Origin: an uncultured Rhodobiaceae bacterium | GTDB taxonomy: Bacteria; Pseudomonadota; Alphaproteobacteria; RS24 | Direction of reading: 5' to 3' | Assembly (NCBI GenBank): GCA_937907245.1 | Contig: CALCUM010000003.1 | Location: 559,501 to 623,500 of the forward strand | Length of the DNA stretch: 64,000 nucleotides | Part shown: positions 1 through 64,000 of the stretch, piece by piece | How positions within the stretch are numbered: the stretch's first letter is position 1 | Layout of the letters: every line of letters begins with the position of its first letter | Position numbers and translations under genes: made by a program | The notes under the pieces: model-generated | Database searches by the model: none | Seen by the model: the letters and a program-made list of their open reading frames with translations, nothing else | What the model was told of the DNA's origin: nothing

Positions 1-362
1 AAAGCATCCAATTGGGGCATTTCTTTGCGGCAAGGCGCGCACCATGTCGCCCAGAAATTAACCAGCAATAGCTCGCCCTTAAACGTGTCTAAAGACAGCG
101 GCGCTGTATCCGCGCTTTGCAGCTCCAGCTTGGGCAAAACTTTGGGGCTTGGGTGCGTGACGAAGTTTTTAAGACTTTGGGTAACTTTGGCACTCGGGGC
201 TTTGGCACTCGGGGCTTTGGCGGTTTTTTCACTCTCCACCTTGCTTTCCCTGCCCTCCTTCTTGTATAGGGTTTGAACGCCTGCAAAGGCAAAAACACCC
301 AAGACAATCAGGGTCGCAAAACTGCCCTTACGAGAGCGGACAAATCGGCTAAATTGTGACAA
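1..362 (-). CDS. TlpA-family thiol:disulfide oxidoreductase, N-terminal part
   Basis: Membrane-anchored periplasmic thioredoxin-like protein; the family reduces or exchanges disulfides in cytochrome c biogenesis and similar roles. The reading frame opens at a TTG at 362, preceded by a strong AGGAGG (371-376) with 8 nt spacing; no ATG lies in this frame. A basic N-terminus (SQFSRFVRSRKG) and one hydrophobic segment (about residues 14-29) form the anchor. A Lys/Ala/Pro/Ser linker follows, containing a 15-bp tandem duplication that reads AKAPS twice. The thioredoxin core then starts and includes LLVNFWATWCAPCRKEMP with the CxxC active site. The C-terminus lies beyond the window edge. It is divergent from argH, the usual alphaproteobacterial arrangement. 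Family certain; exact physiological partner unknown. Confidence 0.88.
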   Translation of the reverse strand, partial: MSQFSRFVRSRKGSFATLIVLGVFAFAGVQTLYKKEGRESKVESEKTAKAPSAKAPSAKVTQSLKNFVTHPSPKVLPKLELQSADTAPLSLDTFKGELLLVNFWATWCAPCRKEMPQLDA

Positions 363-393
363 GATACAAGCCTCCTAAAAGGGGAATAGAACA

Positions 394-1791
394 ATGAGCA
401 ATCGCATGTGGGGCGGCCGGTTTGGTAGCGGCCCCGACGACATAATGGAAGAGATAAACGCATCCATCGGATTTGACCAGCGCCTGTTTGCGCAAGACAT
501 CCGAGGATCCTTGGCGCACGCCGAAATGCTGGTCGCCCAAGGCATTATTTCTGCCGAAGACGGCGCCTCGATAAGCCAAGGCCTGACCCAGATACTAGCC
601 GAGATTACCGCTGGCGAGTTTACTTTTTCGCGCGCGCTCGAAGACATTCACATGAATATTGAGGCACGCCTAGCTGAGCTCATAGGCCCAACGGCTGGGC
701 GCTTGCATACCGCGCGCTCGCGCAACGACCAAGTAGCAACCGACTTCCGGCTTTATGTGCGCGATACGCTCGACCATTTAGCCGCGCAAATCAGCACCCT
801 GATGGGCGTCTTGGTAAACAAAGCCGAGGCCCATGCCGATACGATTATGCCCGGCTTCACGCATTTGCAGCCCGCCCAACCGGTAAGCTTTGGCCACCAT
901 ATGTTGGCCTATGTCGAAATGCTATCGCGCGACCATGGGCGCCTGATGGATGCCCGCAAGCGGATGAACCAAAGCCCCCTAGGTGCCGCCGCTTTGGCTG
1001 GCACGGGCTTTGATATCGACCGCCATGCGACAGCCCAAGCTTTGGGCTTTGATGCCCCCACGGGCAATAGTATGGATAGTGTTTCGGCGCGAGATTTTGC
1101 CCTCGAAGGCCTCTCGGCGGCGGCGATTTGCGCCACGCATCTATCGCGCTTGGCCGAAGAGATTGTGGTTTATGCCACGCCGAATTTTGGTTTTTTCACC
1201 CTGCCGGACGCGTTTTCGACGGGCTCTTCTATTATGCCGCAAAAGCGCAACCCCGACGCCGCTGAATTGATACGCGCCAAATCAGGCCGCATCATTGGCT
1301 CCCTAACGGGTCTGTTTATCGTCATGAAAGGTCTGCCGCTGGCTTACTCGAAGGACATGCAAGAAGACAAAGAGGGCGTGTTCAACGCGCTCGACAGTCT
1401 CTCGCTTTGTTTGGCCGCTATGGCAGGCATGATGGAAACATTGGGTGTCGACGAGACGGCCATGCACAAGGCCGCCGGCAATGGATATTCCACGGCCACA
1501 GATTTAGCCGATTGGTTGGTGCGCGAGGCGGGCTTGCCGTTCCGCGATGCCCACCATGCCACGGGCGCTTTGGTGGCTTTGGCCGAAGACAAATCCTGCT
1601 TGCTGGACGAGCTGAGCCTTGCCGATATGCAAAGCGTCAACGCCCAAATCACGCAAGGTATTTTCGATGTCTTGAGCGTCGAGAACTCAGTGAAAAGCCG
1701 CACCAGCTATGGCGGCACGGCACCCGATAATGTGCGCGCCATGGTATCCAAATGGCAGGCTTGGCTGAAAGAAAATGAGGCGGCGCAGTGA
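394..1791 (+). CDS. argH: Argininosuccinate lyase
   Basis: Cytosolic last step of arginine synthesis: splits argininosuccinate into arginine and fumarate. The 465-residue length is normal for the family. The superfamily signature [12 protein letters not shown] sits at residues 277-288 and carries the catalytic serine loop; THLQPAQP (156-163) holds the general-acid/base histidine region; the early SRNDQV (109-114) is the usual substrate-contact motif. The start ATG has an AGGGGAA-type ribosome site just upstream. Its stop codon overlaps the start of a tiny lipoprotein gene, followed by lysA, so the three genes are probably cotranscribed. This argH-lipoprotein-lysA order is typical of alphaproteobacteria. 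Confidence 0.98.
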
Positions 1792-1925
1792 GACTTCGCT
1801 CTGGTTTAACGCTGATTGTCCTAACTTTTCTGGTGAGCGCGACGGTGGCTTGCGGTAAACGCGGGCCCTTAAGCTTGCCGCAAGCGGCTTTGGCAGATAT
1901 TCGTTTTGTAGAAATAGAGAGTTAA
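1788..1925 (+). CDS. Small LptM/YifL-like lipoprotein
   Basis: A 45-residue secreted lipoprotein beginning with GTG at 1788, which overlaps the argH stop by 4 nt. A basic start (VRLRSG) and a hydrophobic stretch lead to a lipobox, TVAC, with the modified cysteine at residue 22. It is followed by GKRGPLSLP, the CGxKGPL pattern typical of the short lipoproteins found next to lysA in proteobacteria. In Enterobacteria the related LptM (YifL) assists oxidative maturation of the LptD translocon. That role is an inference here because the match rests on the lipobox, size and position alone. It is one base away from lysA, so translation is probably coupled. Confidence 0.82.
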
Positions 1926-1926
1926 A

Positions 1927-3195
1927 ATGGATCATTTCTTGTATCGAGATGGCGCTTTACATGCCGAAGACATCCCTATCGCTGAGATTGCGGAAGCCGT
2001 CGGCACGCCTTTTTATTGCTATTCCACCGCCACCCTAGAACGCCATTTTTCGGTTCTAGATAAGTCGTTGGCGGACGCGGGTCTCGAAGACCGGCTGATT
2101 TGCTATTCGGTGAAAGCCAATTCAAATATTGCCGTGATTGCCACTTTGGCCAAATTGGGCGCGGGCGCCGATATTGTTTCGCAAGGCGAAATGGTGCGCG
2201 CTTTGAAGGCTGGTATTGACCCGAGCAAAATCGTGTTTTCCGGTGTTGGAAAAACCGCCGACGAAATGCACGCCGCCCTAGATGCTGGCATTTTACAGTT
2301 CAATGTAGAGAGCCTATCTGAGATTGACATGCTGGCAAGTGTCGCGAGCCGCATAGGCAAAGTGGCCCAAGTGGCGCTTCGGGTAAACCCAGACATCGAT
2401 GCGGGGACGCATGAAAAAATCTCCACGGGCAAAGCCGAAAATAAATTTGGCATCGCCTGGGAAGACGCTGAAGCAGGTTTCGCCCATGTCCAAAGCCTCG
2501 ATGGGGTCGAAGCCAAAGGCATTGATATCCATATTGGTAGCCAAATTACCGACCCTGAACCGTTCCGCCTTGCTTTTGAAAAAGTAGCAGGTTTGCTGAC
2601 TAGTTTGCGTGCGAAAGGTCATATCATTGAGCGCCTAGACTTGGGCGGCGGCCTTGGCGTGCCCTATGCGCGTGACAATGATCCGCCCTTAGACCCAGCC
2701 ATTTATGCCAATCTTATCGCGGATATATTGGGCGACAAAGGATGCACCATCATGCTGGAACCAGGGCGTCTGATTGCCGCCAATGCGGGTGTCTTGGTCA
2801 CTTCCGTCATTCGCGCCAAACAAGGCAAAGCGAAAAACTTTATGATTGTCGATGCCGCAATGACCGAACTAATGCGCCCGACTTTATACGGTGCTTATCA
2901 CGATATTAAGCCGGTCAAAGAAATCGAAACCAATGAGATGGTTTGGGATGTCGTTGGCCCGGTTTGTGAGAGCGGTGACTTTTTGGGTCAGGATCGTAAA
3001 TTACCCGTGCCCGATGAAGGGGATTTATTGGCCATTTTTGCCGCGGGCGCTTATGGCGCGGTATTGGGCTCGAGCTATAATACGCGGCCTGCCGCACCGG
3101 AAGTTTTGGTCAGCGGCAGCCGTTTCGCAGTCGTGCGTGCACGCCCTGATTATGAAGCCATGCTAGAGCGCGAAAGCCTGCCAGACTGGATATAG
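1927..3195 (+). CDS. lysA: Diaminopimelate decarboxylase
   Basis: Converts meso-diaminopimelate to lysine using PLP; cytosolic final step of lysine synthesis. It is a 422-residue fold-type III decarboxylase. SVKANSN (61-67) carries the PLP lysine at K63; HIGSQ (202-206), the glycine-rich GGGLGVPY (240-247) and EPGR (278-281) form the phosphate and substrate pocket; GPVCESGD (344-351) supplies the catalytic cysteine from the partner subunit. It begins one base after the small lipoprotein gene and ends 85 bp before ftsE, which probably starts a new transcription unit. No frame damage is seen. Confidence 0.98.
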   Translation: MDHFLYRDGALHAEDIPIAEIAEAVGTPFYCYSTATLERHFSVLDKSLADAGLEDRLICYSVKANSNIAVIATLAKLGAGADIVSQGEMVRALKAGIDPSKIVFSGVGKTADEMHAALDAGILQFNVESLSEIDMLASVASRIGKVAQVALRVNPDIDAGTHEKISTGKAENKFGIAWEDAEAGFAHVQSLDGVEAKGIDIHIGSQITDPEPFRLAFEKVAGLLTSLRAKGHIIERLDLGGGLGVPYARDNDPPLDPAIYANLIADILGDKGCTIMLEPGRLIAANAGVLVTSVIRAKQGKAKNFMIVDAAMTELMRPTLYGAYHDIKPVKEIETNEMVWDVVGPVCESGDFLGQDRKLPVPDEGDLLAIFAAGAYGAVLGSSYNTRPAAPEVLVSGSRFAVVRARPDYEAMLERESLPDWI

Positions 3196-3280
3196 GCCAC
3201 TCCACATTTGAAACGGGTGCATCTGGCTCTCAAATCTGTCACACTGGGATATAAGAAAACCGGACAAAAGGTGTCGCCCA

Positions 3281-3949
3281 ATGATTAGAATGGACAATGT
3301 TTCGCTGCGCTATGATAGCCGCCGAGATGTGTTGACGAATATCGCGCTAGATATTCCACAAGGGTCTTTTCGTTTTCTCACGGGCCCCTCTGGTGCTGGT
3401 AAAACCTCTCTTTTAAAGCTTATTTTCTTGGCCCACGCTCCCAGTGCGGGACGTATTTTTTTAATGGGTCAAGACACCACGAGCATGAGCCGCAAAAAGC
3501 TGGCTTTGATGCGTCGCCAAATTGGTGTGGTGTTTCAAGACTTTCGCCTTATCGAACATCTGTCGGTCTATGACAATGTTACCCTGCCCTTGCGTATCGC
3601 AGGCCAGCGCCCGTCCAGCTGGCACAATAATGCGGTGGAGCTGTTAAATTGGGTCGGCTTGGGCGATCGCCTATCGGCTCTACCTGCCACTTTATCGGGC
3701 GGCGAAAAACAACGCGTCGCCATCGCGCGCGCGGTGATGACGCGCCCTAAAATTATCATTGCCGATGAGCCCACCGGTAATGTGGACCCCGAAATGGGCG
3801 AGCGGCTGGTGCGCTTATTGGTCGAGCTGAACAAAATGGGCGCGACCATTATGATTGCCACGCATGATAAATTTCTCTGGGAGAATTTCGAGTTCCCCCG
3901 CCTGCATCTGGAAGAGGGTCAGCTAACCGAATTTGGAGTTGGCGCATGA
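3281..3949 (+). CDS. ftsE: Cell division ATP-binding protein FtsE
   Basis: ATPase half of the FtsEX complex, which sits at the division septum and drives activation of periplasmic murein hydrolases. The 222-residue ABC domain is complete: Walker A GPSGAGKT (35-42), Q-loop glutamine at 86, signature LSGGEKQRV (138-146), Walker B IIIADEP (158-164) and the switch histidine in ATHDK. The stop codon overlaps the ftsX start by 4 nt, so the two are translated together. The 85-bp gap after lysA should hold the promoter; I see no clear -35/-10 pair there. Confidence 0.96.
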
Positions 3950-4800
3950 GTGCCGAGATGAAACCGACCCTGCTGCCGCCAGAAAACCTGGCCGGCCCAG
4001 CGCTGAGTGCTGTCACTATGGTGATGACTTTTCTGGCCTGTCTGGCGCTTGGCTGCTCTATTTTGGCCGACCGCGCGGCCGATAGATGGCTGGCGCGCGC
4101 CACCAGCGCCATAAGTGTACAAATTATTGAAACCACGCAGCTAACCGCCGAAGACCAATTGCCCGCCGTCTTGCGCGAAATCCAAGCCACTCCCGGCATT
4201 GGCAACTCGCGCCTATTAGAGCGCAATGACCTCGTGGCCTTGCTGGAGCCTTGGTTGGGCACTGGCAATATTAGCGAAGACATGCCGCTGCCGCTGCTGA
4301 TTGAAATCATCCCGGCTCAAGACCAAAAAATACCGACGGCCGCCCTATCCGCCAGATTAAAAGCTGTCGCGCCGGGCGCGCGCCTCGACACGCACGGCCG
4401 ATGGCGTGAGACCCTAGAGAGCACCGCCCGAGCGCTCGAGTTATTTGCCGCCCTAGTGTTAACCATGGTAACGCTGGCCACGGCCACGGTGATTTTATTC
4501 GCTACCCGTGCGGGTCTTTTGGCCAATGAAGAAATCCTCAATGTGCTGCACCAGATTGGCGCCCATGACGGCTATATTTCGCGCCGCTTCGAAGGCCATT
4601 TCGTGCGCGTGGTAAGCCTCGCGGCTATGGCGGGGCTTGCGGCGGCCTTGGTGTTTTTCTATGCGCTCGGTGGGCTGGTAGCCGAGGCACGCGACGTCAA
4701 TTTTCTCATTTACCTGACCCCCTTGCCTTTGGCCGCCATTGTGCTGAGCTGGCAAGTGACGCGGCGCTATGTCCTTCGTAATTTGCGCGCGCAGCTTTAG
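3946..4800 (+). CDS. ftsX: Cell division protein FtsX
   Basis: Membrane subunit of FtsEX. 284 residues with four predicted membrane segments: one near residues 22-42, then three in the C-terminal half (about 165-190, 215-235 and 250-268). Between the first and second lies a roughly 120-residue periplasmic loop, which in this family contacts the murein-hydrolase activator. The sequence is divergent, as FtsX usually is in alphaproteobacteria. Identification therefore rests on topology plus the overlapping ftsE partner rather than on strong motifs. It is followed after 10 bp by a YdcF-like membrane protein gene. Confidence 0.92.
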   Translation: MSAEMKPTLLPPENLAGPALSAVTMVMTFLACLALGCSILADRAADRWLARATSAISVQIIETTQLTAEDQLPAVLREIQATPGIGNSRLLERNDLVALLEPWLGTGNISEDMPLPLLIEIIPAQDQKIPTAALSARLKAVAPGARLDTHGRWRETLESTARALELFAALVLTMVTLATATVILFATRAGLLANEEILNVLHQIGAHDGYISRRFEGHFVRVVSLAAMAGLAAALVFFYALGGLVAEARDVNFLIYLTPLPLAAIVLSWQVTRRYVLRNLRAQL

Positions 4801-4810
4801 GGGAGTGTAA

Positions 4811-5440
4811 ATGTCTCGGTTTTCAGATAGCGAAGGCGACAAACGCCGACAACTCTGGAGCACCGTCCGCTGGAGTCTCGGCGGCGCTTTTGGCCTTTAT
4901 ATTTTTACTTTCATCTTATTTGCCGAGAGCCTATCCAACCAACATACCCAAGCCCCACAAGCCGATGCCATTGTCGTTTTGACAGGTGGCACAACGGCAC
5001 GCATCGAAACAGGACTGGCTTTGCTAGCCGCCAAACAAGGCGAACGCCTGCTCATCACCGGCGTATATGAAGACTTAGATTTCGAAACCGTGATGACCAT
5101 GGCCCCGAAAGTGACGCCGCGCCAATCGGCGGGCCTGCGCTGCTGCCTTGACCTTGACTATAAGGCAGGCAACACCGTGGCCAATGCTCGCGAAACCCGC
5201 CAATGGGTCGATGTGCACGGCTTTCGCTCCCTCATCGTCGTGACCAGCGCCCAACATATGCCGCGCGCTTTTTTAGAACTTCGAAACGCCATGCCCAAAA
5301 TTCGGCTATCTGCTTACCCCGTGGTTGTGCCGCAAGTTAAACTGGAATATTGGTTTGCCTACCCAGGCACAATGGCTCTTTTATTGGGGGAATATACGCG
5401 CTTTCTTTGGGCCCTCACGGGTTTGACGAAGGCTAGTTAG
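4811..5440 (+). CDS. YdcF/SanA-like DUF218 membrane protein
   Basis: A 209-residue protein with one N-terminal membrane segment (about 22-42) and a DUF218 domain outside. The conserved DAIVVLTGGTTARIETGL stretch (about residues 51-68) is the family hallmark, followed by the TxNTxxNA-like GNTVANARET and the TSAQHMPRAFLE motif. The family (YdcF, SanA, ElyC) is linked to envelope and undecaprenyl-carrier homeostasis, but the reaction is not settled. It lies 10 bp after ftsX and 6 bp before the DUF2125 gene, suggesting an envelope-related operon. From memory, an acyltransferase gene (plsC) often sits at this point in related genomes; it is absent here. Confidence 0.85.
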   Translation: MSRFSDSEGDKRRQLWSTVRWSLGGAFGLYIFTFILFAESLSNQHTQAPQADAIVVLTGGTTARIETGLALLAAKQGERLLITGVYEDLDFETVMTMAPKVTPRQSAGLRCCLDLDYKAGNTVANARETRQWVDVHGFRSLIVVTSAQHMPRAFLELRNAMPKIRLSAYPVVVPQVKLEYWFAYPGTMALLLGEYTRFLWALTGLTKAS

Positions 5441-5446
5441 GGTTTT

Positions 5447-6439
5447 ATGCGGTCGATTTTTTCTCATCCTCGGTTTTGGTTGTTCGCCCCTTTCGTTGGC
5501 CTGCTGGCCTTAACCTTATTGGCGTTCGGCTTATGGCAATATGCGAGCGAGCGCATTCGCACAGATTTAGCGGCTTTTGGGCTGACATGGCAAAGCGTCA
5601 GCCATAATGGCTTTCCAGCCCGCATCACGCTCGACGTCGGCGCCCCACGCTTACTTCAAAAGAACATAACTTGGAGCAACCAGAAGCTAACCGCGACGTT
5701 AATGCCGTTCAATCTAGGGATAGAAGACAGCCATGCTGTGGTGGATTTTCTGGGCGCGCACGAAATTAAAGTTCCAGCAGGCGAGTTTACCTTGGCCCAT
5801 AGCGGCAATCTGATGAGTGTCTTATTGGCGCGCGACGGCCTGCTGCGCAGCTCCTTTGAGATGCAACAGCCAATTTTAACCGGAACCTTCACCGACCCGA
5901 AATGGCAGGCAGGCCTACACGCCGAAGCCGACCAATTAGACCTGCATGTCCGGCGCAGCGAAAAACAAACACAGACGCTCGATCCAATGGATGTGGCTGT
6001 GCAACTTAAAAACTTACGCTTGCTCCGCCCCAACCAACTCGGTGGACAAGCGTTTCGCCGACTAGACATACTGGCCAGCGTGCCCAAATTATGGCTGCAG
6101 AACAGCCTACAAGCTGGCGATGTTTTGCAGCTCAATCGCCTAACCTTAGAACGCAAAAACTTAACGGTCGTGGCGCGTGGCACACTCAAACTTCACGCCC
6201 GAGGCTACTTGCAAGGCAAGATCGATCTCAACCTCGTCAATCTCGAGGCGCTCCTCGATGCCTTGCAAGATGCGGGGGTTATTTCCCAACGCGACAGAGC
6301 AAAGTGGCTGTTCTTTGGGGGCTTGGGCGCCGCGCTGGGCGGCGACACGCAAGACCGTATATCGGTTCCCCTGCAATTTAAAAATGGTCGAACTCACTTG
6401 GGGCCCCTAGACTTAGGGGCCGCGCCGAAGTGGCGATAG
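5447..6439 (+). CDS. DUF2125-type membrane-anchored protein
   Basis: 330 residues of unknown function. An N-terminal hydrophobic segment (about 9-30) is followed by a domain dominated by beta-prone stretches with the WQSVSHNGFPARITLDVGAP pattern (about 47-66) seen in alphaproteobacterial DUF2125 proteins. A large periplasmic domain, perhaps related to AsmA-like or lipid-contact proteins, is plausible but unproven. It shares the plus strand with ftsE, ftsX and the YdcF-like gene and is convergent with tyrC, 9 bp away. A perfect 8-bp inverted repeat (6402-6421) lies within its last codons and may mark the transcript end. Confidence 0.7.
   Translation: MRSIFSHPRFWLFAPFVGLLALTLLAFGLWQYASERIRTDLAAFGLTWQSVSHNGFPARITLDVGAPRLLQKNITWSNQKLTATLMPFNLGIEDSHAVVDFLGAHEIKVPAGEFTLAHSGNLMSVLLARDGLLRSSFEMQQPILTGTFTDPKWQAGLHAEADQLDLHVRRSEKQTQTLDPMDVAVQLKNLRLLRPNQLGGQAFRRLDILASVPKLWLQNSLQAGDVLQLNRLTLERKNLTVVARGTLKLHARGYLQGKIDLNLVNLEALLDALQDAGVISQRDRAKWLFFGGLGAALGGDTQDRISVPLQFKNGRTHLGPLDLGAAPKWR
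6402..6421. terminator. Hairpin at the DUF2125/tyrC convergence
   Basis: GGCCCCTA and TAGGGGCC form a perfect 8-bp stem with a 4-base loop (GACT), overlapping the last codons of the DUF2125 gene and lying just beyond the tyrC stop on the other strand. Neither strand has a clear T-tract after it, so it is at best an imperfect intrinsic terminator or an RNA 3'-end stabiliser for the convergent genes. Confidence 0.4.
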
Positions 6440-6448
6440 CCAAAGGCG

Positions 6449-7354
6449 TTATTTATCGCGTCCGAAATTTGGTGCTTTGGTATCCTGCCCCGCATCGATA
6501 ATCGATTGGCGAATGCCACGGGTGCGGGTAAAAACATCTTCCAAAAATTCAGCATCACTATGACGGATGGCACGTTGCAGGGCCGTGAGGTCCTCGCTGA
6601 AACGACCTAAGACCTCCAGAACAGCGTCTTTGTTTTCTATGAAAATATCACGCCACATAATCGGGTCGGAAGCTGCGATGCGCGTGAAGTCACGAAAGCC
6701 TGAAGCCGAATATTTAATCACTTCTGAGCGCGTATCATTTTCCAATTGTGCCGCCGTACCGACAATATTAAAGGCGATGAGATGCGGCAGATGGCTGGTA
6801 ATCGCTAACACTAAATCATGGTGCGCGGCGTCCATAAAGGTAACTTCCGAGCCAATGCCCTGCCAAAGTTTGGAAACCTGCTCGACAGCAATCAGACTGG
6901 TCGTATCGTCAGGGGTAAGAATGCACCATCGCCCTTCAAATAATTCAGCAAACCCAGCCGCTGGCCCCGACTGTTCGGTGCCCGCAATCGGGTGGCCGGG
7001 CACGAAATGCACGCGACCGCCGAGAAGCGGTGTGATGTCTTTCAACACGCCCGCTTTTACCGAACCCACATCGGTTAAAATCGCATTGTCTTTAAGGCCC
7101 GGAATAATTTGTTCCGCCAGCGCTTTCACCGCACTTAATGGAGTGTTGAAAAACACCACATCCGCATCGATGCAGGCGGCTTCAGGCGTGTCATGCACAC
7201 TATCGACAAAGCCAATATCCATGGCCGCGTCGCGGGTTTGTGGCGAGCGCGCATAGCCAGAAATATGCGACGCCAGATTGTTTTTCTTCAGCGCATGGCC
7301 GAGCGAAGAGCCGATAAGCCCCATGCCGATGAGCGCAACATTGGGCTTACTCAT
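6449..7354 (-). CDS. tyrC: Prephenate/arogenate dehydrogenase
   Basis: NAD(P)-dependent oxidation of prephenate (or arogenate) in tyrosine synthesis. 301 residues. The Rossmann fold opens with VALIGMGLIGSSLG (GxGxxG at residues 10-15). Catalytic and binding motifs follow: DVGSVK (95-100) and PGHPIAGTEQSG (119-130), with the catalytic histidine at 121. The C-terminal all-alpha dimerisation domain is present and there is no ACT domain. Its start overlaps the end of the hisC-type gene by 4 nt, and a chorismate mutase gene precedes that, so the three form a tyrosine-branch operon. Prephenate versus arogenate preference cannot be told from sequence reading. Confidence 0.93.
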   Translation of the reverse strand: MSKPNVALIGMGLIGSSLGHALKKNNLASHISGYARSPQTRDAAMDIGFVDSVHDTPEAACIDADVVFFNTPLSAVKALAEQIIPGLKDNAILTDVGSVKAGVLKDITPLLGGRVHFVPGHPIAGTEQSGPAAGFAELFEGRWCILTPDDTTSLIAVEQVSKLWQGIGSEVTFMDAAHHDLVLAITSHLPHLIAFNIVGTAAQLENDTRSEVIKYSASGFRDFTRIAASDPIMWRDIFIENKDAVLEVLGRFSEDLTALQRAIRHSDAEFLEDVFTRTRGIRQSIIDAGQDTKAPNFGRDK

Positions 7355-8475
7355 GAACCAGCTCCTGCTTCAGGCTGCGCTTGAAAGGCTTGTAAGGCGC
7401 GAACCGCCGCACGGTTTCCGTCTTCCGTGCCAACCGTTAGGCGCAAGGCCGTGGGCATGCCATAGGCAGCGAGCCCACGTGCGATAACGCCTTGGCTGCC
7501 CATAAAGGCATCGGCTGCTGTTGCCGTGTCCGCATCCCCAAAATCAATAACAATAAAATTCGCTTCGCTGGCCCGTATGGAATAACCAAGTCCGCCCAAT
7601 TGCTGGCCGAGCCAATCGCGCCATTGTGCATTATGCACGCGACTTGTCTCAATGTGAGCCGGGTCATCTAAAGCCGCAAGCCCCGCCGCCAAGGCTATGG
7701 CATTGACATTAAATGGCCCCCGCACGCGGTTTAGCGCATCGGCCACCGCAGGAGGGCAATAGGCCCAGCCCAAACGCACCGCCGCCAGCCCATAGGCTTT
7801 AGAAAATGTGCGAGTGGCCACCACGTTTGAGAATTGCTCGACCATAGCAAAATCATCGGGCCATTTTTCGGGAGCCACATATTCTGCATAGGCGCCATCC
7901 AGAACCAGCAAAACATCCTCGGCTAATCCGGCATGCAGGCGACTGATTTCTTCCATCGGCAACATCGTGCCGGTTGGGTTGTTTGGATTGGCAAGAAACA
8001 CAATTTTGGTTTTGTCACTGACCTTGGCCAAAAGCGCATCGACATCGGCGGTTTGATGGGTCTCGGCCACACAAATGGGCGTCGCGCCTGCAGATGTGCT
8101 GGCCAATTTATACAATAGAAAACCGTGCTCGGTATAAAGCACCTCATCGCCCGCATCCAAATAGGCTTGCGCCAGCAATTGCAACACGTCGCCAGAGCCA
8201 TTTCCACAAACAATCTGCTCGGCGTTCAGGCCGTTCACCTCGGCTAATTTGGCACGTAAATCGCGTGCGCCGCCATCTGGGTAAATTTCGAAACTGCCGT
8301 TTTCAGCCAAAGCTTGAATGGCCGCGGTGGCTTTTGGGCTGGGCCCGAGCGGGTTTTCATTGGCAGATAATTTATATGGGTTGGCTACGCCCTCTACGCT
8401 CTCGCGTCCGCCAACATAGGCTGGCAAATCCATAACGCCTGCGCGCGGTTTTGGCACTTTTAAACGATCCGCCAT
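7351..8475 (-). CDS. hisC: Histidinol-phosphate / aromatic aminotransferase
   Basis: Fold-type I PLP aminotransferase of 374 residues. YKLSANENPLGPSPKA (34-49) is the substrate-arm motif of the HisC family; GNGSGDVLQLL (91-101) binds the PLP phosphate; NPNNPTG (163-169), the DGAYAEY aspartate region and TFSKAYGLAAVRLGW (223-237, Schiff-base K226) complete the site. Placed between chorismate mutase and tyrC, it probably transaminates an aromatic acid (4-hydroxyphenylpyruvate or prephenate), as the 'hisC2' paralogues do. A role in histidine synthesis cannot be excluded. Stop/start contacts on both sides (1 nt with chorismate mutase, 4 nt with tyrC) indicate translational coupling. Confidence 0.9.
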   Translation of the reverse strand: MADRLKVPKPRAGVMDLPAYVGGRESVEGVANPYKLSANENPLGPSPKATAAIQALAENGSFEIYPDGGARDLRAKLAEVNGLNAEQIVCGNGSGDVLQLLAQAYLDAGDEVLYTEHGFLLYKLASTSAGATPICVAETHQTADVDALLAKVSDKTKIVFLANPNNPTGTMLPMEEISRLHAGLAEDVLLVLDGAYAEYVAPEKWPDDFAMVEQFSNVVATRTFSKAYGLAAVRLGWAYCPPAVADALNRVRGPFNVNAIALAAGLAALDDPAHIETSRVHNAQWRDWLGQQLGGLGYSIRASEANFIVIDFGDADTATAADAFMGSQGVIARGLAAYGMPTALRLTVGTEDGNRAAVRALQAFQAQPEAGAGS

Positions 8476-9011
8476 TAGCGCACAGCCTCATCTGCCACTG
8501 TGCCATAGCACCAGGCGGTTTGGCTGGGATCAGCGTTTGGCAGTTCGGCAAACCTCGTAACGCCCTCGGCCGGCTCGCTCATTTGGTCTTGGCGCACCAC
8601 ACCAACGGCGCGAGGCTCGCCGGCGATAGCGTTTTGCACGGCTTTGGCGTCCTCGCATATTTGATAGTCTAGGCTGGCACCAAAATAGGCGCGCGCAGGC
8701 GCCATGGCTTCCGCCGTGGCAAAAATCGTTAAGCCGCCCTGCTGGTTGAGCGCCATGCCAATAATTTCTCGCCAGATAGCGGTCAGCCCTGCCAAGGGCA
8801 GCTCTGGCGCTTGGGTTTCTTGCCAAGCCTTTAAATCTGCCATTTGCGCCGCCTCACGAGCGGGACGAAGGGCGCGCGCGTCGCCGCTTTGCGCCTTGCT
8901 GGCCGCTACTTTAGCTACCAGTCCGGCGCGCGCTTTCAACAGCTCGCGTAAGTTTGCATCCAGCGCATCAATATCGCGGCGAATAGCTAAAAGGTCCGGT
9001 TTCGTATCCAT
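8475..9011 (-). CDS. Chorismate mutase, AroQ type, with extra C-terminal domain
   Basis: Converts chorismate to prephenate. Read from the ATG at 9011 it has 178 residues. The first about 90 form an all-helical AroQ domain beginning LLAIRRDIDALDANLRELL, with the basic K-x10-R catalytic pattern. The remaining about 90 residues (from LTIFATAEAM) are a second domain I do not recognise by function; similar longer chorismate mutases are common in alphaproteobacteria. In-frame ATG codons also exist at 9014 and 9065; the frame stays open further upstream into metX on the other strand, which I do not believe is translated. First gene of the tyrosine operon. Confidence 0.85.
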   Translation of the reverse strand: MDTKPDLLAIRRDIDALDANLRELLKARAGLVAKVAASKAQSGDARALRPAREAAQMADLKAWQETQAPELPLAGLTAIWREIIGMALNQQGGLTIFATAEAMAPARAYFGASLDYQICEDAKAVQNAIAGEPRAVGVVRQDQMSEPAEGVTRFAELPNADPSQTAWCYGTVADEAVR

Positions 9012-9120
9012 CATCCAATCCATTTGAGCGCCCATAAACATCGGGCACATAGTTCGCCTAGTCATAAGCGACGATAAAGTGTAAATCAAAGGAAAGATTG
9101 TATCTATAGGTTGCAAGAGG

Positions 9121-10308
9121 ATGAACCGACCCGTGAGTAAGGCGCAGACAAAAAACGATTTGGGCGAAACAGTGCTGTTTAAAGGCGCTGCGCTAAAACT
9201 CGACTGCGGCACCGCTTTAGAGGATATCGAAATTGCCTTTCGCACCTATGGCCAGCTCAACGCTGAAAAAACCAATGCGATTTTAATCTGTCACGCCCTC
9301 ACCATGGATCAGCACGCCGCCAGCGAAAACCCGCTGAGCGGAAAACCTGGCTGGTGGATTGACCTCATCGGCGCGGGAAAAATTATCGATACCGATAAAT
9401 ATTTTGTCATCTGCTCCAATGTGATTGGAGGGTGCGCTGGCTCCACGGGCCCGCAAAGCCTAAAACCTGACGGCTCCGGCCCCTATGGCACAGACTTCCC
9501 CGTGCTGACCATCGGCGACATGGTGCGCGCGCAAACTCTGCTCATCGACCATTTTGGTATTGATAGTTTGTTTTGTGTTTTGGGCGGCTCTATGGGCGGC
9601 ATGCAAGCGCTGGAATGGGCCGCAACCCATCCTGAGCGGGTGTTTTCGGCTGTCCCGATTGCGGCCTCGACCCGCCATTCCTCTCAAAACATCGCCTTCC
9701 ACGAAGTCGGTCGCCAAGCGATTATCGCCGATCCACACTTTTTGGGCGGGCGTTATTATGAAACCGACGAGCGCCCCCGCAAGGGCTTGGGCGTGGCGCG
9801 GATGGCGGCGCATATCACCTATTTGTCGGAAACCACTTTGCAGCAAAAGTTTGGCCGTAACTTGCAAGACCGCGAGGCGGTAAGCTATGGCTTTGATGCC
9901 GATTTCCAAATTGAAAGCTATCTGCGCCACCAAGGCATGACTTTCGTCGAACGCTTTGATGCCAATAGCTATCTTTATATCACCCGCGCGATGGACTATT
10001 TCGATCTTGCGGCCGACCATGGCGGCAATTTGGCCGCTGCTTTTGAAGGCACGAAAACGCGGTTTTGCGTCATGTCTTTCACCAGCGACTGGTTGTTCCC
10101 CACTTCGGAAAGCGTGCAAACCGTGCGCGCCCTCAACGCGGCGGGCGCCAATGTCAGCTTTGTCGAAATTGAGAGCGACAAAGGCCATGATGCGTTTTTA
10201 CTCGACGAGCCAGAGATGCACGCCACATTGGACGGGTTTTTAAAATCTGCCGCCCAAGCCCGAGGCCTGACCGCTTCAGGCTCTGCCAAGGAGGCTAAAG
10301 ATGATTGA
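9121..10308 (+). CDS. metX: Homoserine O-acyltransferase (MetX)
   Basis: Activates homoserine by O-acylation (acetyl or succinyl; the sequence alone does not settle which) for methionine synthesis. It is a 395-residue alpha/beta hydrolase-fold enzyme. [14 protein letters not shown] (154-167) is the nucleophile elbow with Ser157; SFTSDWLFP holds the acid and [11 protein letters not shown] the catalytic histidine. AAGAGG directly abuts the ATG at 9121, so a GTG at 9133 is a possible alternative start with 12-nt spacing. It overlaps metW by 8 nt, the standard metX-metW pair. I looked for a SAM-II type leader upstream and did not find one. Confidence 0.95.
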
Positions 10309-10939
10309 TCCCAAAGCCGCCGCGCATGGCAATCTGGCAAGCTCGCGCATCGACCTTCAGCTCATCGCCAATCGGGTAGAGCCTGGCACCAAAGTGTTGG
10401 ACATCGGCTGCGGCGACGGCGCCCTGCTCGACCTATTGGTCAGCGACCGACAGGTCGATGCGCGCGGCCTTGAATTGAGCCAAAAGGGTGTGAACGCCTG
10501 CGTGACGCGTGGGCTTTCGGTGGTGCAAGGCAATGCCGATACAGATTTATCGTATTACCCAGACAATGGGTTCGACACGGTGATTTTGAGCCAGACGTTG
10601 CAAGCCACGCAAAAGCCACTGGAAGTGCTGAGCGAAATGGCCCGCATTGGCGAGCGCCTTATTGTCTCGATTCCTAATTTCGGCCATTGGCGCGTGCGCC
10701 TCGACCTTTTGCTCAACGGACGGATGCCCATCACAGGGTCTTTGGCGGCAAGCTGGTATGAAACGGCGAATATTCATTTATGCACCCTGCGCGATTTTAC
10801 CGATCTCGTAGACCAAATTGGGCTGCGGGTAGAGAGTTGCATCACCCTATCTAATGGGCGGGCAAGCGAGATAGCTGGCAAGCCGAGCGCGCGGCATAAT
10901 CTACTGGCCCAGCAAGGGGTTTTTGTTTTAAGCCGCTAA
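10301..10939 (+). CDS. metW: Methionine biosynthesis protein MetW
   Basis: 212-residue class I SAM-dependent methyltransferase-fold protein. Motif I is [12 protein letters not shown] (32-43), followed by the family's VQGNADTDL and the [10 protein letters not shown] stretch. MetW is needed with MetX for homoserine acylation in several bacteria, and the 8-nt overlap with metX supports a shared complex. Whether it methylates anything is unknown. It is convergent with a methyltransferase gene on the minus strand only 3 bp away, without an obvious terminator. Confidence 0.94.
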
Positions 10940-10942
10940 GTC

Positions 10943-11692
10943 CTAATTTGTCTTTGGCGATAAAGCGGGACGCGGTACCCCAAGGCCGCGGCGAGCCCGC
11001 GCTTGGCGGGCGCGCTGAACCGACAAAGGTGCAGGCACTTGTTTAATTGCTTCGATAAGCCAAACGCCACCCAATTGCGGCAGAATAAAACTCACCATCC
11101 GTTCGGCTCTCCGAAGGCTTTGCATGGCGCGCACGGGCAAGCTTGGCGGCAACATGAGAGCGGGCTGCATTTGTGCGGGCACAAAGCCGGTGCGGCGCAA
11201 GGTCTGGGTTAACTGGCGGCGCGAAAACGGACGCCCTGCGCCAAAAGGGGTCACATCGCTGCGGGCCCAAAGTCCACGTCGATTGGGAACCATAAATAAG
11301 GCCCGACCATTGGGTTGCAGCACCCGCCAAGCTTCATCCAACACGCGCTCCACATGATTGGCCGCCTCCAGCCCATGCATCACCAGCAGGCGATTGACGC
11401 TATTGTCGCGCACTGGCCAATAGCCTTCGTGGCCCAATATAGTGGGTTTTCGCGAGCCCGTTATGCCATCTTGCGCCAGCACGCCTTGTTGTTGCGGCAT
11501 CAGCAAATGCCAATGTGTGCTGGGCCAAAGTGGTGCTACCAAAGGGCTGGCATAGCCATAGCCTAGCACCACGTCATCTTTGCCAGCTGGACTTGGCCAA
11601 ATATGATTTATCCGCTCGCACACAACGCTTTGCACTTGGCGCCCCAACGGGCTTGCATAAAATTCTGCCAGATCCGTAATATCCACGGCCAT
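10943..11692 (-). CDS. SAM-dependent methyltransferase-like protein
   Basis: 249 residues, a divergent class I methyltransferase fold. The glycine-rich motif I is poorly conserved (DDVVLGYGYASPL takes its place). The later WRVLQPNGRALFMVPNRRGLWAR stretch (motif III region) and GRPFSRRQLTQTLRRTGF are clear and match the type that sits head-to-head with gloB in alphaproteobacteria. Substrate unknown; the C-terminus is Arg-rich. It is divergent from gloB with 115 bp between them, an arrangement that may share a promoter region. Confidence 0.75.
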   Translation of the reverse strand: MAVDITDLAEFYASPLGRQVQSVVCERINHIWPSPAGKDDVVLGYGYASPLVAPLWPSTHWHLLMPQQQGVLAQDGITGSRKPTILGHEGYWPVRDNSVNRLLVMHGLEAANHVERVLDEAWRVLQPNGRALFMVPNRRGLWARSDVTPFGAGRPFSRRQLTQTLRRTGFVPAQMQPALMLPPSLPVRAMQSLRRAERMVSFILPQLGGVWLIEAIKQVPAPLSVQRARQARARRGLGVPRPALSPKTN

Positions 11693-11807
11693 GAACTATT
11701 CCTATAAATCTCATTTTTAGTGCCGCGATAAAATTTCCACTCGCGCGCTTTGCCACTATAGGTATAAATGAACTTATAGGGAAAAATCCAATTCGAAGGA
11801 GCGCATT

Positions 11808-12578
11808 ATGGCCAGCATAGAAATTGTTCAAATCAATTGCCTCAGCGATAATTACGGTTATCTGGTGCATGACCCAGAAAGTGGCGAGACCGCCTGTATC
11901 GATACGCCAGAAACCGAGCCCCTTTTGCGCGAGCTGAACGCGCGCGGTTGGTCCCTGACTTATATTTGGAACACCCATCATCATTATGACCATGCGGGCA
12001 ATAATTTGGAAATTCAGCAAAAGACCGGCTGCAAGATTATCGGCCCGGCTGGCGAAGCAGATAAAATCCCCGGTATCAACACAGCCGTCGATGATGGCGA
12101 TAGCGTTTTTCTGGGCGCCCATCGCGCGGATGTCTTGAACGTTGGCGGCCATACGCTGGGCCATATTGCTTATCATATGGAGAGCCAAGACGCGGCTTTT
12201 GTCGGCGACGCTTTGTTTGCTTTGGGCTGCGGGCGCGTGTTTGAAGGCACCATGGCGCAAATGTGGGACAGCTTACAAAAGCTCAATGCCCTGCCCGATG
12301 GCACGAAAATTTATTGCGCCCATGAATATACAACCGCCAATGCCGCCTTCGCCGTCACCATCGATCCGGACAATGAAGATTTACAAAAGCGCGTCGCCGA
12401 AATTGCGGCTTTGCGAGCTGAAAACCGCCCCACCGTGCCGACCGAGATAAGTTTGGAGCGCGCGACCAATCCGTTTTTGCGCGCCACCAATGCGGCCGTG
12501 CAGGCGCATCTGGGCATGAGCGGCGCCTCGGCCTTGGATGTATTTAGCGAAATCCGCGCCCGTAAGGATAATTTTTAA
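11808..12578 (+). CDS. gloB: Hydroxyacylglutathione hydrolase (glyoxalase II)
   Basis: Hydrolyses S-lactoylglutathione to lactate and glutathione in methylglyoxal detoxification. 256 residues with a metallo-beta-lactamase fold: NTHHHYDHAGNN (55-66) gives the dinuclear metal site, GGHTLGHIAY the next histidine, and GDALFALGCGRVFEG the bridging aspartate. CAHEYT and the C-terminal RATNPFLR substrate-contact helix are family-specific. AAGGAG precedes the ATG by 7 nt. Its stop overlaps the next ATG by 1 nt. Confidence 0.96.
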   Translation: MASIEIVQINCLSDNYGYLVHDPESGETACIDTPETEPLLRELNARGWSLTYIWNTHHHYDHAGNNLEIQQKTGCKIIGPAGEADKIPGINTAVDDGDSVFLGAHRADVLNVGGHTLGHIAYHMESQDAAFVGDALFALGCGRVFEGTMAQMWDSLQKLNALPDGTKIYCAHEYTTANAAFAVTIDPDNEDLQKRVAEIAALRAENRPTVPTEISLERATNPFLRATNAAVQAHLGMSGASALDVFSEIRARKDNF

Positions 12579-13027
12579 TGGCGCCTGTCGATAGAGACAA
12601 AAGCCTCGATGGGCTATCTATCGACGACTTGCGCGCGCGCCTCAATCTGGCGCCGCCCAATGAAAATGCGCTCGGGTCGCTTTTAGACGCCCACCATGCG
12701 CTTTTGCTTTTGCCCGTCGGCGAGATTATTGCTTGGCAAAATTACGGCGGGCCTTTGAATTTTAGGTTTATCGCGGGCGCCCCGGCCGCTTTGTCTTGGT
12801 CGTCCGATGGCCATGACGCGCAAGCTGCCCATTTGGGATCCGCTGCCCATTTACACCAAAAACCAGAAGTGGCCCTAGACAGCGAGACTTGGTTCACCAG
12901 CGAGACGCTGGGCACTTGGACGTTGCTCCAAGTGGCCTCCCCAACCCCTCTGGCCGCGCTGACTTGTGAGAAAGCGGCTGACGATTGGTTTCCAAAACCA
13001 CGCCCGCCCCAAGGCTCGAAGTCATGA
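12578..13027 (+). CDS. Degenerate DUF985 (Cupin_5) family protein
   Basis: 149 residues. The pattern LLPVGEI-IAW...GPLNFRFIAGAP-ALSWSSDG (from about residue 47), then LGTWTLLQVASPTP...ADDWFP, follows the order of DUF985 cupins (LLPxGExSxWHRxxxDEVWHFYxGxPL...LGxWTLVxxxVxPxF...W.P). The histidine, aspartate and glutamate that bind metal in that family appear replaced (QN and PLNFRF where HR and DEVWHF are expected). This suggests a protein that has lost the metal site but kept the barrel. It is coupled to gloB (1-nt overlap) and to pabB (4-nt overlap). Function unknown. Confidence 0.6.
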   Translation: MAPVDRDKSLDGLSIDDLRARLNLAPPNENALGSLLDAHHALLLLPVGEIIAWQNYGGPLNFRFIAGAPAALSWSSDGHDAQAAHLGSAAHLHQKPEVALDSETWFTSETLGTWTLLQVASPTPLAALTCEKAADDWFPKPRPPQGSKS

Positions 13028-14505
13028 GCGCGCCCTCTCTCCTGCGGTATGTTCATCCCAATGGGCCCATCATCGAGGAGATAGATTGGGTCGATAGCGA
13101 GGCTGCGTTTTTGCCCTATGGCGACGAACCTGGCGCGCTATGGCTCGATAGCAGCGATGGCGAACATCATACCGCTCGCTATAGTTTCATCGCGCGCGCG
13201 CCTTACACCACTTTGAGCGTGCAAGCCTGGCAAGCGCTAGAAGGCTTTAGCGCTCTCGACGCCCAGCTTCGCCAGTGGGATGGCCTATGGGAAGGCTTGC
13301 CGAGCGAAATAGACGCCGTGCTGCCGCCATTTCGCGGCGGAGCGGCGGGTCTATTCGGCTACGACTTGGCCTATGGGCTAGAAGATTTACCTGCCAATGA
13401 AACGCCTTTTGCCGTCGATGAGTTGCGCGTGCCAGCCATGGTGCAAGGGCTCTATGCCACTGTTTTGGCTTTTGACCATGTGGCGCGGCGCAGCTTTATT
13501 ATTGCCACAGGCCTGCCCGAAACCAATGCGGCCGCGCGCAGCGATGCGGCCCATGCCGCCATTGAGCAATGGAAACAAAACTTGCTGGGCGTGCCAAGCA
13601 GCGTTTTACCCGCTCCCGCCACGGCACCCGATTTGGCAACGCCACTGGTCAGTAATTTTTCGGCCGAGCGGTATCAAAAAAGCGTGGCCGCCACGGTAGC
13701 ATCCATTCTAAACGGGGATATTTTTCAGGCCAATTTGGCGCAATGTTTTAGTGCCACGCTGAACGCAACCGATACGGTGTTTGATTATTATCGTCGTCTG
13801 CGGCGAGAGAGCCCGGCGCCTTTCGCGGCCTTTGCGCGCTTTGACGGATTTGCGCTGGCTTCAGCTTCGCCGGAACGGTTTTTGCGTGCCGAAAATGGCG
13901 CCATCGAAAGCCGCCCCATAAAAGGCACGGAGGCGCGCGGGCGCTCGGATGCAGAAGACAAAGCCATCGCCGAGCGCCTTTTAAACAGTGAGAAAAATCA
14001 GGCTGAAAACGTGATGATTGTCGATTTGCTGCGCAATGATTTAGCCAAATCTTGTGCCGATCATTCCGTGAAAGTGCCTGAGTTATGCGTGCTAGAAAGT
14101 TTTTCCAATGTGCACCATTTGGTCTCCACCGTGCGGGGTACGCTGGCGGCGGGCAAAACACCTTTAGACGCTTTAAAGGCCAGTTTCCCCGGCGGCTCGA
14201 TTACCGGCGCGCCGAAAATTCGGGCGATGGAAATTATCGCCCAAAGCGAAAGCTGCCGACGGGGGCCAAGTTATGGCAGCCTCGGCTATATTGGCTTCGA
14301 TGGGCGGATGGATAGCAATATTATTATCCGCACGGCGATTGTGAAAGACCGCGCCATCCGCTTTCACGCCGGCGGCGGCATTGTGGCCGATAGCCAGCCC
14401 GAGGCGGAATATATCGAGACCTTGAATAAAGCGCGGGGCCTGATGGCAGCGCTTGGCGTGCAGCGCATAGAATTATCCGAGACACAGGAGGCCGCGCGCG
14501 GATGA
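13024..14505 (+). CDS. pabB: Aminodeoxychorismate synthase component I
   Basis: Makes 4-amino-4-deoxychorismate from chorismate and ammonia for folate. I choose the ATG at 13024, which overlaps the previous stop as ATGA; an upstream in-frame start at 12985 would extend far into the cupin gene. This gives 493 residues. The chorismate-binding domain shows SASPERFL, ESRPIKGTEARG (PIKGT at 298-302, the PabB rather than the TrpE form), NVMIVDLLRNDL and FPGGSITGAPKIRAMEII. An Anth_synt_I N-terminal domain precedes it. It is followed by pabA (4-nt overlap) and pabC, a complete p-aminobenzoate operon. Confidence 0.95.
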   Translation: MSAPSLLRYVHPNGPIIEEIDWVDSEAAFLPYGDEPGALWLDSSDGEHHTARYSFIARAPYTTLSVQAWQALEGFSALDAQLRQWDGLWEGLPSEIDAVLPPFRGGAAGLFGYDLAYGLEDLPANETPFAVDELRVPAMVQGLYATVLAFDHVARRSFIIATGLPETNAAARSDAAHAAIEQWKQNLLGVPSSVLPAPATAPDLATPLVSNFSAERYQKSVAATVASILNGDIFQANLAQCFSATLNATDTVFDYYRRLRRESPAPFAAFARFDGFALASASPERFLRAENGAIESRPIKGTEARGRSDAEDKAIAERLLNSEKNQAENVMIVDLLRNDLAKSCADHSVKVPELCVLESFSNVHHLVSTVRGTLAAGKTPLDALKASFPGGSITGAPKIRAMEIIAQSESCRRGPSYGSLGYIGFDGRMDSNIIIRTAIVKDRAIRFHAGGGIVADSQPEAEYIETLNKARGLMAALGVQRIELSETQEAARG

Positions 14506-15083
14506 TTGTCGTCATCGACCATTTTGATAGTTTCGTCGAAACCTTGGCACGCTATGTGCGCGAGGCAGGGCACAAGACTTTGGTGATGCGCCAAAACGCC
14601 AGCGTCGAAGATGTGCTGGCCGTCGCCCCCAGAGCAATTATTCTATCGCCGGGGCCGGGCGGGCCAGACACCACTGGCGTGTCGCAAGACTTGCTGGCCG
14701 CCTTGCCCGATAACGTGCCCGTGCTTGGCATTTGTCTTGGCCACCAAACCTTAGCGGCACACCTTGGCGCGACCATCGGTAAAGCTAAAGAACCGCGCCA
14801 CGGCAAACCCTCCGACCTTACCCATAGCGGCCATTGGTTGTTTGACGGTATCGAAAGCCCGTTTCAAGCTGGGCGATATCATGCGCTGATTGTCGAGCAC
14901 CTACCAACCGACTGCCAACAGATTGCCAGCAGCCAAGGCGGCGAGATTATGGGTTTTGCGCATAACACACGCCCGCTCTATGGCCTACAATTTCATCCAG
15001 AATCTATTTTAACGCCGCAAGGGCGTTCCATCTTGGAGAGCTTTCTCAACCATCTGCCTAGCCAAAAGGCGGACGCCGCATGA
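14502..15083 (+). CDS. pabA: Aminodeoxychorismate synthase component II (glutamine amidotransferase)
   Basis: 193-residue class I glutamine amidotransferase that supplies ammonia to PabB. The catalytic triad is visible: nucleophile C78 in GICLGHQTLA, and the histidine and glutamate in LQFHPESILT. The oxyanion loop SPGPGGPDTTG (49-59) is normal. In some bacteria this subunit also serves anthranilate synthase; no trpE or trpG lies in this window, so a dual role is possible. It overlaps pabB and pabC by 4 nt each. Confidence 0.94.
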   Translation: MIVVIDHFDSFVETLARYVREAGHKTLVMRQNASVEDVLAVAPRAIILSPGPGGPDTTGVSQDLLAALPDNVPVLGICLGHQTLAAHLGATIGKAKEPRHGKPSDLTHSGHWLFDGIESPFQAGRYHALIVEHLPTDCQQIASSQGGEIMGFAHNTRPLYGLQFHPESILTPQGRSILESFLNHLPSQKADAA

Positions 15084-15901
15084 AGCAAGTTTGGGTCAAT
15101 GGCGAGTTAAAACCAGCCGACACCGCGCTATCGGCCGACGACCGAGGCTTGCTGTTGGGCGAAGCGGTGTTTGAAACCCTATTGGTCAAAAACGGTGTGC
15201 CGCAATTCTGGGACGCGCATCTGGCCCGCTTGCAACACGCAGGCACCGCCTTCCACATGCCCCTGCCCTATTCGGCAGACGCCCTCAAACAGGGGGTTGT
15301 AGATTTGCTCGAAAATCAGACGCCAACAGATCGTCGCGTTTTACGCATTACCCTCACAGGCGGCAGTGGCGGTCGTGGGTTGGTAGCGCAAAAAACTAGC
15401 TCGCCAACCTGTCTGATGCACATAGGCCCAGCACCCGAGCGCCCTGCGGGCTTGCGGTTATGGGTCAGCGATTACTTACGCCTTGCCACACCTAAGCCCC
15501 ATAAAACCAATGCTTACCTAGATAATATTATGGCGCGCCGCCAAGCTTTGGCCGCAGGCGCCGATGAGGCGCTTTTGCTTAACCAGCATGGCCGTGTGGC
15601 CAGTTGCGCAGCCGGTAATCTGTTTGTGCAAATTGGCAAGCAATGGGTAACTCCACCCGAAAGTGAAGGCGCTTTGGCGGGCATTATGCGCGCCCAGCTT
15701 ATCCAGATGGGGCCCGCAGCGGGTTTTGATGTTGTGGAGGGTTTGCTAGACCCCGATTTAATATCGCGGGCCGATGGGCTATTTGTGACCAATAGCGTGA
15801 CCGAAATTGTCGCCGCCAGCCTATCTGGCGACGTCAGCGAGGCACAAAAAAAACAGGGCCACGCATTATGCGAAGCCCTGCCTCAATTCTCAAAATTCTA
15901 A
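15080..15901 (+). CDS. pabC: Aminodeoxychorismate lyase (fold-type IV PLP enzyme)
   Basis: Cleaves aminodeoxychorismate to p-aminobenzoate and pyruvate. 273 residues: DRGLLLGEAVFETLLV (21-36) is the family N-terminal motif, K142 in PHKTNAYLDNIMARR is the PLP lysine, and GADEALLLN...ASCAAGNLF is the cofactor-binding segment. Branched-chain or D-amino-acid aminotransferases share this fold, but the operon with pabB and pabA fixes the assignment. Its final codons contain, on the other strand, the probable terminator of rpmF (15846-15880). Confidence 0.93.
   Translation: MKQVWVNGELKPADTALSADDRGLLLGEAVFETLLVKNGVPQFWDAHLARLQHAGTAFHMPLPYSADALKQGVVDLLENQTPTDRRVLRITLTGGSGGRGLVAQKTSSPTCLMHIGPAPERPAGLRLWVSDYLRLATPKPHKTNAYLDNIMARRQALAAGADEALLLNQHGRVASCAAGNLFVQIGKQWVTPPESEGALAGIMRAQLIQMGPAAGFDVVEGLLDPDLISRADGLFVTNSVTEIVAASLSGDVSEAQKKQGHALCEALPQFSKF
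15846..15880 (-). terminator. Intrinsic terminator of rpmF, inside pabC
   Basis: Read on the minus strand: CAGGGC, an inner CGCA-TGCG pair, then GCCCTG, followed immediately by eight T residues (15846-15853). This is the strongest terminator geometry in the region. It sits 27 bp past the rpmF stop and entirely within the pabC coding sequence. Confidence 0.8.
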
Positions 15902-15906
15902 AGCGC

Positions 15907-16086
15907 TTAGTCTTTCGGCGTCATTACCTGACGACCGCGATACATGCCGCTTTTCAAATCCACATGGTGTGGACGGTGCAACTCACCGCTGTCCGGGTTT
16001 TCAATGTAAGTCGGACGCGAAAGCGCATCGGCAGAACGGCGCATGCCGCGCTTGGAAGGTGTCGTTTTTCGTTTTGGAACGGCCAT
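15907..16086 (-). CDS. rpmF: 50S ribosomal protein L32
   Basis: 59-residue ribosomal protein. It begins [22 protein letters not shown], the conserved L32 N-terminus, and ends in GRQVMTPKD. It lacks the zinc-binding CxxC pairs of some other bacterial L32 proteins, as usual in alphaproteobacteria. AAGGAGA lies 7 nt before the ATG. It is convergent with pabC (6-bp gap). A possible promoter (TAGACG, 17 bp, TATATA on the minus strand) lies at 16122-16150 and the terminator lies within pabC, so it is probably a single-gene unit. Confidence 0.96.
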
Positions 16087-16121
16087 GGCTCGTCTCCTTC
16101 ATAAATCTCTAAGTGAGGCGT

Positions 16122-16150
16122 TATATACGCCACAAACTCGCGCCCGTCTA
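16122..16150 (-). promoter_or_regulatory. Possible rpmF promoter
   Basis: On the minus strand, TAGACG (16145-16150) and TATATA (16122-16127) are separated by 17 bp, each matching four of six consensus positions. The putative start point lies about 28 nt before the rpmF start codon. Prediction by eye only. Confidence 0.35.
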
Positions 16151-16181
16151 GCGCAAATCCATAAACCCTATAGGCTTGGCG

Positions 16182-17285
16182 CTAAGGCTTGGAAACCCGC
16201 CAAATCTTGCCATTCTCGCCTTCCGACAGAATATACAAAGCACCATCGGGGCCGGTACGAATATCGCGCAAGCGGTCGCCAATTTCGGTGAATAAAATCT
16301 CGCTACCTTGTGGCTTGGCCCCTGCCATATCGACCCGCACCGCATAGTTAAACACCAAAGACGTAACGAAAATATCGCCCTGCCAATCGCTAAATTGGCT
16401 ACCGCGATAGATGCTCATGCCGGAGGCGCCAATAGATGGCGTCCATTGCTGCAAAGGCTGCGTGGTGCCTTCATACTTGGTGTAGGGCGTAATGCGAGCG
16501 CCAGAATAATCAATTCCGTAAGAGGCAATCGGCCAGCCATAATTTTTGCCAGGCTCGATTAAGTTCAACTCGTCTCCCCCCCGCGGGCCATGCTCGGTCG
16601 AATAAATATTCTTGCGAACCGGATCATAGGCAATGGATTGCGGATTGCGATGGCCGTAGCTGTAAATCTCTGGCTGGGCCTGCTCGTCGGCGGCGAAAGG
16701 ATTGTCGGCTGGCACTTTGCCGCTATCGCTAACGCGCACGATAGAGCCAAAATGATTGCCTGTGTTTTGCGCTTGCTCGCGCAAATCAAAACCATCGCCA
16801 ACCGTAATCAGCAAACTATGGTCGGGCAGGAAAGCCATTCGGGCGCCGTAATGCACCAGACCATTTTTCTTCGGAGCCGCTTCAAATACGGTACTGACAT
16901 CTTCTAGAGCGGTGCCCGTAAAGCGACCGCGCACGACGCGAAGCGCGCTGGCCTCTGACGTGCCGACCGAAAGCGAGAGATAAACCCAACGATTGGTTTT
17001 GAACTCAGGATGGAGAACCACATCCATCAAACCGCCTTGGCCGCCATAAAGACTTTCTGGCACACCGCTAACTGGCGTTGCCACCAATTTGCCGTTTCGA
17101 ATAACCCGCAAGCGGCCAGGTAATTCTGTAACTAGCAGATCGCCATTCGGCAAAAAGGCCAGCGACCACGGGGTGTCTAACCCATCCACCAGTTCATCCA
17201 ACTGATAGTCTGTCGCCTTAGCGGGCGCTCCAAGGGTCATTGCAAATAGCAAACCCAATACCAAAGCCTGTCTTGTTGCACGCAT
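16182..17285 (-). CDS. PQQ-dependent soluble aldose sugar dehydrogenase-like protein
   Basis: 367-residue exported protein with a signal peptide (residues 1-24, cleaved near APAKA). The six-bladed propeller of the GSDH/YliI family is shown by DTPWSLAFLPNGDLLVTE, GGQGGLMDVVLHPEF, YSYGHRNPQSIAYD and STEHGPRGGDELNLI, the last two holding the PQQ and calcium ligands. It would oxidise aldoses in the periplasm if PQQ is available; no PQQ synthesis genes lie in this window. The last codon and stop sit in an imperfect 13-bp tandem repeat. It is divergent from a small membrane protein gene, with an 8-bp inverted repeat between them. Confidence 0.88.
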   Translation of the reverse strand: MRATRQALVLGLLFAMTLGAPAKATDYQLDELVDGLDTPWSLAFLPNGDLLVTELPGRLRVIRNGKLVATPVSGVPESLYGGQGGLMDVVLHPEFKTNRWVYLSLSVGTSEASALRVVRGRFTGTALEDVSTVFEAAPKKNGLVHYGARMAFLPDHSLLITVGDGFDLREQAQNTGNHFGSIVRVSDSGKVPADNPFAADEQAQPEIYSYGHRNPQSIAYDPVRKNIYSTEHGPRGGDELNLIEPGKNYGWPIASYGIDYSGARITPYTKYEGTTQPLQQWTPSIGASGMSIYRGSQFSDWQGDIFVTSLVFNYAVRVDMAGAKPQGSEILFTEIGDRLRDIRTGPDGALYILSEGENGKIWRVSKP

Positions 17286-17313
17286 ATTGATCTCTCCTCG
17301 TTAATTTCCTGCA

Positions 17314-17345
17314 CTATATTGGCTTTAGCGACAGTTGCAATATAG
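17314..17345. promoter_or_regulatory. Inverted repeat between divergent genes
   Basis: CTATATTG (17314-17321) and CAATATAG (17338-17345) are perfect complements 16 bp apart (24 bp centre to centre), between the divergent sugar dehydrogenase and membrane-protein genes. The right half overlaps a -35-like TTGCAA. The geometry suits an operator for a dimeric repressor; no regulator gene is adjacent. Confidence 0.35.
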
Positions 17346-17364
17346 GCGTCGCCTCCTCTATAAA
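17335..17364 (+). promoter_or_regulatory. Possible promoter of the 17392 membrane protein gene
   Basis: TTGCAA (17335-17340), 18 bp, TATAAA (17359-17364). The predicted start point would give a leader of about 20 nt containing the AAGGAG ribosome site. The -35 box overlaps the inverted repeat described separately. Confidence 0.4.
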
Positions 17365-17391
17365 GAAAACAGACTTTAAGGAGAAGTGGTA

Positions 17392-17850
17392 ATGGGCAAA
17401 TTCCTACCAACAACAGCGCAATGCTGTGGCTTTCTAGCTGGCTTGCTGGTGCTGAATATTATTGGCGCTGTGGTTTCAACGCAGTTTAATCTCGGGCACC
17501 TGTTGGCGCTAGGCGTCGACATTCCGTTCGGTATGCGCCTATCCACAACGTTTCACGATGTTTATAAAATGCAGCCTTTATTCGGGGTTATTTTCGGCGT
17601 TGGGTTTTTCATTGCTATGATGGTGGGGCATTTGATTGCTAAATGGGTCAAAATTTTACCCAATCTCGTCTTTGCGATTGCCGGGTTCGCCTCGATGCTG
17701 GTCACGCTTGTGTCTTTGACGGCCGCTTTTCAAATCACCGCTATTGGCGCCGCTCGCGAATGGGATGGCTTTATTAGCCTATGCCTCGTTGGCGCCTTGG
17801 CCGGATACGCCTATGCTTTGGTCAGCACACGCTTGAAAGTCACTGCATAG
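17392..17850 (+). CDS. Small four-helix membrane protein of unknown function
   Basis: 152 residues from the ATG at 17392, which is 8 nt after AAGGAG (17378-17383); a GTG at 17386 is too close to that site. Four hydrophobic stretches are visible: near residues 8-28, 58-79, 86-110 and 118-140, with a histidine-containing loop (TTFHDVYKM) between the first two. I do not recognise the family. It stands alone between the divergent sugar dehydrogenase and a strong bidirectional terminator, so it is probably monocistronic. Confidence 0.75.
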   Translation: MGKFLPTTAQCCGFLAGLLVLNIIGAVVSTQFNLGHLLALGVDIPFGMRLSTTFHDVYKMQPLFGVIFGVGFFIAMMVGHLIAKWVKILPNLVFAIAGFASMLVTLVSLTAAFQITAIGAAREWDGFISLCLVGALAGYAYALVSTRLKVTA

Positions 17851-17883
17851 CCCATAGAAATACAAAAGATAATCTGGCAAATA

Positions 17884-17918
17884 AAAAGGCCGCGCTCTCC
17901 TAGAAAGCGCGGCCTTTT
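17884..17918. terminator. Bidirectional intrinsic terminator
   Basis: AAAAGGCCGCGCT and AGCGCGGCCTTTT form a perfect 13-bp stem with a 9-base loop. The A and T ends give T-tracts on both strands, so it can end both the membrane protein transcript (plus) and the glcB transcript (minus). Confidence 0.9.
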
Positions 17919-17951
17919 GTTATGAAAAACCCGTAAGACTTATTGAGCGGC

Positions 17952-20135
17952 TTATTGAGCGGCTTTATATTCCAAACGGCGCGCGTGCAGCAGCGGCTCC
18001 GTATAGCCACTTGGCTGCGAGCGACCTTCGAACACTAAATCGCAAGCCGCTGCATAAGCGATCGAGCTATCTAGTTTATCGGCCATTGGCGTGTAATCAG
18101 CATCGCCTGCGTTTTGTTCATCCACCACAGCTGCCATACGCGCCATAGTTTCCCGCACTTGCGCATCGGTGCAAATGCCGTGATGCAGCCAATTGGCAAT
18201 ATGCTGGCTGGAAATACGCAAAGTCGCGCGGTCTTCCATCAAGCCAACGTTATGAATGTCTGGCACTTTCGAGCAGCCCACGCCTTGGTCGATCCAACGC
18301 ACCACATAGCCCAAAATACCTTGCGCATTATTGTCGAGCTCTTGTTGCACATCTTCGGGTGACCATTGTGGATGCGTCTCTACGGGCATTGACAAAATCG
18401 TGTCCAGCGAAGCGCGCGGACGAGATTTCAATTCATTCTGCACCGCTTCCACATCTACCGAATGGTAATGCGTGGCGTGAAGCGTCGCCGCGGTTGGCGA
18501 AGGCGCCCAAGCGCAATCAGCACCGGCTTTGGGTTGGCCAATTTTTTGTTCCAACATAGCGGCCATCAAATCTGGCATGGCCCACATGCCTTTACCAATT
18601 TGCGCGCGCCCTTGCAGACCACAGGCCAAACCAATATCGACATTCCAATCTTCATAAGTCGTCAGCCAGCCAGATGTTTTCATATCGGCTTTGCGGATCA
18701 TTGGCCCCATTTCCATCGAGGTATGAATTTCATCGCCAGTGCGATCAAGAAAACCTGTGTTGATGAAAATCACCCGCGATTTTGCCGCGCGGATACATTC
18801 CTTCAGGTTCACCGTGGTGCGGCGTTCCTCATCCATAATGCCCATTTTCATCGTATTGGCCGGCAAGCCCAAAGCGGCTTCTACCGAGCCAAACAAAGCA
18901 TCGGTCAGAGCCACTTCTTCGGGGCCATGCATTTTCGGCTTCACGATGTAAACCGAACCATGCGGACTATTTTTCAAGCTCGCATCGGCTTTATTTAGGT
19001 CGTGTTTGGCCAAAAGACCCGTCATCACCGCATCCATAATGCCCTCTGGAATTTCATTTCCACGGTCATCTAGAATTGCAGGATTGGTCATAAGGTGACC
19101 AACATTGCGTACCAACATCAAAGACAGACCTGGCAAAGTAAGGGTCGAGCCGTCGGGCGCTGTGTAATCGCGATTTGGGTTGAGTGCGCGGGTCATGGTT
19201 TTGCCGCCTTTACTCATTTCCACTTTCAAATCGCGACGCAGCAAGCCAAGCAGATTGCGATAGGCTTCGGTTTTGTCTTCCGCATCTACGGCAGCCACCG
19301 AATCTTCGCAGTCCATAATGGTCGTAACGGCGCTTTCCATGAACACATCGGCGACATGGGCAGCATCGTCTTTGCCGATGTTATGGCTCGCATCGATCCA
19401 AATCTCGGCATGGAGGTCATTATTTTTCAGCAAAATCGCTTCTGGCGCATCTCCTGCCCCACGCGAGCCGACAAATTTCTCGGGGCTTTGCAAAGCCGCT
19501 TCGCCACCCGCATGGCTAGCCACCAAAGCGCCATCTACCACTTTATAGGCGGTGACATCGGCGTGCGAGACGCCTGCCAAAGGTGCCATGTCGTCGAGAA
19601 AAGCTTTGGCGCGACGAATAACTTCATTACCGCGCACGGGGTTATAGGCGCCCGCTGGCGACAAGTCGCCGCTTTGGTCGATGGCATCTGTGCCATAAAA
19701 CGCATCATATAAAGAGCCCCAACGTGCATTGGCGGCATTCACGGCAAAACGGGCATTTTTCACAGGTACCACAAGTTGTGGGCCAGCGATTTTAGCAATC
19801 TCATCGTCAACATTGGCTGTTTCAATACTGAAGTCCGGGCCTTCGGCTACCAGATAGCCAATTTCTTGCAAGAAGGCTTTATAGGCCGCCGCATCATGGT
19901 CTTGGCCTTTGCGAGCTTTGTGCCAATCATCAATTTGCGCTTGTAAATGCTCGCGTTTTTCCAACAGAGCCTTATTGGTGTCGCGGTGCTCGTTCAGCAC
20001 ATTGGCACAGGCCTGCCAAAACTCGGCGGACGATACATCGGTGCCGATAATAGCTTCGGTTTCAACGAAATCAGCCAATTGCTTGTCGACCTGAAGGCCA
20101 GAAAATTCAACGCGTGCAGTCATTTTGCTCTCCAA
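17952..20135 (-). CDS. glcB: Malate synthase G
   Basis: Condenses glyoxylate with acetyl-CoA to malate. The 727-residue length is typical of the G isoform. Visible are [32 protein letters not shown] (the catalytic glutamate/aspartate region), [22 protein letters not shown] and the glycine-rich [18 protein letters not shown]. The C-terminal segment has the [15 protein letters not shown] ending. No isocitrate lyase gene is nearby, so glycolate or glyoxylate use is as likely as the glyoxylate shunt. The last codons and the stop lie in a 12-bp tandem duplication, so a second AAQ-stop follows. The upstream region 20224-20267 carries two further 12-bp duplications. Confidence 0.97.
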
Positions 20136-20223
20136 AAAAATATCGCGCGACCCGATGGCGCGACGAATAATATTGACCGCAACCTATTCGTTTTTGGTCT
20201 CTTAAGCAATATGGGGAGGCAAT

Positions 20224-20267
20224 ATATAGTCGGGGATATAGTCGAGAGTATCCTCGAGGGTATCCTC
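20224..20267. repeat. Two adjacent 12-bp tandem duplications
   Basis: ATATAGTCG recurs at 20224 and 20236, and GTATCCTC at 20248 and 20260, both with a period of exactly 12 bp. They lie between glcB and the small membrane protein gene, in what would be the glcB leader or promoter. Confidence 0.75.
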
Positions 20268-20282
20268 TCTGTGCCTCAGCGC

Positions 20283-20579
20283 TTATTCCACTTCCGCCAG
20301 CTTGCTGGCATATTCTTTATCAAGGGTTTTTAACTGGCGCAGCGCCACCCCAATCCAGCCTAAATAGGCGGCCCCCACCCCAAGCATCAGCCACATATTG
20401 GTCGCCATCGTCATCGTAGATGTTAGGTAAGACTGGATGGCGAGAAACACAATCATCGACCAAGTGGCGGCAAAAATCCGCTGCTTAATGAGCCCCCGCT
20501 TCACCACATGGCTTAAGCGGGTCACCACGTCTAGGGTTTTGGTAACTTTGCATTCTTCTTCGGGTTGTTGTTTCGGCAT
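20283..20579 (-). CDS. Small two-helix membrane protein coupled to the glutamate synthase-like gene
   Basis: 98 residues: a charged N-terminus (MPKQQPEEECK), two hydrophobic segments (about 38-55 and 60-80) and a charged C-terminal tail. Its start shares one base with the stop of the upstream FMN-binding glutamate synthase-like gene, implying translational coupling and joint function at the membrane. I do not recognise the family. Nothing in the sequence points to a cofactor. Confidence 0.7.
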   Translation of the reverse strand: MPKQQPEEECKVTKTLDVVTRLSHVVKRGLIKQRIFAATWSMIVFLAIQSYLTSTMTMATNMWLMLGVGAAYLGWIGVALRQLKTLDKEYASKLAEVE

Positions 20580-22012
20580 TAGCTATCCTCCCCGATGCGA
20601 AACACCCGGTCGCGGCGCATAGAGCGCGCGCAATTAGCGCCCGTCGCATGGGCAATATAGCCAACCTGCTTTTTGGTATTGGTCAAATAATTAGCCACCC
20701 GATGCGATTTCACCTCTGGGTCGAGCCCGCGCTCGAGGCGTTTTTGATGCGTCGTAATGCCAGTCGGGCAGGTGTTCTTATCGCATTGTAGGGCTTGAAT
20801 ACAGCCGAGCGCGAACATCGGCCCGCGAGCCGAATTAACCGCCACCGCGCCTTCTGACAAAGCCCAAGCAATCTCGGCAGGGGTGACCAGTTTGCCCGAA
20901 GTGCAGACCAATATCGTATCGCGCAAGCCCGTCTCGTCTAGCTTCGCCATAAGCGCGGGCAGGCTCTCATCCAACGTCATGCCCACATGGTCCATCAAGG
21001 CAGCAGGCGCTGCCCCCGTGCCGCCATCGGCACCATCGAGGGTGATGAAACTTGGAAACACTTTATGGGCTTGGAAAGCCTCAAGCATGCCATCCAAATC
21101 TTTCGTGCGCCCCGGCACGAATTTAATGCCGACGGGTTTTTGCGTAGTTTCGCGCACCCGCTTAATCAGCGCCACCAACTCTTCGGCGTTACCGACGTCT
21201 TTGCGTCGATTGGGCGAGATACTGTCTTCACCTTGTGGAATGCCGCGTGTCTCGGCGATGGTTTGGGTCACTTTGGCAGCAGGCAAAATGCCGCCTTTGC
21301 CGGGTTTGGCGCCTTGCGACAATTTAATCTCGAACATCACAATCTGTGGGTCTTCGGCCAGCGCGGCCAATTTATCATAGTCGAGATCGCCGTGCTCATC
21401 GCGCACGCCATAATTGGCTGTGCCGATTTGAAACACCGTGTCGCCCCCACCCTTTTTATGATACGGCGAAAACCCGCCTTCCCCCGTATTGTGCCACGCG
21501 CCAGCGAGTTTGGCACCCGCCGACAGAGCTTGAATGGCGCTGCCCGACATAGAGCCATAGGACGTTCCAGACACATTGAAATAGCTTTGGGTGGTATAGG
21601 GTTTCGCCGTGTCAGGCCCGAAGGTGACTTTTTTGACGTGCAAAACATCTTCTTCAAGCGTGGGGTAAAAACTATTGGCAAAGCGAATGGAGCCTGCCGA
21701 GTGCAAAGGATAATTCGAGCCAAAGGCAATGACCCCGCCTCTGCTGTCGGCCATACTGTTTACGAAATCGCGCTGAAACCGATTGAACGGTAGCTCCTCG
21801 CGGTCGGCTGAGAAGAAATAGCTGCGAAAGAACACGCCCATTTCTTTCAAAATATAACGCATGTGCCCCAGCACGGGGTAATTGCGGTGAATGGCATTTT
21901 TTGTTTGCAAGCGATCGCGCCAATAAACCAGAACCAAAAAGGCCATGGCCGTGCCAATGACGGTAATGAAAAGGGCCGCCATAAGCAGCAAAGTATTGAT
22001 GACAAACTCCAT
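20579..22012 (-). CDS. Membrane-anchored FMN-binding glutamate synthase-like protein
   Basis: 477 residues resembling the central and FMN domains of the glutamate synthase large subunit (GltB), without the amidotransferase domain. An N-terminal membrane segment (about 5-30) is followed by the barrel: GSNYPLHSAGSIRFANS, GTSYGSMSGSAIQALSAGA, the glutamate synthase motifs SPNRRKDVGNAEELVALI and TLDGADGGTGAAPAALMDHVG, and the late CNTCP-like DKNTCPTGI region. Homologues are common in proteobacteria. Without the glutaminase domain it must use free ammonia or another substrate, so the true reaction is open. Coupled to the small membrane protein gene downstream. Confidence 0.85.
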   Translation of the reverse strand: MEFVINTLLLMAALFITVIGTAMAFLVLVYWRDRLQTKNAIHRNYPVLGHMRYILKEMGVFFRSYFFSADREELPFNRFQRDFVNSMADSRGGVIAFGSNYPLHSAGSIRFANSFYPTLEEDVLHVKKVTFGPDTAKPYTTQSYFNVSGTSYGSMSGSAIQALSAGAKLAGAWHNTGEGGFSPYHKKGGGDTVFQIGTANYGVRDEHGDLDYDKLAALAEDPQIVMFEIKLSQGAKPGKGGILPAAKVTQTIAETRGIPQGEDSISPNRRKDVGNAEELVALIKRVRETTQKPVGIKFVPGRTKDLDGMLEAFQAHKVFPSFITLDGADGGTGAAPAALMDHVGMTLDESLPALMAKLDETGLRDTILVCTSGKLVTPAEIAWALSEGAVAVNSARGPMFALGCIQALQCDKNTCPTGITTHQKRLERGLDPEVKSHRVANYLTNTKKQVGYIAHATGANCARSMRRDRVFRIGEDS

Positions 22013-22130
22013 CGGGTTTCTCCCTTGTTTTTGTTCCCCCCACTATAGGCGTCAAAACAAAAAGGGGGTAGGAGAAAACGATGAACCCAAAGCCGTTAAG
22101 GGTGGGTAAACCCGAGGGACCTCCGCGCGA

Positions 22131-23354
22131 CTAGTTTTGGCCCTCCACCAGCGTGCGTAAAAATTCTGCTGCTTCAAACTCATAATCCGTCGCCCCATCG
22201 GGGCTAGCGCCATAGCCACTGTTAGCCGACAACATAACCACCGTCATACGGTTTTTGGGCGAGACGTAGATGAACTGATTGTAAACGCCAACCGCGGCAA
22301 AATCATTGGTCTTGTCGCTGGGCACCCACCACTGATAGCCATAGCCCCAAGGATAATTGGAGAGCGGGTTGTCCTCACCGGGTAATAAATGTGGGCCATC
22401 GGGCGTTGTGGAGGCGCGTACCCACTCGTTTGGCACGAGTTGTTGGCCTTCGAATTTTCCACCATTGCGATAAAGCTCGCCCAATTTGGCATAGTCGCGC
22501 GCCGTTAAATTGAGGCCTGCAAAACCCATTTCCATACCTTCACTATCGGTCAGCCAATAGCCCGGGCTTTCAGCGCCCATGGGGTGATAAAGTTTCTCGA
22601 CCATATAATCTGTCACGCTTTTGCCCGTGGCTTGGCTCAGCAACATGGCGAGGGCCTGCGTATCAGTGGAATTATATTTATTGAAAATTCCCGGTTCTGT
22701 GTCTGGCTCCAGCGTAGCGGTAAACTCATTCATCGAGCCACCAAGAGCAAAAATCCGCCCAAAGCGATTGATGTCGCTTTCGGGGTCACTGTAATCTTCA
22801 TTCCAACTCGCGCCGGATGACATTTGCAAAACATCTTTAATGCGCACGCCGTCATAGGCCGAGTTACGAAGCTCCGGCACATAATCGGAAATCGGCTCTT
22901 CGATGGAGCCAATATGTCCCTCGTCTAGGGCGATGCCCAGCAGCGCCGAGATAAAACTTTTCGCCACCGACATAGACATCCACTGCACTTTCTCGCCGCC
23001 CGTCGCGCGATATTGCTCATGAATAATCTCGCCATCTTTCAACACCAAAAGCGCGGCAGTATCGATGAGACCCAGAAACTCTAGCGTGTTCCAGTTTTTA
23101 CCTTTGTAGATAAAACTCTCGGGCAGGCCTATTTGGCGCGCGGCTTTCGGGAACGGTTTGGCAAAAGGCGCGGGCGCCATTTCTGTAGATGGGAAAATTT
23201 TATACATCCGCGGGAAGTTCTTTAATTGCTCGGCACCGGTAAATAAAGTGCTTATCGTGCGAGCGCGGTCGATGCGATCGGCCATAAAAAACGCCGTCGC
23301 GCCAAGCACTAGCAATAAAGCAATAACAGTGCAGAGAATAATTTTACGGTTCAT
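22131..23354 (-). CDS. Serine beta-lactamase-like hydrolase (class C/esterase family)
   Basis: Exported or membrane-anchored hydrolase. I take the ATG at 23354 because GGGAG lies 7 nt before it; this gives 407 residues with an N-terminal hydrophobic segment (about 5-24). The penicillin-binding fold shows the SxxK motif S129-V-A-K132, the tyrosine motif Y227-N-S229, and GYGYQWWVP in place of KTG near the C-terminus. These family members are usually esterases or peptidases rather than true beta-lactamases, so I would not infer drug resistance. It stands alone next to tRNA-Ser. Confidence 0.85.
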   Translation of the reverse strand: MNRKIILCTVIALLLVLGATAFFMADRIDRARTISTLFTGAEQLKNFPRMYKIFPSTEMAPAPFAKPFPKAARQIGLPESFIYKGKNWNTLEFLGLIDTAALLVLKDGEIIHEQYRATGGEKVQWMSMSVAKSFISALLGIALDEGHIGSIEEPISDYVPELRNSAYDGVRIKDVLQMSSGASWNEDYSDPESDINRFGRIFALGGSMNEFTATLEPDTEPGIFNKYNSTDTQALAMLLSQATGKSVTDYMVEKLYHPMGAESPGYWLTDSEGMEMGFAGLNLTARDYAKLGELYRNGGKFEGQQLVPNEWVRASTTPDGPHLLPGEDNPLSNYPWGYGYQWWVPSDKTNDFAAVGVYNQFIYVSPKNRMTVVMLSANSGYGASPDGATDYEFEAAEFLRTLVEGQN

Positions 23355-23458
23355 GGTGCGCTCCCTGATTAGCGGGAAGCCTATCAAGGCGGAGGAAGCT
23401 TGGCAATCGGGTTGGCTACGGCCGACTTCGGGGCGATGCCATTACGCTGCAGCTAGGC

Positions 23459-23487
23459 GGGCCAAAGGCAGCGAAGCTGCCAAGCCC
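23459..23487. terminator. Nested hairpin after tRNA-Ser
   Basis: GGCAGC-GAA-GCTGCC is a perfect 6-bp stem with a 3-base loop, enclosed by GGGC (23459-23462) and GCCC (23484-23487). In the tRNA direction it begins about 9 nt after the CCA end but has no good T-tract; on the plus strand TTTT follows. Probably a transcript end or processing element. Confidence 0.5.
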
Positions 23488-23495
23488 TTTTAGCG

Positions 23496-23586
23496 TGGCG
23501 GACAGAGAGGGATTCGAACCCTCGAGACGCTATAAACGCCTACACGCTTTCCAAGCGTGCGCCTTCAGCCACTCGGCCACCTGTCC
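23496..23586 (-). tRNA. tRNA-Ser (anticodon GGA)
   Basis: A 91-nt class II tRNA with the long variable arm typical of serine. The 5' GGACAGG pairs with the 3' TCTGTCC (one G-T), followed by discriminator G and an encoded CCA. The anticodon loop CTTGGAAAG gives anticodon GGA, reading UCC/UCU. GGTTCGAATCC forms the T arm. The first 13 nt of this tRNA recur twice upstream in an 89-bp repeat. Confidence 0.96.
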
Positions 23587-23775
23587 TTCACCAACACATA
23601 CGATAACCCGTCTGCGCAAAGCGCGTTAAGGTTACCTTTCGGTAACCAAACGCTTCTAGCGTCGGCCACCTGTCCTTCACCAACACATACGATAACCCGT
23701 CTGCGCAAAGCGCGTTAAGGTTACCTTTCGGTAACCAAACGCTTCTAGCGTCGGCCACCTGTCCGTCACCAACAC
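23574..23775 (-). repeat. 89-bp tandem repeats containing tRNA-Ser 5'-end fragments
   Basis: The tRNA's first 13 nt (GGACAGGTGGCCG on the minus strand) recur at exact 89-bp spacing: within the tRNA (from 23574), at 23663 and at 23752. The two intervening 76-bp segments are identical by eye, each with a perfect hairpin GGTTACC-GAAA-GGTAACC. The third copy is truncated after about 24 bp and differs at one base. A promoter-like site sits just beyond it. In the minus direction, two non-functional tRNA starts therefore precede the real one. Confidence 0.9.
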
Positions 23776-23780
23776 CATGT

Positions 23781-23808
23781 GTCGTATTCGGATACTTATA
23801 ATTGTCAG
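23781..23808 (-). promoter_or_regulatory. Possible tRNA-Ser promoter
   Basis: On the minus strand, CTGACA (23803-23808), 16 bp, TACGAC (23781-23786). The core TGACAATTAT is the same as in the region upstream of tRNA-Leu. Transcription would begin near 23774, about 10 nt before the outermost tRNA-start fragment and about 188 nt before the real tRNA. Confidence 0.35.
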
Positions 23809-23828
23809 GCCGCGAGATGCAAGCGTGT

Positions 23829-25634
23829 TTAGTCGTCCATTTTCAACGCCGCAATAAAGGCGCCTTGTGGGATTTCTACGCGACCGAATTGGCGCATCTT
23901 CTTCTTGCCTTCTTTTTGCTTATCCAACAATTTGCGCTTCCGACTTACATCGCCACCATAACATTTGGCCGTCACATCTTTGCGCAAGGCAGCAATGGTT
24001 TCGCGGGCAATAATTTTACCGCCCAAAGCCGCTTGAATAGGAATTTTAAACAAATGACGCGGGATTAAATCCTTCAACCGCTCGCACATGGCCCGGCCTC
24101 GGCTCTCAGCACGTTCGCGGTGTACAATCGTCGATAGCGCATCCACCGGTTCAGCATTCACCAGAACCGACATTTTCACCAAATCGCCCGTGCGATAATC
24201 AGATATCTTATAATCAAAACTCGCATAGCCGCGAGTCACACTTTTCAATCGGTCATAGAAATCAAACACCACTTCATTGAGCGGCAATTCATATTCCAAC
24301 ATCGCGCGATTGCCCGCATAGCTCAAATTGATCTGGCTGCCGCGGCGGTCTTCGCACAGCTTTAACACTGCGCCCATATATTCGTCTGGCACCAAAATCG
24401 AAGCCCGAATCCACGGCTCATCAATATGGTCGATATAAATCACATCTGGCATATCAGCAGGGTTGTGCAACTCCTGCATCGAGCCATCATTCATGTGCAA
24501 TTGATAAACCACACTCGGCGCCGTGGTAATCAAATCAATGTCGAACTCGCGCTCAATGCGCTCACGAATAATCTCCAAATGCAGCAGGCCTAAAAAGCCG
24601 CACCGAAAACCAAAACCAAGAGCGGCGCTGGTTTCCATCTCAAAGTCAAAGCTCGCATCGTTCAACCGAAGGCGCGCCATAGCTTCGCGCAAATCTTCGA
24701 ATTGCGACGAATCGGTTGGGAAAAGGCCACAAAAAACAACAGGTTGCGATGGTTTAAAGCCATCTAACGCAATCTCGCAAGGGTTGCGCTCTTCCGTTAC
24801 TGTGTCGCCAACGCGCGTATCTGCCACTTGTTTAATCGCTGCGGTGAAATAACCTATCTCGCCCGGGCCCAATTCTTTCACCGTGTCGCGCTTAGGACGA
24901 AACACGCCAACTTGGTCAATCGGGTGACTGGCACCTGACGACATCATGCGGATTTTCATACCCTTTTTCATCGTGCCATCGATAACGCGCACCAGCACCA
25001 CAACGCCCAAATAAGCGTCATACCAACTATCCACCAACATGGCCTTCAGCGGCGCTTCAGGGTCGCCGGCGGGGGGCGGCAATTGGGTGACAATCGCTTC
25101 CAAAACATCCTCAATACCGAGGCCCGTCTTGGCCGATATATCCACGCTATGCTCGGTATCTAGGCCGATAACATCCTCGATTTGCTGCTTCACACGATCG
25201 GGTTCGGCCGCAGGCAAATCGACTTTATTCAGCACCGGCACAATTTCGTGATCAACCTCGATGGCTTGGTAAACATTGGCCAAGGTTTGGGCTTCCACGC
25301 CTTGGCTGGCATCGACTACCAAAAGCGAGCCTTCGCAGGCGGCCAGCGAGCGGTTTACCTCATAGGCAAAATCCACATGGCCTGGCGTGTCGATAAGATT
25401 GAGCTGATAAGTGTTGCCATCGGCGGCTGTATAATCAAGCCGCACGGTTTGCGCCTTAATGGTAATGCCGCGCTCGCGCTCAATATCCATATTGTCCAAA
25501 ACTTGATCGGACATCTCGCGCGCGCTTAAGCCGCCGGTCAACTGAATGAGGCGGTCGGCCAAAGTTGATTTGCCGTGGTCAATATGGGCAATAATCGAGA
25601 AATTGCGAATGTGGTTTTGCGTCTGTTTACTCAT
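23829..25634 (-). CDS. lepA: Elongation factor 4 (LepA)
   Basis: Ribosome-associated GTPase that can back-translocate the ribosome and aids translation under ionic stress. 601 residues: G1 AHIDHGKST (16-24), switch region [12 protein letters not shown]3 DTPGHVDF and G4 NKVDLP are all present. The EF-G-like domains III and V follow, along with the LepA-specific C-terminal domain ending [13 protein letters not shown]. Length and motifs are standard. It lies downstream of pheT with an 89-bp gap containing twin palindromes (25671-25709). Confidence 0.98.
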
Positions 25635-25670
25635 GGCCGTGATATAGCACTGACTTGGCCTTGAGCCAAT

Positions 25671-25709
25671 GCGTCAAATGACGCCATAACAAGAGTGTCA
25701 AATGACGCT
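25671..25709. promoter_or_regulatory. Twin palindromes upstream of lepA
   Basis: GCGTCA-AA-TGACGC (25671-25684, perfect) and AGTGTCA-AA-TGACGCT (25694-25709, one mismatched pair) share the core GTCAAATGACGC, spaced 24 bp apart. They lie between the pheT stop and the lepA start. Either paired operator sites on one DNA face or short RNA hairpins. Confidence 0.4.
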
Positions 25710-25723
25710 ATTCAAACCAAGCC

Positions 25724-28120
25724 CTAGCCGCGCAATTTGCCGCCGGTGGCTTTTTCCACGGCCTCGGTAATTTTTACGGTTACCGCTTCAATATCAACAT
25801 CGGTGAGCGTCGCTTCACTCGGTTGCAAAGTGACTTCCAAGGCAATCGATTTCACCCCTTCAGCCAAATTACCGCCTTCAAAGGCATCGAAAACGCGGAC
25901 ATCTGAAATTAGTTTTTTATCGGCACCCTTGGCCGCCCGCACCAATTGCGCGGCTTGCACATCTGCTTCGACCTCAAAGGCGAAGTCGCGGCGCAGGCTT
26001 TGCAAATTAGGTAAATCCAAAGCCGAGCGCGCCGGCGAGCCTAACCCCTTGGGGGCTGGCACCGTATCGGGATAAACCTCGAAAGCCACCACCGGCATAT
26101 CGATGCCAAAGGCTTGTAAAATAGCTGGATGCACTTCGCCAAACACAGCCATCGGCTGCTTGGGATTGCGCGCCAGAATACCCGAGCGTCCCGGATGATA
26201 GCTATCCGACAGAGACGGCAGAACTTGCAAAGCGCTGGCCTCAACACCGCAAGCGGCCAAAGCGGCTTGCGCATCGGCGCGCGCTTGATAGGCATCGACC
26301 GAAGTGGCTCGGCCTTGCCAATTTTTTGGCGTCGCCAAGCCCGCGCGAACGCCGGCTCCCACAAAACGTTGTGCGCCCGGCTCGGCGGCCAGAAACTCAT
26401 TGCCCAACTCAAACAAAGCTAAACTCTGGGCGCCCCTGTCGCTATTGCGCTGCACAGCATTTAGCAGGCCCGGCAAGAGAGACGGTCGCATATGGGACAG
26501 CTCTGAAGAAATAGGATTGGCCAGTTTCAGCCCGTCCGCGACGTTAAATAAACTAGCCTGCTCTTGGCTAACAAAAGACCAAGTTAACGCCTCCAACATA
26601 CCGCGTCCCGCCAAGGCTCGACGCATCAAGCTGGCACGGCGTTGCGACAAGGTAAGCGTCGGCTGAGCCACGCCTGTGCGTTTTGGCAATGGTGTCGACG
26701 GCACTTCTTGCAGGCCATAAATACGGGTGATTTCTTCCACGATATGTGCGCTGCTTTGTAAGCCCGCCACAACATCCGGGCGCCAACTCGGCACACCTAC
26801 GACCCAAGTTTTTCCGGTCTCGATAGTAAACCCAAGCGCTTCGAGAATGCGTTGCATCTCCTCTTCCGCGACCGTCAACCCGGTGAGCTGCTGCACGCGG
26901 GCGGGGTCGAAATCGACTTTCATATCAACCACCGGCACTTGCCCGCCCATGGCAGGGGCTTGCGGCTTGCCGCCACAAATATCGACAATCATCTGCACCG
27001 CTAAGTTCAAACCTGCCTCCACGGAGGCAGGGTCGACGCCGCGCTCAAAACGATAGCGCGCATCGCTCTCGATATGGTGATGGCGACCTGACATGGCGAT
27101 GGCCACGGCGTCAAACCACGCGCTTTCCACCAGCACGTTTTTTGTCTCCAAGCTCGAGCCACTTTCCATGCCGCCCATAATGCCGCCCAGACCCAAGACG
27201 CCATTATCATCGGCAATCACGCAATCGGCTTGCGTTAGCTCGTAAGTTTGCTCGTCGAGGGCCACAAAGCTTTCACCCAATTTGGCTTGGCGGGCACTCA
27301 CGCCACCGCTTATTTTATCGGCGTCATAGACATGCAAAGGCCGTCCGCGGTCGTAAGAAATATAGTTGGTGATATCTACCAAAGCGTTAATCGGGTTCAG
27401 GCCGATGGCTCTTAGCCGCGTTTGCAACCACTCGGGGCTGGCTTGATTTTGCACCCCTTCGATGAGGCATCCCGCAAACACAGGGCAAGTATTTCCCTCG
27501 ACATTAATCTTGATGACCGATGGTTTATCCCCTTTTACGGGCATGGCTGTATCGGCTTTCAATGTGCCCAAACCTGCCGCCGCCAAATCGCGGGCAATGC
27601 CGCGCACGCCCAAACAATCGGGACGGTTGGGCGTAATGGCAATTTCAATCATCGGGTCGGTTTGGCCCAAAGCTTGCGCCGCAGAACTGCCAATGGCGAT
27701 ATCTGCGTCCAGCTCGATAATACCATCATGGTCGCCAGATAATCCCAGCTCGGCGCCCGAGCACATCATGCCATTGCTCTCGACGCCGCGAATTTTCGCT
27801 TTGCCCAAAACCATGCCATTGCTGGGAATGACCGCGCCCTGTTGCGCCAGAATACCCTTAAGGCCGGGCCGCGCATTAGGGGCGCCACAAACCAGCTTTT
27901 GCTCACCGGAGCCTGATTTCACCGTGCAGATTTGCAATTTATCTGCATCGGGGTGTGGCTCGGTGGCCGTAATTTCCGCCACTTCAAAATTATCAAACAT
28001 GGCCGCGGGGTCGACCAGCTCTTCGACTTCCAAACCAATCAGCGTCAATGTATCGACAATCGCCTCTAACGAAGCGTCTGTGTCGAGATGGTCGTGCAAC
28101 CAATTTAGGGTGAACTTCAT
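25724..28120 (-). CDS. pheT: Phenylalanyl-tRNA synthetase beta subunit
   Basis: 798 residues, the long bacterial PheT. The order is: EMAP-like tRNA-binding domain (about 39-150; QICTVKSGSGEQKLVCGAPN), B3/B4 editing domain, B5 domain, catalytic-like core with LRPSLLPGLL-type sequence (SHMRPSLLPGLLNAV), and a C-terminal anticodon-binding FDX-ACB domain (SLRRDFAFEVEADVQAAQLV). Forms an alpha2-beta2 enzyme with PheS. The start is 13 bp after the pheS stop, so the pair is cotranscribed. Confidence 0.98.
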   Translation of the reverse strand: MKFTLNWLHDHLDTDASLEAIVDTLTLIGLEVEELVDPAAMFDNFEVAEITATEPHPDADKLQICTVKSGSGEQKLVCGAPNARPGLKGILAQQGAVIPSNGMVLGKAKIRGVESNGMMCSGAELGLSGDHDGIIELDADIAIGSSAAQALGQTDPMIEIAITPNRPDCLGVRGIARDLAAAGLGTLKADTAMPVKGDKPSVIKINVEGNTCPVFAGCLIEGVQNQASPEWLQTRLRAIGLNPINALVDITNYISYDRGRPLHVYDADKISGGVSARQAKLGESFVALDEQTYELTQADCVIADDNGVLGLGGIMGGMESGSSLETKNVLVESAWFDAVAIAMSGRHHHIESDARYRFERGVDPASVEAGLNLAVQMIVDICGGKPQAPAMGGQVPVVDMKVDFDPARVQQLTGLTVAEEEMQRILEALGFTIETGKTWVVGVPSWRPDVVAGLQSSAHIVEEITRIYGLQEVPSTPLPKRTGVAQPTLTLSQRRASLMRRALAGRGMLEALTWSFVSQEQASLFNVADGLKLANPISSELSHMRPSLLPGLLNAVQRNSDRGAQSLALFELGNEFLAAEPGAQRFVGAGVRAGLATPKNWQGRATSVDAYQARADAQAALAACGVEASALQVLPSLSDSYHPGRSGILARNPKQPMAVFGEVHPAILQAFGIDMPVVAFEVYPDTVPAPKGLGSPARSALDLPNLQSLRRDFAFEVEADVQAAQLVRAAKGADKKLISDVRVFDAFEGGNLAEGVKSIALEVTLQPSEATLTDVDIEAVTVKITEAVEKATGGKLRG

Positions 28121-28133
28121 GATCTATGTCTCC

Positions 28134-29243
28134 CTATTTGCCGCTCAAAGATTTATTCGAAAGCCCAGCAGCCAGTCCCGGCACATCAATGGGCAGGAAG
28201 CCATAATGTTTCAACCAGCGCACATCGGACTCGAAGAAGGCGCGCAAATCTGGCGCCCCATATTTCAACATCGCCAAACGGTCGATACCCATGCCAAATG
28301 CAAACCCCTGATATTTCGTGGCATCGACGCCCGCATGGCTCAGGACTTCTGGATTGATCATGCCAGAGCCACCAATTTCCATCCACTCATCGCCCTCGCC
28401 AACAATCAATTGATTGCCATCGCGGCGGCATTGCATATCCATTTCCATGCTCGGCTCGGTAAACGGGAAGTAGCTTGGACGCAGACGAATAGCAATGTCA
28501 TCCACTTCAAAAAACGCCGCCAGAAAGGCTTCCACCGTGTGTTTCAAATGTCCCATATGCGTTGTCTCATCGACCACCAGGCCTTCAACTTGATGAAACA
28601 TCGGCGTATGGGTTTGGTCGCTATCGCAGCGATAGGTGCGCCCAGGGGCGATGAAGCGAAACGGCGGCTCGCTATTTTCCATCGTGCGCACTTGCACGGG
28701 CGAGGTATGGGTGCGCAACAAAAGGCGCTCGCCATTTTCATCCGGCTCAAAATAAAACGTATCGTGCATTTGCCGCGCCGGATGCGCTTCTGGAATATTC
28801 AACGCAGTGAAATTATAAAACTCGCTCTCAATATCCGGCCCTTCGGCGACATCAAAACCCATATCAGCAAAAATCGCGGAAATCTCTTCCGTCACCTGAC
28901 TGACCGGATGCAAGCGCCCTTCTAGCAGTGGGTCATCGAGCAATGGCAGCGTCATATCTAGTTTTTCATCGACCAAGCGCGCGTTTAACGCAGCCATATC
29001 CAGCTCTATCTTCTTGGCGGCAATGGCTTTGGTAATGCGGTCTCGCAGCTCGTTAAAGGCGGGGCCATTAACTTGGCGCTCGTCGGCACTCATGCCGCCG
29101 AGGGTTTTTAGCAAGGCTGAAACAGAGCCCTTTTTGCCAAGGCTTGCCACCCGCACAGCTTCCAGTTCTGGTGCCTGTGCAGCGCCGCTGATTTGCTGCA
29201 TCAGCTGTGTTTCTAACTCGTCTAGATTTTGCTCAGCGCTCAT
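28134..29243 (-). CDS. pheS: Phenylalanyl-tRNA synthetase alpha subunit
   Basis: Class II synthetase subunit; 369 residues from the ATG at 29243 ([11 protein letters not shown]). In-frame ATGs at 29255 and 29294 are possible, but the region upstream looks like a leader. The N-terminal coiled coil (about 1-100) is followed by the catalytic domain: motif 2 around [11 protein letters not shown]...[21 protein letters not shown] and motif 3 [18 protein letters not shown] possible attenuator lies just upstream (29261-29338). It is part of an rpmI-rplT-pheS-pheT cluster. Confidence 0.96.
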
Positions 29244-29260
29244 TTGCCATCTCATATCGT

Positions 29261-29338
29261 TCAAATAAAAACCCGCCCGAAACGGCCTTGGCACCTATTT
29301 ATAAAATAGAGCCATACGCAGTTGCGGGCGGGGTTCAT
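29261..29338 (-). promoter_or_regulatory. Candidate pheS leader: short ORF with terminator-like hairpin
   Basis: An ATG at 29338 opens a 25-codon frame ending in TGA at 29261, with three Phe codons, two near its end. CCCGCCCG and CGGGCGGG (plus-strand positions 29325-29332 and 29272-29279) form a perfect 8-bp stem followed by TTTTTATTT, enclosing a smaller CTATTT/AAATAG hairpin. This is the layout of a transcription attenuator before pheS. The leader lacks a clear ribosome site and has few Phe codons, so the call is tentative. Confidence 0.35.
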
Positions 29339-29379
29339 GTTGGCAGGGGCACTTGCGCCCCGTCAATTGGTTTTAAAGT

Positions 29380-29736
29380 CTAGCCGAGCGCAGCGCGCGC
29401 TTTACCCACCAGAGCTTCAAAAGCAGCCGGCTCATGCACAGCCAAATCGGCCAATACTTTGCGGTCTACTTCGATACCTGCTTTACCCAGCCCGTTGATA
29501 AACTGGCCGTAAGGCATATCGTGTTGGCGAGCGGCCGCATTGATACGTTGAATCCACAAGGCACGGAATGTGCGTTTGCGGGCGCGACGGTCGCGGAAAG
29601 CATATTGGCCGGCTTTGGTTACAGCCTGCTTCGCCACCCGAATGGTGTTTTTGCGGCGGCCGTAATAGCCCTTGGCTTTAGATAGAACTTTTTTGTGGCG
29701 TGCGTGAGATGTCACGCCGCGTTTTACACGAGACAT
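29380..29736 (-). CDS. rplT: 50S ribosomal protein L20
   Basis: 118 residues, beginning [30 protein letters not shown], the rRNA-binding N-terminal arm of L20, with the globular C-terminal domain ending [10 protein letters not shown]. Needed early in 50S assembly and, in other bacteria, a translational repressor of its own operon. It lies 9 bp after rpmI and precedes pheS by 137 bp. Confidence 0.98.
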
Positions 29737-29745
29737 AGTATCCCC

Positions 29746-29943
29746 CTAACCGTTTGGTAAAAATTTGCGAATAGCTTTTGCATCCTGCGGCGCCAAAGTG
29801 GTGGTGCCTCGCTGGTTGCGAATTTGCTTATTCGAGCGCTTAATCATACCGTGCTGCTTACCAGCTTGTGCGGCTTTTACTTTGCCAGTCGCGGTAAGCT
29901 TAAAACGCTTTTTCGCTCCTGATTTGGTCTTCATTTTGGGCAT
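29746..29943 (-). CDS. rpmI: 50S ribosomal protein L35
   Basis: 65 residues starting [23 protein letters not shown] and ending with the [10 protein letters not shown]-type tail of L35. Directly upstream of rplT in the normal order. Unlike the common infC-rpmI-rplT operon, infC is 1.2 kb away with a gene on the opposite strand in between, so rpmI needs its own promoter in the region 29944-30085. Confidence 0.98.
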
Positions 29944-30133
29944 TTCGTCATCCTTTATCTATAAACGGGAACCCGTTTGTTTCAATCCATGCAGCAAGCT
30001 GCAAAGGTGCAAATCAACCAACATGGCAGCCCTAACAGCCAGAAGGTTGAGCCATCACATTTAGTAGTAACGTGATAAGCAGCGCGTGTTATACGAGAAA
30101 TACGAGAAATTGCAAGCGAAAGCGCCTCACAAA

Positions 30134-31189
30134 ATGACCCAGCATGAGCCCCAGAATGAGCCATCAGGCGAAGCCTCTATAGATTCGGGCGAAGCCCCTG
30201 TAGATTCGGGCAAAGCCCCGATAAACAAGCCCCCTATAAACAAGCAAGAGCCAAAAACCATCGCCCATCGCGGTGGCGCCAACTTATGGCCAGAAAACAC
30301 GCTAGAGGCTTTCGAAGAAGCGATAAAATTAGGCGTCCACGGTATCGAGTTCGATCTGCAATTATCGAAAGACGGGCACCTTATGGTGCATCACGATAGC
30401 CATCTTAAACCCGTGGGCACGCGCCTAGATGGCACTTATCTGACGGCCCCGACGCCTCGCCTAGATACGCTGACCGCCCAGCAATTACAGGCCTATGATG
30501 TGGGCCGCCTTGCCCCCGATACCCCAGAGGCCCAACGCCGAAGCCAACAAAGCCCAAGAGACGGCGCCCGCATTCCCTATTTAAACCAGCTAGAACACCT
30601 CAGCGCCGACGCGGCACCCAAAGGGTTTCAGCTTTACGCCGAACTAAAAACCGATATGACGCCCGCCCCCGCACAAGCCGAAGCTTTGGCCGATGCCTAT
30701 TTGGCAGCGCTAGACGTGTCTCGCGTGGCCGCCATGCATCGGGTTATCAGTTTCGATTGGCGCTGTCTCGAGCGCGTGCGCGCGCGGCGTCCGGAAACCA
30801 ACAATGCCTATACCACTCTGTCGTTTGCCAGCACCGACCCGAGCCATGCCAGAGCGGCGCAAGAAGACCCCAAAAGCAAAGGCGCCGCCATAAGAGCCGC
30901 CTCTCGAAATGGCGCGCCCTGGTGGGGAGCCCATGATTGGCGAGACCAAAAGGGCGAGACCCATGGGGAGAGAGTTTTGCGCGCCATTGGCGCAGCAGGC
31001 GGCCAAGGCTGGATTGCCTATTGGCGCGACGTCACGCCAGACACAATGGCCATAGCTAATGAGCTAGGCTTAAAAGTATCGGCTTGGACGGTAAATGAAG
31101 CGGCAGATATGAAAAACCTCGCCGCCATGGGCGTCGAGGCTTTAATCACCGACCGCCCCGATAGGGCGCTCGCGCTACACAGCGCTTAG
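30134..31189 (+). CDS. Glycerophosphodiester phosphodiesterase family protein
   Basis: Hydrolyses glycerophosphodiesters to glycerol-3-phosphate and an alcohol. The GDPD barrel begins with IAHRGGANLWPENTLEAFEEA, which holds the catalytic His-Arg and Glu, followed by GIEFDLQLSKDGHLMVHHD (metal-binding Glu/Asp and second His). It closes with VSAWTVNEAADMKNLAAMGVEALITDRPD. I choose the ATG at 30134 (351 residues); a GTG at 30086 is also open. The first about 35 residues are a linker built from 21-bp and 15-bp tandem duplications (DSGEAP/DSGKAP, INKPPINK). No signal peptide is visible, so it is probably cytosolic. It sits on the plus strand between rpmI and infC. Confidence 0.88.
   Translation: MTQHEPQNEPSGEASIDSGEAPVDSGKAPINKPPINKQEPKTIAHRGGANLWPENTLEAFEEAIKLGVHGIEFDLQLSKDGHLMVHHDSHLKPVGTRLDGTYLTAPTPRLDTLTAQQLQAYDVGRLAPDTPEAQRRSQQSPRDGARIPYLNQLEHLSADAAPKGFQLYAELKTDMTPAPAQAEALADAYLAALDVSRVAAMHRVISFDWRCLERVRARRPETNNAYTTLSFASTDPSHARAAQEDPKSKGAAIRAASRNGAPWWGAHDWRDQKGETHGERVLRAIGAAGGQGWIAYWRDVTPDTMAIANELGLKVSAWTVNEAADMKNLAAMGVEALITDRPDRALALHSA
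30167..30245. repeat. Short tandem duplications in the GDPD linker
   Basis: A 21-bp unit starting GGCGAAGCC recurs at 30167, 30188 and 30109-plus-100 (GGCAAAGCC at 30209), then a 15-bp unit ending ATAAACAAG repeats. All keep the reading frame and encode the low-complexity N-terminal linker. A 9-bp repeat TACGAGAAA lies just upstream, near 30090. Confidence 0.75.
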
Positions 31190-31191
31190 GT

Positions 31192-31731
31192 TTATTTAGG
31201 GCCGATCACCATAATCATTTGTCGGCCTTCCATCTTCGGATGAGCTTCGACTTTAGCCATCTCTTCCGTATCCGCTTTGACCCGGTTCAGCACATCCATG
31301 CCAAGACTTTGGTGGGCCATTTCACGGCCGCGGAACCGCATGGTGACTTTTACTTTGTCTCCGGCGGTCAAGAATTTAACCACATTACGCATTTTAACAT
31401 CATAGTCATGCGTATCGATATTGGGGCGCATTTTGATCTCTTTAACTTCGACCGTCTTCTGATTTTTGCGCGCTTCGCTAGCTTTTTTCTGCTCTTGATA
31501 TTTCAGCTTGCCGTAGTCGAGAATTTTGCAAACCGGGGGGCTCGCATTTGGCGACACTTCGACGAGGTCGAGGCCGGCTTCTTCTGCCATGGCAAGGGCG
31601 CTATCGGTATCTACCGTGCCCATTTTTTCGCCCTCAGCTCCAATAAGGAGAACGGAAGGAGAGTTAATCATACTGTTTATCCGCGGGCCTTGATGACGTG
31701 GCGGCTGCGCTGCGTGGGGTCTACGTGCTAT
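31192..31731 (-). CDS. infC: Translation initiation factor IF-3, AUA start
   Basis: Binds the 30S subunit and checks start-codon fidelity. The family N-terminus requires the segment [22 protein letters not shown], which lies upstream of the first ATG (31671) in the same frame. The frame is open only back to a TAA, and the best start is ATA at 31731, 7 nt after GGAG (31739-31742). This gives 179 residues, the normal IF-3 length. Non-AUG starts in infC are a known autoregulatory device (AUU in E. coli). The C-terminal domain has [17 protein letters not shown] and [12 protein letters not shown]. It ends 2 bp from the convergent GDPD stop. Confidence 0.93.
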
Positions 31732-31843
31732 GGGATCACTCCGTTATAATTTCACTAGATGGCAGAAATTCCGCCATATCTCGCTAGGTTTAGGGCAATG
31801 AAGTTGGAAGTCAACAGCAAAAGCCGGTCCCCGAGAGACGAGG

Positions 31844-32203
31844 CTATGAAATCTTGCCACTAGGTGTTTTTGGGCCCAGCACCCAAATTGGACGCGGCCA
31901 GACAAAATAGCGCAAAGCCCCAAGCGCTGCTCGGCTCGGCTGATGCACCGCCTCAAAATGGCGCCAAGATATACGCCGCACCAAAGCCATCGCGCCGCGC
32001 AAACCAAGTGCTGCATAAACCCAAACTTCATCGGCAGGCAAAGACAAGCGAGCCTGCTGACCGCGACTGACCAGAACCGTTAAAGACGACGTGTCAGCAT
32101 AAAGCGTCTCTATGGCCTCGAGCAATGCCGCATCCGAAAGGCCGACCCCGATAAGCAAAAGGCCACCAGGTTCGACAATCGGGCGCGGCGCAAACCGGCT
32201 CAC
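31844..32203 (-). CDS. Small Rossmann-like protein coupled to a glycosyltransferase
   Basis: 119 residues from a GTG at 32203 that overlaps the stop of the upstream glycosyltransferase gene by 4 nt. A beta-loop-alpha start (GGLLLIGVGLSDAALLEAIETL) is followed by LTVLVSRG and RRISWRHFEAVHQPSRAAL...FVWPRPIWVLGPK. The spacing loosely resembles the N-terminal half of family 9 (heptosyltransferase-like) glycosyltransferases, where similar 'RFD-x-V-x-D-L-Q' stretches occur. The protein is far too short to be a complete enzyme. I do not assign a function; a remnant or accessory subunit are both possible. Confidence 0.6.
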   Translation of the reverse strand: MSRFAPRPIVEPGGLLLIGVGLSDAALLEAIETLYADTSSLTVLVSRGQQARLSLPADEVWVYAALGLRGAMALVRRISWRHFEAVHQPSRAALGALRYFVWPRPIWVLGPKTPSGKIS

Positions 32204-33450
32204 CCAATCAGCTCTTGATAGACATGGAGCGTGCGGTTGCACATGGCGGTTTGGGTGTAATGAGCCCGCACATTGGCGCAACCATGGCTGCCCATGGCCT
32301 TTAACGCGGCAGGCGCCAACCCCAAAGCCGCGTCTAAGGCTTGGGCTAAAGCGCTGACGCTATCTGGTTTGACCAAGCAACCGGAGCCGCCCTCATCGGC
32401 TGGCTTGGCAATCACGGTTTCGCGAAATCCGCCCGCATCCGACGCCACAACGGGCAGACTGGCCGCTTGGGCTTCAATAATCGTGCGGCCAAAAGGTTCG
32501 GGCCGAATGGTTGGCACCACGGCCAAATCAGCGGCTGCATAGGCCGAGGCCATATTGCTTTCGAGGCCTGCAAAAACCAAGCGCTCGCTCAGGCCCAAAG
32601 TTTCGGCTCGCGCCTTTAGGTCAGCCACATACCCGTCACGCCCTTGCGCGCTGCCGACCAAAACCAGATAGGGCTGGGTGTCACTGGTGAGTTTCGATAG
32701 CGCTTCCAGCAAGACATGTTGGCCTTTTAAATGCGTAACCCGAGCAGGACACATAATTACGAAGGCTTTTTTGGGCACCTGCCATTGCTGGCGCTTGGCG
32801 GCTTTATCGGCGGCGTTGAAATTTTCCTTGGCCAGCGCGTCGACATCGCAGCCACGCGGAATGACGCGTAATTTATCCATCACATGCGGATAGACTTTGG
32901 CGATTTGGCTAGCGGTATAATGCGAATTGGCAATCGACACGCGCCCGCGCACCAGAATGCTATTGTAAAAAACCTTGCCGCGCGGCTTTTCTTGCACGCT
33001 CGAATGATAGGTGGTCATAAACGGCACGCCCGCCCATTTGCCGGCCCAAAGACCCGACCAACCCGGCGCTCGCGAGCGGGTATGCAGAAGGTCTATTTTT
33101 TCAGCTCGTATCAGCGCGGCCAAGCGGCGCGCATTTTTCCACATCACCAGAGGGTTTTTAGAGGCCACGGGCATCCGCACAATTTCGCCGCCAGCTTGTT
33201 CAATCTCGCTCGCCAGCGCACCGCCTTGCGTGGCCACCAAAGCGCGCCCGCCACTGGCGACAATCGCGCGCGCCATTTCCAAAGTGGTTATTTCTGCACC
33301 GCCAACATCTAACTCAGGCACGACTTGCAAAATACTTTTGCCCGTCATGTCGACAGAGTGGCTAGGGGGCATGGGGAAGGGAGAGCTCACAAATAATTCC
33401 TTACGAAGGGCTGGCAGGTTTCGCTTCTGCTTTTCCGGAGCTTCAGTCAT
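32200..33450 (-). CDS. Family 4 glycosyltransferase
   Basis: GT-B fold retaining glycosyltransferase, 416 residues from the ATG at 33450; the ATG at 33510 would overlap the divergent hydrolase gene, and no start has a good ribosome site. The acceptor domain opens VVPELDVGGAEITTLEMARAI (the GGAE motif). The donor domain has the family signature PEPFGRTIIEAQAASLPVVASDAGGFRE with the EPFG/E-x7-E catalytic residues. The likely role is envelope glycan or lipid glycosylation; the sugar is unknown. Coupled by a 4-nt overlap to the small Rossmann-like protein downstream. Confidence 0.88.
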   Translation of the reverse strand: MTEAPEKQKRNLPALRKELFVSSPFPMPPSHSVDMTGKSILQVVPELDVGGAEITTLEMARAIVASGGRALVATQGGALASEIEQAGGEIVRMPVASKNPLVMWKNARRLAALIRAEKIDLLHTRSRAPGWSGLWAGKWAGVPFMTTYHSSVQEKPRGKVFYNSILVRGRVSIANSHYTASQIAKVYPHVMDKLRVIPRGCDVDALAKENFNAADKAAKRQQWQVPKKAFVIMCPARVTHLKGQHVLLEALSKLTSDTQPYLVLVGSAQGRDGYVADLKARAETLGLSERLVFAGLESNMASAYAAADLAVVPTIRPEPFGRTIIEAQAASLPVVASDAGGFRETVIAKPADEGGSGCLVKPDSVSALAQALDAALGLAPAALKAMGSHGCANVRAHYTQTAMCNRTLHVYQELIG

Positions 33451-33508
33451 AATTGAATTTAGCCAAAAAACCAAATTGGCGAATCGTAAGAGATGAAAAG
33501 GAAGCCCC

Positions 33509-34279
33509 ATGAGTGTGCAATTTCTAACCCGAGAAGAGCCTGATTTTGGCCCACAAAAAATTGCCTATCAACAACAAGACCCAGAAGCCTCTGGCTTAGG
33601 CGTCGTGTTTTGTGGCGGTTTTCGCTCTGACATGACGGGCACCAAAGCCCAGGCCTTGGCGCAATGGGCGAGCGCGCGCGCAACCCCCTTTACTCGATTT
33701 GATTATTTCGGCCATGGCGCCTCCACGGGCGCCTTTACCGATGGCACCATGAGCTATTGGCGTGGCGATATTCCCCATGTGTTGGACGCGGTTTGCGCTG
33801 GCCCCCAAATTTTGGTCGGCTCCAGTTTTGGCGGCTGGCTTTCGTTAATGGCAGCGCTCCAGCGCCCCGAGAAAGTGGCAGGGCTTGTGCTCATCGCCCC
33901 CGCCGTCGATATGACCGAGCGGCTGATGTGGGATCGGTTTTCTGACAAGGCACGCGAAAAACTTATGCGCGAAGGCTTGATTTATGACCCTTCCGAATAT
34001 GACCCAGAAGGCTATCCGATTAGCAAAGCCCTCATCGAAGACGGGCGGCAACACTTAATGCTTGCGCAAAAAATTGAGCTAGATATCCCTATTCGAATTT
34101 TGCACGGCCAAAAAGATGACGCCGTGCCGTGGCAGCTATCGCTTGAGCTGGCCGAACAACTGACCAGCCAAGATGTCGAATTGCAATTTTTAAAAGATGG
34201 CGACCATCGCCTATCCGAGCCGGCTCAGATTGATAAAATTCTTGCCATGCTGGAAGCGCTTCTTGACCAGAAATCTTAG
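33509..34279 (+). CDS. Alpha/beta hydrolase
   Basis: 256 residues. The nucleophile elbow is GSSFGGW (about residues 98-104), followed by the acid in HGQKDDAVP and the catalytic His in DGDHRLSEP, giving a complete Ser-Asp-His triad. The early FCGGFRSDMTGTKA and RFDYFGHGASTG stretches match the alphaproteobacterial hydrolases found near infC. AAAGGAAG lies before the ATG. Cytosolic, since no signal peptide is present. Substrate unknown. Confidence 0.88.
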   Translation: MSVQFLTREEPDFGPQKIAYQQQDPEASGLGVVFCGGFRSDMTGTKAQALAQWASARATPFTRFDYFGHGASTGAFTDGTMSYWRGDIPHVLDAVCAGPQILVGSSFGGWLSLMAALQRPEKVAGLVLIAPAVDMTERLMWDRFSDKAREKLMREGLIYDPSEYDPEGYPISKALIEDGRQHLMLAQKIELDIPIRILHGQKDDAVPWQLSLELAEQLTSQDVELQFLKDGDHRLSEPAQIDKILAMLEALLDQKS

Positions 34280-34290
34280 AGCGAAGCGCT

Positions 34291-35169
34291 TTATTTTTTC
34301 GCCTGCATCGCTTGATGAAGAGCGCTCAAGCCCGCGCGATAATCTGGATAAAGCAGCTCCACCCCCAGCTCTTCTTTCAGGCGTGTGTTTTTAATCCGTT
34401 TGTTGTCGGCATAAAAACTTTGCGCCATGGGAGACAGCTCCGCATCCTCAAAAGCGATGAGCGGCGGCGCAGGCATGCCCAGCAAATCGGCCGCAAAAGC
34501 CACCACGTCTTGTGGCGGCGCAGGCACATCATCGCATACGCTATAGGCCCGTCCGGCCTTGGGTTTAGCTATGGAGGCCAGCAAGATTTGCGCAATATCA
34601 GCGACATGAATGCGCGAAAAAACTTGGCCTGGTTTGTCGATACGCCGCGCCTTGCCATTTTGCATCGAGACCAATTGATTGCGCCCTGGCCCGTAAATGC
34701 CAGCCAACCGAAAATAGTGCATCGGTAAATCCTGCGCCTCGGCCAAAGCGCCCCAAGCGGCTTCCGCATCGACGCGCGCTTGGCCACGCGCGCCCATTTT
34801 TCCGCGCGGTGTATCTTCATCAATCCAAGCGCCCGCGTGGTCGCCATAAACCCCGGTGGTGGACAAATAACCAATCCAGCTGAGGCCATGGGTTTGAAGA
34901 GCTGGCGCCAAAAGCGGCAAAGCTGGATCCCCCTCGCGCGTCGGTGCAGCCGAGAGAAGTATATGCGTGATGCCCTCTAGCTGCTCTGGCGTCAAAGGCG
35001 TGCCGTCAAGCCGGATGGGGGTAATACCCATGGCCGTCAGTCGCGCCGCTTTTTCATCATCGCGACACGTGGCGCTCAACTGCCAGCCGCGCGCTGCCAA
35101 TTGCGGCGCCAAGGCTTCGGCACAAAAGCCAAAACCAAAAAACAACATATGATTATCCGGCTCAGCCAT
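34291..35169 (-). CDS. NAD-dependent epimerase/SDR family protein (YeeZ-like)
   Basis: 292 residues from the ATG at 35169, preceded by AGGAGA with 5-nt spacing. The atypical extended-SDR start is MLFFGFGFCAEALAPQLAARGW with a GxGxxA-like nucleotide motif. Catalytic-site positions include STTGVYGDHAG (the tyrosine is not in YxxxK context) and FRLAGIYGPGRNQL. Proteins of this group may act on sugars or bind NAD without catalysis; function is not assigned. Its start lies inside the end of queG (8-nt overlap), so the two are cotranscribed. Confidence 0.8.
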   Translation of the reverse strand: MAEPDNHMLFFGFGFCAEALAPQLAARGWQLSATCRDDEKAARLTAMGITPIRLDGTPLTPEQLEGITHILLSAAPTREGDPALPLLAPALQTHGLSWIGYLSTTGVYGDHAGAWIDEDTPRGKMGARGQARVDAEAAWGALAEAQDLPMHYFRLAGIYGPGRNQLVSMQNGKARRIDKPGQVFSRIHVADIAQILLASIAKPKAGRAYSVCDDVPAPPQDVVAFAADLLGMPAPPLIAFEDAELSPMAQSFYADNKRIKNTRLKEELGVELLYPDYRAGLSALHQAMQAKK

Positions 35170-36307
35170 GCACATCTCCTATCGCTTTTTGCCATTCAAC
35201 AAGCGCGTTGGGGTCGGTTTCCTGAGCGCGGTATTGAGGGGCTAAGGCGCGCAGTTTTTCTCTATCGATTTGTGCCAAAGCCCAAATTGCGGTGGCGCGC
35301 ACAACCCCGTCGTCATCGCCAAGGCGCGCTGCCACAGCCTCGCGATGAGCCGGTGTGGGGGCCTGCATATTGCCCATCGCAATCATCACATTGCGCAAAA
35401 AAGACGTCAGGCCGGTGCGCTTAATCGGCGTTGATTTAAAAAACGCGCGAAAGCCCGCATCATCCAATTGCGACAAAAATATCAGGTCGGGTAAATCCAT
35501 ATCGGCCTTTAAAGCCAGCTTCGCTTGTTGCGCGCTCTGGGCATATTTATTCCATGGGCAAACGGCCAAACAATCATCGCAACCATAAATATGATTGCCC
35601 ATGGGGGCGCGCAAATCTTCGTCGATCATGCCCTTATGCTCGATGGTTAAATAGGAAATACAGCGACGCGCATCCAGCTGATAAGGTGCCGGAAAAGCTT
35701 TCGTTGGGCAGACATCCAAACAGGCCGAGCAAGAGCCGCAATGGTCGACCTCCGCCTCATCCACGGGCAAAGCCAACGTGGTGAAAACCGAGCCCAAAAA
35801 AAGCCAAGAGCCCATCTCGCGCGAGACCAAATTCGTGTGTTTACCTTGCCAACCCAGCCCAGCTTGTTGCGCCAAGGGTTTTTCCATCACGGGCGCCGTA
35901 TCGACAAAAACTTTTACCTCGGCACCGCTTTCCTCGACCAACCAGCGCGCCAAGGCTTTCAGCTTCTTCTTGATGACATCATGATAATCGCGGCGCTGCG
36001 CATAGACTGATATCAAGCCTTTGTCGCTGGCTTTTAAGCCCTCAAGCGGGTCGCTCTCCGGGCCGTAGTTCATACCCAAAACAATAACAGTTTGCGCCTC
36101 TGGCCATAGATGATTGGGCGAGCTTCGTTCCTGCGTTCGGGTTTCCATCCAGCTCATTTGTCCATGGTGGCCTGCCGCCAAATAGGCCTGCAAGCCCTCC
36201 CCCGCATCGGCGCCCAAACTGGCTGAGGCGATGCGGCACACATCGAACCCTTCGAGCTTGGCGCGAGCCATCAAAGCGGTTTTGAGAGAAGTTTCCTCTG
36301 CCGTCAT
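35162..36307 (-). CDS. queG: Epoxyqueuosine reductase
   Basis: Last step of queuosine synthesis in tRNA: reduces epoxyqueuosine using a cobalamin cofactor and two [4Fe-4S] clusters. 381 residues: FVDTAPVMEK (134-143) includes the catalytic aspartate; C190-x2-C193-x2-C196-x3-C200-P and C243-x2-C246-x3-C250-P bind the clusters, with C216 as an extra ligand. The C-terminal HEAT-like repeat (VRATAIWALAQ) is kept. No other queuosine genes lie in the window. An SDR-like gene overlaps its 3' end and a GST gene precedes it. Confidence 0.96.
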   Translation of the reverse strand: MTAEETSLKTALMARAKLEGFDVCRIASASLGADAGEGLQAYLAAGHHGQMSWMETRTQERSSPNHLWPEAQTVIVLGMNYGPESDPLEGLKASDKGLISVYAQRRDYHDVIKKKLKALARWLVEESGAEVKVFVDTAPVMEKPLAQQAGLGWQGKHTNLVSREMGSWLFLGSVFTTLALPVDEAEVDHCGSCSACLDVCPTKAFPAPYQLDARRCISYLTIEHKGMIDEDLRAPMGNHIYGCDDCLAVCPWNKYAQSAQQAKLALKADMDLPDLIFLSQLDDAGFRAFFKSTPIKRTGLTSFLRNVMIAMGNMQAPTPAHREAVAARLGDDDGVVRATAIWALAQIDREKLRALAPQYRAQETDPNALVEWQKAIGDVHG

Positions 36308-36313
36308 AACGGC

Positions 36314-36991
36314 TTAAAAGTCGGGGTCAGCGTAATAAGGCGGCGGCCGCATGCCAGCCACATGGTCTGCCAAAAGCGGGCGAAACGAGGGGCGCGATTT
36401 CAACCGCGCATACCAATCGCGCATGACCGGCCATAATTTCCACGGCACATCGCCGGTATAATCGAGGCAAGACAAATGCGCCGCCGCCGTTAAATCAGCC
36501 AAGCTCATTTCACCGCCCGCCAACCAATCTCGGCTTTGCAGCAAATAAGTCAGATATTCCAAATGTAAATTGAGATTGTGCAAACCAACCCGCACGACTT
36601 CCATATCGGGCCCGCCACCGCCATCTTCGGCGCCCATAAAGCGACGGTCGATTTTCTCAACGGTAATCAAACGCCCCACCTCATGGTGAAACTTATCATC
36701 GAACCAAGCCGAAATACGGCGCACTTCCGCGCGTGATAAGCCCGAGCTTGGCAAAAGAGGCACGGCGCCGCCTTTTTCTTCAAGCCATTCCGAAATAGCA
36801 TAGTGGCCTGCAATCGTGCCAGCCTCGCCGATGAGAACGGGCACTTCGCCTGATGGATTAAGCATCAAAAAATCGAGCCGACGCTCCCAAGGGCGCTCTT
36901 CGACATATTCGACGGCAAATTTCTTTTCGCCCAACATGAGGCGAATTTTGCGCGAAAACGGACAGACCGGTTGATGAAATAATGTAGCCAT
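36314..36991 (-). CDS. Glutathione S-transferase family protein
   Basis: 225 residues with a thioredoxin-fold N-terminal domain: LFHQPVCPFSRKIRLML (4-20) carries a Cys-x2-Ser active-site-like motif, and GEVPVLIGEAGTIAGHYAISEWLEE (49-73) the glutathione-binding cis-proline and SE-type positions. An all-helical C-terminal domain follows. The CPFS motif suggests an omega- or beta-like cysteine enzyme with glutaredoxin-type activity. The substrate is unknown. It lies 6 bp upstream of queG in the same direction. Confidence 0.88.
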   Translation of the reverse strand: MATLFHQPVCPFSRKIRLMLGEKKFAVEYVEERPWERRLDFLMLNPSGEVPVLIGEAGTIAGHYAISEWLEEKGGAVPLLPSSGLSRAEVRRISAWFDDKFHHEVGRLITVEKIDRRFMGAEDGGGGPDMEVVRVGLHNLNLHLEYLTYLLQSRDWLAGGEMSLADLTAAAHLSCLDYTGDVPWKLWPVMRDWYARLKSRPSFRPLLADHVAGMRPPPYYADPDF

Positions 36992-37115
36992 AGGAAATCA
37001 AATTAAGCCGCTTGGTGCTTTGGGGCAAGGAAAACACACGCGGCTTCATGCAGATATTCTCACCCCTCACCAGAATGCCGCTTGGCTTTGGCCAACAACA
37101 CAGATATTTTGACCT

Positions 37116-37931
37116 ATGGCTTTTGAAAACATTCTTTTTCTGGCGCTCATTCAAGGCGTCACCGAATTTATTCCCGTCTCCTCCTCGGGGCATTTGACGC
37201 TCCTGCACCAATGGATGCCGAGTGGGCAGACGTCTGGGGATGATTTAACGATGGACTTAACGATGGATGTTGCCCTGCATTTTGGCACGCTCCTCGCCGT
37301 CATCGTCTATTTCAGGCGCGATGTGAAAAACTTACTCAGCGGTGGGGTCGATATTTTGGCGCGGCGCGAAACCCAAAACCGCACCCAAGCGATATATCTT
37401 ATTTTGGCCACCGTGCCTGTGCTTGTGGCAGCCGTGGGGCTTTTGGCGAGCGGTGTTTTAGAGAGTTTGCGCACCGCAGAAGTGGTCGCTTGGGCAAGCA
37501 TTTTATTCGCCGTGCCGCTGTATTTGGCCGACCGTTTCGCCGCCAGTGACAAAGCGATAACCGGCCTCACCAACCGGTCTGCTTTATGGCTCGGCTTGGC
37601 GCAAATATTAGCGCTTATTCCGGGTGCCAGCCGCTCTGGCGTCACCTTAATGGCGGCACGCGGGCTGGGCTTTGAGCGCGAGGCGGCGGCGCGCTTTTCT
37701 ATGTTGATGGCGATACCCGTCATTTCTTGTTTCGCCGCTCTCAGCCTTTTTCAATTAATTTTGCAAGGCCAATGGGGGGCGCTGGGCGACGCGGCGCTAG
37801 GCGCCGTTTTAGCGGGCGGATTTGCTTTCCTCAGCATTGATGTGTTTTTGCGCATGACGCGCAAGCTGACGCTTTTGCCATTCGTGATTTATCGACTGGT
37901 TCTAGGCGGCGTTATTTTATGGCTACTTTAA
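37116..37931 (+). CDS. uppP: Undecaprenyl-diphosphatase
   Basis: Dephosphorylates undecaprenyl pyrophosphate so the lipid carrier can be reused in murein and glycan synthesis; integral membrane protein. 271 residues with about eight hydrophobic helices. Motif 1 GVTEFIPVSSSGH (14-26) includes Glu17, Ser22-24 and His26; motif 2 LIPGASRSGVTLMAARGLG carries the catalytic arginine. Between them the sequence LTMDLTMD (encoded at 37245-37268) is a 12-bp in-frame tandem duplication not expected in the family. The stop lies in a 17-bp tandem repeat shared with the end of the convergent NDUFA9-like gene. Confidence 0.96.
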   Translation: MAFENILFLALIQGVTEFIPVSSSGHLTLLHQWMPSGQTSGDDLTMDLTMDVALHFGTLLAVIVYFRRDVKNLLSGGVDILARRETQNRTQAIYLILATVPVLVAAVGLLASGVLESLRTAEVVAWASILFAVPLYLADRFAASDKAITGLTNRSALWLGLAQILALIPGASRSGVTLMAARGLGFEREAAARFSMLMAIPVISCFAALSLFQLILQGQWGALGDAALGAVLAGGFAFLSIDVFLRMTRKLTLLPFVIYRLVLGGVILWLL

Positions 37932-37952
37932 ACCTATGGCTAATTTAAACCT
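37919..37952. repeat. 17-bp tandem duplication across two convergent stops
   Basis: Two 17-bp copies (37919-37935 and 37936-37952, one mismatch) starting ATGGCTA and ending TTTAAACCT. The first copy holds the uppP stop; the second holds the stop of the NDUFA9-like gene on the other strand. Confidence 0.85.
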
Positions 37953-38916
37953 TCGTAGGTTTTTTGCCGGACGGACGAAAACGCCACAGATAATCTGGCA
38001 AGAGCGCGGCAATTGGCGTGGGTTTTAAGCCAAGCGTATCAAAGCCCATAGCGTCGTCCCCCACCAGATTATCACTTTTCAGCAAAATCAATTGATCTGG
38101 CGTTAGCAAAGGCTTGGGCATAAATTGCGCGACGCTAGCCAAAACGCGCGCCGCCATAAACGGCATAGGCACCAGCAACCGATTGCGACCAATTTCGACC
38201 AGCAAGAGTTCCATCAATTGCTTGAACGTCAAAACATCCGGCCCGCCCAACTCATAAGTCCCAGAAGGCGCGCGGGCCTCCGTGCCCGTCAAACAGGCCT
38301 CCACCGCAGCGGCGACATCAAACACGGAAACCGGTTGATAGCGCGTCGTGCCGCCTCCGATGAGCGGCAGAGCTGGCGCCACCATAGCCAGACCCGCAAA
38401 GCGATTGAAAAAATCATCTTCGGGCCCAACCACAATCGAGGGGCGCAAAATATGCGCCGATGGCAAGGCTTCGAGAACACCGTGCTCCGCCGCTGCTTTG
38501 CTTTGCGCATATAAAGAGGCCGATTGGGCATCCGCGCCAATGGCCGAAATATGTACGAAGTTTTTTATCTTATTGGCGGCCGCCGCCTTGGCCACGCGCA
38601 CGCCGCCTTGGGCTTGCACGGTGGCAAATTTTTGCTTGCCGGTTTCGAACAGAATGCCCACCGCATTAATCGCGGCATCGGCGCCCTCTAGGGCGCTGGC
38701 AACGCTGGCGTCATCGCGGATATTGGCTTGCACAATTTCAATCTGGCCGGGTTTGCCGCCAGTCTTCAGATGCAGGGCTTCATTGGGACGGCGCGTGGCA
38801 ACACGAATTTGATAGCCCGCTTTGGCCAAACGGCGAACGATGTGACGGCCAATAAATCCAGTGCCGCCAAAGACGGTGATGCGTGCGTTTTTCTGGAGAG
38901 CCAATTTTTGAGCCAT
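37945..38916 (-). CDS. Complex I NDUFA9-like NAD(P)-binding protein
   Basis: 323-residue atypical SDR protein. The nucleotide site is ITVFGGTGFIGRHIVRRLAKAGYQIRVATRRP (from residue 13), with AINAVGILFETG and HISAIGADAQSASLYAQSKAAAE (YAQSK in the catalytic-Tyr position). This matches the family related to the mitochondrial complex I accessory subunit NDUFA9, common in alphaproteobacteria; its bacterial role is not established and it may act in ubiquinone or respiratory assembly. Convergent with uppP. Confidence 0.88.
   Translation of the reverse strand: MAQKLALQKNARITVFGGTGFIGRHIVRRLAKAGYQIRVATRRPNEALHLKTGGKPGQIEIVQANIRDDASVASALEGADAAINAVGILFETGKQKFATVQAQGGVRVAKAAAANKIKNFVHISAIGADAQSASLYAQSKAAAEHGVLEALPSAHILRPSIVVGPEDDFFNRFAGLAMVAPALPLIGGGTTRYQPVSVFDVAAAVEACLTGTEARAPSGTYELGGPDVLTFKQLMELLLVEIGRNRLLVPMPFMAARVLASVAQFMPKPLLTPDQLILLKSDNLVGDDAMGFDTLGLKPTPIAALLPDYLWRFRPSGKKPTKV
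37947..37965 (+). terminator. Possible uppP terminator
   Basis: AAACCT-TCGT-AGGTTT is a perfect 6-bp stem with a 4-base loop, running into a T-tract (37960-37965). It overlaps the last codons of the convergent gene. An alternative stem uses AAACCTA at 37930-37936. Confidence 0.5.
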
Positions 38917-39054
38917 GTCGTTTCCTCGCCTAACGTGAACTTATGAGCCGCTGCCCGAAGGCAGCCAGATAGGAGTTGTTTAATCTATGTGGGCGATGGC
39001 GGAAAGCAAAAACCGTCTCGCTTTCGCTCGATACGCCGCCTCAACAAGCAACCA

Positions 39055-39083
39055 TTGACAATTATGCCACGCGCGCCTAAACC
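39055..39083 (+). promoter_or_regulatory. Probable tRNA-Leu promoter
   Basis: A perfect -35 TTGACA (39055-39060), 17 bp, then a weak -10 TAAACC (39078-39083). Transcription would start about 15 nt before the tRNA. CTTAC-CTCAA-GTAAG just ahead of the tRNA forms a short hairpin. Confidence 0.5.
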
Positions 39084-39104
39084 ATGCGCCTTACCTCAAG
39101 TAAG

Positions 39105-39191
39105 GCCCAGGTGGCGGAATTGGTAGACGCGCTAGCTTCAGGTGCTAGTACTCGCAAGGGTGTGGAAGTTCGAGTCTTCTCCTGGGCACCA
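39105..39191 (+). tRNA. tRNA-Leu (anticodon CAG)
   Basis: 87-nt class II tRNA with encoded CCA. The acceptor GCCCAGG pairs with CCTGGGC, discriminator A. The anticodon arm CTAGC-TTCAGGT-GCTAG gives anticodon CAG (reads CUG). The variable arm is long, as expected for leucine. Its last bases (39178-39193) are repeated at 43345-43360, marking the insertion site of a genomic island. Confidence 0.97.
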
Positions 39192-39193
39192 TT
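39178..39193 (+). repeat. Left att site (tRNA-Leu 3' end)
   Basis: The 16-bp TCTCCTGGGCACCATT, including the acceptor 3' strand and CCA of tRNA-Leu, is identical to 43345-43360. The region 39192-39457 after it holds no gene; it contains CAAGCACCGTGTTTC and a 12-bp near-repeat ATGGTAAACCAG / ATGGTAGACCAA. Confidence 0.7.
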
Positions 39194-39457
39194 CTCAAGT
39201 TTCAAGCACCGTGTTTCACGGTCCAAGCGAATGATCTTCAAGCCTGTTTGTTTGAGGAGTTGAGTGTTTCAATGGTAAACCAGATGGTAGACCAAAATGC
39301 GACATAGCTAACCTGACGGCAGGACATCCGGATTTTAGCATAAGCCGGTCCAATCAAGAGCACATGGTTTATCGCCGAGCGCTCTTATAGCAGTGTCGCT
39401 ATGTTGGTAGTTTGGGTAAGTTTGTATTGGCTTCTATAAATTATTAAACCTTCCACT

Positions 39458-41227
39458 CTATATGTGACTGCCAGCGTTGACTTCTTCTGTCGTCGCTCGC
39501 GAGAGCTGTAGCGGCGGATAAACCCCCTCATCCAAAGCACTAACTGCCCCATAGTGGTGGAAAAAAACGCGCCCGCTCAATTTTGCCAGAAAATCATTAC
39601 GCTCAAGCCGGTCTTCAACCGGTCCCTTCACCTCACTAAGGTGAAGCGAGATACCAGCCTTAGACAGTTTATTGTTTAGCGCCTGCAAGATATCCAAAGC
39701 AGACCCATCAATCTGGCTGATCGAGACGCAGTTTAAAACCACATGCTTCAGCCCCGCTCGCTCACTCACCCGTTCATCTATGAAACGCTGCAAATGAACC
39801 GCATTGGCAAAAAACAGGTTTTCATCAACCCGCAAAGACAAAATCCGCGAACTGGTGATGACTTTGTGGCGCAGCACATTGCGAAAATGCTGTGTCCGCG
39901 GCACTTGGCCAATCTCGGCAATATGTGGCTGGCTGCTTTTCAATAAATACAGCACCACTGAAGCCAGCGCGCCGGTCGCGACGCCGACTTCGACACCGAT
40001 GCTCAGCGTAACGGCAATGGTCAAGACGGCGGCGAAGAAATCCGATTTTGAATAGACCCAGCTGTATTTCAGCGTGGCAAAATCGACTAAAGCCAAAACC
40101 GCGACTATAATGGTTGCGGCCAAAATCGCCTTTGGCAGAAAATATAAAAACGGCGTGAAATAAACTGTTACCAGCGCAATACCGATAGCTGTAAAACCGC
40201 CAGCCGCAGGCGTTGCTGCACCGGCATCAAAATTAACCACTGACCGGGCAAAGCCGCCGGTCACCGGATAGCCGCCCGATAAAGAAGACAAAATATTGGC
40301 ACTGCCCAGCCCTAAGAGCTCTTGGTTGGGGTCAATATTTTGATCTTTGCGCACTGCCAAAGTGCGTGCCACGGAGACGGATTCAACAAAACCGATAATG
40401 GAAATCAAAAATGCAGGTACAATAAGGGATCTAAATAGCGACATATCGAATTGGGGTAGGGCCAAATTCGGCAAACTATTGGGAATATCCCCGACAATCG
40501 GCAGGGCATATTGCAAATCGAAATAATACACCCCACCAATGGCGACAAATATCGCAACTAAAGGCCCGGCTTTGGCAAGATTGCCGGACGCGCCGACGGA
40601 CAGACCCAGCTTTTCAAGGCTTGGTTTCAAATAGCTGCGGCTCCAAAACAAAAAGACCAGCGCAGGCGTGCCGAAAGCCAATGCCGTGGCATTTATATTG
40701 GCCGCTTGGCCGTATAGCGATTGAAGGATGGCAGGCAAGGAATGACCGGAAGCGGCAACACCGAGAATGTGCTTTACTTGGCTGACAGCGATTATCAATC
40801 CGGAGGCAGTGATAAACCCCGAGACGACCGGATGGCTCAAAAAATCGGCCAAAAAACCAAGTCGCAATAATCCCATAAGAAATAAAATCAAGCCCGACAG
40901 GAGCGCCAACATAATGGCCGCCGCCAAATACTCCGCCGTGCCTGTCGCCGCAATTTGTCCAACGGCCGCGGCCGTCATTAAGGACACAACAGCCACCGGC
41001 CCGACCGCCAGCACACGGCTGGAGCAGAAAACCATATAGCCGATAAGCGGCAAAATCGAGGCATAAAGGCCGATGTGGGGGGGCAATCCGGCCAAGAGCG
41101 CGTAGGCCAAGGATTGCGGAATGAGCATAATGGTTACGATAATCGCCGCTATGGCATCATCGCTGAATTGATGGGCATCATATCGCCGCCCCCAATCCAA
41201 AATGGGAAGGAAATTACTCGCCTTCAT
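39458..41227 (-). CDS. SulP family anion transporter with STAS domain
   Basis: 589-residue inner-membrane transporter. The first about 430 residues hold some 10-14 hydrophobic helices with the SulP signature near IMLIPQSLAYALLAGLPPHIGLYAS (residues 33-57), FSHPVV-like LSHPVVSGFITASGLII, and the SLSGGYPVTGGFARSVVN region. The C-terminal STAS domain (about 465-580) contains LNCVSISQIDGSALDIL. The family moves sulfate, bicarbonate or other anions, often with sodium or protons. Here the neighbours suggest export or import of sulfite or sulfate, which is inference. It overlaps the upstream MBL gene by 14 nt, so the two are one transcription unit. Confidence 0.93.
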   Translation of the reverse strand: MKASNFLPILDWGRRYDAHQFSDDAIAAIIVTIMLIPQSLAYALLAGLPPHIGLYASILPLIGYMVFCSSRVLAVGPVAVVSLMTAAAVGQIAATGTAEYLAAAIMLALLSGLILFLMGLLRLGFLADFLSHPVVSGFITASGLIIAVSQVKHILGVAASGHSLPAILQSLYGQAANINATALAFGTPALVFLFWSRSYLKPSLEKLGLSVGASGNLAKAGPLVAIFVAIGGVYYFDLQYALPIVGDIPNSLPNLALPQFDMSLFRSLIVPAFLISIIGFVESVSVARTLAVRKDQNIDPNQELLGLGSANILSSLSGGYPVTGGFARSVVNFDAGAATPAAGGFTAIGIALVTVYFTPFLYFLPKAILAATIIVAVLALVDFATLKYSWVYSKSDFFAAVLTIAVTLSIGVEVGVATGALASVVLYLLKSSQPHIAEIGQVPRTQHFRNVLRHKVITSSRILSLRVDENLFFANAVHLQRFIDERVSERAGLKHVVLNCVSISQIDGSALDILQALNNKLSKAGISLHLSEVKGPVEDRLERNDFLAKLSGRVFFHHYGAVSALDEGVYPPLQLSRATTEEVNAGSHI

Positions 41228-42113
41228 GCTTACTCTTTTTGCCGTGCCGCGGATCGCTGATCGGAACTTTCAAATAGACTTGGCCATTATTCTCACTGGG
41301 CGGCATATGGCCCGCGCGCATATTAACCTGAATGGACGGCATGATGAGTTTGGGCATATCCAATGTCTCATCGCGCGCTTCGCGCATGGCAACGAATTCT
41401 TCCTCGCTGACTTGATCGGCTAAATGAATATTGCGCGCCCGCTCCTCGGCAACGCTGGTTTCCCAAGCAAAAGCCCGCCCATTGGGAGCATAATCATGAC
41501 AGACGAAAATCCGCGTCTCCGGCGGCAGGGCAAGAATTTTCTGGATGGAGCGATACAGCTCGCCCGCATCGCCGCCCGGGAAATCGGCTCGCGCCGTGCC
41601 GCCATCGGGCATGAACAATGTGTCGCCAACAAAAGCCGCATCCTCAATAATATGCGTCATGCAGGCTGGTGTATGGCCGGGCGTCGGCATAGCACGGGCG
41701 TGCAAATTGCCGATTCGGTAAATCTCATCGGCGGTGAAAAGATGATCAAACTGGCTGCCGTCGTGCTCAAATCGCGTGCCGGCATTGAACATTTTGCCGA
41801 ACACGTTTTGTACTTTGATAATCTGGTCTGAAATGCCAATCTTGCCGCCCAGCAATTCTTGCAAATAAGGCGCGGCAGATAAATGGTCGGCATGCACATG
41901 CGTTTCAATATGCCAATCAACGGCCAAATCATGCGTCTGAATATGCGCCAAAACCGCATCAGCCCCAGTATAGCGGATCGTGCCTGACGCGTAATCGAAA
42001 TCAAGAACCGAATCGATAATCGCCGCTCGACCGGTCGCCTCATCGCTGACCACATAGCTGACCGTATTGGTCGGCTCATCATAAAACGCTTTGATATCCA
42101 TGAAATGCCACAT
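41214..42113 (-). CDS. Persulfide dioxygenase-like MBL-fold protein (Blh/ETHE1 type)
   Basis: Likely oxidises glutathione persulfide to sulfite during sulfide detoxification. 299 residues from the ATG at 42113; ATGs at 42101 and 42155 are alternatives and none has a clear ribosome site. The metal motif THVHADHLSAA (from residue 71) has the single-iron HxHxDH pattern, followed by PTPGHTPACMTHI and GDTLFMPDGGTARADFPGGDAGELY, a loop typical of the Blh/CstB group rather than glyoxalase II. Blh genes are often adjacent to YeeE/YedE pairs under BigR control; the YeeE pair is here but no bigR. Overlaps sulP by 14 nt. Confidence 0.9.
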   Translation of the reverse strand: MWHFMDIKAFYDEPTNTVSYVVSDEATGRAAIIDSVLDFDYASGTIRYTGADAVLAHIQTHDLAVDWHIETHVHADHLSAAPYLQELLGGKIGISDQIIKVQNVFGKMFNAGTRFEHDGSQFDHLFTADEIYRIGNLHARAMPTPGHTPACMTHIIEDAAFVGDTLFMPDGGTARADFPGGDAGELYRSIQKILALPPETRIFVCHDYAPNGRAFAWETSVAEERARNIHLADQVSEEEFVAMREARDETLDMPKLIMPSIQVNMRAGHMPPSENNGQVYLKVPISDPRHGKKSKHEGE

Positions 42114-42203
42114 TGAAACCTGAAGATTGCCTATTTTACAATTTTTTCTGTTCAATGTCGTGCGAAATCATGTCTTATGAAGTCCTACTGTTTGGAGGAT
42201 GAG

Positions 42204-42647
42204 ATGAGCATTGATTGGACAAGTTTCACACCCATGACGGCGCTGTTGGGCGGCGGGCTGATCGGCTTGGCGGCCGGACTGTTTTTTCTGTTGCACGGCC
42301 AAATTATGGGCGCCAGTGGCATTTTGGGTCGTTTTTTGGCCGCCTCATATGACCGGCAAGAGCGCAGCGGTTGGGATTGGCGGCTGGTGTTTTTGCTGGG
42401 GGTGATGGCCGGGCCTTTGGCTTATATGGGTCTGATGGGGGGGCTGCCGCAAGCGCAGTTTATCGTTTCCGACGGTCGCCTTATCGCCGCTGGTCTGATT
42501 GTCGGCCTCGGCACCAGCATCGGTTCGGGCTGCACTTCGGGGCACGGTATTTGCGGGCTGGCGCGCCTGTCGCCACGCTCTTTTACCGCCGTTTTGACCT
42601 TTATGGCGACCGGATTCATCACCACTTTTATTCTCAATCATATGTGA
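42204..42647 (+). CDS. YeeE/YedE family membrane protein (first of pair)
   Basis: 147 residues from the ATG at 42204, 5 nt after TGGAGG; an ATG at 42177 lacks a ribosome site. Four hydrophobic segments. The conserved GSGCTSGHGICGLARLS motif (107-123) carries Cys110 and Cys117, which in the family (YeeE) relay thiosulfate or persulfide sulfur across the membrane. Together with the next gene it forms the split two-protein version of a full-length YeeE transporter. Divergent from the persulfide dioxygenase gene. Confidence 0.92.
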   Translation: MSIDWTSFTPMTALLGGGLIGLAAGLFFLLHGQIMGASGILGRFLAASYDRQERSGWDWRLVFLLGVMAGPLAYMGLMGGLPQAQFIVSDGRLIAAGLIVGLGTSIGSGCTSGHGICGLARLSPRSFTAVLTFMATGFITTFILNHM

Positions 42648-42654
42648 GGCCGTC

Positions 42655-43065
42655 ATGCGTTATTTGGGTATTTTTGTCTGCGGCCTGATTTTCGGTCTGG
42701 GCCTGGCTGTTTCCGGCATGTTGAATCCGTCAAAAGTCAGTGCTTTTCTCGACCTGGCCGGTGCTTGGGATCCAAGCCTTGCTTTTGTTATGGGCGGCGG
42801 GCTGGCCGTCAATGCGTTGTTTTTTCACCTTCTGAAACGCCCATCTCCCTATCTCGCCGAGAGTTTTTCCTTGCCCACCCTTACACGGCTCGATAGGCCG
42901 CTCCTAATCGGCGCGGCGCTGTTCGGCATTGGCTGGGCGCTGGGCGGGCTGTGCCCCGGCCCGGCCATTGCCAGCCTCGCCTACGGCTCAAGCGAAGCCA
43001 TGTTCTTTTTTATAGCTATGGCGTCGGGCTTGCTTATCGGCAGTAAAATAAAACAGTGGTTTTAA
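42655..43065 (+). CDS. YeeE/YedE family membrane protein (second of pair)
   Basis: 136 residues, about four hydrophobic segments. Motifs GLAVSGMLNPSKVSAFLDL (16-34) and GWALGGLCPGPAIASLAYG (93-111, with Cys100 in LCPGP) are those of the second half of YeeE/YedE transporters. It starts 7 bp after the first half. With that gene it would form a sulfur-compound channel, moving a product or substrate of the persulfide dioxygenase. It is the last gene of the island; the 355 bp after it hold no convincing gene. Confidence 0.92.
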   Translation: MRYLGIFVCGLIFGLGLAVSGMLNPSKVSAFLDLAGAWDPSLAFVMGGGLAVNALFFHLLKRPSPYLAESFSLPTLTRLDRPLLIGAALFGIGWALGGLCPGPAIASLAYGSSEAMFFFIAMASGLLIGSKIKQWF

Positions 43066-43138
43066 AAATCATTCTCACGCTAAATTTAATGGGCCTGACA
43101 AATTTGGATATGACCTAGAATTGGGTGAGAAAGGGCCG

Positions 43139-43360
43139 GATACAGGTATCGAACTCATCTCCCCAGCTCCAATTAACCCCAAGCACCGTGTTTCTCGGAC
43201 CGTGTGACCCGGAACTTGGGTCTTTTCTTGGTAGACCATATGGATGACCATAAATAAGATTTGCACGAGCCTGCAAAAACTCTAACCTATTGATATTGTT
43301 TAGGGTCAAGGCTTGCTAGGGGCCTAGGATAGGCACGGAACCCATCTCCTGGGCACCATT
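43139..43360. repeat. Island right end with two att-like sites
   Basis: The stretch 43066-43420 holds no convincing gene. The exact att copy lies at 43345-43360. A second, decayed tRNA-3'-end-like segment lies at 43139-43199 (GGTATCGAACTCATCTCC, then CAAGCACCGTGTTTC), aligning with the left flank of the island just past tRNA-Leu. GGTAGACCA follows both. It looks like an older att site, so two insertions may have occurred in tandem. Confidence 0.5.
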
Positions 43361-43402
43361 TTTCTAAAACAAAATCAATTTTTTAGTCAAACCAAGGCTA
43401 TG

Positions 43403-43428
43403 ACGTTTTAGCTTTACGTTTTAGCTTT
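43403..43428. repeat. 13-bp tandem duplication across the ABC-F stop
   Basis: ACGTTTTAGCTTT occurs twice in direct succession (43403-43415, 43416-43428). The second copy contains the stop codon of the ABC-F gene on the minus strand. Confidence 0.85.
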
Positions 43429-45244
43429 GCGTCTCGAACCAGGCTTTTTCCGTTTCATTAATTTGTGTTTCCAATTTGGCATAGTCTGCCAAAAGTTGTT
43501 CCATCTTAGCGCTATCGGCCATCGCATCGGGTTGCGACATGGCTGCTTCCAAATCGGTTTTTTGGGCCGTGAGCTTGGCCAGTTCTTGCTCTAATTTTTC
43601 AGCCTTTGCAGGATCCGTTTTGACCTCAGGCTCTGTTTTTTTTGTCTTCTTCGTTTTCCGCGCCTCGGCCCGCTCTTTGCGGCGTTGCTCCATAATTAGC
43701 CCACGATAGGCTTCCAAATCCCCATCATAGGGCGCAACGCCCGCGTCTCTCACCAAATACAAACGATCGGCCACGGCTTCCACCAAATGCGGGTCATGGC
43801 TCACCAAAATTACGCACCCCTCATAGCCGTTCAAAGCTTCAATAAGGGCTTGGCGTGCGTCAATATCCAAATGGTTGGTAGGCTCATCCAAAAGCATAAT
43901 ATGGGGCGCATCATGGCTCATAATGCAAAATAAAAGCCGCGCTTTCTCGCCGCCAGACAGTTTTCTAATTTGCGTATCTGACTTGCCTTTATCAAAACCA
44001 AACTTGCCCAAAAGCGCCCGACATTTAGCTTCCGGTATCTCCCCGATAGATTTTCGCATCGCCTCATAAGGGGTTGTTTCATCGTCCAGCTCATCCGATT
44101 GATGCTGCGCGAAATATCCAATGCGTAATTTACTATTGCGGGTCACTTGGCCGGTCATGGCCGACAAATTATCGGAGATGAGTTTCACCAAAGTCGACTT
44201 GCCATTGCCATTGGCGCCTAAAAGCGCCACGCGGTCATCGCCAGCCAGGCCGATATTAATTTTGCGCAAAATCGGCTTGCCCGCCTCATAGCCCACATCG
44301 ACATCATCCATGGTGATAATCGGCGAGGAAATTTGTTCTGGTTGGGGAAATTTAAACGAGGTCGAACGCTCGGCAATAAGCGCATCCACCATGTCCATCC
44401 GTTCGATGGAGCGCAACCGGCTTTGCGCCTGTTTGGCTTTACTGGCCTTGGCGCCAAAGCGATCAACAAATTCCATCATCTTCTTTTTATGCGCCTGCTG
44501 CTTATCAAACAAAGCCTGATGGCCCAGTCGCTTTTGGGCATGGGCGTTTTCAAACTGGTCATAATTGCCGGTATAAAGCGTCAGCTTGAGCTGATCTAAA
44601 TGAGCAATATGCGTCACCACTTTATTAAGGGTTTCACGGTCATGGCTGATGATGATGAATGTATGTTCATAATTTTGCAGATAGGTTTCGAGCCAGACAA
44701 TCGCTTCAAAATCTAAATGGTTGGTCGGCTCATCGAGCAGCAATAAATTGGGTTTTCTAAACAAAGCCGCCGCCAGCGCCACGCGCATTTTCCAACCCCC
44801 CGAAAAATCACTAATCGGCTGGCTCTGCTGCTCGGTGCTAAAGCCAAGACCCGACAGAATAATCGCTGCCTGCGAGGGCGCCTCATAGGCATTAATATCC
44901 GCAAGGCGCAGGTAAATATCTGACATGCGCTCAACATCAATATCGGTTTCCAGCTCGGCAAACAAACTGGCACGCTCGGTATCGGCGGCCAAAACAACAT
45001 CGATTAAAGGCGTGTCATCGTCTGGAATATCTTGGCGCACCATGCCCATTTGCGTATTCGACATCATCGAAATATCGCCACCGTCGAGCTGCAGCTCATC
45101 CGCAATCAGCTTAAACAAAGTCGACTTACCCGTCCCGTTGGGCCCGACAAGCCCCACATGGTGGCCAGCCGGTATCGACAAAGACGCCTGATCAAACAAG
45201 GCGCGGCCGGCAATGCGGTAGGTGATATTATTAATGTCTAGCAT
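43421..45244 (-). CDS. ABC-F family ATPase
   Basis: 607-residue soluble protein with two ABC domains and no membrane part; the family acts on the ribosome (Uup, YheS, EttA types). First domain: GPNGTGKST (34-42), DFSGGWKMRVALA; second: GANGNGKST and KLSGGEKARLLF. The inter-domain linker with basic KKKMMEFVDRFGAKASKAKQAQSR is the ribosome-contacting segment. The C-terminus carries a long charged coiled coil (KKTKKTEPEVK...), as in YheS/Uup. A 12-bp x 8 repeat lies 97-199 bp upstream of the start, and the stop is within a 13-bp duplication. Confidence 0.93.
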   Translation of the reverse strand: MLDINNITYRIAGRALFDQASLSIPAGHHVGLVGPNGTGKSTLFKLIADELQLDGGDISMMSNTQMGMVRQDIPDDDTPLIDVVLAADTERASLFAELETDIDVERMSDIYLRLADINAYEAPSQAAIILSGLGFSTEQQSQPISDFSGGWKMRVALAAALFRKPNLLLLDEPTNHLDFEAIVWLETYLQNYEHTFIIISHDRETLNKVVTHIAHLDQLKLTLYTGNYDQFENAHAQKRLGHQALFDKQQAHKKKMMEFVDRFGAKASKAKQAQSRLRSIERMDMVDALIAERSTSFKFPQPEQISSPIITMDDVDVGYEAGKPILRKINIGLAGDDRVALLGANGNGKSTLVKLISDNLSAMTGQVTRNSKLRIGYFAQHQSDELDDETTPYEAMRKSIGEIPEAKCRALLGKFGFDKGKSDTQIRKLSGGEKARLLFCIMSHDAPHIMLLDEPTNHLDIDARQALIEALNGYEGCVILVSHDPHLVEAVADRLYLVRDAGVAPYDGDLEAYRGLIMEQRRKERAEARKTKKTKKTEPEVKTDPAKAEKLEQELAKLTAQKTDLEAAMSQPDAMADSAKMEQLLADYAKLETQINETEKAWFETQS

Positions 45245-45340
45245 AGGAGGCTTAATTCACTTCGAGGGGTTCCTGATGTGCGCGAATATGTACAAACATC
45301 GCCGTCGCGACAAGCGGTTTATTGGCCCCCTAGTTCGCTA

Positions 45341-45443
45341 CCTAATTTGGTGCCTAATTTGGTGCCTAATTTGGTGCCTAATTTGGTGCCTAATTTGGTG
45401 CCTAATTTGGTGCCTAATTTGGTGCCTAATTTGGTGCCTAATT
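45341..45443. repeat. 12-bp tandem array, 8 copies
   Basis: CCTAATTTGGTG repeated eight times without a mismatch (45341-45436), then a partial CCTAATT. It lies between recQ and the ABC-F gene, upstream of the latter. Because 12 is a multiple of three, one plus-strand frame reads Leu-Ile-Trp-Cys repeatedly, but no gene is supported there. Confidence 0.97.
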
Positions 45444-45477
45444 CATAAGGCCCAAAGCCTTGCCAGAGGCGGCTTGC

Positions 45478-47319
45478 TTAGCCATTTTTATGGGCCGAAA
45501 CATACAGCGCAATCGCTTCCGAAAACGCCTCAAAATAGCGGTCGAGTTTTTTGGGCCCAACCCCATTAATCTCTTCAAACTGAGCTCTTGTTTTCGGCTT
45601 GCGCGTGGCAAATTCTTTCAGCGCACTGTCGTGAAACACCGCATAGGCAGGAATGTTTTTCTCCTGCGCGATGTTTAACCGCAAAGCTTTCAGATCTTGG
45701 AACAGCGCCTCATCGGCACCCTCCAGGCTTGAGGTTTTTTTGGAAGCCCTACCAGACGCCCCGCTAGATGGAGAACTGGTTTTCGAAGCCTTCGGCGTTT
45801 TCGCCATAAAGGCCATTGAACCTTGGCTGATTTGCGCCCCTATCTCGGTAATCTCTAAGGCGCCATAGCGAGATAAATTGGCGCGCACCGCGCCGATGGC
45901 GATGAGCTGGCGCATCCAACTTTGTAAAACCGGTTTGGGGTCGTCTGCTAGCGCCCCAAAACATGCCAAGTCTTGATGATTGCGCTGGCGTATTTTGGCA
46001 TTTTGCGCGCCTTTCAAAACATCGAGAATATGCGCTTGGCCGAAAAATTGTCCGGTCTGCTCAATGGCCGAAAAAATCGCCTGCGCTTTGGCGCTATAAT
46101 CTTCCACCGCGGGCGGGTCGAGGCAATTATCGCAATTCCCGCAAGGCGCTGAGGTCTCATCAAAATAAGTCAAAATAGACATGCGCCGGCAGGTCGTCGC
46201 CTCACAATAGCCAAGGAGGGATTCTAAACGTTTATACTCCAGCTGTTTAAATTCGGCTTCGCCCTCGCCATCAAAAATCATATTTTGCCGTTTGATAAAA
46301 TCTTGCAACGAGTAGAACATAATCGTCTCGGCCGGCTCTCCATCACGGCCCGCGCGACCAATTTCTTGGTAAAACGCTTCCATGCTGCTTGGCAGACTGG
46401 CATGAACCACGAAGCGAATATCTGGCTTATCAATACCCATGCCAAAGGCGATGGTGGCCACCATAATCAGCCCATCTTCGGTCATGAAACGGTTTTGGGC
46501 CTCACGTCGATATTCGCCATCTTTACCGGCATGATAGGCCAAAGCCGAAAACCCTGCGGCGCTGAGAACGGCGGCCATTTCATCCGTGTCTTTGCGCGAT
46601 AGGCAATAAACGATGCCGCTTTGACCGCGTTTGGGCTCTAGCAAACTTACCAGCCGCTCTTTGAGTTTTTCTTTTGGCAAAACCGCCAGCGACAAATTCG
46701 GCCGATCAAAACCTTTGACGAAAACCCGACAATTTTCATTCGATAATTTACGCACAATGTCTTGGCGCGTAGCTTCATCTGCGGTGGCCGTGAAGGCGGC
46801 AATTTGTGCTTCGGGGAAAAGCGTTTTCAATTGGGATAGCGCCTCATATTCTGGCCGAAAGGCAGCGCCCCATTTGGAAATACAATGCGCCTCATCGACC
46901 ACAAACATACCCACCGATTGATGCTGTAACGCCTCCAACATGCGCGGCTGCATTAAACGCTCGGGGCTCATGTAAAGCAATTGCGCGCCGGGGCCTGCGA
47001 ACCTGCGCCATTGATTGGCATTCTCTTCGTAGCTTTGTTGCGAGTGAATTTTGCTGGCCGCAACGCCATTTTGCCGCAAGGCCGCCACTTGGTCATCGAT
47101 TAACGCCACCAAGGGCGACACGACAATGGTTTTGCGCTCCGATAAAATGGCCGGAAGCTGATAGCACAAAGACTTGCCAGCGCCCGTGGGCATAACTACA
47201 AAAGCATCGCTTCCGCCTAGCAAAGTCTCAACAATCTCTAGCTGGCCTTCCCGAAAATGGTCATAGCCAAAAGTTGTTTTGAGGGACGCCAGAAGCTCTG
47301 GTTCAGAAATAGCGGTCAT
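45478..47319 (-). CDS. recQ: ATP-dependent DNA helicase RecQ
   Basis: 3'-5' helicase for recombination repair. 613 residues: Walker A MPTGAGKSLCYQ (43-54), DEAH box (142-145), the RecQ aromatic-rich-loop-type region and motif VI QEIGRAGRDG. Next come the zinc-binding cysteines (CEATTCRRMSILTYF...CGNCDNC), a winged-helix RQC domain, and a C-terminal HRDC domain (LRLNIAQEKNIPAYAVF...FEEINGVGPKKLDRY). Full length for the family. The 244-bp region before it holds the divergent RNase D gene's upstream sequence. Confidence 0.97.
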   Translation of the reverse strand: MTAISEPELLASLKTTFGYDHFREGQLEIVETLLGGSDAFVVMPTGAGKSLCYQLPAILSERKTIVVSPLVALIDDQVAALRQNGVAASKIHSQQSYEENANQWRRFAGPGAQLLYMSPERLMQPRMLEALQHQSVGMFVVDEAHCISKWGAAFRPEYEALSQLKTLFPEAQIAAFTATADEATRQDIVRKLSNENCRVFVKGFDRPNLSLAVLPKEKLKERLVSLLEPKRGQSGIVYCLSRKDTDEMAAVLSAAGFSALAYHAGKDGEYRREAQNRFMTEDGLIMVATIAFGMGIDKPDIRFVVHASLPSSMEAFYQEIGRAGRDGEPAETIMFYSLQDFIKRQNMIFDGEGEAEFKQLEYKRLESLLGYCEATTCRRMSILTYFDETSAPCGNCDNCLDPPAVEDYSAKAQAIFSAIEQTGQFFGQAHILDVLKGAQNAKIRQRNHQDLACFGALADDPKPVLQSWMRQLIAIGAVRANLSRYGALEITEIGAQISQGSMAFMAKTPKASKTSSPSSGASGRASKKTSSLEGADEALFQDLKALRLNIAQEKNIPAYAVFHDSALKEFATRKPKTRAQFEEINGVGPKKLDRYFEAFSEAIALYVSAHKNG

Positions 47320-47563
47320 TGGAGGAAAGCCTGAAAAGGAAACATGCGGCGACCCTAGCTTTTATTGCCCGCCTTTCCAACCTTGGATAGGCTTCTCTCA
47401 CAGGTTTCTGGGCGCGACATAAAGCTCGGGCCAGCTCTCCCCATTGGGTGCCACTATTTAGGGGCCCCATTGGGCACATCGTTCTACTTGCTAAACGAGC
47501 GACTGAGTGGCAGGTTAGCGCCAGATATAACTAGGTATAAAATGAGTTTCGGAGAAAATAACT

Positions 47564-48193
47564 ATGGCCATTCACTTGCACAAAAACGACTTGCCCGACG
47601 GCGTCACTTTTACCGGCTCCATTGCTGTCGACACAGAGACCCTTGGGCTTAAGCCTTCGCGCGATCGTCTGTGTCTGGTGCAATTGTCGCAAGGCGATGG
47701 CGAGGTACATATTGTGCAATTCGAGCCGGAGAGCGAGCATAATAAAGACCCCTATGAGGCGCCAAATTTGAAGGCCGTCCTGAACGATCGCCAATTGGTG
47801 AAAATTTTCCACTTTGCCCGCTTCGATCTGGCCACCATCGCACAATATTTGGGCGTTCATGCGGCGCCGCTTTGGTGCACGAAAATTGCTTCGAAATTAG
47901 TTCGCACCTATACCGACCGTCACGGCCTCAAAGACCTTTGCCGCGAATTGCTGCAAGTCGATCTCTCGAAAGCCCAGCAAAGCTCCGATTGGGGCGCGCC
48001 CGATATCTCCGATGCGCAGTTGAATTATGCCGCTTCCGATGTGCTGCATTTGCATGCTTTGAAAGACAAGCTAGAAACCATGCTCGACCGCGAGGGCCGT
48101 CGGCCGATGGCGGAGGCCTGCTTTGATTTCGTTCTGGTTCGCTCGGCCATGGATTTGGCGGGCTGGGAAGATATTGATATTTTCTCTCATTAA
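47564..48193 (+). CDS. RNase D-like 3'-5' exonuclease
   Basis: 209 residues: a DEDD-family exonuclease domain only, without the HRDC domains of full-length RNase D. Exo I VDTETLGL (22-29: D23, E25), Exo II FHFARFDLATI and Exo III LNYAASDVLHLH (Y-x3-D) are intact. This short form is the one normally found upstream of lptC in alphaproteobacteria. It may trim tRNA or other RNA 3' ends. GGAG precedes the ATG by about 9 nt. It is followed 14 bp later by lptC. Confidence 0.9.
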   Translation: MAIHLHKNDLPDGVTFTGSIAVDTETLGLKPSRDRLCLVQLSQGDGEVHIVQFEPESEHNKDPYEAPNLKAVLNDRQLVKIFHFARFDLATIAQYLGVHAAPLWCTKIASKLVRTYTDRHGLKDLCRELLQVDLSKAQQSSDWGAPDISDAQLNYAASDVLHLHALKDKLETMLDREGRRPMAEACFDFVLVRSAMDLAGWEDIDIFSH

Positions 48194-48207
48194 GGGCAGT
48201 TTGGCTT

Positions 48208-48840
48208 ATGGCCGATAATCCCGAGACCCATTCTAGGCGCGTCGCTCGATTGCGCAAAGCTTTGCCAGCCCTCGCCTTGGTCGCTTGCTTGGCGCTTCTG
48301 CTCGGGGCGGCACCTGATATAAGCCAAATATTGGGCCAAAAAGGCGCCAGCGAATTGCGCAATGCCCTCGGGGGCTTGGCGATTTCAGACCCTATTTTTG
48401 AAGGCAATATCTCCGACGACGGACGCACCTATCGGATGACCGCCGAAAGTGGTTCGCAGACATCGGGGGAACGCATTACCCTAAAGGCTCTATCACTTAC
48501 CGTCTCGCCAGCCCAAGAAAGCCCAGGCAGCGAGCTTGGTTTGCCCGCCAATCGGGGCTTTACTTTGCGCGCCGACAAGGGCGAATTAAATGTCGCCAAG
48601 CAAGTGGTTAGCTTTCAAGGCAGCATAAAAATGGACGATAGCTATGGCTCGCGTTTGACAACCCAAACCCTAAACGCCGACTTGGCCAAAGGTCTGTTGC
48701 ACGCGCCCCAAAGCCTTACCCTTACAGCTCCCAGCGGCACGCTGCAGGCAGAAGCCTTACGCGCTGACACCAAAACCCAAATTTATATTTTCGACAAAGC
48801 GCGGTTTCACATCGCCCCCCAAGGGGGGAATGTGCGATGA
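48208..48840 (+). CDS. lptC: LPS export protein LptC
   Basis: Single-pass inner-membrane protein with a periplasmic beta-jellyroll that passes LPS from LptBFG to LptA. 210 residues; membrane segment near 23-42 (LALVACLALLLGAAPDI), then the domain containing ISDPIFEGNISDDGRTYRMTAESG, typical of alphaproteobacterial LptC. Overlaps lptA by 4 nt and belongs to the RNase D-lptC-lptA-lptB run. Confidence 0.92.
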   Translation: MADNPETHSRRVARLRKALPALALVACLALLLGAAPDISQILGQKGASELRNALGGLAISDPIFEGNISDDGRTYRMTAESGSQTSGERITLKALSLTVSPAQESPGSELGLPANRGFTLRADKGELNVAKQVVSFQGSIKMDDSYGSRLTTQTLNADLAKGLLHAPQSLTLTAPSGTLQAEALRADTKTQIYIFDKARFHIAPQGGNVR

Positions 48841-49361
48841 GGCGTGTCTTACTTTTATGGCTTCTGGCTTGGGCCCTCAGCCCCGCATGCAGCCACGCGC
48901 AAGGCTTGCGCTTTGCCACCGATGCCAACGCCCCTTTGACCGCCACGGCCGATAAAGTCATTTGGCAACAAGCCAAGGCGCGCGCAGATTTATCCGGCAA
49001 GGCCCACATAACCCAAGGGCCCTTGTCGATGAAAGCCGATGCCATGCACCTCTTGATGGGCCCAAACGGCGAAGCGCAAACGCTGGTCGCGCAAGGCCAA
49101 GTCGTCGTGCTGTCTAATATGGGCCCGACTTCGAAAGGCGGCGAGCGACGAGCCGACGCCGATACAGCGCTTTATGATTTACAGGCTAATACCCTGCTGT
49201 TGTCGGGCAACGTGCGCGTAAGCCAAAGCGGTGATTTGCAGGGCGGTAAGGTAAGCGGCCAGAGCCTGAAGATAGATATGCAAAGCGGCCTTGCCCATAT
49301 TTTGGGGACAGGAAGCCAAAACAACGCCGAACCAGGGCGCGCGCGCATTGAATTCGAATAG
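48837..49361 (+). CDS. lptA: LPS transport periplasmic protein LptA
   Basis: Forms the periplasmic bridge that carries LPS to the outer membrane. 174 residues with a signal peptide (1-21, ending SHAQG) and an OstA-like beta fold: ITATADKVIWQQ-like start, GKAHITQGPLSMKADAM and the repeated LSGNVRVSQSGDLQGGKV. The stop lies in an 18-bp tandem duplication, so a second in-frame Glu-Phe-Glu-stop follows. lptB starts 108 bp later. Confidence 0.92.
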   Translation: MRRVLLLWLLAWALSPACSHAQGLRFATDANAPLTATADKVIWQQAKARADLSGKAHITQGPLSMKADAMHLLMGPNGEAQTLVAQGQVVVLSNMGPTSKGGERRADADTALYDLQANTLLLSGNVRVSQSGDLQGGKVSGQSLKIDMQSGLAHILGTGSQNNAEPGRARIEFE

Positions 49362-49387
49362 GTTTGGGAGTTCGAATAGGTTTGGTG
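49353..49387. repeat. 18-bp tandem duplication across the lptA stop
   Basis: TTCGAATAGGTTTGG recurs at 49353 and 49371 (period 18). The first copy includes the lptA TAG (49359-49361); the second repeats the last two codons and the stop in frame. Confidence 0.85.
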
Positions 49388-49469
49388 CGCAAGCCCGCCT
49401 TTTTGCGAGGCGCTTTTCTTGTCGGCTAAATCGCGCTACCTTAAGTTTTGCCCTACTTTAGGAACCACC

Positions 49470-50267
49470 ATGACCTCTGCGCCAAATAAACAGATAGACG
49501 AAAAACTGTCGCCCCAAACCGAGGCCGCAAAAGGCGCGATGAACGGTGGCGGCTTGGGCGCGGTCGATTTGTGCAAATCTTATCGAGGACGCGAGGTCGT
49601 CAAAAACGTATCGCTGCAATTCAACCGACGCGAAGCCATCGGCCTCTTGGGGCCCAATGGCGCTGGTAAGACCACGACCTTTTATATGATTACAGGATTG
49701 GTGCGACCCGATAGCGGCAGAGTTTTGCTCGACGGGCAAGATGTCTCCAATCTGCCAATGTACCGCCGCGCTCGCATGGGCGTTGGCTATTTGCCGCAAG
49801 AGGCATCGATTTTCCGCACGCTTAGCGTCGAAGCCAATATCATGTCTATTCTTGAAGTGGTTGAACCCGATGCGCAAATTCGCGAGGATAAATTGGAGAG
49901 CCTGCTGCAAGAGTTTTCTGTTACCCATGTGCGTAAATCCGCGGGCGGGGCTTTATCGGGCGGCGAACGACGGCGCGTTGAGATTGCCCGCGCCCTGGCC
50001 AGCAACCCAAGTTTCATTCTACTCGACGAGCCTTTCGCCGGCATTGACCCCATTGCGATTAACGATATTCGAGATTTAGTATCGCAACTCAAAGACCGCG
50101 AGCTTGGCGTCTTGATTACCGATCACAATGTGCGCGAGACTTTAGGCATCATCGACCGAGGTATTATCATGCACGATGGCGAAGTCTTGGCCGAGGGTAA
50201 CGCCCAGCAAATTGTCGAGAATGAAGCCGTTCGAGCGCATTACTTAGGCGAAGGCTTCAAACTCTAG
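49470..50267 (+). CDS. lptB: LPS export ATP-binding protein LptB
   Basis: Cytosolic ATPase of the LptBFG LPS extractor. I choose the ATG at 49470, which follows TTTAGGA with normal spacing; this gives 265 residues including a longer N-terminal tail (about 25) than usual. ABC motifs: GPNGAGKTTTFYMITG, the signature LSGGERRRVEIARAL, Walker B ILLDEPFAGIDP, and the LptB-type ITDHNVRETL. Followed by a hairpin (50359-50379) and hpf. The sigma-54 gene often placed between lptB and hpf is absent. Confidence 0.97.
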   Translation: MTSAPNKQIDEKLSPQTEAAKGAMNGGGLGAVDLCKSYRGREVVKNVSLQFNRREAIGLLGPNGAGKTTTFYMITGLVRPDSGRVLLDGQDVSNLPMYRRARMGVGYLPQEASIFRTLSVEANIMSILEVVEPDAQIREDKLESLLQEFSVTHVRKSAGGALSGGERRRVEIARALASNPSFILLDEPFAGIDPIAINDIRDLVSQLKDRELGVLITDHNVRETLGIIDRGIIMHDGEVLAEGNAQQIVENEAVRAHYLGEGFKL

Positions 50268-50358
50268 AGCAACAGAGCGCGGCGAACCTTGGCTGGCAGA
50301 CTCGACACGAAAAGATATTTCAGGCACAATTTTATCGTTGGGGCATGCGCTCCACTTA

Positions 50359-50379
50359 CAGGCGTGAGCCTGCCTTTTT
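50359..50379 (+). terminator. Possible terminator after lptB
   Basis: CAGGC-GTGA-GCCTG (5-bp stem, 4-base loop) followed by CC and five T residues. Lies in the 196-bp lptB-hpf gap, which otherwise holds no gene. Confidence 0.5.
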
Positions 50380-50415
50380 GTCTCCGCCTGCTGTGGCCCA
50401 TGCCCAAGCAGACGG

Positions 50416-50429
50416 TCGGTTATAACCGA
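50416..50429. promoter_or_regulatory. 14-bp palindrome upstream of hpf
   Basis: TCGGTTATAACCGA is a perfect palindrome 35 bp before the hpf start codon, where an operator or -10 region would lie. No regulator is adjacent. Confidence 0.35.
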
Positions 50430-50463
50430 TAGATACGCAATCGAAGCGACAAAAGGAGACATT

Positions 50464-51039
50464 ATGACCATTCACATTACGGGAAGACATATGGATACGG
50501 GCGCCGCCTTACGGGCGCATGTTGAGGCTCGACTGGACGAAGCGGTAAGTAAATATTTTGAGCGCGAAGCCGATATTAATGTCACTTTTTCAAAACAAGG
50601 CCACCAATTCGAAGCGGCTTGTGCGCTGCATTTAGACACCGGGCTTTATATCCATGCCTCGGGCGCCGCCGCAGATATTTATGCAAGCTTTGATGCCTCG
50701 GTTAGCAAAATAGAAAAACAATTACGGCGCTATAAACGTCGGTTAAAAAGCCATTCCGACCAAAAGCGATTGAGCGAAATGGTAACCCTCACGCCGGAAA
50801 AAATATTTGCCCCAGAAGGGCTGGATACAATTGAGAGCAGCCAAGAACTGCCAGCCGAATTTGCGCCCGTCGTTATTGCCGAGAGCAATAAAACGATACC
50901 GCGCCTCAGCGTCAGCGAAGCGGTGATGCAATTGGAGGTGGGGAGCCATGATTTTGTGTTGTTCAAAAGCGCCAGCCAAGATGCCTTGAGCTTGGTCTAT
51001 AAGCGAAATGATGCCAACATTGGTTGGTTGGAGCTTTAA
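50464..51039 (+). CDS. hpf: Long-form ribosome hibernation promoting factor
   Basis: 191 residues. The N-terminal S30AE domain (1-about 100: ITGRHMDTGAALRAHVEARL...VTFSKQGHQFEAACALH) binds the decoding site of idle 30S subunits. The C-terminal domain (about 135-190: IPRLSVSEAVMQLEVGSHDFVLFKSA...IGWLEL) mediates 100S dimer formation, as in other long HPFs. AAAGGAGAC precedes the ATG. In many alphaproteobacteria it lies between rpoN and ptsN; neither is present here. Confidence 0.96.
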   Translation: MTIHITGRHMDTGAALRAHVEARLDEAVSKYFEREADINVTFSKQGHQFEAACALHLDTGLYIHASGAAADIYASFDASVSKIEKQLRRYKRRLKSHSDQKRLSEMVTLTPEKIFAPEGLDTIESSQELPAEFAPVVIAESNKTIPRLSVSEAVMQLEVGSHDFVLFKSASQDALSLVYKRNDANIGWLEL

Positions 51040-51054
51040 GAAGTTAGGGAGGTT

Positions 51055-51130
<76 letters not shown>

Positions 51131-51197
51131 TAAACTGCGCGGAAGCTAATCGAAGACGGCGTTTCAATCAACCCCAAAATTTTGGGTATTTTGACGC

Positions 51198-51566
51198 TTA
51201 GTCGTCATCCTCGTCTTCTTCGAGGAAACTCTCGTCTTCATCTTCGTCTTCATCGTCGAGAAGCACGGGCTCCTCAGAAAATTCGAGCGCCTCGTCATCC
51301 TCGTCGTCGTCATCGTCCGACTCGGCGGCGGCCATATCATCCAAGCTCAGCGCATCGTCGTCGTCTTCCAACTCGTCTTCATCTTCTTCGATGGGTTTGG
51401 CTTTGGCGGGTTTGGCTTCGCGCACAGGGGCGCTGGTGGCAGCGGCCGCCGATGGGTCGAAGCTATGATCGCATTTCGGGCAAACCACAGGGTCTTTATT
51501 CAAATCATAAAACTTAGCCTCGCAGGCCTCGCATACGCGTTTGGTTCCAAGTTTCGAGTCAACCAT
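51198..51566 (-). CDS. FYDLN-type zinc-finger acidic protein (TIGR02300 family)
   Basis: 122 residues from the ATG at 51566. The N-terminus has two CxxC pairs (C12-x2-C15 and C29-x2-C32) around AKFYDLNKDPVVCPKC, a zinc ribbon characteristic of a small alphaproteobacterial family of unknown function. The rest is mainly Asp/Glu low complexity. The position next to aroA is conserved in the class. A role in nucleic-acid or ribosome-associated processes is conceivable but unproven. Divergent from aroA. Confidence 0.88.
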   Translation of the reverse strand: MVDSKLGTKRVCEACEAKFYDLNKDPVVCPKCDHSFDPSAAAATSAPVREAKPAKAKPIEEDEDELEDDDDALSLDDMAAAESDDDDDEDDEALEFSEEPVLLDDEDEDEDESFLEEDEDDD

Positions 51567-51740
51567 GATGAAATTCCTCAACAATCGTAATCACAATTCG
51601 TTCGTGCCATGAAGTTTGGCTTCTGTCAAAAGGTAAATCTCGACTTTTTAGGGAGGCAAAGGCGCCTTCTGCCTATCGACGAAAGCGCAGGTTTATCGGC
51701 TCGTCTTGACGCTTTCGAAAAAAAGCGCGACAACGCAGGA

Positions 51741-53069
51741 ATGAAAAACACGTCCTCCGCCTCCGCCAAATTAAGCGCTTCGCGCGCCAGCGCCCCGCTT
51801 CACGGCCGCGCGCTCATGGCGGGCGATAAATCCATTTCGCATCGTGCCTTAATTTTGGGCGCGGCCGCCACAGGCACTACCACCATCCATGGCCTGCTAG
51901 AGGGCGACGATGTTTTAGCCACTTTGGCCGCCATGCAAGCCTTGGGCGCGCAAGTGACAAAATTAGAGAACGGCCAATACGAAGTCGTAGGCGTTGGCCC
52001 CATGGGTTTTAAAAGCCCAGCGCAACCGCTTGATTTTGGCAATGCTGGCACGGGCGCAAGGCTTGTCATGGGCTTGGTGGCGGGCGCGGGACTGGAAGCC
52101 GAGTTCATCGGCGATGCCTCCCTTTCGGCCCGCCCAATGGGCCGCGTGATGCGCCCGCTAGAAAAAATGGGCGGACAATTCAGTGCCAGCGAAGGCGATC
52201 GGTTGCCTTTGCGGGTGCATAAAGCCAAATTAATTCCGGCCGACATCACCCCCGATGTCGCCTCCGCCCAGGTCAAATCAGCCATTTTACTCGCCAGCCT
52301 AAACACGCCAGGCCAAACCCTTGTGCGCGAAGCCCATTTAACCCGCGACCATAGTGAAAACATGCTGGCGCTTTTTGGCGCCTCGCTAGAGCGTAGCGTG
52401 CAAGACAATCATCACGTGGTGGCCCTCAACGGGCCCGCCAAACTCAAAGCTACCGACATTCATGTGCCGGGCGACCCAAGCTCTGCCGCTTTTCCCATGG
52501 TCGCCGCGCTTATCGTGCCGGGCTCCGATGTGGTGCTCGAGAATGTCATGTTGAACCGCCAGCGCGACGGGCTCATTCGGGTCTTGCGCGAGATGGGCGG
52601 CAATATTGAATTTATCAATCCACGCCAAGCCGCTGGCGAAGCCGTGGCCGATATTCGCGTGCAGGCCTCGCCATTAACTGGCATTGAGGTCAGCGCGGAA
52701 ATGGCGCCTGATATGATTGACGAATATCCCGCACTCGCTGTTGCAGCTGCTTGCGCCTCCGGCACCACACATATGAAGGGTCTGGCTGAGTTGCGTGTAA
52801 AAGAGAGCGACAGATTATCAGCTATTGCCGAAGGGCTTCGCGCCAATGGTGTCCATGTACAAGAAGGCGAGAGCGACTTGCGCGTGACCGGTGGCCCTAT
52901 TCTAGGTGGCGGCCTCGTGGCCACCCATCATGACCACCGCATCGCCATGGCGTTTTTATGCCTCGGCCTAGTGGCAGAAAATCCTGTGAGCCTTGATGAT
53001 GCCAGCATGATTGCCACGAGTTTCCCGAACTTCTTTCCGTTGATGAATGACTTGGGAGCTGGGTTTTAA
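51741..53069 (+). CDS. aroA: 3-phosphoshikimate 1-carboxyvinyltransferase (EPSP synthase)
   Basis: Makes EPSP in the shikimate pathway. I choose the ATG at 51741 (442 residues, the usual length); a longer frame to 51609 would add 44 non-conserved residues. Motifs: [17 protein letters not shown] (shikimate-phosphate lysine), [47 protein letters not shown] with the catalytic Asp, and [16 protein letters not shown] near the end. The NAGTGAR sequence, with Ala for the more usual Thr/Met contexts, suggests the class II-like form. Followed 1 bp later by cmk. Confidence 0.97.
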
Positions 53070-53070
53070 C

Positions 53071-53718
53071 ATGAGCCAAAAAATTATCGCCGTCGATGGC
53101 CCTGCCGCATCGGGCAAGGGCACTTTGGCGCGACGCCTTGCCGCTCATTTTGACTATGCTTATCTCGATACGGGCGCGCTGTATCGCGCCGTTGCCCTAA
53201 CCGTCCTGACCAAAGGTCAAGACCCTGCCAATACAAAGGCGGCGGTGGACGCAGCCCAGAACCTCGATATGGCGCAATTAGACGAGCCAGATTTTGCCCG
53301 TAACTTACGCACCGCCGAGACCGGTCTTGCCGCCTCCATCGTGGCGGCCGAGCCAGATGTGCGGGCCGCGATTTTAACCGCACAGCGCCATTTCGGCGAA
53401 ACGCCCCCCGGTGGCAAGCAGGGCGCTATTTTAGATGGGCGCGATATCGGCACGGTTGTATGCCCTGACGCCGATGCCAAACTATTCATCACTGCGCAAG
53501 CGCAAGTGCGCGCCGAACGGCGTTGGAAAGAGCTGGTCGTCCAAGATACCAGCCTGACCTTGGCCAATGTTTTGGCGGATATTGAAGCGCGCGATGCCCG
53601 AGATGCGGGGCGTGCCACCGCGCCGATGAAACAAGCCGCAGATGCGCACTTGCTAGATACCTCTGATTTGTCTATAGAAGAAGCGTTCGCTGCGGCTCTG
53701 GCGCTGGTATCTGATTAA
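53071..53718 (+). CDS. cmk: Cytidylate kinase
   Basis: Phosphorylates CMP and dCMP. 215 residues from the ATG at 53071. P-loop [15 protein letters not shown] (8-22), [11 protein letters not shown] (CMP binding), and [21 protein letters not shown] with the conserved arginine and aspartate. The aroA-cmk-rpsA order is widespread. An upstream in-frame start at 53047 would overlap aroA; the chosen ATG follows GGGAG. Confidence 0.96.
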
Positions 53719-53874
53719 GTTAATCGGTTTGCGCCTGAAATCTAAACCATCAGGGAACACATTTTCAACTCACCGCCCGTTTGCTGGAAGGCCGCTTTTG
53801 CGTGGCCGCTTTGGCTTGGGAAGTCCGCCCCAGATTTGAGATTGGGGAAAGGCAATATTTAGGAGACACACCCT

Positions 53875-55584
53875 GTGTCTGATACAAGTAAAGAATTGGG
53901 TCTAAACCCATCTATGGATGATTTTGCTGCCATGTTGGAAGAGAGCTTTTCAGCTGACTCTCCCCTCGAAGGCACGGTTGTACGAGGCCGCGTTACTGCG
54001 GTTGAAAACGATTTAGCGATTGTCGATGTTGGCTTGAAAACCGAAGGCCGCGTGCCTTTGCGTGAGTTTTCGATGCCAGGTCAGCCGAACGCTATTTCGG
54101 TTGGCGATGAAGTTGAGGTTTTCCTTGACCGTATCGAAAACGCCATGGGCGAAGCCGTTCTCTCGCGCGACAAAGCGCGTCGGGAAGAGAGCTGGATTAC
54201 GCTAGAGAAAAACTTCGAAGCCGATGAGCGCGTTGAAGGCGTTATCTTTGGTCGCGTCAAAGGCGGCTTTACCGTCGACTTGAACGGCGCCACCGCCTTC
54301 TTGCCAGGTAGCCAAGTGGACATTCGTCCCGTGCGCGACATCACTCCTTTGATGAACACGCCACAGCCTTTCCAAATTTTGAAAATGGATCGTCGTCGCG
54401 GCAACATCGTTGTTTCACGTCGTGCCATTATGGAAGAGACACGCGCAGAAGCCCGCAATGAAATTGTCCAGAACCTAATGGAAGGCCAACAAGTCGAAGG
54501 TGTCGTCAAAAACATCACCGACTATGGTGCTTTTGTGGATCTGGGCGGTGTCGACGGCCTGTTGCACGTTACCGATATTGCTTGGCGCCGCGTCAACCAT
54601 CCGTCAGAAGTGCTGACAGTTGGCGAGACCGTGCGTGTGCAAGTGGTGAAAATCAACGCGGAAACGCAGCGCATCAGCCTTGGTATGAAACAGCTCGAGA
54701 GCGACCCGTGGGATGAAGTGGTAACCCGCTTTGCCATCAACACGCGCGTCACGGGCCGTGTGACCAATATCACCGACTATGGTGCTTTTGTAGAACTGGA
54801 AAATGGCATTGAAGGCCTTGTCCATGTTTCTGAAATGAGCTGGGTGAAGAAAAATGTCCATCCGGGCAAAATCGTTTCCACCAGCCAAGAAGTTGAAGTC
54901 ATGGTGTTGGAAGTGGATGCTGAGAAACGTCGTATTTCTCTGGGTCTGAAACAGTGCATGGAAAATCCGTGGGAAGACTTCTCCGGTAAATTCCCAATCG
55001 GCACGAAAGTTTCTGGCGAAGTTAAAAACATCACCGAGTTTGGTTTGTTTGTTGGCCTCGACGATGAGATTGACGGCATGGTGCATATCTCTGACCTCGA
55101 TTGGAACGCCTCTGGCGACGAAGCCTTGGCGAAATATGCCAAAGGCGAAACCGTCGAAGCGGTTGTTTTGGATGTGGATCAGGAAAAAGAACGCGTCAGC
55201 TTGGGCATTAAACAGCTCGATGGGGATCCGTTTGAAAGCCTCGGCAGCTTGCGTCGTGGCGACACGGTAACTTGCGAAGTGACTGCGATTACCGACGGTG
55301 GCCTTGAGGTTTCTGTTGGTGAGAGCGATGTTGCAGCGTTCATCCGTCGTTCCGATTTGTCACGCGACCGCGAAGACCAGCGTCCAGAGCGTTTCCACGT
55401 TGGCGACAAATTAGACGCCATGGTAACCAATTTGGACAAACGCGATCGTCGCGTGGGTCTCTCCATCAAGGCGCTTGAAATTGCCGAAGAAAAAGAAGCG
55501 GTGGCTCAATATGGCTCGACCGATTCTGGAGCCTCTTTGGGCGACATTCTTGGCGCAGCGCTAAAAGGCGAAGACGACAAATAA
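53875..55584 (+). CDS. rpsA: 30S ribosomal protein S1
   Basis: 569 residues with six S1 RNA-binding repeats; repeats 3-6 are clearest (GVVKNITDYGAFVDLGGVDGLLHVTDI, GRVTNITDYGAFVELENGIEGLVHVSEM and so on). It starts with GTG at 53875 (VSDTSKELG), 9 nt after AGGAG. Binds mRNA leaders for initiation. The 156-bp upstream region contains a 14-bp near tandem repeat (GGCCGCTTT at 53790 and 53804) and no gene. A strong terminator follows. Confidence 0.98.
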   Translation: MSDTSKELGLNPSMDDFAAMLEESFSADSPLEGTVVRGRVTAVENDLAIVDVGLKTEGRVPLREFSMPGQPNAISVGDEVEVFLDRIENAMGEAVLSRDKARREESWITLEKNFEADERVEGVIFGRVKGGFTVDLNGATAFLPGSQVDIRPVRDITPLMNTPQPFQILKMDRRRGNIVVSRRAIMEETRAEARNEIVQNLMEGQQVEGVVKNITDYGAFVDLGGVDGLLHVTDIAWRRVNHPSEVLTVGETVRVQVVKINAETQRISLGMKQLESDPWDEVVTRFAINTRVTGRVTNITDYGAFVELENGIEGLVHVSEMSWVKKNVHPGKIVSTSQEVEVMVLEVDAEKRRISLGLKQCMENPWEDFSGKFPIGTKVSGEVKNITEFGLFVGLDDEIDGMVHISDLDWNASGDEALAKYAKGETVEAVVLDVDQEKERVSLGIKQLDGDPFESLGSLRRGDTVTCEVTAITDGGLEVSVGESDVAAFIRRSDLSRDREDQRPERFHVGDKLDAMVTNLDKRDRRVGLSIKALEIAEEKEAVAQYGSTDSGASLGDILGAALKGEDDK

Positions 55585-55607
55585 GCGTCTTCTTTTACGT
55601 AAATAGA

Positions 55608-55640
55608 AGCGGCCCAGTTATAATGCTGGGCCGCTTTTTT
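55608..55640 (+). terminator. rpsA intrinsic terminator
   Basis: AGCGGCCCAG / CTGGGCCGCT, a perfect 10-bp stem with an 8-base loop, then a run of T residues. Lies 24 bp after the rpsA stop and ends the transcript before ihfB. Confidence 0.93.
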
Positions 55641-55721
55641 ATTTTTCCAACACCTTACGCTTGACGCCAGCAAATACGGATGGCAGCTTAAAGGCCTAGG
55701 ACAGGACGCTGAGGAAACACC

Positions 55722-56009
55722 ATGATTAAATCTGAACTTGTTTTGCGGATAGCCGAAAAATATCCGCATTTGTACCAGCGCGATGTTGAGGCCATTGTAA
55801 ACCGTCTGCTCGATGAAGTGGGCGATGCCATGGGTCGCGGCGACCGGGTCGAGTTGCGTGGTTTTGGCACTTTCTCTGTTAAACAACGCGAAGCTCGAAT
55901 TGGTCGCAATCCGCGCACGGGTGAATCTGTTGCCGTGGCCAAGAAACACGCTCCGTTTTTTAAAACAGGCAAAGAATTGCGCGACCGCATGAATAAAAAT
56001 GATGGGTAA
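55722..56009 (+). CDS. ihfB: Integration host factor beta subunit
   Basis: 95-residue DNA-bending protein, half of the IHF heterodimer. It begins [33 protein letters not shown]. The beta-arm carries [21 protein letters not shown], with the Arg-Asn-Pro intercalating tip, and the C-terminal helix ends [10 protein letters not shown]. The rpsA-ihfB order is classical. Its stop and the next ATG share one base (56009). Confidence 0.97.
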
Positions 56010-56413
56010 TGCGCACCCTTATATCTAAATTTATAGCCCGCCTAGCCTTTATCGGTTTCGCGATTGTTCTGCTGCCCTTGGCGGTCCAAAACCGCCAAAT
56101 CATTTCCCTGACGCTAGATCCGATGGCGCTTTTAAGCGGCGATGAAACCAGCCCCTATCGTTTGCCCCTATTTGTCGCCTTACTGCTAGCCCTGGCTCTG
56201 GGCTTGGGCGTCGGCTTGGGGGTCGGCTATGGGCTGGCGCGCTTGTCACGCTCTCGCTTATTTGGTGCCCAAAAGAATGCGCAGAGCGTCGATTTGGCCA
56301 CAAGCTCTCCTTTGCCAAAACCAGCCTCCGTGCTAGAAAACCGCATCGGGTCGGCAACCGCGCCAAACGCACTTGCCTACCAAGCAAATGAAGAGAAAGC
56401 CAATGCAGACTAA
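56009..56413 (+). CDS. LapA-domain (DUF1049) membrane protein
   Basis: 134 residues, two hydrophobic segments (about 10-28 and 51-75) with the PLFVALLLALALGLGVGLGVGYGLA stretch typical of LapA (DUF1049). In E. coli LapA acts with LapB in LPS assembly control; the same role here is inferred. The C-terminal tail is polar and low in complexity. Coupled to ihfB (1-nt overlap) and overlapping pyrF by 11 nt. Confidence 0.85.
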   Translation: MRTLISKFIARLAFIGFAIVLLPLAVQNRQIISLTLDPMALLSGDETSPYRLPLFVALLLALALGLGVGLGVGYGLARLSRSRLFGAQKNAQSVDLATSSPLPKPASVLENRIGSATAPNALAYQANEEKANAD

Positions 56414-57119
56414 GTCAACAAATCCGGTCTTTTGCGCCATAGATACGCCAGATACAAAGCGCGCCTGCGCTTTGGCAGAAAGCTTGAGCGGTGCCGTTGG
56501 CGGGCTTAAAATTGGCCTTGAATATTTCAATGCGCATGGGCAAGACGGCTATCAAAAATTGGCGGCTTTCGACCAACCCATTTTTCTCGATTTAAAACTG
56601 CACGATATTCCCAATACGGTCGCTTCGGCGGTTCGCGCTTTGGCACCTTTGCAGCCAGCTTGGCTAAATGTCCACGCCGGTGGCGGCGCAGCCATGATGC
56701 AAGCTGCAGCCGAGGCTGCCCATGAGGCCCACGACAAAGGCCTGCGCGTGCCGAAAATGTTAGGCGTCACCATTATGACCAGCTTGGCAGATACCGATTT
56801 GCACCAAATGGGCATTTCGGGCACCGCCCAGGATCAAGTTTTGCGCCTCGCGAATTTGGCGCAAAAAAACGGCATGGATGGCGTCGTCTGTTCGGCCCAT
56901 GAAATACAGGTTCTGCGCGCAGAGCTAGGGCCAGATTTCAAACTCATCGTGCCCGGCATTCGCCCGCAAGGTAGCGCGGCGCAAGACCAAAAACGCGTGA
57001 TGACACCCGAAGACGCGCAAAAAGCGGGTGCCGATATTTTGGTAATTGGCCGACCGATTACGGGCGCCGAAGACCCTCGCCAAGCCGCGCTTGATATTGC
57101 CGCCCAGTTAACCGCATAA
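56403..57119 (+). CDS. pyrF: Orotidine 5'-phosphate decarboxylase
   Basis: Makes UMP from OMP. 238 residues from the ATG at 56403, inside the end of the lapA-like gene. Catalytic DLKLHDIPNT (63-72) with the Asp-Lys-Asp network, GVTIMTSL and the phosphate loop VPGIRPQGSA...ILVIGRPITGAEDP are all present. Followed by trpF 9 bp downstream. This pyrF-trpFBA-accD-folC order is typical of alphaproteobacteria. Confidence 0.97.
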   Translation: MQTKSTNPVFCAIDTPDTKRACALAESLSGAVGGLKIGLEYFNAHGQDGYQKLAAFDQPIFLDLKLHDIPNTVASAVRALAPLQPAWLNVHAGGGAAMMQAAAEAAHEAHDKGLRVPKMLGVTIMTSLADTDLHQMGISGTAQDQVLRLANLAQKNGMDGVVCSAHEIQVLRAELGPDFKLIVPGIRPQGSAAQDQKRVMTPEDAQKAGADILVIGRPITGAEDPRQAALDIAAQLTA

Positions 57120-57128
57120 GGTTGTCAG

Positions 57129-57797
57129 ATGCCCACAAAAATTAAAATTTGCGGCCTCACGAAGCCCGAAGACATAGAGGTGTTAAACGCGTTAAACGTC
57201 GAGCTGGCAGGTTTTGTGTTTTACAAACCCTCGCCGCGCCATCTGACACAAGAGCTTGGTGTTCAATTGGCCGCGCGCTGCCGACCTGAAATGGAGCGCG
57301 TCGCGCTTTTGGTCGACCCTAGCGACGATGAGGTCGATATGGCTCTGGCAACGATTAGCCCGCATCATATCCAATTGCATGGAAACGAGAGCCCCGAGCG
57401 GGTAACCGAAATTAGGCGTCGTGGGGGGTGCGATATTATCAAAGCGCTGCCGATAGAGACGCCTGCCGACTTTGCCCAAGCGCGCGATTATGCCGATGCC
57501 GCCAATTGGTTTTTATTCGATGCCAAGCCAAGCAGCGACGCTTTATCTGGTGCCCTGCCCGGTGGCAATGGCGACCCCTTTGACTGGGCCCACTTAAGCG
57601 CTTATGACCAAAGCCAGCCTTATTTGTTGGCCGGTGGATTGAACCCCGAAAACGTTGGGCGAGCGTTAGAGATTAGCCAAGCCCCAATGGTGGATATTTC
57701 TTCTGGTGTCGAAAGCGCGCCAGGCGAAAAAGACCCCGAACGGATAGAACAATTTGTGAAAGCTGTGCGCCAAGCCGATGCAGCCAGGAAAGAGTAA
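57129..57797 (+). CDS. trpF: Phosphoribosylanthranilate isomerase
   Basis: Third committed step of tryptophan synthesis. 222-residue TIM barrel: KICGLTKPEDI (4-14, catalytic Cys7), AGFVFYKPSPRHL (27-39), IQLHGNE (catalytic Asp region) and LAGGLNPENVG for phosphate binding. Followed by trpB at 3 bp. TrpC, TrpD and TrpE are not in the window. Confidence 0.96.
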   Translation: MPTKIKICGLTKPEDIEVLNALNVELAGFVFYKPSPRHLTQELGVQLAARCRPEMERVALLVDPSDDEVDMALATISPHHIQLHGNESPERVTEIRRRGGCDIIKALPIETPADFAQARDYADAANWFLFDAKPSSDALSGALPGGNGDPFDWAHLSAYDQSQPYLLAGGLNPENVGRALEISQAPMVDISSGVESAPGEKDPERIEQFVKAVRQADAARKE

Positions 57798-57800
57798 ATT

Positions 57801-59015
57801 ATGGACCAGGGAACCAATAGCTATCGCGCAGGCCCCGATGAGAACGGCCGCTTCGGTTTATTTGGCGGACGCTTTGTCGCCGAAACATTGATGCCGCTCA
57901 TCCTTGATTTGGAAGCTGCTTACAACGAAGCGCAAAACGACCCGGCTTTTGCGGCGCAATTAGAAGACCTGCAAACCCATTATGTAGGCCGACCCAGCCC
58001 TTTGTATTTTGCTGAGCGACTGACCGAACATTATGGCGGCGCGAAAATTTATCTAAAGCGCGATGAGCTGAACCATACGGGCAGCCATAAGATTAACAAT
58101 TGCTTAGGCCAAATTTTACTGGCCATGCGGATGAAGAAAACCCGCATCATTGCCGAGACGGGCGCCGGCCAGCACGGTGTGGCTGTGGCCACAGTGGCGG
58201 CGCGCTTTGGCCTGCCTTGCACGGTGTTTATGGGCGCCACAGATATCGAGCGGCAAAAGCCAAATGTCTTCCGGATGAAATTATTGGGCGCCGATGTCCG
58301 CGCCGTCACCTCTGGCGCTGGCACCCTGAAAGACGCGATGAACGAAGCCTTGCGCGATTGGGTAACCAATGTGCATGACACGTTTTACATTATTGGCACG
58401 GTGGCGGGCCCGCATCCTTACCCAGCTATGGTGCGTGATTTCCAATCGATTATTGGGCGCGAAACCAAACAGCAAATGCACGACCGCGAAGGCCGCCTAC
58501 CCGATAGCCTCGTGGCTTGCATCGGCGGTGGATCCAATGCGATGGGCTTGTTTCATCCGTTTTTAGATGACCCAAGCGTGCGCATTATCGGCGTAGAAGC
58601 CGGCGGACACGGCCTCGATACGCCCGAACATGCGGCCTCGCTAGCCGGCGGCGTGCCGGGGGTTTTGCACGGCAACCGCACGTATTTATTGCAAGATGAC
58701 GATGGCCAAATTACCGAAGGTCATTCTATCTCGGCAGGTCTTGACTATCCGGGCATTGGGCCCGAGCACGCTTATTTGCGCGACACAGGCCGCGTCGAAT
58801 ATGTTTCGGCGACCGACAAAGAAGCGCTTGAAGCGTTTCAGTTGATCACCCGTTTAGAAGGCATTATTCCAGCCCTAGAACCTAGCCATGCGCTGGCTCA
58901 TGTCAGCAAAATCGCGCCTGACTTGCCAGCCGATCATTTGCTGGTAATGAACATGTGCGGACGTGGCGACAAAGATGTTTTCGCTGTCGCCGAACATTTA
59001 AACGTTGAGCTATAA
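57801..59015 (+). CDS. trpB: Tryptophan synthase beta subunit
   Basis: PLP enzyme joining indole and serine. 404 residues: [16 protein letters not shown] (85-100, PLP lysine K97), [13 protein letters not shown] (substrate carboxylate loop), GGGSNAMG (phosphate loop) and the C-terminal SHALAH...NMCGRGDKD. It starts [17 protein letters not shown], as in typical TrpB1. The stop is 2 bp from trpA; the two subunits form the alpha2-beta2 channelled complex. Confidence 0.98.
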
Positions 59016-59017
59016 TC

Positions 59018-59836
59018 ATGACAAGACTTGAAACCTGCTTTGAAAATCTACGCAGCCAAGACCGTAAAGCCTTTGTGGCTTTTGTAACGGCGGGCGACCC
59101 TGATTTGGCCACATCGGCAAAAATTCTAGACGGCCTACCCGCCGCCGGCGCCGATATCATTGAACTGGGCATGCCCTTTACCGACCCGATGGCCGATGGC
59201 CCTTCCATTCAAGCCGCCTCGCAGCGTGCCTTGGCGGCGGGCCAGACTTTGGTTGGCACTTTGGATATGGTGCGCAAATTCCGCGAGACAAACAACACCA
59301 CGCCGATTGTGCTGATGGGCTATTACAACCCAATTTATATTTATGGCACCGAGCGGTTTATCACGGACGCGGTGGCCGCGGGCGTCGACGGCTTGATTGT
59401 CGTCGATTTACCGCCCGAAGAAGACGCCGAGCTTTGCTTGCCAGCCATGGCAGGGGGGCTGAATTTCATTCGCTTGGCCACGCCAACGACAGACGATAAG
59501 CGCTTGCCGGAAGTTTTAAACCACACTTCTGGTTTTGTTTATTATGTCTCTATTACGGGCATTACCGGCTCTGCAGCGCCGCAACAACAAGATGTTGCAG
59601 CCAATGTGGCGCGCATAAAACGCCATACCCAGCTGCCTGTTTGCGTCGGGTTTGGTATTCGCACACCTGAACAAGCCAAGGCTATGAGCGAGATTTCAGA
59701 TGGCGCCGTGGTCGGCTCAGCGCTTGTGGATGTCATTACCGAGCATTTAGATGCACAAGGCCAGGCCAAAGACACGCTTGTGGATAGTGTGCTAGCCCTT
59801 GCATCGAGCCTCGCTGAGGGTGTACACAGGGATTAA
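59018..59836 (+). CDS. trpA: Tryptophan synthase alpha subunit
   Basis: Cleaves indole-3-glycerol phosphate and passes indole to TrpB. 272-residue barrel; the catalytic pair is exactly placed at E49 and D60 in [16 protein letters not shown]. Loop 6 region [11 protein letters not shown] and the phosphate site [14 protein letters not shown]...[12 protein letters not shown] are normal. Ends 41 bp before accD. Confidence 0.98.
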
Positions 59837-59877
59837 GGCTAGTTTTCTCTATAGATGGTGCTTTTCAGGAGACAACC

Positions 59878-60750
59878 ATGAACTGGATTAAAAACTTTGT
59901 ACGCCCGCGCTTTCCAAGCGTATTTCGCGAGCACGACGACACGCCGGATAACCTATGGGATGCCTGCAAAAAATGTGGCGAAATGATTTTCCATCGCGAT
60001 TTGGAAGTCTTACAAAAAGTCTGCCCTGGCTGCGATCATCATATGCGCATTGGCGCCTCAACACGCTTTGAAGCGCTATTTGACAAAGGCGCCTTTGAGC
60101 TGATTGACGTGCCCGAAGTGCCCCATGACCCGCTAAAGTTTAAAGATCAGAAAAAATACGCCGAACGACTGAAAGACGCACGCGCCAAAACTGGCGATAG
60201 AGATGCCGTCAAAGTCGCCAAAGGTACCATCGGCGGGCAGACCAGCATTATCGCCGTGCAAGATTTCCACTTCATGGGCGGCTCGCTTGGCATGGCGGCT
60301 GGCGAGGCTGTGGTGACCGCAGGCCAGGTTGCACTCGAAAACAAGGCGCCGCTGATTATGGTGGCGGCCGCAGGCGGCGCGCGCATGCAAGAAGGTATTC
60401 TATCGCTCATGCAAATGCCGCGCACAACCGTGATTGTTCAGCAATTACGCGAGCAAGGCCTGCCCTATATCGTGATCTTAACCGACCCGACGACGGGAGG
60501 CGTAACCGCCTCTTACGGCATGTTGGGCGATGTGCATATTGCAGAGCCTGGCGCCCTCATCGGCTTTGCCGGCCCACGCGTTATTCAAGATACCATTAAA
60601 GAAAAACTGCCCGAAGGTTTCCAGCGCGCTGAGTATTTGTTGGAACACGGCATGGTCGACATGGTGGTGCACCGCCATAAAATGGCAGAGACATTGTCAA
60701 ACTTATTAGACCTGCTGATGGGAGGAAAAGCGCCGCAAGCCGCTGAGTAA
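59878..60750 (+). CDS. accD: Acetyl-CoA carboxylase carboxyltransferase beta subunit
   Basis: Carboxyltransferase subunit that transfers CO2 from biotin to acetyl-CoA in fatty acid synthesis; partner of AccA. 290 residues: N-terminal zinc ribbon C30-x2-C33 and C49-x2-C52, then the crotonase-like core with [31 protein letters not shown] and [27 protein letters not shown] lies 6 nt before the ATG. Followed by folC 5 bp later, as in most proteobacteria. Confidence 0.98.
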
Positions 60751-60755
60751 TCTGT

Positions 60756-62048
60756 GTGGACCATCCAAACCCTGCCAATAGTGATCGCCTGCTAGAGCAG
60801 TTACTCACGCTGCATCCGCGCCTCATCGACCTTTCGCTTGACCGCATGTGGCGCCTGTTAAGCGCGCTCGACCACCCCCAAGACAAATGCCCCCCCATCA
60901 TCCATATCGCAGGCACCAATGGCAAAGGGTCCACTGCTTCGCTGTTACGCGCCATGCTCGAAGCCGAAGGCAAACAAGTGCATGCCTATTACTCGCCCCA
61001 TTTGGTAAACTTTCACGAGCGCATTGTGTTGGCGGGGACACAAATTTCCGAAGCCCATTTGGCCGACGCCCTGGCCCGCGTCGAGGTGGCCAATGGGGGC
61101 GCGCCGATTACTTTTTTCGAAGTCACCACGGCTGCCGCTTTTCTGGCCTTTAGCGAACATAAGGCCGACTATCTTATCCTCGAGGTAGGTTTGGGCGGCC
61201 GCCTAGATGCCACCAATGTGGTGACGCCAAAATTATGTGCCATCACCCCCATCAGCCTCGACCATCAAGATTTCTTAGGCGATACGATTTTATCTATCGC
61301 CGAAGAAAAAGCTGGAATTTTAAAAGCGGGCGTGCCCGCCATCTTGGCGAAGCAAACACAAGAAGTGCGCTCGTTTCTCGAAGATTATGCGGCACGGAAA
61401 TTGGCCCCGCTAACGATGGCTGGCCAAGATTTTACAACTTATGAAGAGGCGGGTCGGCTAATTTTTCAGCATGAGACGGGCTTACAAGACTTGCCTTTAC
61501 CGGCCCTCACAGGCGCGCATCAATTGGATAATGCGGGCACAGCTCTCGCCTGCGCGCAGGCGCTCGGCATCTCTGCACAAGCGATGGCCACGGGGCTGGA
61601 AACCGTGCGCTGGCCCGCCCGATTGCAAAAGCTGACCAAAGGCCCGCTAGTCGAGGGGCTGAAAGCTCGCCTCAAATCAGCGCAGGTTTGGTTGGATGGT
61701 GGGCATAATCAAGCCGCCGCCCAAGCGCTTGCCAACTGGCTGCCCAGCCAAGGCGATGCGCATCCAGAGGTGCATATTGTGATGGGACTTTTAAGCTCAA
61801 AATCGCACACAGAGTACCTAGCCGCTTTGGCCGAAACGGGCGCGCAAATCCACGCTGTGCCGATTGCCAATAATAAGGCAGCCCTGGCGCCAGATGTTAT
61901 GGCCGCCGAAGCGCAAGCCCAAGGCCTGAAATCCAGCGCCCATACCAGCATAGAAAACGCGCTGGAAACCATTACGGCTCCCAACGCGCTCATTCTCATT
62001 GCCGGCTCTTTGTATTTGGCAGGTCAGGTTTTAGCCGAAAACAGCTAG
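60756..62048 (+). CDS. folC: Folylpolyglutamate/dihydrofolate synthase
   Basis: Adds glutamate to dihydropteroate or folates. 430 residues from a GTG at 60756. P-loop GTNGKGST (53-60), SPHLVNFHERI (dihydropteroate contact), LEVGLGGRLDATNV, ISLDHQDFLGDTILSIAEEKAGILK (Mur-ligase Mg site and the modified-lysine region), and a C-terminal domain with WLDGGHNQAAAQAL. It complements the pabBAC genes elsewhere in the window in folate synthesis. Convergent with trxA (17-bp gap). Confidence 0.96.
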   Translation: MDHPNPANSDRLLEQLLTLHPRLIDLSLDRMWRLLSALDHPQDKCPPIIHIAGTNGKGSTASLLRAMLEAEGKQVHAYYSPHLVNFHERIVLAGTQISEAHLADALARVEVANGGAPITFFEVTTAAAFLAFSEHKADYLILEVGLGGRLDATNVVTPKLCAITPISLDHQDFLGDTILSIAEEKAGILKAGVPAILAKQTQEVRSFLEDYAARKLAPLTMAGQDFTTYEEAGRLIFQHETGLQDLPLPALTGAHQLDNAGTALACAQALGISAQAMATGLETVRWPARLQKLTKGPLVEGLKARLKSAQVWLDGGHNQAAAQALANWLPSQGDAHPEVHIVMGLLSSKSHTEYLAALAETGAQIHAVPIANNKAALAPDVMAAEAQAQGLKSSAHTSIENALETITAPNALILIAGSLYLAGQVLAENS

Positions 62049-62065
62049 GCCGACGCGCAGGCGAA

Positions 62066-62386
62066 TTACAGCGTTTCGTCGATCCAATCTTTGATTTGGC
62101 TTTTTGGCGCGGCACCCACTTTTGTGGCGGCGGCTTGGCCATCTTGGAAAATCATCATCGTCGGAATAGACCGCACGCCATAGCTGGTGGGGGCTTCTGG
62201 GTTCTCGTCAATATTCACTTTGATGATCGACAGCTTGTCACCATATTCAGCCGATAGCTCTTCTAGGGCTGGCGCGATTTGCTTGCAGGGGCCACACCAT
62301 TCAGCCCAAAAGTCGACCAAGACGGGGCCTTCTGCGTTCAGCACTTTGGTTTCAAATTCTGCGTCATTTACATGCGATACGCTCAT
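62066..62386 (-). CDS. trxA: Thioredoxin
   Basis: 106-residue cytosolic disulfide reductase. The active site is WAEWCGPCKQIAP (C31-x2-C34), with the buried VDFW aspartate (25), the cis-proline in VRSIPTMMIF and the KVNIDENP strand. Standard thioredoxin 1 length. AGGAGAG lies upstream of the ATG. In the order addA-trxA-folC (opposite strands), as in other alphaproteobacteria. Confidence 0.97.
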   Translation of the reverse strand: MSVSHVNDAEFETKVLNAEGPVLVDFWAEWCGPCKQIAPALEELSAEYGDKLSIIKVNIDENPEAPTSYGVRSIPTMMIFQDGQAAATKVGAAPKSQIKDWIDETL

Positions 62387-62477
62387 GGCTCTCTCCTTTG
62401 GATTGAAAATAATAGCTTAGAAGTAATGTAGGGAGGCGGGTGTTGATTCTCAAGGCGCCGCGTGGTTTTAAAATAGT

Positions 62478-64000
62478 TTACGGCTCTTTTAGCTCTCGCT
62501 CACCGGAAAGCACCTGCGCCATGGCTGCGTCTAGCGCTGCGTCTTGCAGCCAGTCGATGCGCGCATTTTGGGTCCAAATCAACGCACAGCGTATTGGCTT
62601 ACCCGGGCGCACCCCTTGCATCAAAGCGCGGTAGGCGGCCATTTGCGTCCAATAAGATGTTTCCTCGTCACGCGCTTGCGGCGGGTTTCCTGTTTTGAAG
62701 TCGACTAGAATAATTTCATCCGAGCGCTCTACCAACCGGTCTATTTGCCCTGCCAAAGCCAATTTTTGCCCATCTAGCATTTCAACCACGCCAGCAACAG
62801 AGGCTTCGGCCAAAGCTGTGGGGCCAAATAGGTCAGCCAAATCTGGATGCGCCAAAACCGACATCGCCTCCTCAACCAAACGCGCTTGGGTTGGCGCGTC
62901 GAGCGATATATCGCTGGCTTCGCTGGCCCGCGCCACATAGGTCCGCGCGGCCGCCTCGCGCTCGGTCGGCTCTAACGCGGGCAGGCTCTCTAATAATTTA
63001 TGGACAATTTTACCGCGTTGCGAAGCCGCCCGCAAAACCTCGCCTTCTTGCCCCGCCGGTTGGGTCACCGGCATATCGCCATGTGACAAAGAGGATGGCG
63101 AGAATAATTTATTGCCAAAATACCGATACGCATTTTCATCTCGTGGCGCAGGCTCAAATAACCAATCAGGAGTGGGCGGCACGGCGGCCCGCGCGGCGGC
63201 CGCCGATGTGTCTTTGTCTTGGGTGTCCAGCACCGGCAGCGGCACCTCACCAGCGGCTAGCCATTGGCGCGCATTCACAGTCTCCCCTGCCGCATCCTGC
63301 CAGCTTTGCCCGAGGCCGCTATCCATCATGTCATACCAACTATCTTTGGGCGGCTCTTTCTGACGTTTGGCTAACCATCCGCCAATATACAAACGGTCGC
63401 GCGCGCGCGTAAGAGCGACATAAAGCAGACGCTTTTCTTCTTGTTTCGCCAATATCTCTTGCCGCTCCACCTGCTCCGTCCCATAGGGCTCTCGCAAAGT
63501 TTTGGTAGCGCGCCATAGCGGCAGACGCTCGGCATTAAACTGCAAGCGGTTAACTTGTCCGCCTCGTTTCGCGGGCGCGCGGCAGGTATCGGGTAAAAAC
63601 ACGATGGGCGCCTCCAGCCCTTTGGCGCCATGCACGGTCATAATCCGAACAGCCGAGCCAGCCCCTTCCATATCGCGTTTAATCTCTTGTTGGCCTTGGC
63701 GTAGCCAATGCAAAAACCCCTGAACGGAGCCCGCATGGCGCGTTTCATAAGCCAAAGCGAGACGCAATAATTCACCGATAGGGTCATCAATTTGGCTGCC
63801 AAGGCGCGCGCTTAAAAGTTTGTGGCCAAGCTTTGCGCCTAAAAACTGCGCCAGCAATTCATAAGGTGCCAGCTTATCGATAGCCTCTTGCAACCACATT
63901 AATCGCTCAAAAGCCGCTTTTATGGCGGGCGCCGCACTTGCCTGTTGGGCCAGGTTTTCCAGCGCTTGCCAAAGGCTGGCGGGGCGGCCGTGAGCCAAGT
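62478..64000 (-). CDS. addA: AddA double-strand break repair helicase-nuclease, C-terminal part
   Basis: Only the last about 506 codons are in the window; the N-terminal Walker A half lies beyond 64000. Visible: UvrD-family motif V IMTVHGAKGLEAPIVFLPDT, motif VI EKRLLYVALTRARDRLYIGG, and a C-terminal PD-(D/E)xK nuclease domain with GQIDRLVERSDEIILVDFKTGNPP and YWTQMAAYRALMQ (the Q-x3-Y helix). AddAB resects DNA ends and loads RecA. Ends 91 bp upstream of trxA on the same strand. Confidence 0.95.
   Translation of the reverse strand, partial: LAHGRPASLWQALENLAQQASAAPAIKAAFERLMWLQEAIDKLAPYELLAQFLGAKLGHKLLSARLGSQIDDPIGELLRLALAYETRHAGSVQGFLHWLRQGQQEIKRDMEGAGSAVRIMTVHGAKGLEAPIVFLPDTCRAPAKRGGQVNRLQFNAERLPLWRATKTLREPYGTEQVERQEILAKQEEKRLLYVALTRARDRLYIGGWLAKRQKEPPKDSWYDMMDSGLGQSWQDAAGETVNARQWLAAGEVPLPVLDTQDKDTSAAAARAAVPPTPDWLFEPAPRDENAYRYFGNKLFSPSSLSHGDMPVTQPAGQEGEVLRAASQRGKIVHKLLESLPALEPTEREAAARTYVARASEASDISLDAPTQARLVEEAMSVLAHPDLADLFGPTALAEASVAGVVEMLDGQKLALAGQIDRLVERSDEIILVDFKTGNPPQARDEETSYWTQMAAYRALMQGVRPGKPIRCALIWTQNARIDWLQDAALDAAMAQVLSGERELKEP

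What the first reader, a model, noticed from the sequence alone, without database searches (positions are those of the whole stretch)
23574..23808. Array of tRNA-Ser 5' fragments and hairpins between a promoter-like site and the tRNA
GGACAGGTGGCCG, the first 13 nt of tRNA-Ser, occurs three times at exact 89-bp intervals; only the last leads into a full tRNA. Each 76-bp spacer has a perfect GGTTACC/GGTAACC hairpin. The sequence after each fragment (ACGCTAGAAG) resembles the DNA after the real tRNA's CCA (ACGCTAAAAG), as if two upstream tRNA copies had lost their bodies by internal deletion. A promoter-like TGACA box lies just outside the array, so a leader with two false tRNA starts would be transcribed.
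Basis: partly seen in the sequence, partly recalled or inferred. Interest (0 to 1): 0.62.

Follow-up and report, generated by a model that had tools for sequence, protein, structure and literature searches.

The report
Mobile hairpin repeat at tRNA-Ser gene
The "tRNA fragments" are copies of the start of a serine tRNA gene, duplicated when a small hairpin-forming mobile DNA element inserted into that gene. The element belongs to a family found in one group of marine bacteria that repeatedly lands at the ends of tRNA and other genes while leaving an intact copy, and the enzyme that moves it is unknown.

Summary
The array is real: three copies of the tRNA-Ser(GGA) 5' end at exact 89-bp steps, with two identical 89-bp units. 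It is not a set of tRNAs that lost their bodies. The spacer is one member of a repeat family, HP1: a 43-47 nt bulged hairpin (CGC-TAAAA-stem-GCCTT-GCG) with strong compensatory base changes. HP1 has 19-21 copies at 8 loci in this genome, 5 of them at tRNA genes, and up to 23 copies per genome in related PS1-clade bacteria. It was not convincingly found in other alphaproteobacteria sampled. In about a third of the copies examined, HP1 sits between two copies of the target sequence, with the left copy ending exactly at the hairpin base, so the tRNA or protein gene end stays intact. A sister genome shows the empty tRNA-Ser site. The array is best read as one such insertion 14 nt inside tRNA-Ser, later amplified in tandem. 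A promoter conserved in 16 of 16 syntenic relatives lies upstream of the first fragment, so the array is probably transcribed as leader. Folding predicts no harm to the tRNA. RAYT/IS200-type transposases and reverse transcriptases were not found in any genome, Cas1 in only two of 28. How HP1 moves is unknown.

The parts
23829..25634 (-). lepA (elongation factor 4), upstream gene; its stop codon precedes the promoter
   Evidence: ORF of 601 aa; tblastn relatives across alphaproteobacteria, best an uncultured PS1-clade bacterium at 88%
23795..23822 (-). putative promoter TTGCAT-N16-TATAAG of the tRNA-Ser transcript
   Evidence: TTGNNN-N16-TATANN at the same place in 16 of 16 syntenic relatives, 9-12 nt before the first GGACAGG in 13 of them; the strict sigma-70 scan does not report it
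23751..23775 (-). target copy 1: 11 nt of leader + first 14 nt of tRNA-Ser (one mismatch to the other copies)
   Evidence: family D2
23704..23750 (-). hairpin element HP1, copy 1
   Evidence: covariance model hit 61 bits, E 1.5e-13
23687..23703 (-). short tail of unit 1 between HP1 and the next target copy
23662..23686 (-). target copy 2 (25 nt)
23615..23661 (-). hairpin element HP1, copy 2 (identical to copy 1)
   Evidence: fold and shuffles
23598..23614 (-). short tail of unit 2
23573..23597 (-). target copy 3, in register with the functional tRNA
23496..23586 (-). intact tRNA-Ser(GGA) with encoded CCA
   Evidence: ARAGORN; Rfam tRNA 55.8 bits
23451..23495 (-). third, degenerate HP1 copy starting directly after the tRNA CCA
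   Evidence: covariance model hit 32.1 bits

Best explanation
The array is the product of a small hairpin-forming mobile repeat (HP1, often followed by a second hairpin, HP2) that inserted 14 nt inside tRNA-Ser(GGA) and left a duplicate of the target (at least 14 nt, in this genome 25 nt: leader plus tRNA 5' end) on the other side. The tRNA was thus rebuilt intact and its displaced first 14 nt were left upstream as a scar. Unequal recombination between the direct repeats then gave two identical 89-bp units. The same element is inserted at other tRNA and protein gene ends in this bacterial family. Shown by sequence: the element family, its hairpin, the target duplications, the empty site in a sister genome, the array's copy-number variation between genomes. 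Inferred: that the tandem copies came from unequal crossing-over, that the array is transcribed from the upstream conserved promoter as a pre-tRNA leader removed by RNase P, and that the array is neutral or nearly so. Unknown: the enzyme that moves the element.
For: (1) Filled versus empty site: G016 differs from sister genome G015 by exactly 95 nt, flanked by the 14-nt repeat GGACAGGTGGCCGA, with 92% identical left flank (25 nt) and identical tRNA over the length compared; the fragment is present in 9 of 28 family genomes with 1-2 copies and absent in others. (2) HP1 is a family: model R1 finds 19-21 copies at 8 loci here and copies in 17 of 28 family genomes, up to 23 each. (3) The hairpin is real: in the 15-sequence alignment 13 of 14 pairs have changes on both sides, with 0 of 500 shuffles as high on each of the five measures; in 106 distinct sequences 93.4% of cells are paired against 29-48% for slid controls. 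(4) Target duplication: in 33 copies a flanking direct repeat beats 100 of 100 shuffles, and in 26 of these the left copy ends exactly at the HP1 base; some of these are tandem arrays. In protein-gene cases the stop codon of the rebuilt gene mostly lies inside the duplicate. (5) tRNA preference: 5 of 8 loci here and 29 of 77 examined copies lie within 150 bp of a tRNA (binomial p about 3e-9 for this genome, assuming about 43 tRNAs). (6) Identical units within G000 but diverged units between genomes fit recent tandem amplification.
Against: No movement has been observed. In G016 the leader part of the duplicate is not recognisable, only the 14 tRNA nt. Over half of the HP1 copies show no significant flanking repeat, including those fused exactly to a tRNA CCA, so insertion with target duplication is not proven for every copy. 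The duplicate length varies widely (about 11 to 71 nt), which is unusual for a single transposase. No candidate enzyme was found.
Confidence: 0.85

Rival explanations
1. One reading: two upstream tRNA-Ser gene copies lost their bodies by internal deletion, leaving 5' ends joined to old 3' flanks.
For: The sequence after each fragment resembles the DNA after the tRNA's CCA in this genome.
Against: The resembling sequence is a mobile hairpin found at unrelated tRNAs and in lepA; five relatives have fragment plus hairpin but no such 3' flank; a sister genome shows a clean empty site.
Confidence: 0.04
2. The array is a functional leader: false tRNA starts and hairpins regulate tRNA-Ser processing or act as RNase P decoys.
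For: The conserved promoter lies upstream of the array; the fragment-plus-hairpin arrangement recurs at this tRNA in three genera.
Against: Absent from most relatives; predicted folding leaves the tRNA acceptor stem paired at probability 0.97 or more with no pairing to the decoys; the same element sits at many unrelated genes.
Confidence: 0.08
3. HP1 units are minimal site-specific integration units: a tyrosine recombinase (perhaps XerC/D, or one since lost) integrates a mini-circle that carries its own copy of the gene end, as phages and islands do at tRNA genes, rather than a transposase making a target duplication.
For: Rebuilding of gene 3' ends, preference for tRNAs and tandem arrays resemble integrase islands; tyrosine-recombinase genes occur in all genomes.
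Against: Genomes with 19 and 23 copies have only two integrases, presumably XerC/D; each unit would have to carry a different host gene end, whereas HP1 itself is constant; no att-like core shared by the targets was seen.
Confidence: 0.2
4. Plain local tandem duplication of an 89-bp stretch, no mobile element.
For: The two units are identical.
Against: Does not explain HP1 at other loci, the covarying hairpin, or the empty site.
Confidence: 0.02

Closest known systems
REP sequences / REPINs mobilised by RAYT (TnpA_REP)
   Same: Short hairpin-forming repeats with internal mismatches, near gene ends, often in inverted or clustered pairs
   Different: No Y1/RAYT transposase in any of 28 family genomes; copy number at most 23 rather than hundreds; flanked by long duplicates of the target; strong tRNA preference
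CGTC-tagged REPs and Rickettsia palindromic elements (PMC3733652)
   Same: Palindromic repeats of alphaproteobacteria reported to lack a dedicated transposase, some inserted in genes
   Different: HP1 has no CGTC end tag and has a bulged stem; some second hairpins (HP2B) end in GAGACG, the reverse complement of a CGTC start, which is only a lead; the RPE-type insertions described there are in-frame within genes, not gene-end rebuilding
MITEs (non-autonomous miniature transposons)
   Same: Small size (about 75 nt plus duplicate), apparent target duplications, dispersed, no coding capacity
   Different: Duplicates of about 11-71 nt instead of a short fixed length; no parent transposon identified
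Casposons and Cas1-type integration (PMC4046053)
   Same: Insertion at 3' ends of tRNA and elongation-factor genes with target duplications of variable length (1-27 nt)
   Different: No Cas1 in 26 of 28 genomes; no casposon genes
E. coli tyrT rtT repeats (from memory)
   Same: Tandem repeats next to a tRNA gene, each holding a piece of that tRNA
   Different: There the repeats follow the tRNA and hold its 3' end; here they precede it, hold its 5' end and contain a dispersed mobile hairpin

Membership tests
REP / REPIN (RAYT-mobilised) | Short imperfect palindrome repeated in the genome | tested here: met
   HP1 model R1, covariation and copies
REP / REPIN (RAYT-mobilised) | Associated Y1 (HUH) transposase, Pfam PF01797, in the genome | tested here: not met
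   0 of 28 genomes; control genomes ring
REP / REPIN (RAYT-mobilised) | GTAG or CGTC tag at one end | tested here: inconclusive
   HP1 itself shows neither; HP2B variants end in GAGACG (reverse complement begins CGTC)
REP / REPIN (RAYT-mobilised) | High copy number, usually over 100 per genome | tested here: not met
   At most 23 copies per genome
MITE | Target-site duplication on insertion | tested here: met
   33 copies with significant flanking repeat, 26 ending exactly at HP1; empty site
MITE | Terminal inverted repeats of a known transposon | tested here: inconclusive
   The 3-bp base pairs of HP1 are its only terminal symmetry seen; no parent transposon was identified
Retroelement (SINE-like, group II, retron) | Reverse transcriptase (PF00078) available | tested here: not met
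   0 of 28 genomes
Casposon / Cas1 integration | Cas1 (PF01867) present | tested here: not met
   Only G020 and a fragment in G003
Integrase-type genomic island | Integrase gene in or beside the element | tested here: not met
   Elements are about 90-130 nt without genes; G027 and G023 hold only two integrases each
Known structured RNA families (Rfam 15) | Match of HP1 to a family | tested here: not met
   No match to HP1 at gathering threshold in the window, nor up to E 1 in 8 loci

The most novel reading that the evidence does not exclude
HP1 represents a previously undescribed class of mini mobile element that inserts preferentially at the ends of tRNA and protein genes, duplicating a variable 11-71 nt of target so that the gene is rebuilt, and that moves by an enzyme or host process not of the RAYT, reverse-transcriptase or Cas1 type.
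Probability: 0.4. Interest if true: 0.75.

Novelty: new variant of a known kind. Interest (0 to 1): 0.5.

Why it matters
It explains an apparently odd tRNA-fragment array as an insertion scar of a hairpin repeat family confined, as far as tested, to one family of streamlined marine bacteria. It shows a tRNA- and gene-end-targeting mini-element whose long, variable target duplications keep essential genes intact and whose mobiliser is not one of the usual suspects, so the mechanism of movement becomes a testable question.

Tried and rejected
tRNA-body deletion as origin: rejected. RAYT/IS200, reverse transcriptase and Cas1 as mobiliser: not found in the family, or in only two genomes for Cas1. 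Dedicated phage integrase: the count of integrases does not follow HP1 copy number. Known RNA family: no Rfam match. Phage origin: three HP1 patterns gave no hit in viral contigs. Decoy pairing of the fragments with the tRNA 3' acceptor strand: folding predicts none. Strict sigma-70 scan: no promoter reported, replaced by comparison between relatives. A single weak HP1 hit in another family (G139, 34 bits) has only a short internal match and was taken as chance. Literature searches found no description of this family; the library is open-access only.

Full report
Observation. The array is as described and slightly larger. On the minus strand, between lepA (23829-25634) and tRNA-Ser(GGA) (23496-23586), two 89-bp units (23662-23750, 23573-23661) are 100% identical, and the tRNA 5' end occurs three times 89 bp apart. 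The block shared by all three copies is 25 nt (GTGTTGGTGA[C/A]GGACAGGTGGCCGA), that is 10-11 nt of leader plus 14 nt of tRNA. The unit is found nowhere else in the genome. The organism is a PS1-clade alphaproteobacterium: the best lepA relative named in the collection is an uncultured PS1-clade bacterium at 88%, whose 64,288-bp contig equals in length that of family member G014.

What the spacer is. The sequence after each tRNA fragment begins CGCTAGAAG. Patterns and alignments showed that it belongs to a family of bulged hairpins, consensus CGC-TAAAA-GGGCT-TTGG...-TTAGCCC-GCCTT-GCG, here called HP1. Its 14 base pairs covary: in 15 sequences 13 pairs have changes on both sides, and on each of the five measures none of 500 shuffles reached the observed value. 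In 106 distinct sequences 93.4% of cells are paired against 29-48% with the partner slid (that alignment was fitted to the model and leans towards it). The window copy folds exactly so on its own. A covariance model finds 19-21 copies at 8 loci in this genome, three of them in the window (23704-23750, 23615-23661, and a degenerate one at 23451-23495 directly after the tRNA CCA). In the family 17 of 28 genomes carry it, with up to 23 copies. Of 191 genomes sampled across the class, only two family members and one weak single hit elsewhere matched. No Rfam family matches it, and no viral contig held the patterns tried.

How it sits in genes. Five of the eight loci in this genome are at tRNA genes: Ser-GGA, Ser-CGA, Leu-UAA, Thr-GGU and Met-CAU; the binomial p is about 3e-9 if the genome has about 43 tRNAs, a number I assumed. 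In stretches fetched from relatives, 29 of 77 copies lie within 150 bp of a tRNA. There are three arrangements: sense at the tRNA 5' end (Ser-GGA only); antisense at tRNA 3' ends (Leu, Thr, Ser, Met-CAU); and fused directly to the tRNA 3' end (Ser, Met-CAU, Tyr, and a tRNA with the sequence of an Arg tRNA in G006). Others sit at protein gene 3' ends. lepA of G022 and G027 was hit at several different positions; further targets recognised by eye, not tested, include glutamate synthase, thioesterase and SufE genes. In 33 copies the left flank of HP1 recurs downstream better than in 100 shuffles, and in 26 of these the left copy ends exactly at the hairpin base (this includes tandem arrays). HP1 is often followed by a second hairpin (CCAGCG-stem-AAGTCGG), after which the duplicate begins. 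In most of the protein-gene cases listed the stop codon lies inside the duplicate, so the gene is rebuilt.

Empty and filled tRNA-Ser site. In sister genomes G015 (empty) and G016 (filled) the difference is exactly 95 nt flanked by GGACAGGTGGCCGA, with matching leader and tRNA on either side. Counting one degenerate and one contig-end case, nine of 28 family genomes have the fragment plus hairpin at this site. Five of those with the fragment lack any HP1 after the tRNA, which excludes the idea that the spacer is the old 3' flank of a deleted tRNA body.

Transcription. Between the lepA stop codon and the first tRNA fragment, TTGNNN-N16-TATANN occurs in 16 of 16 syntenic genomes, with or without array, mostly 9-12 nt before the first GGACAGG. 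In this genome it is TTGCAT at 23822-23817 and TATAAG at 23800-23795, 30 nt before the first fragment. A strict consensus scan does not report it. The array is therefore probably transcribed as a leader of about 200 nt. Folding of the precursor keeps the tRNA acceptor stem paired at probability 0.97 or more and gives no pairing with the upstream copies, so interference with processing is not predicted. All of this is inference without RNA data.

Mechanism. Best reading: insertion of HP1 with duplication of the target, then unequal recombination between the direct repeats to give two units. Within-genome identity of units and divergence between genomes fit this. The tRNA-Thr array of this genome runs into the ends of contigs C2 and C3, and other arrays stand at contig ends in relatives, as expected for tandem repeats. 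The mobiliser is unknown: no Y1 transposase and no reverse transcriptase was found in any of 28 genomes, Cas1 in two, and genomes with 19 and 23 copies have only two integrases. Several of these genomes are incomplete drafts, so absence is not absolute. An integrase-like capture of gene ends, possibly by Xer, remains the main rival.

Comparison with known systems. HP1 resembles REPs and MITEs. It lacks the RAYT partner and high copy number of REPs, and its duplicates are longer and more variable than those of usual MITEs. CGTC-tagged REPs of alphaproteobacteria also lack a dedicated transposase (PMC3733652). Casposons also target 3' ends of tRNA and elongation-factor genes with variable duplications (PMC4046053), but Cas1 is missing here. 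I found no paper describing this family, within an open-access library.

Noticed in passing
G000:C2:1-176 (L145) and G000:C3:1041669-1041791 (L142): A 127-bp tandem array of tRNA-Thr 3' end plus HP1 reaches both contig ends; it probably caused the assembly gap between C3 and C2.
   Followed up: partly
G000:C3:487500-489600 (L144): Downstream of tRNA-Met(CAU), HP1 sits inside a partial tRNA-Met T-arm copy; a second truncated tRNA-Met piece with HP1 lies 1.3 kb further on.
   Followed up: partly
G000:C3:940379-941036 (L168): After tRNA-Ser(CGA) the encoded CCA is replaced by HP1, followed by an inverted 123-bp array of further HP1 copies.
   Followed up: partly
L204, L212 (G022, G027): The lepA 3' end is duplicated two to three times by separate HP1 insertions at different positions.
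   Followed up: partly
window 45341-45443: Perfect 12-bp tandem repeat, 8.6 copies (CCTAATTTGGTG).
   Followed up: no
L282 (G020) and L283 (G003): Cas1 genes in two of 28 family genomes; the G020 one lies about 2 kb from a tRNA-Ser(GCU) with HP1 copies.
   Followed up: no
L273 (G019:C52): Two HP1 copies lie about 1 kb from a 427-aa phage-type integrase gene.
   Followed up: no
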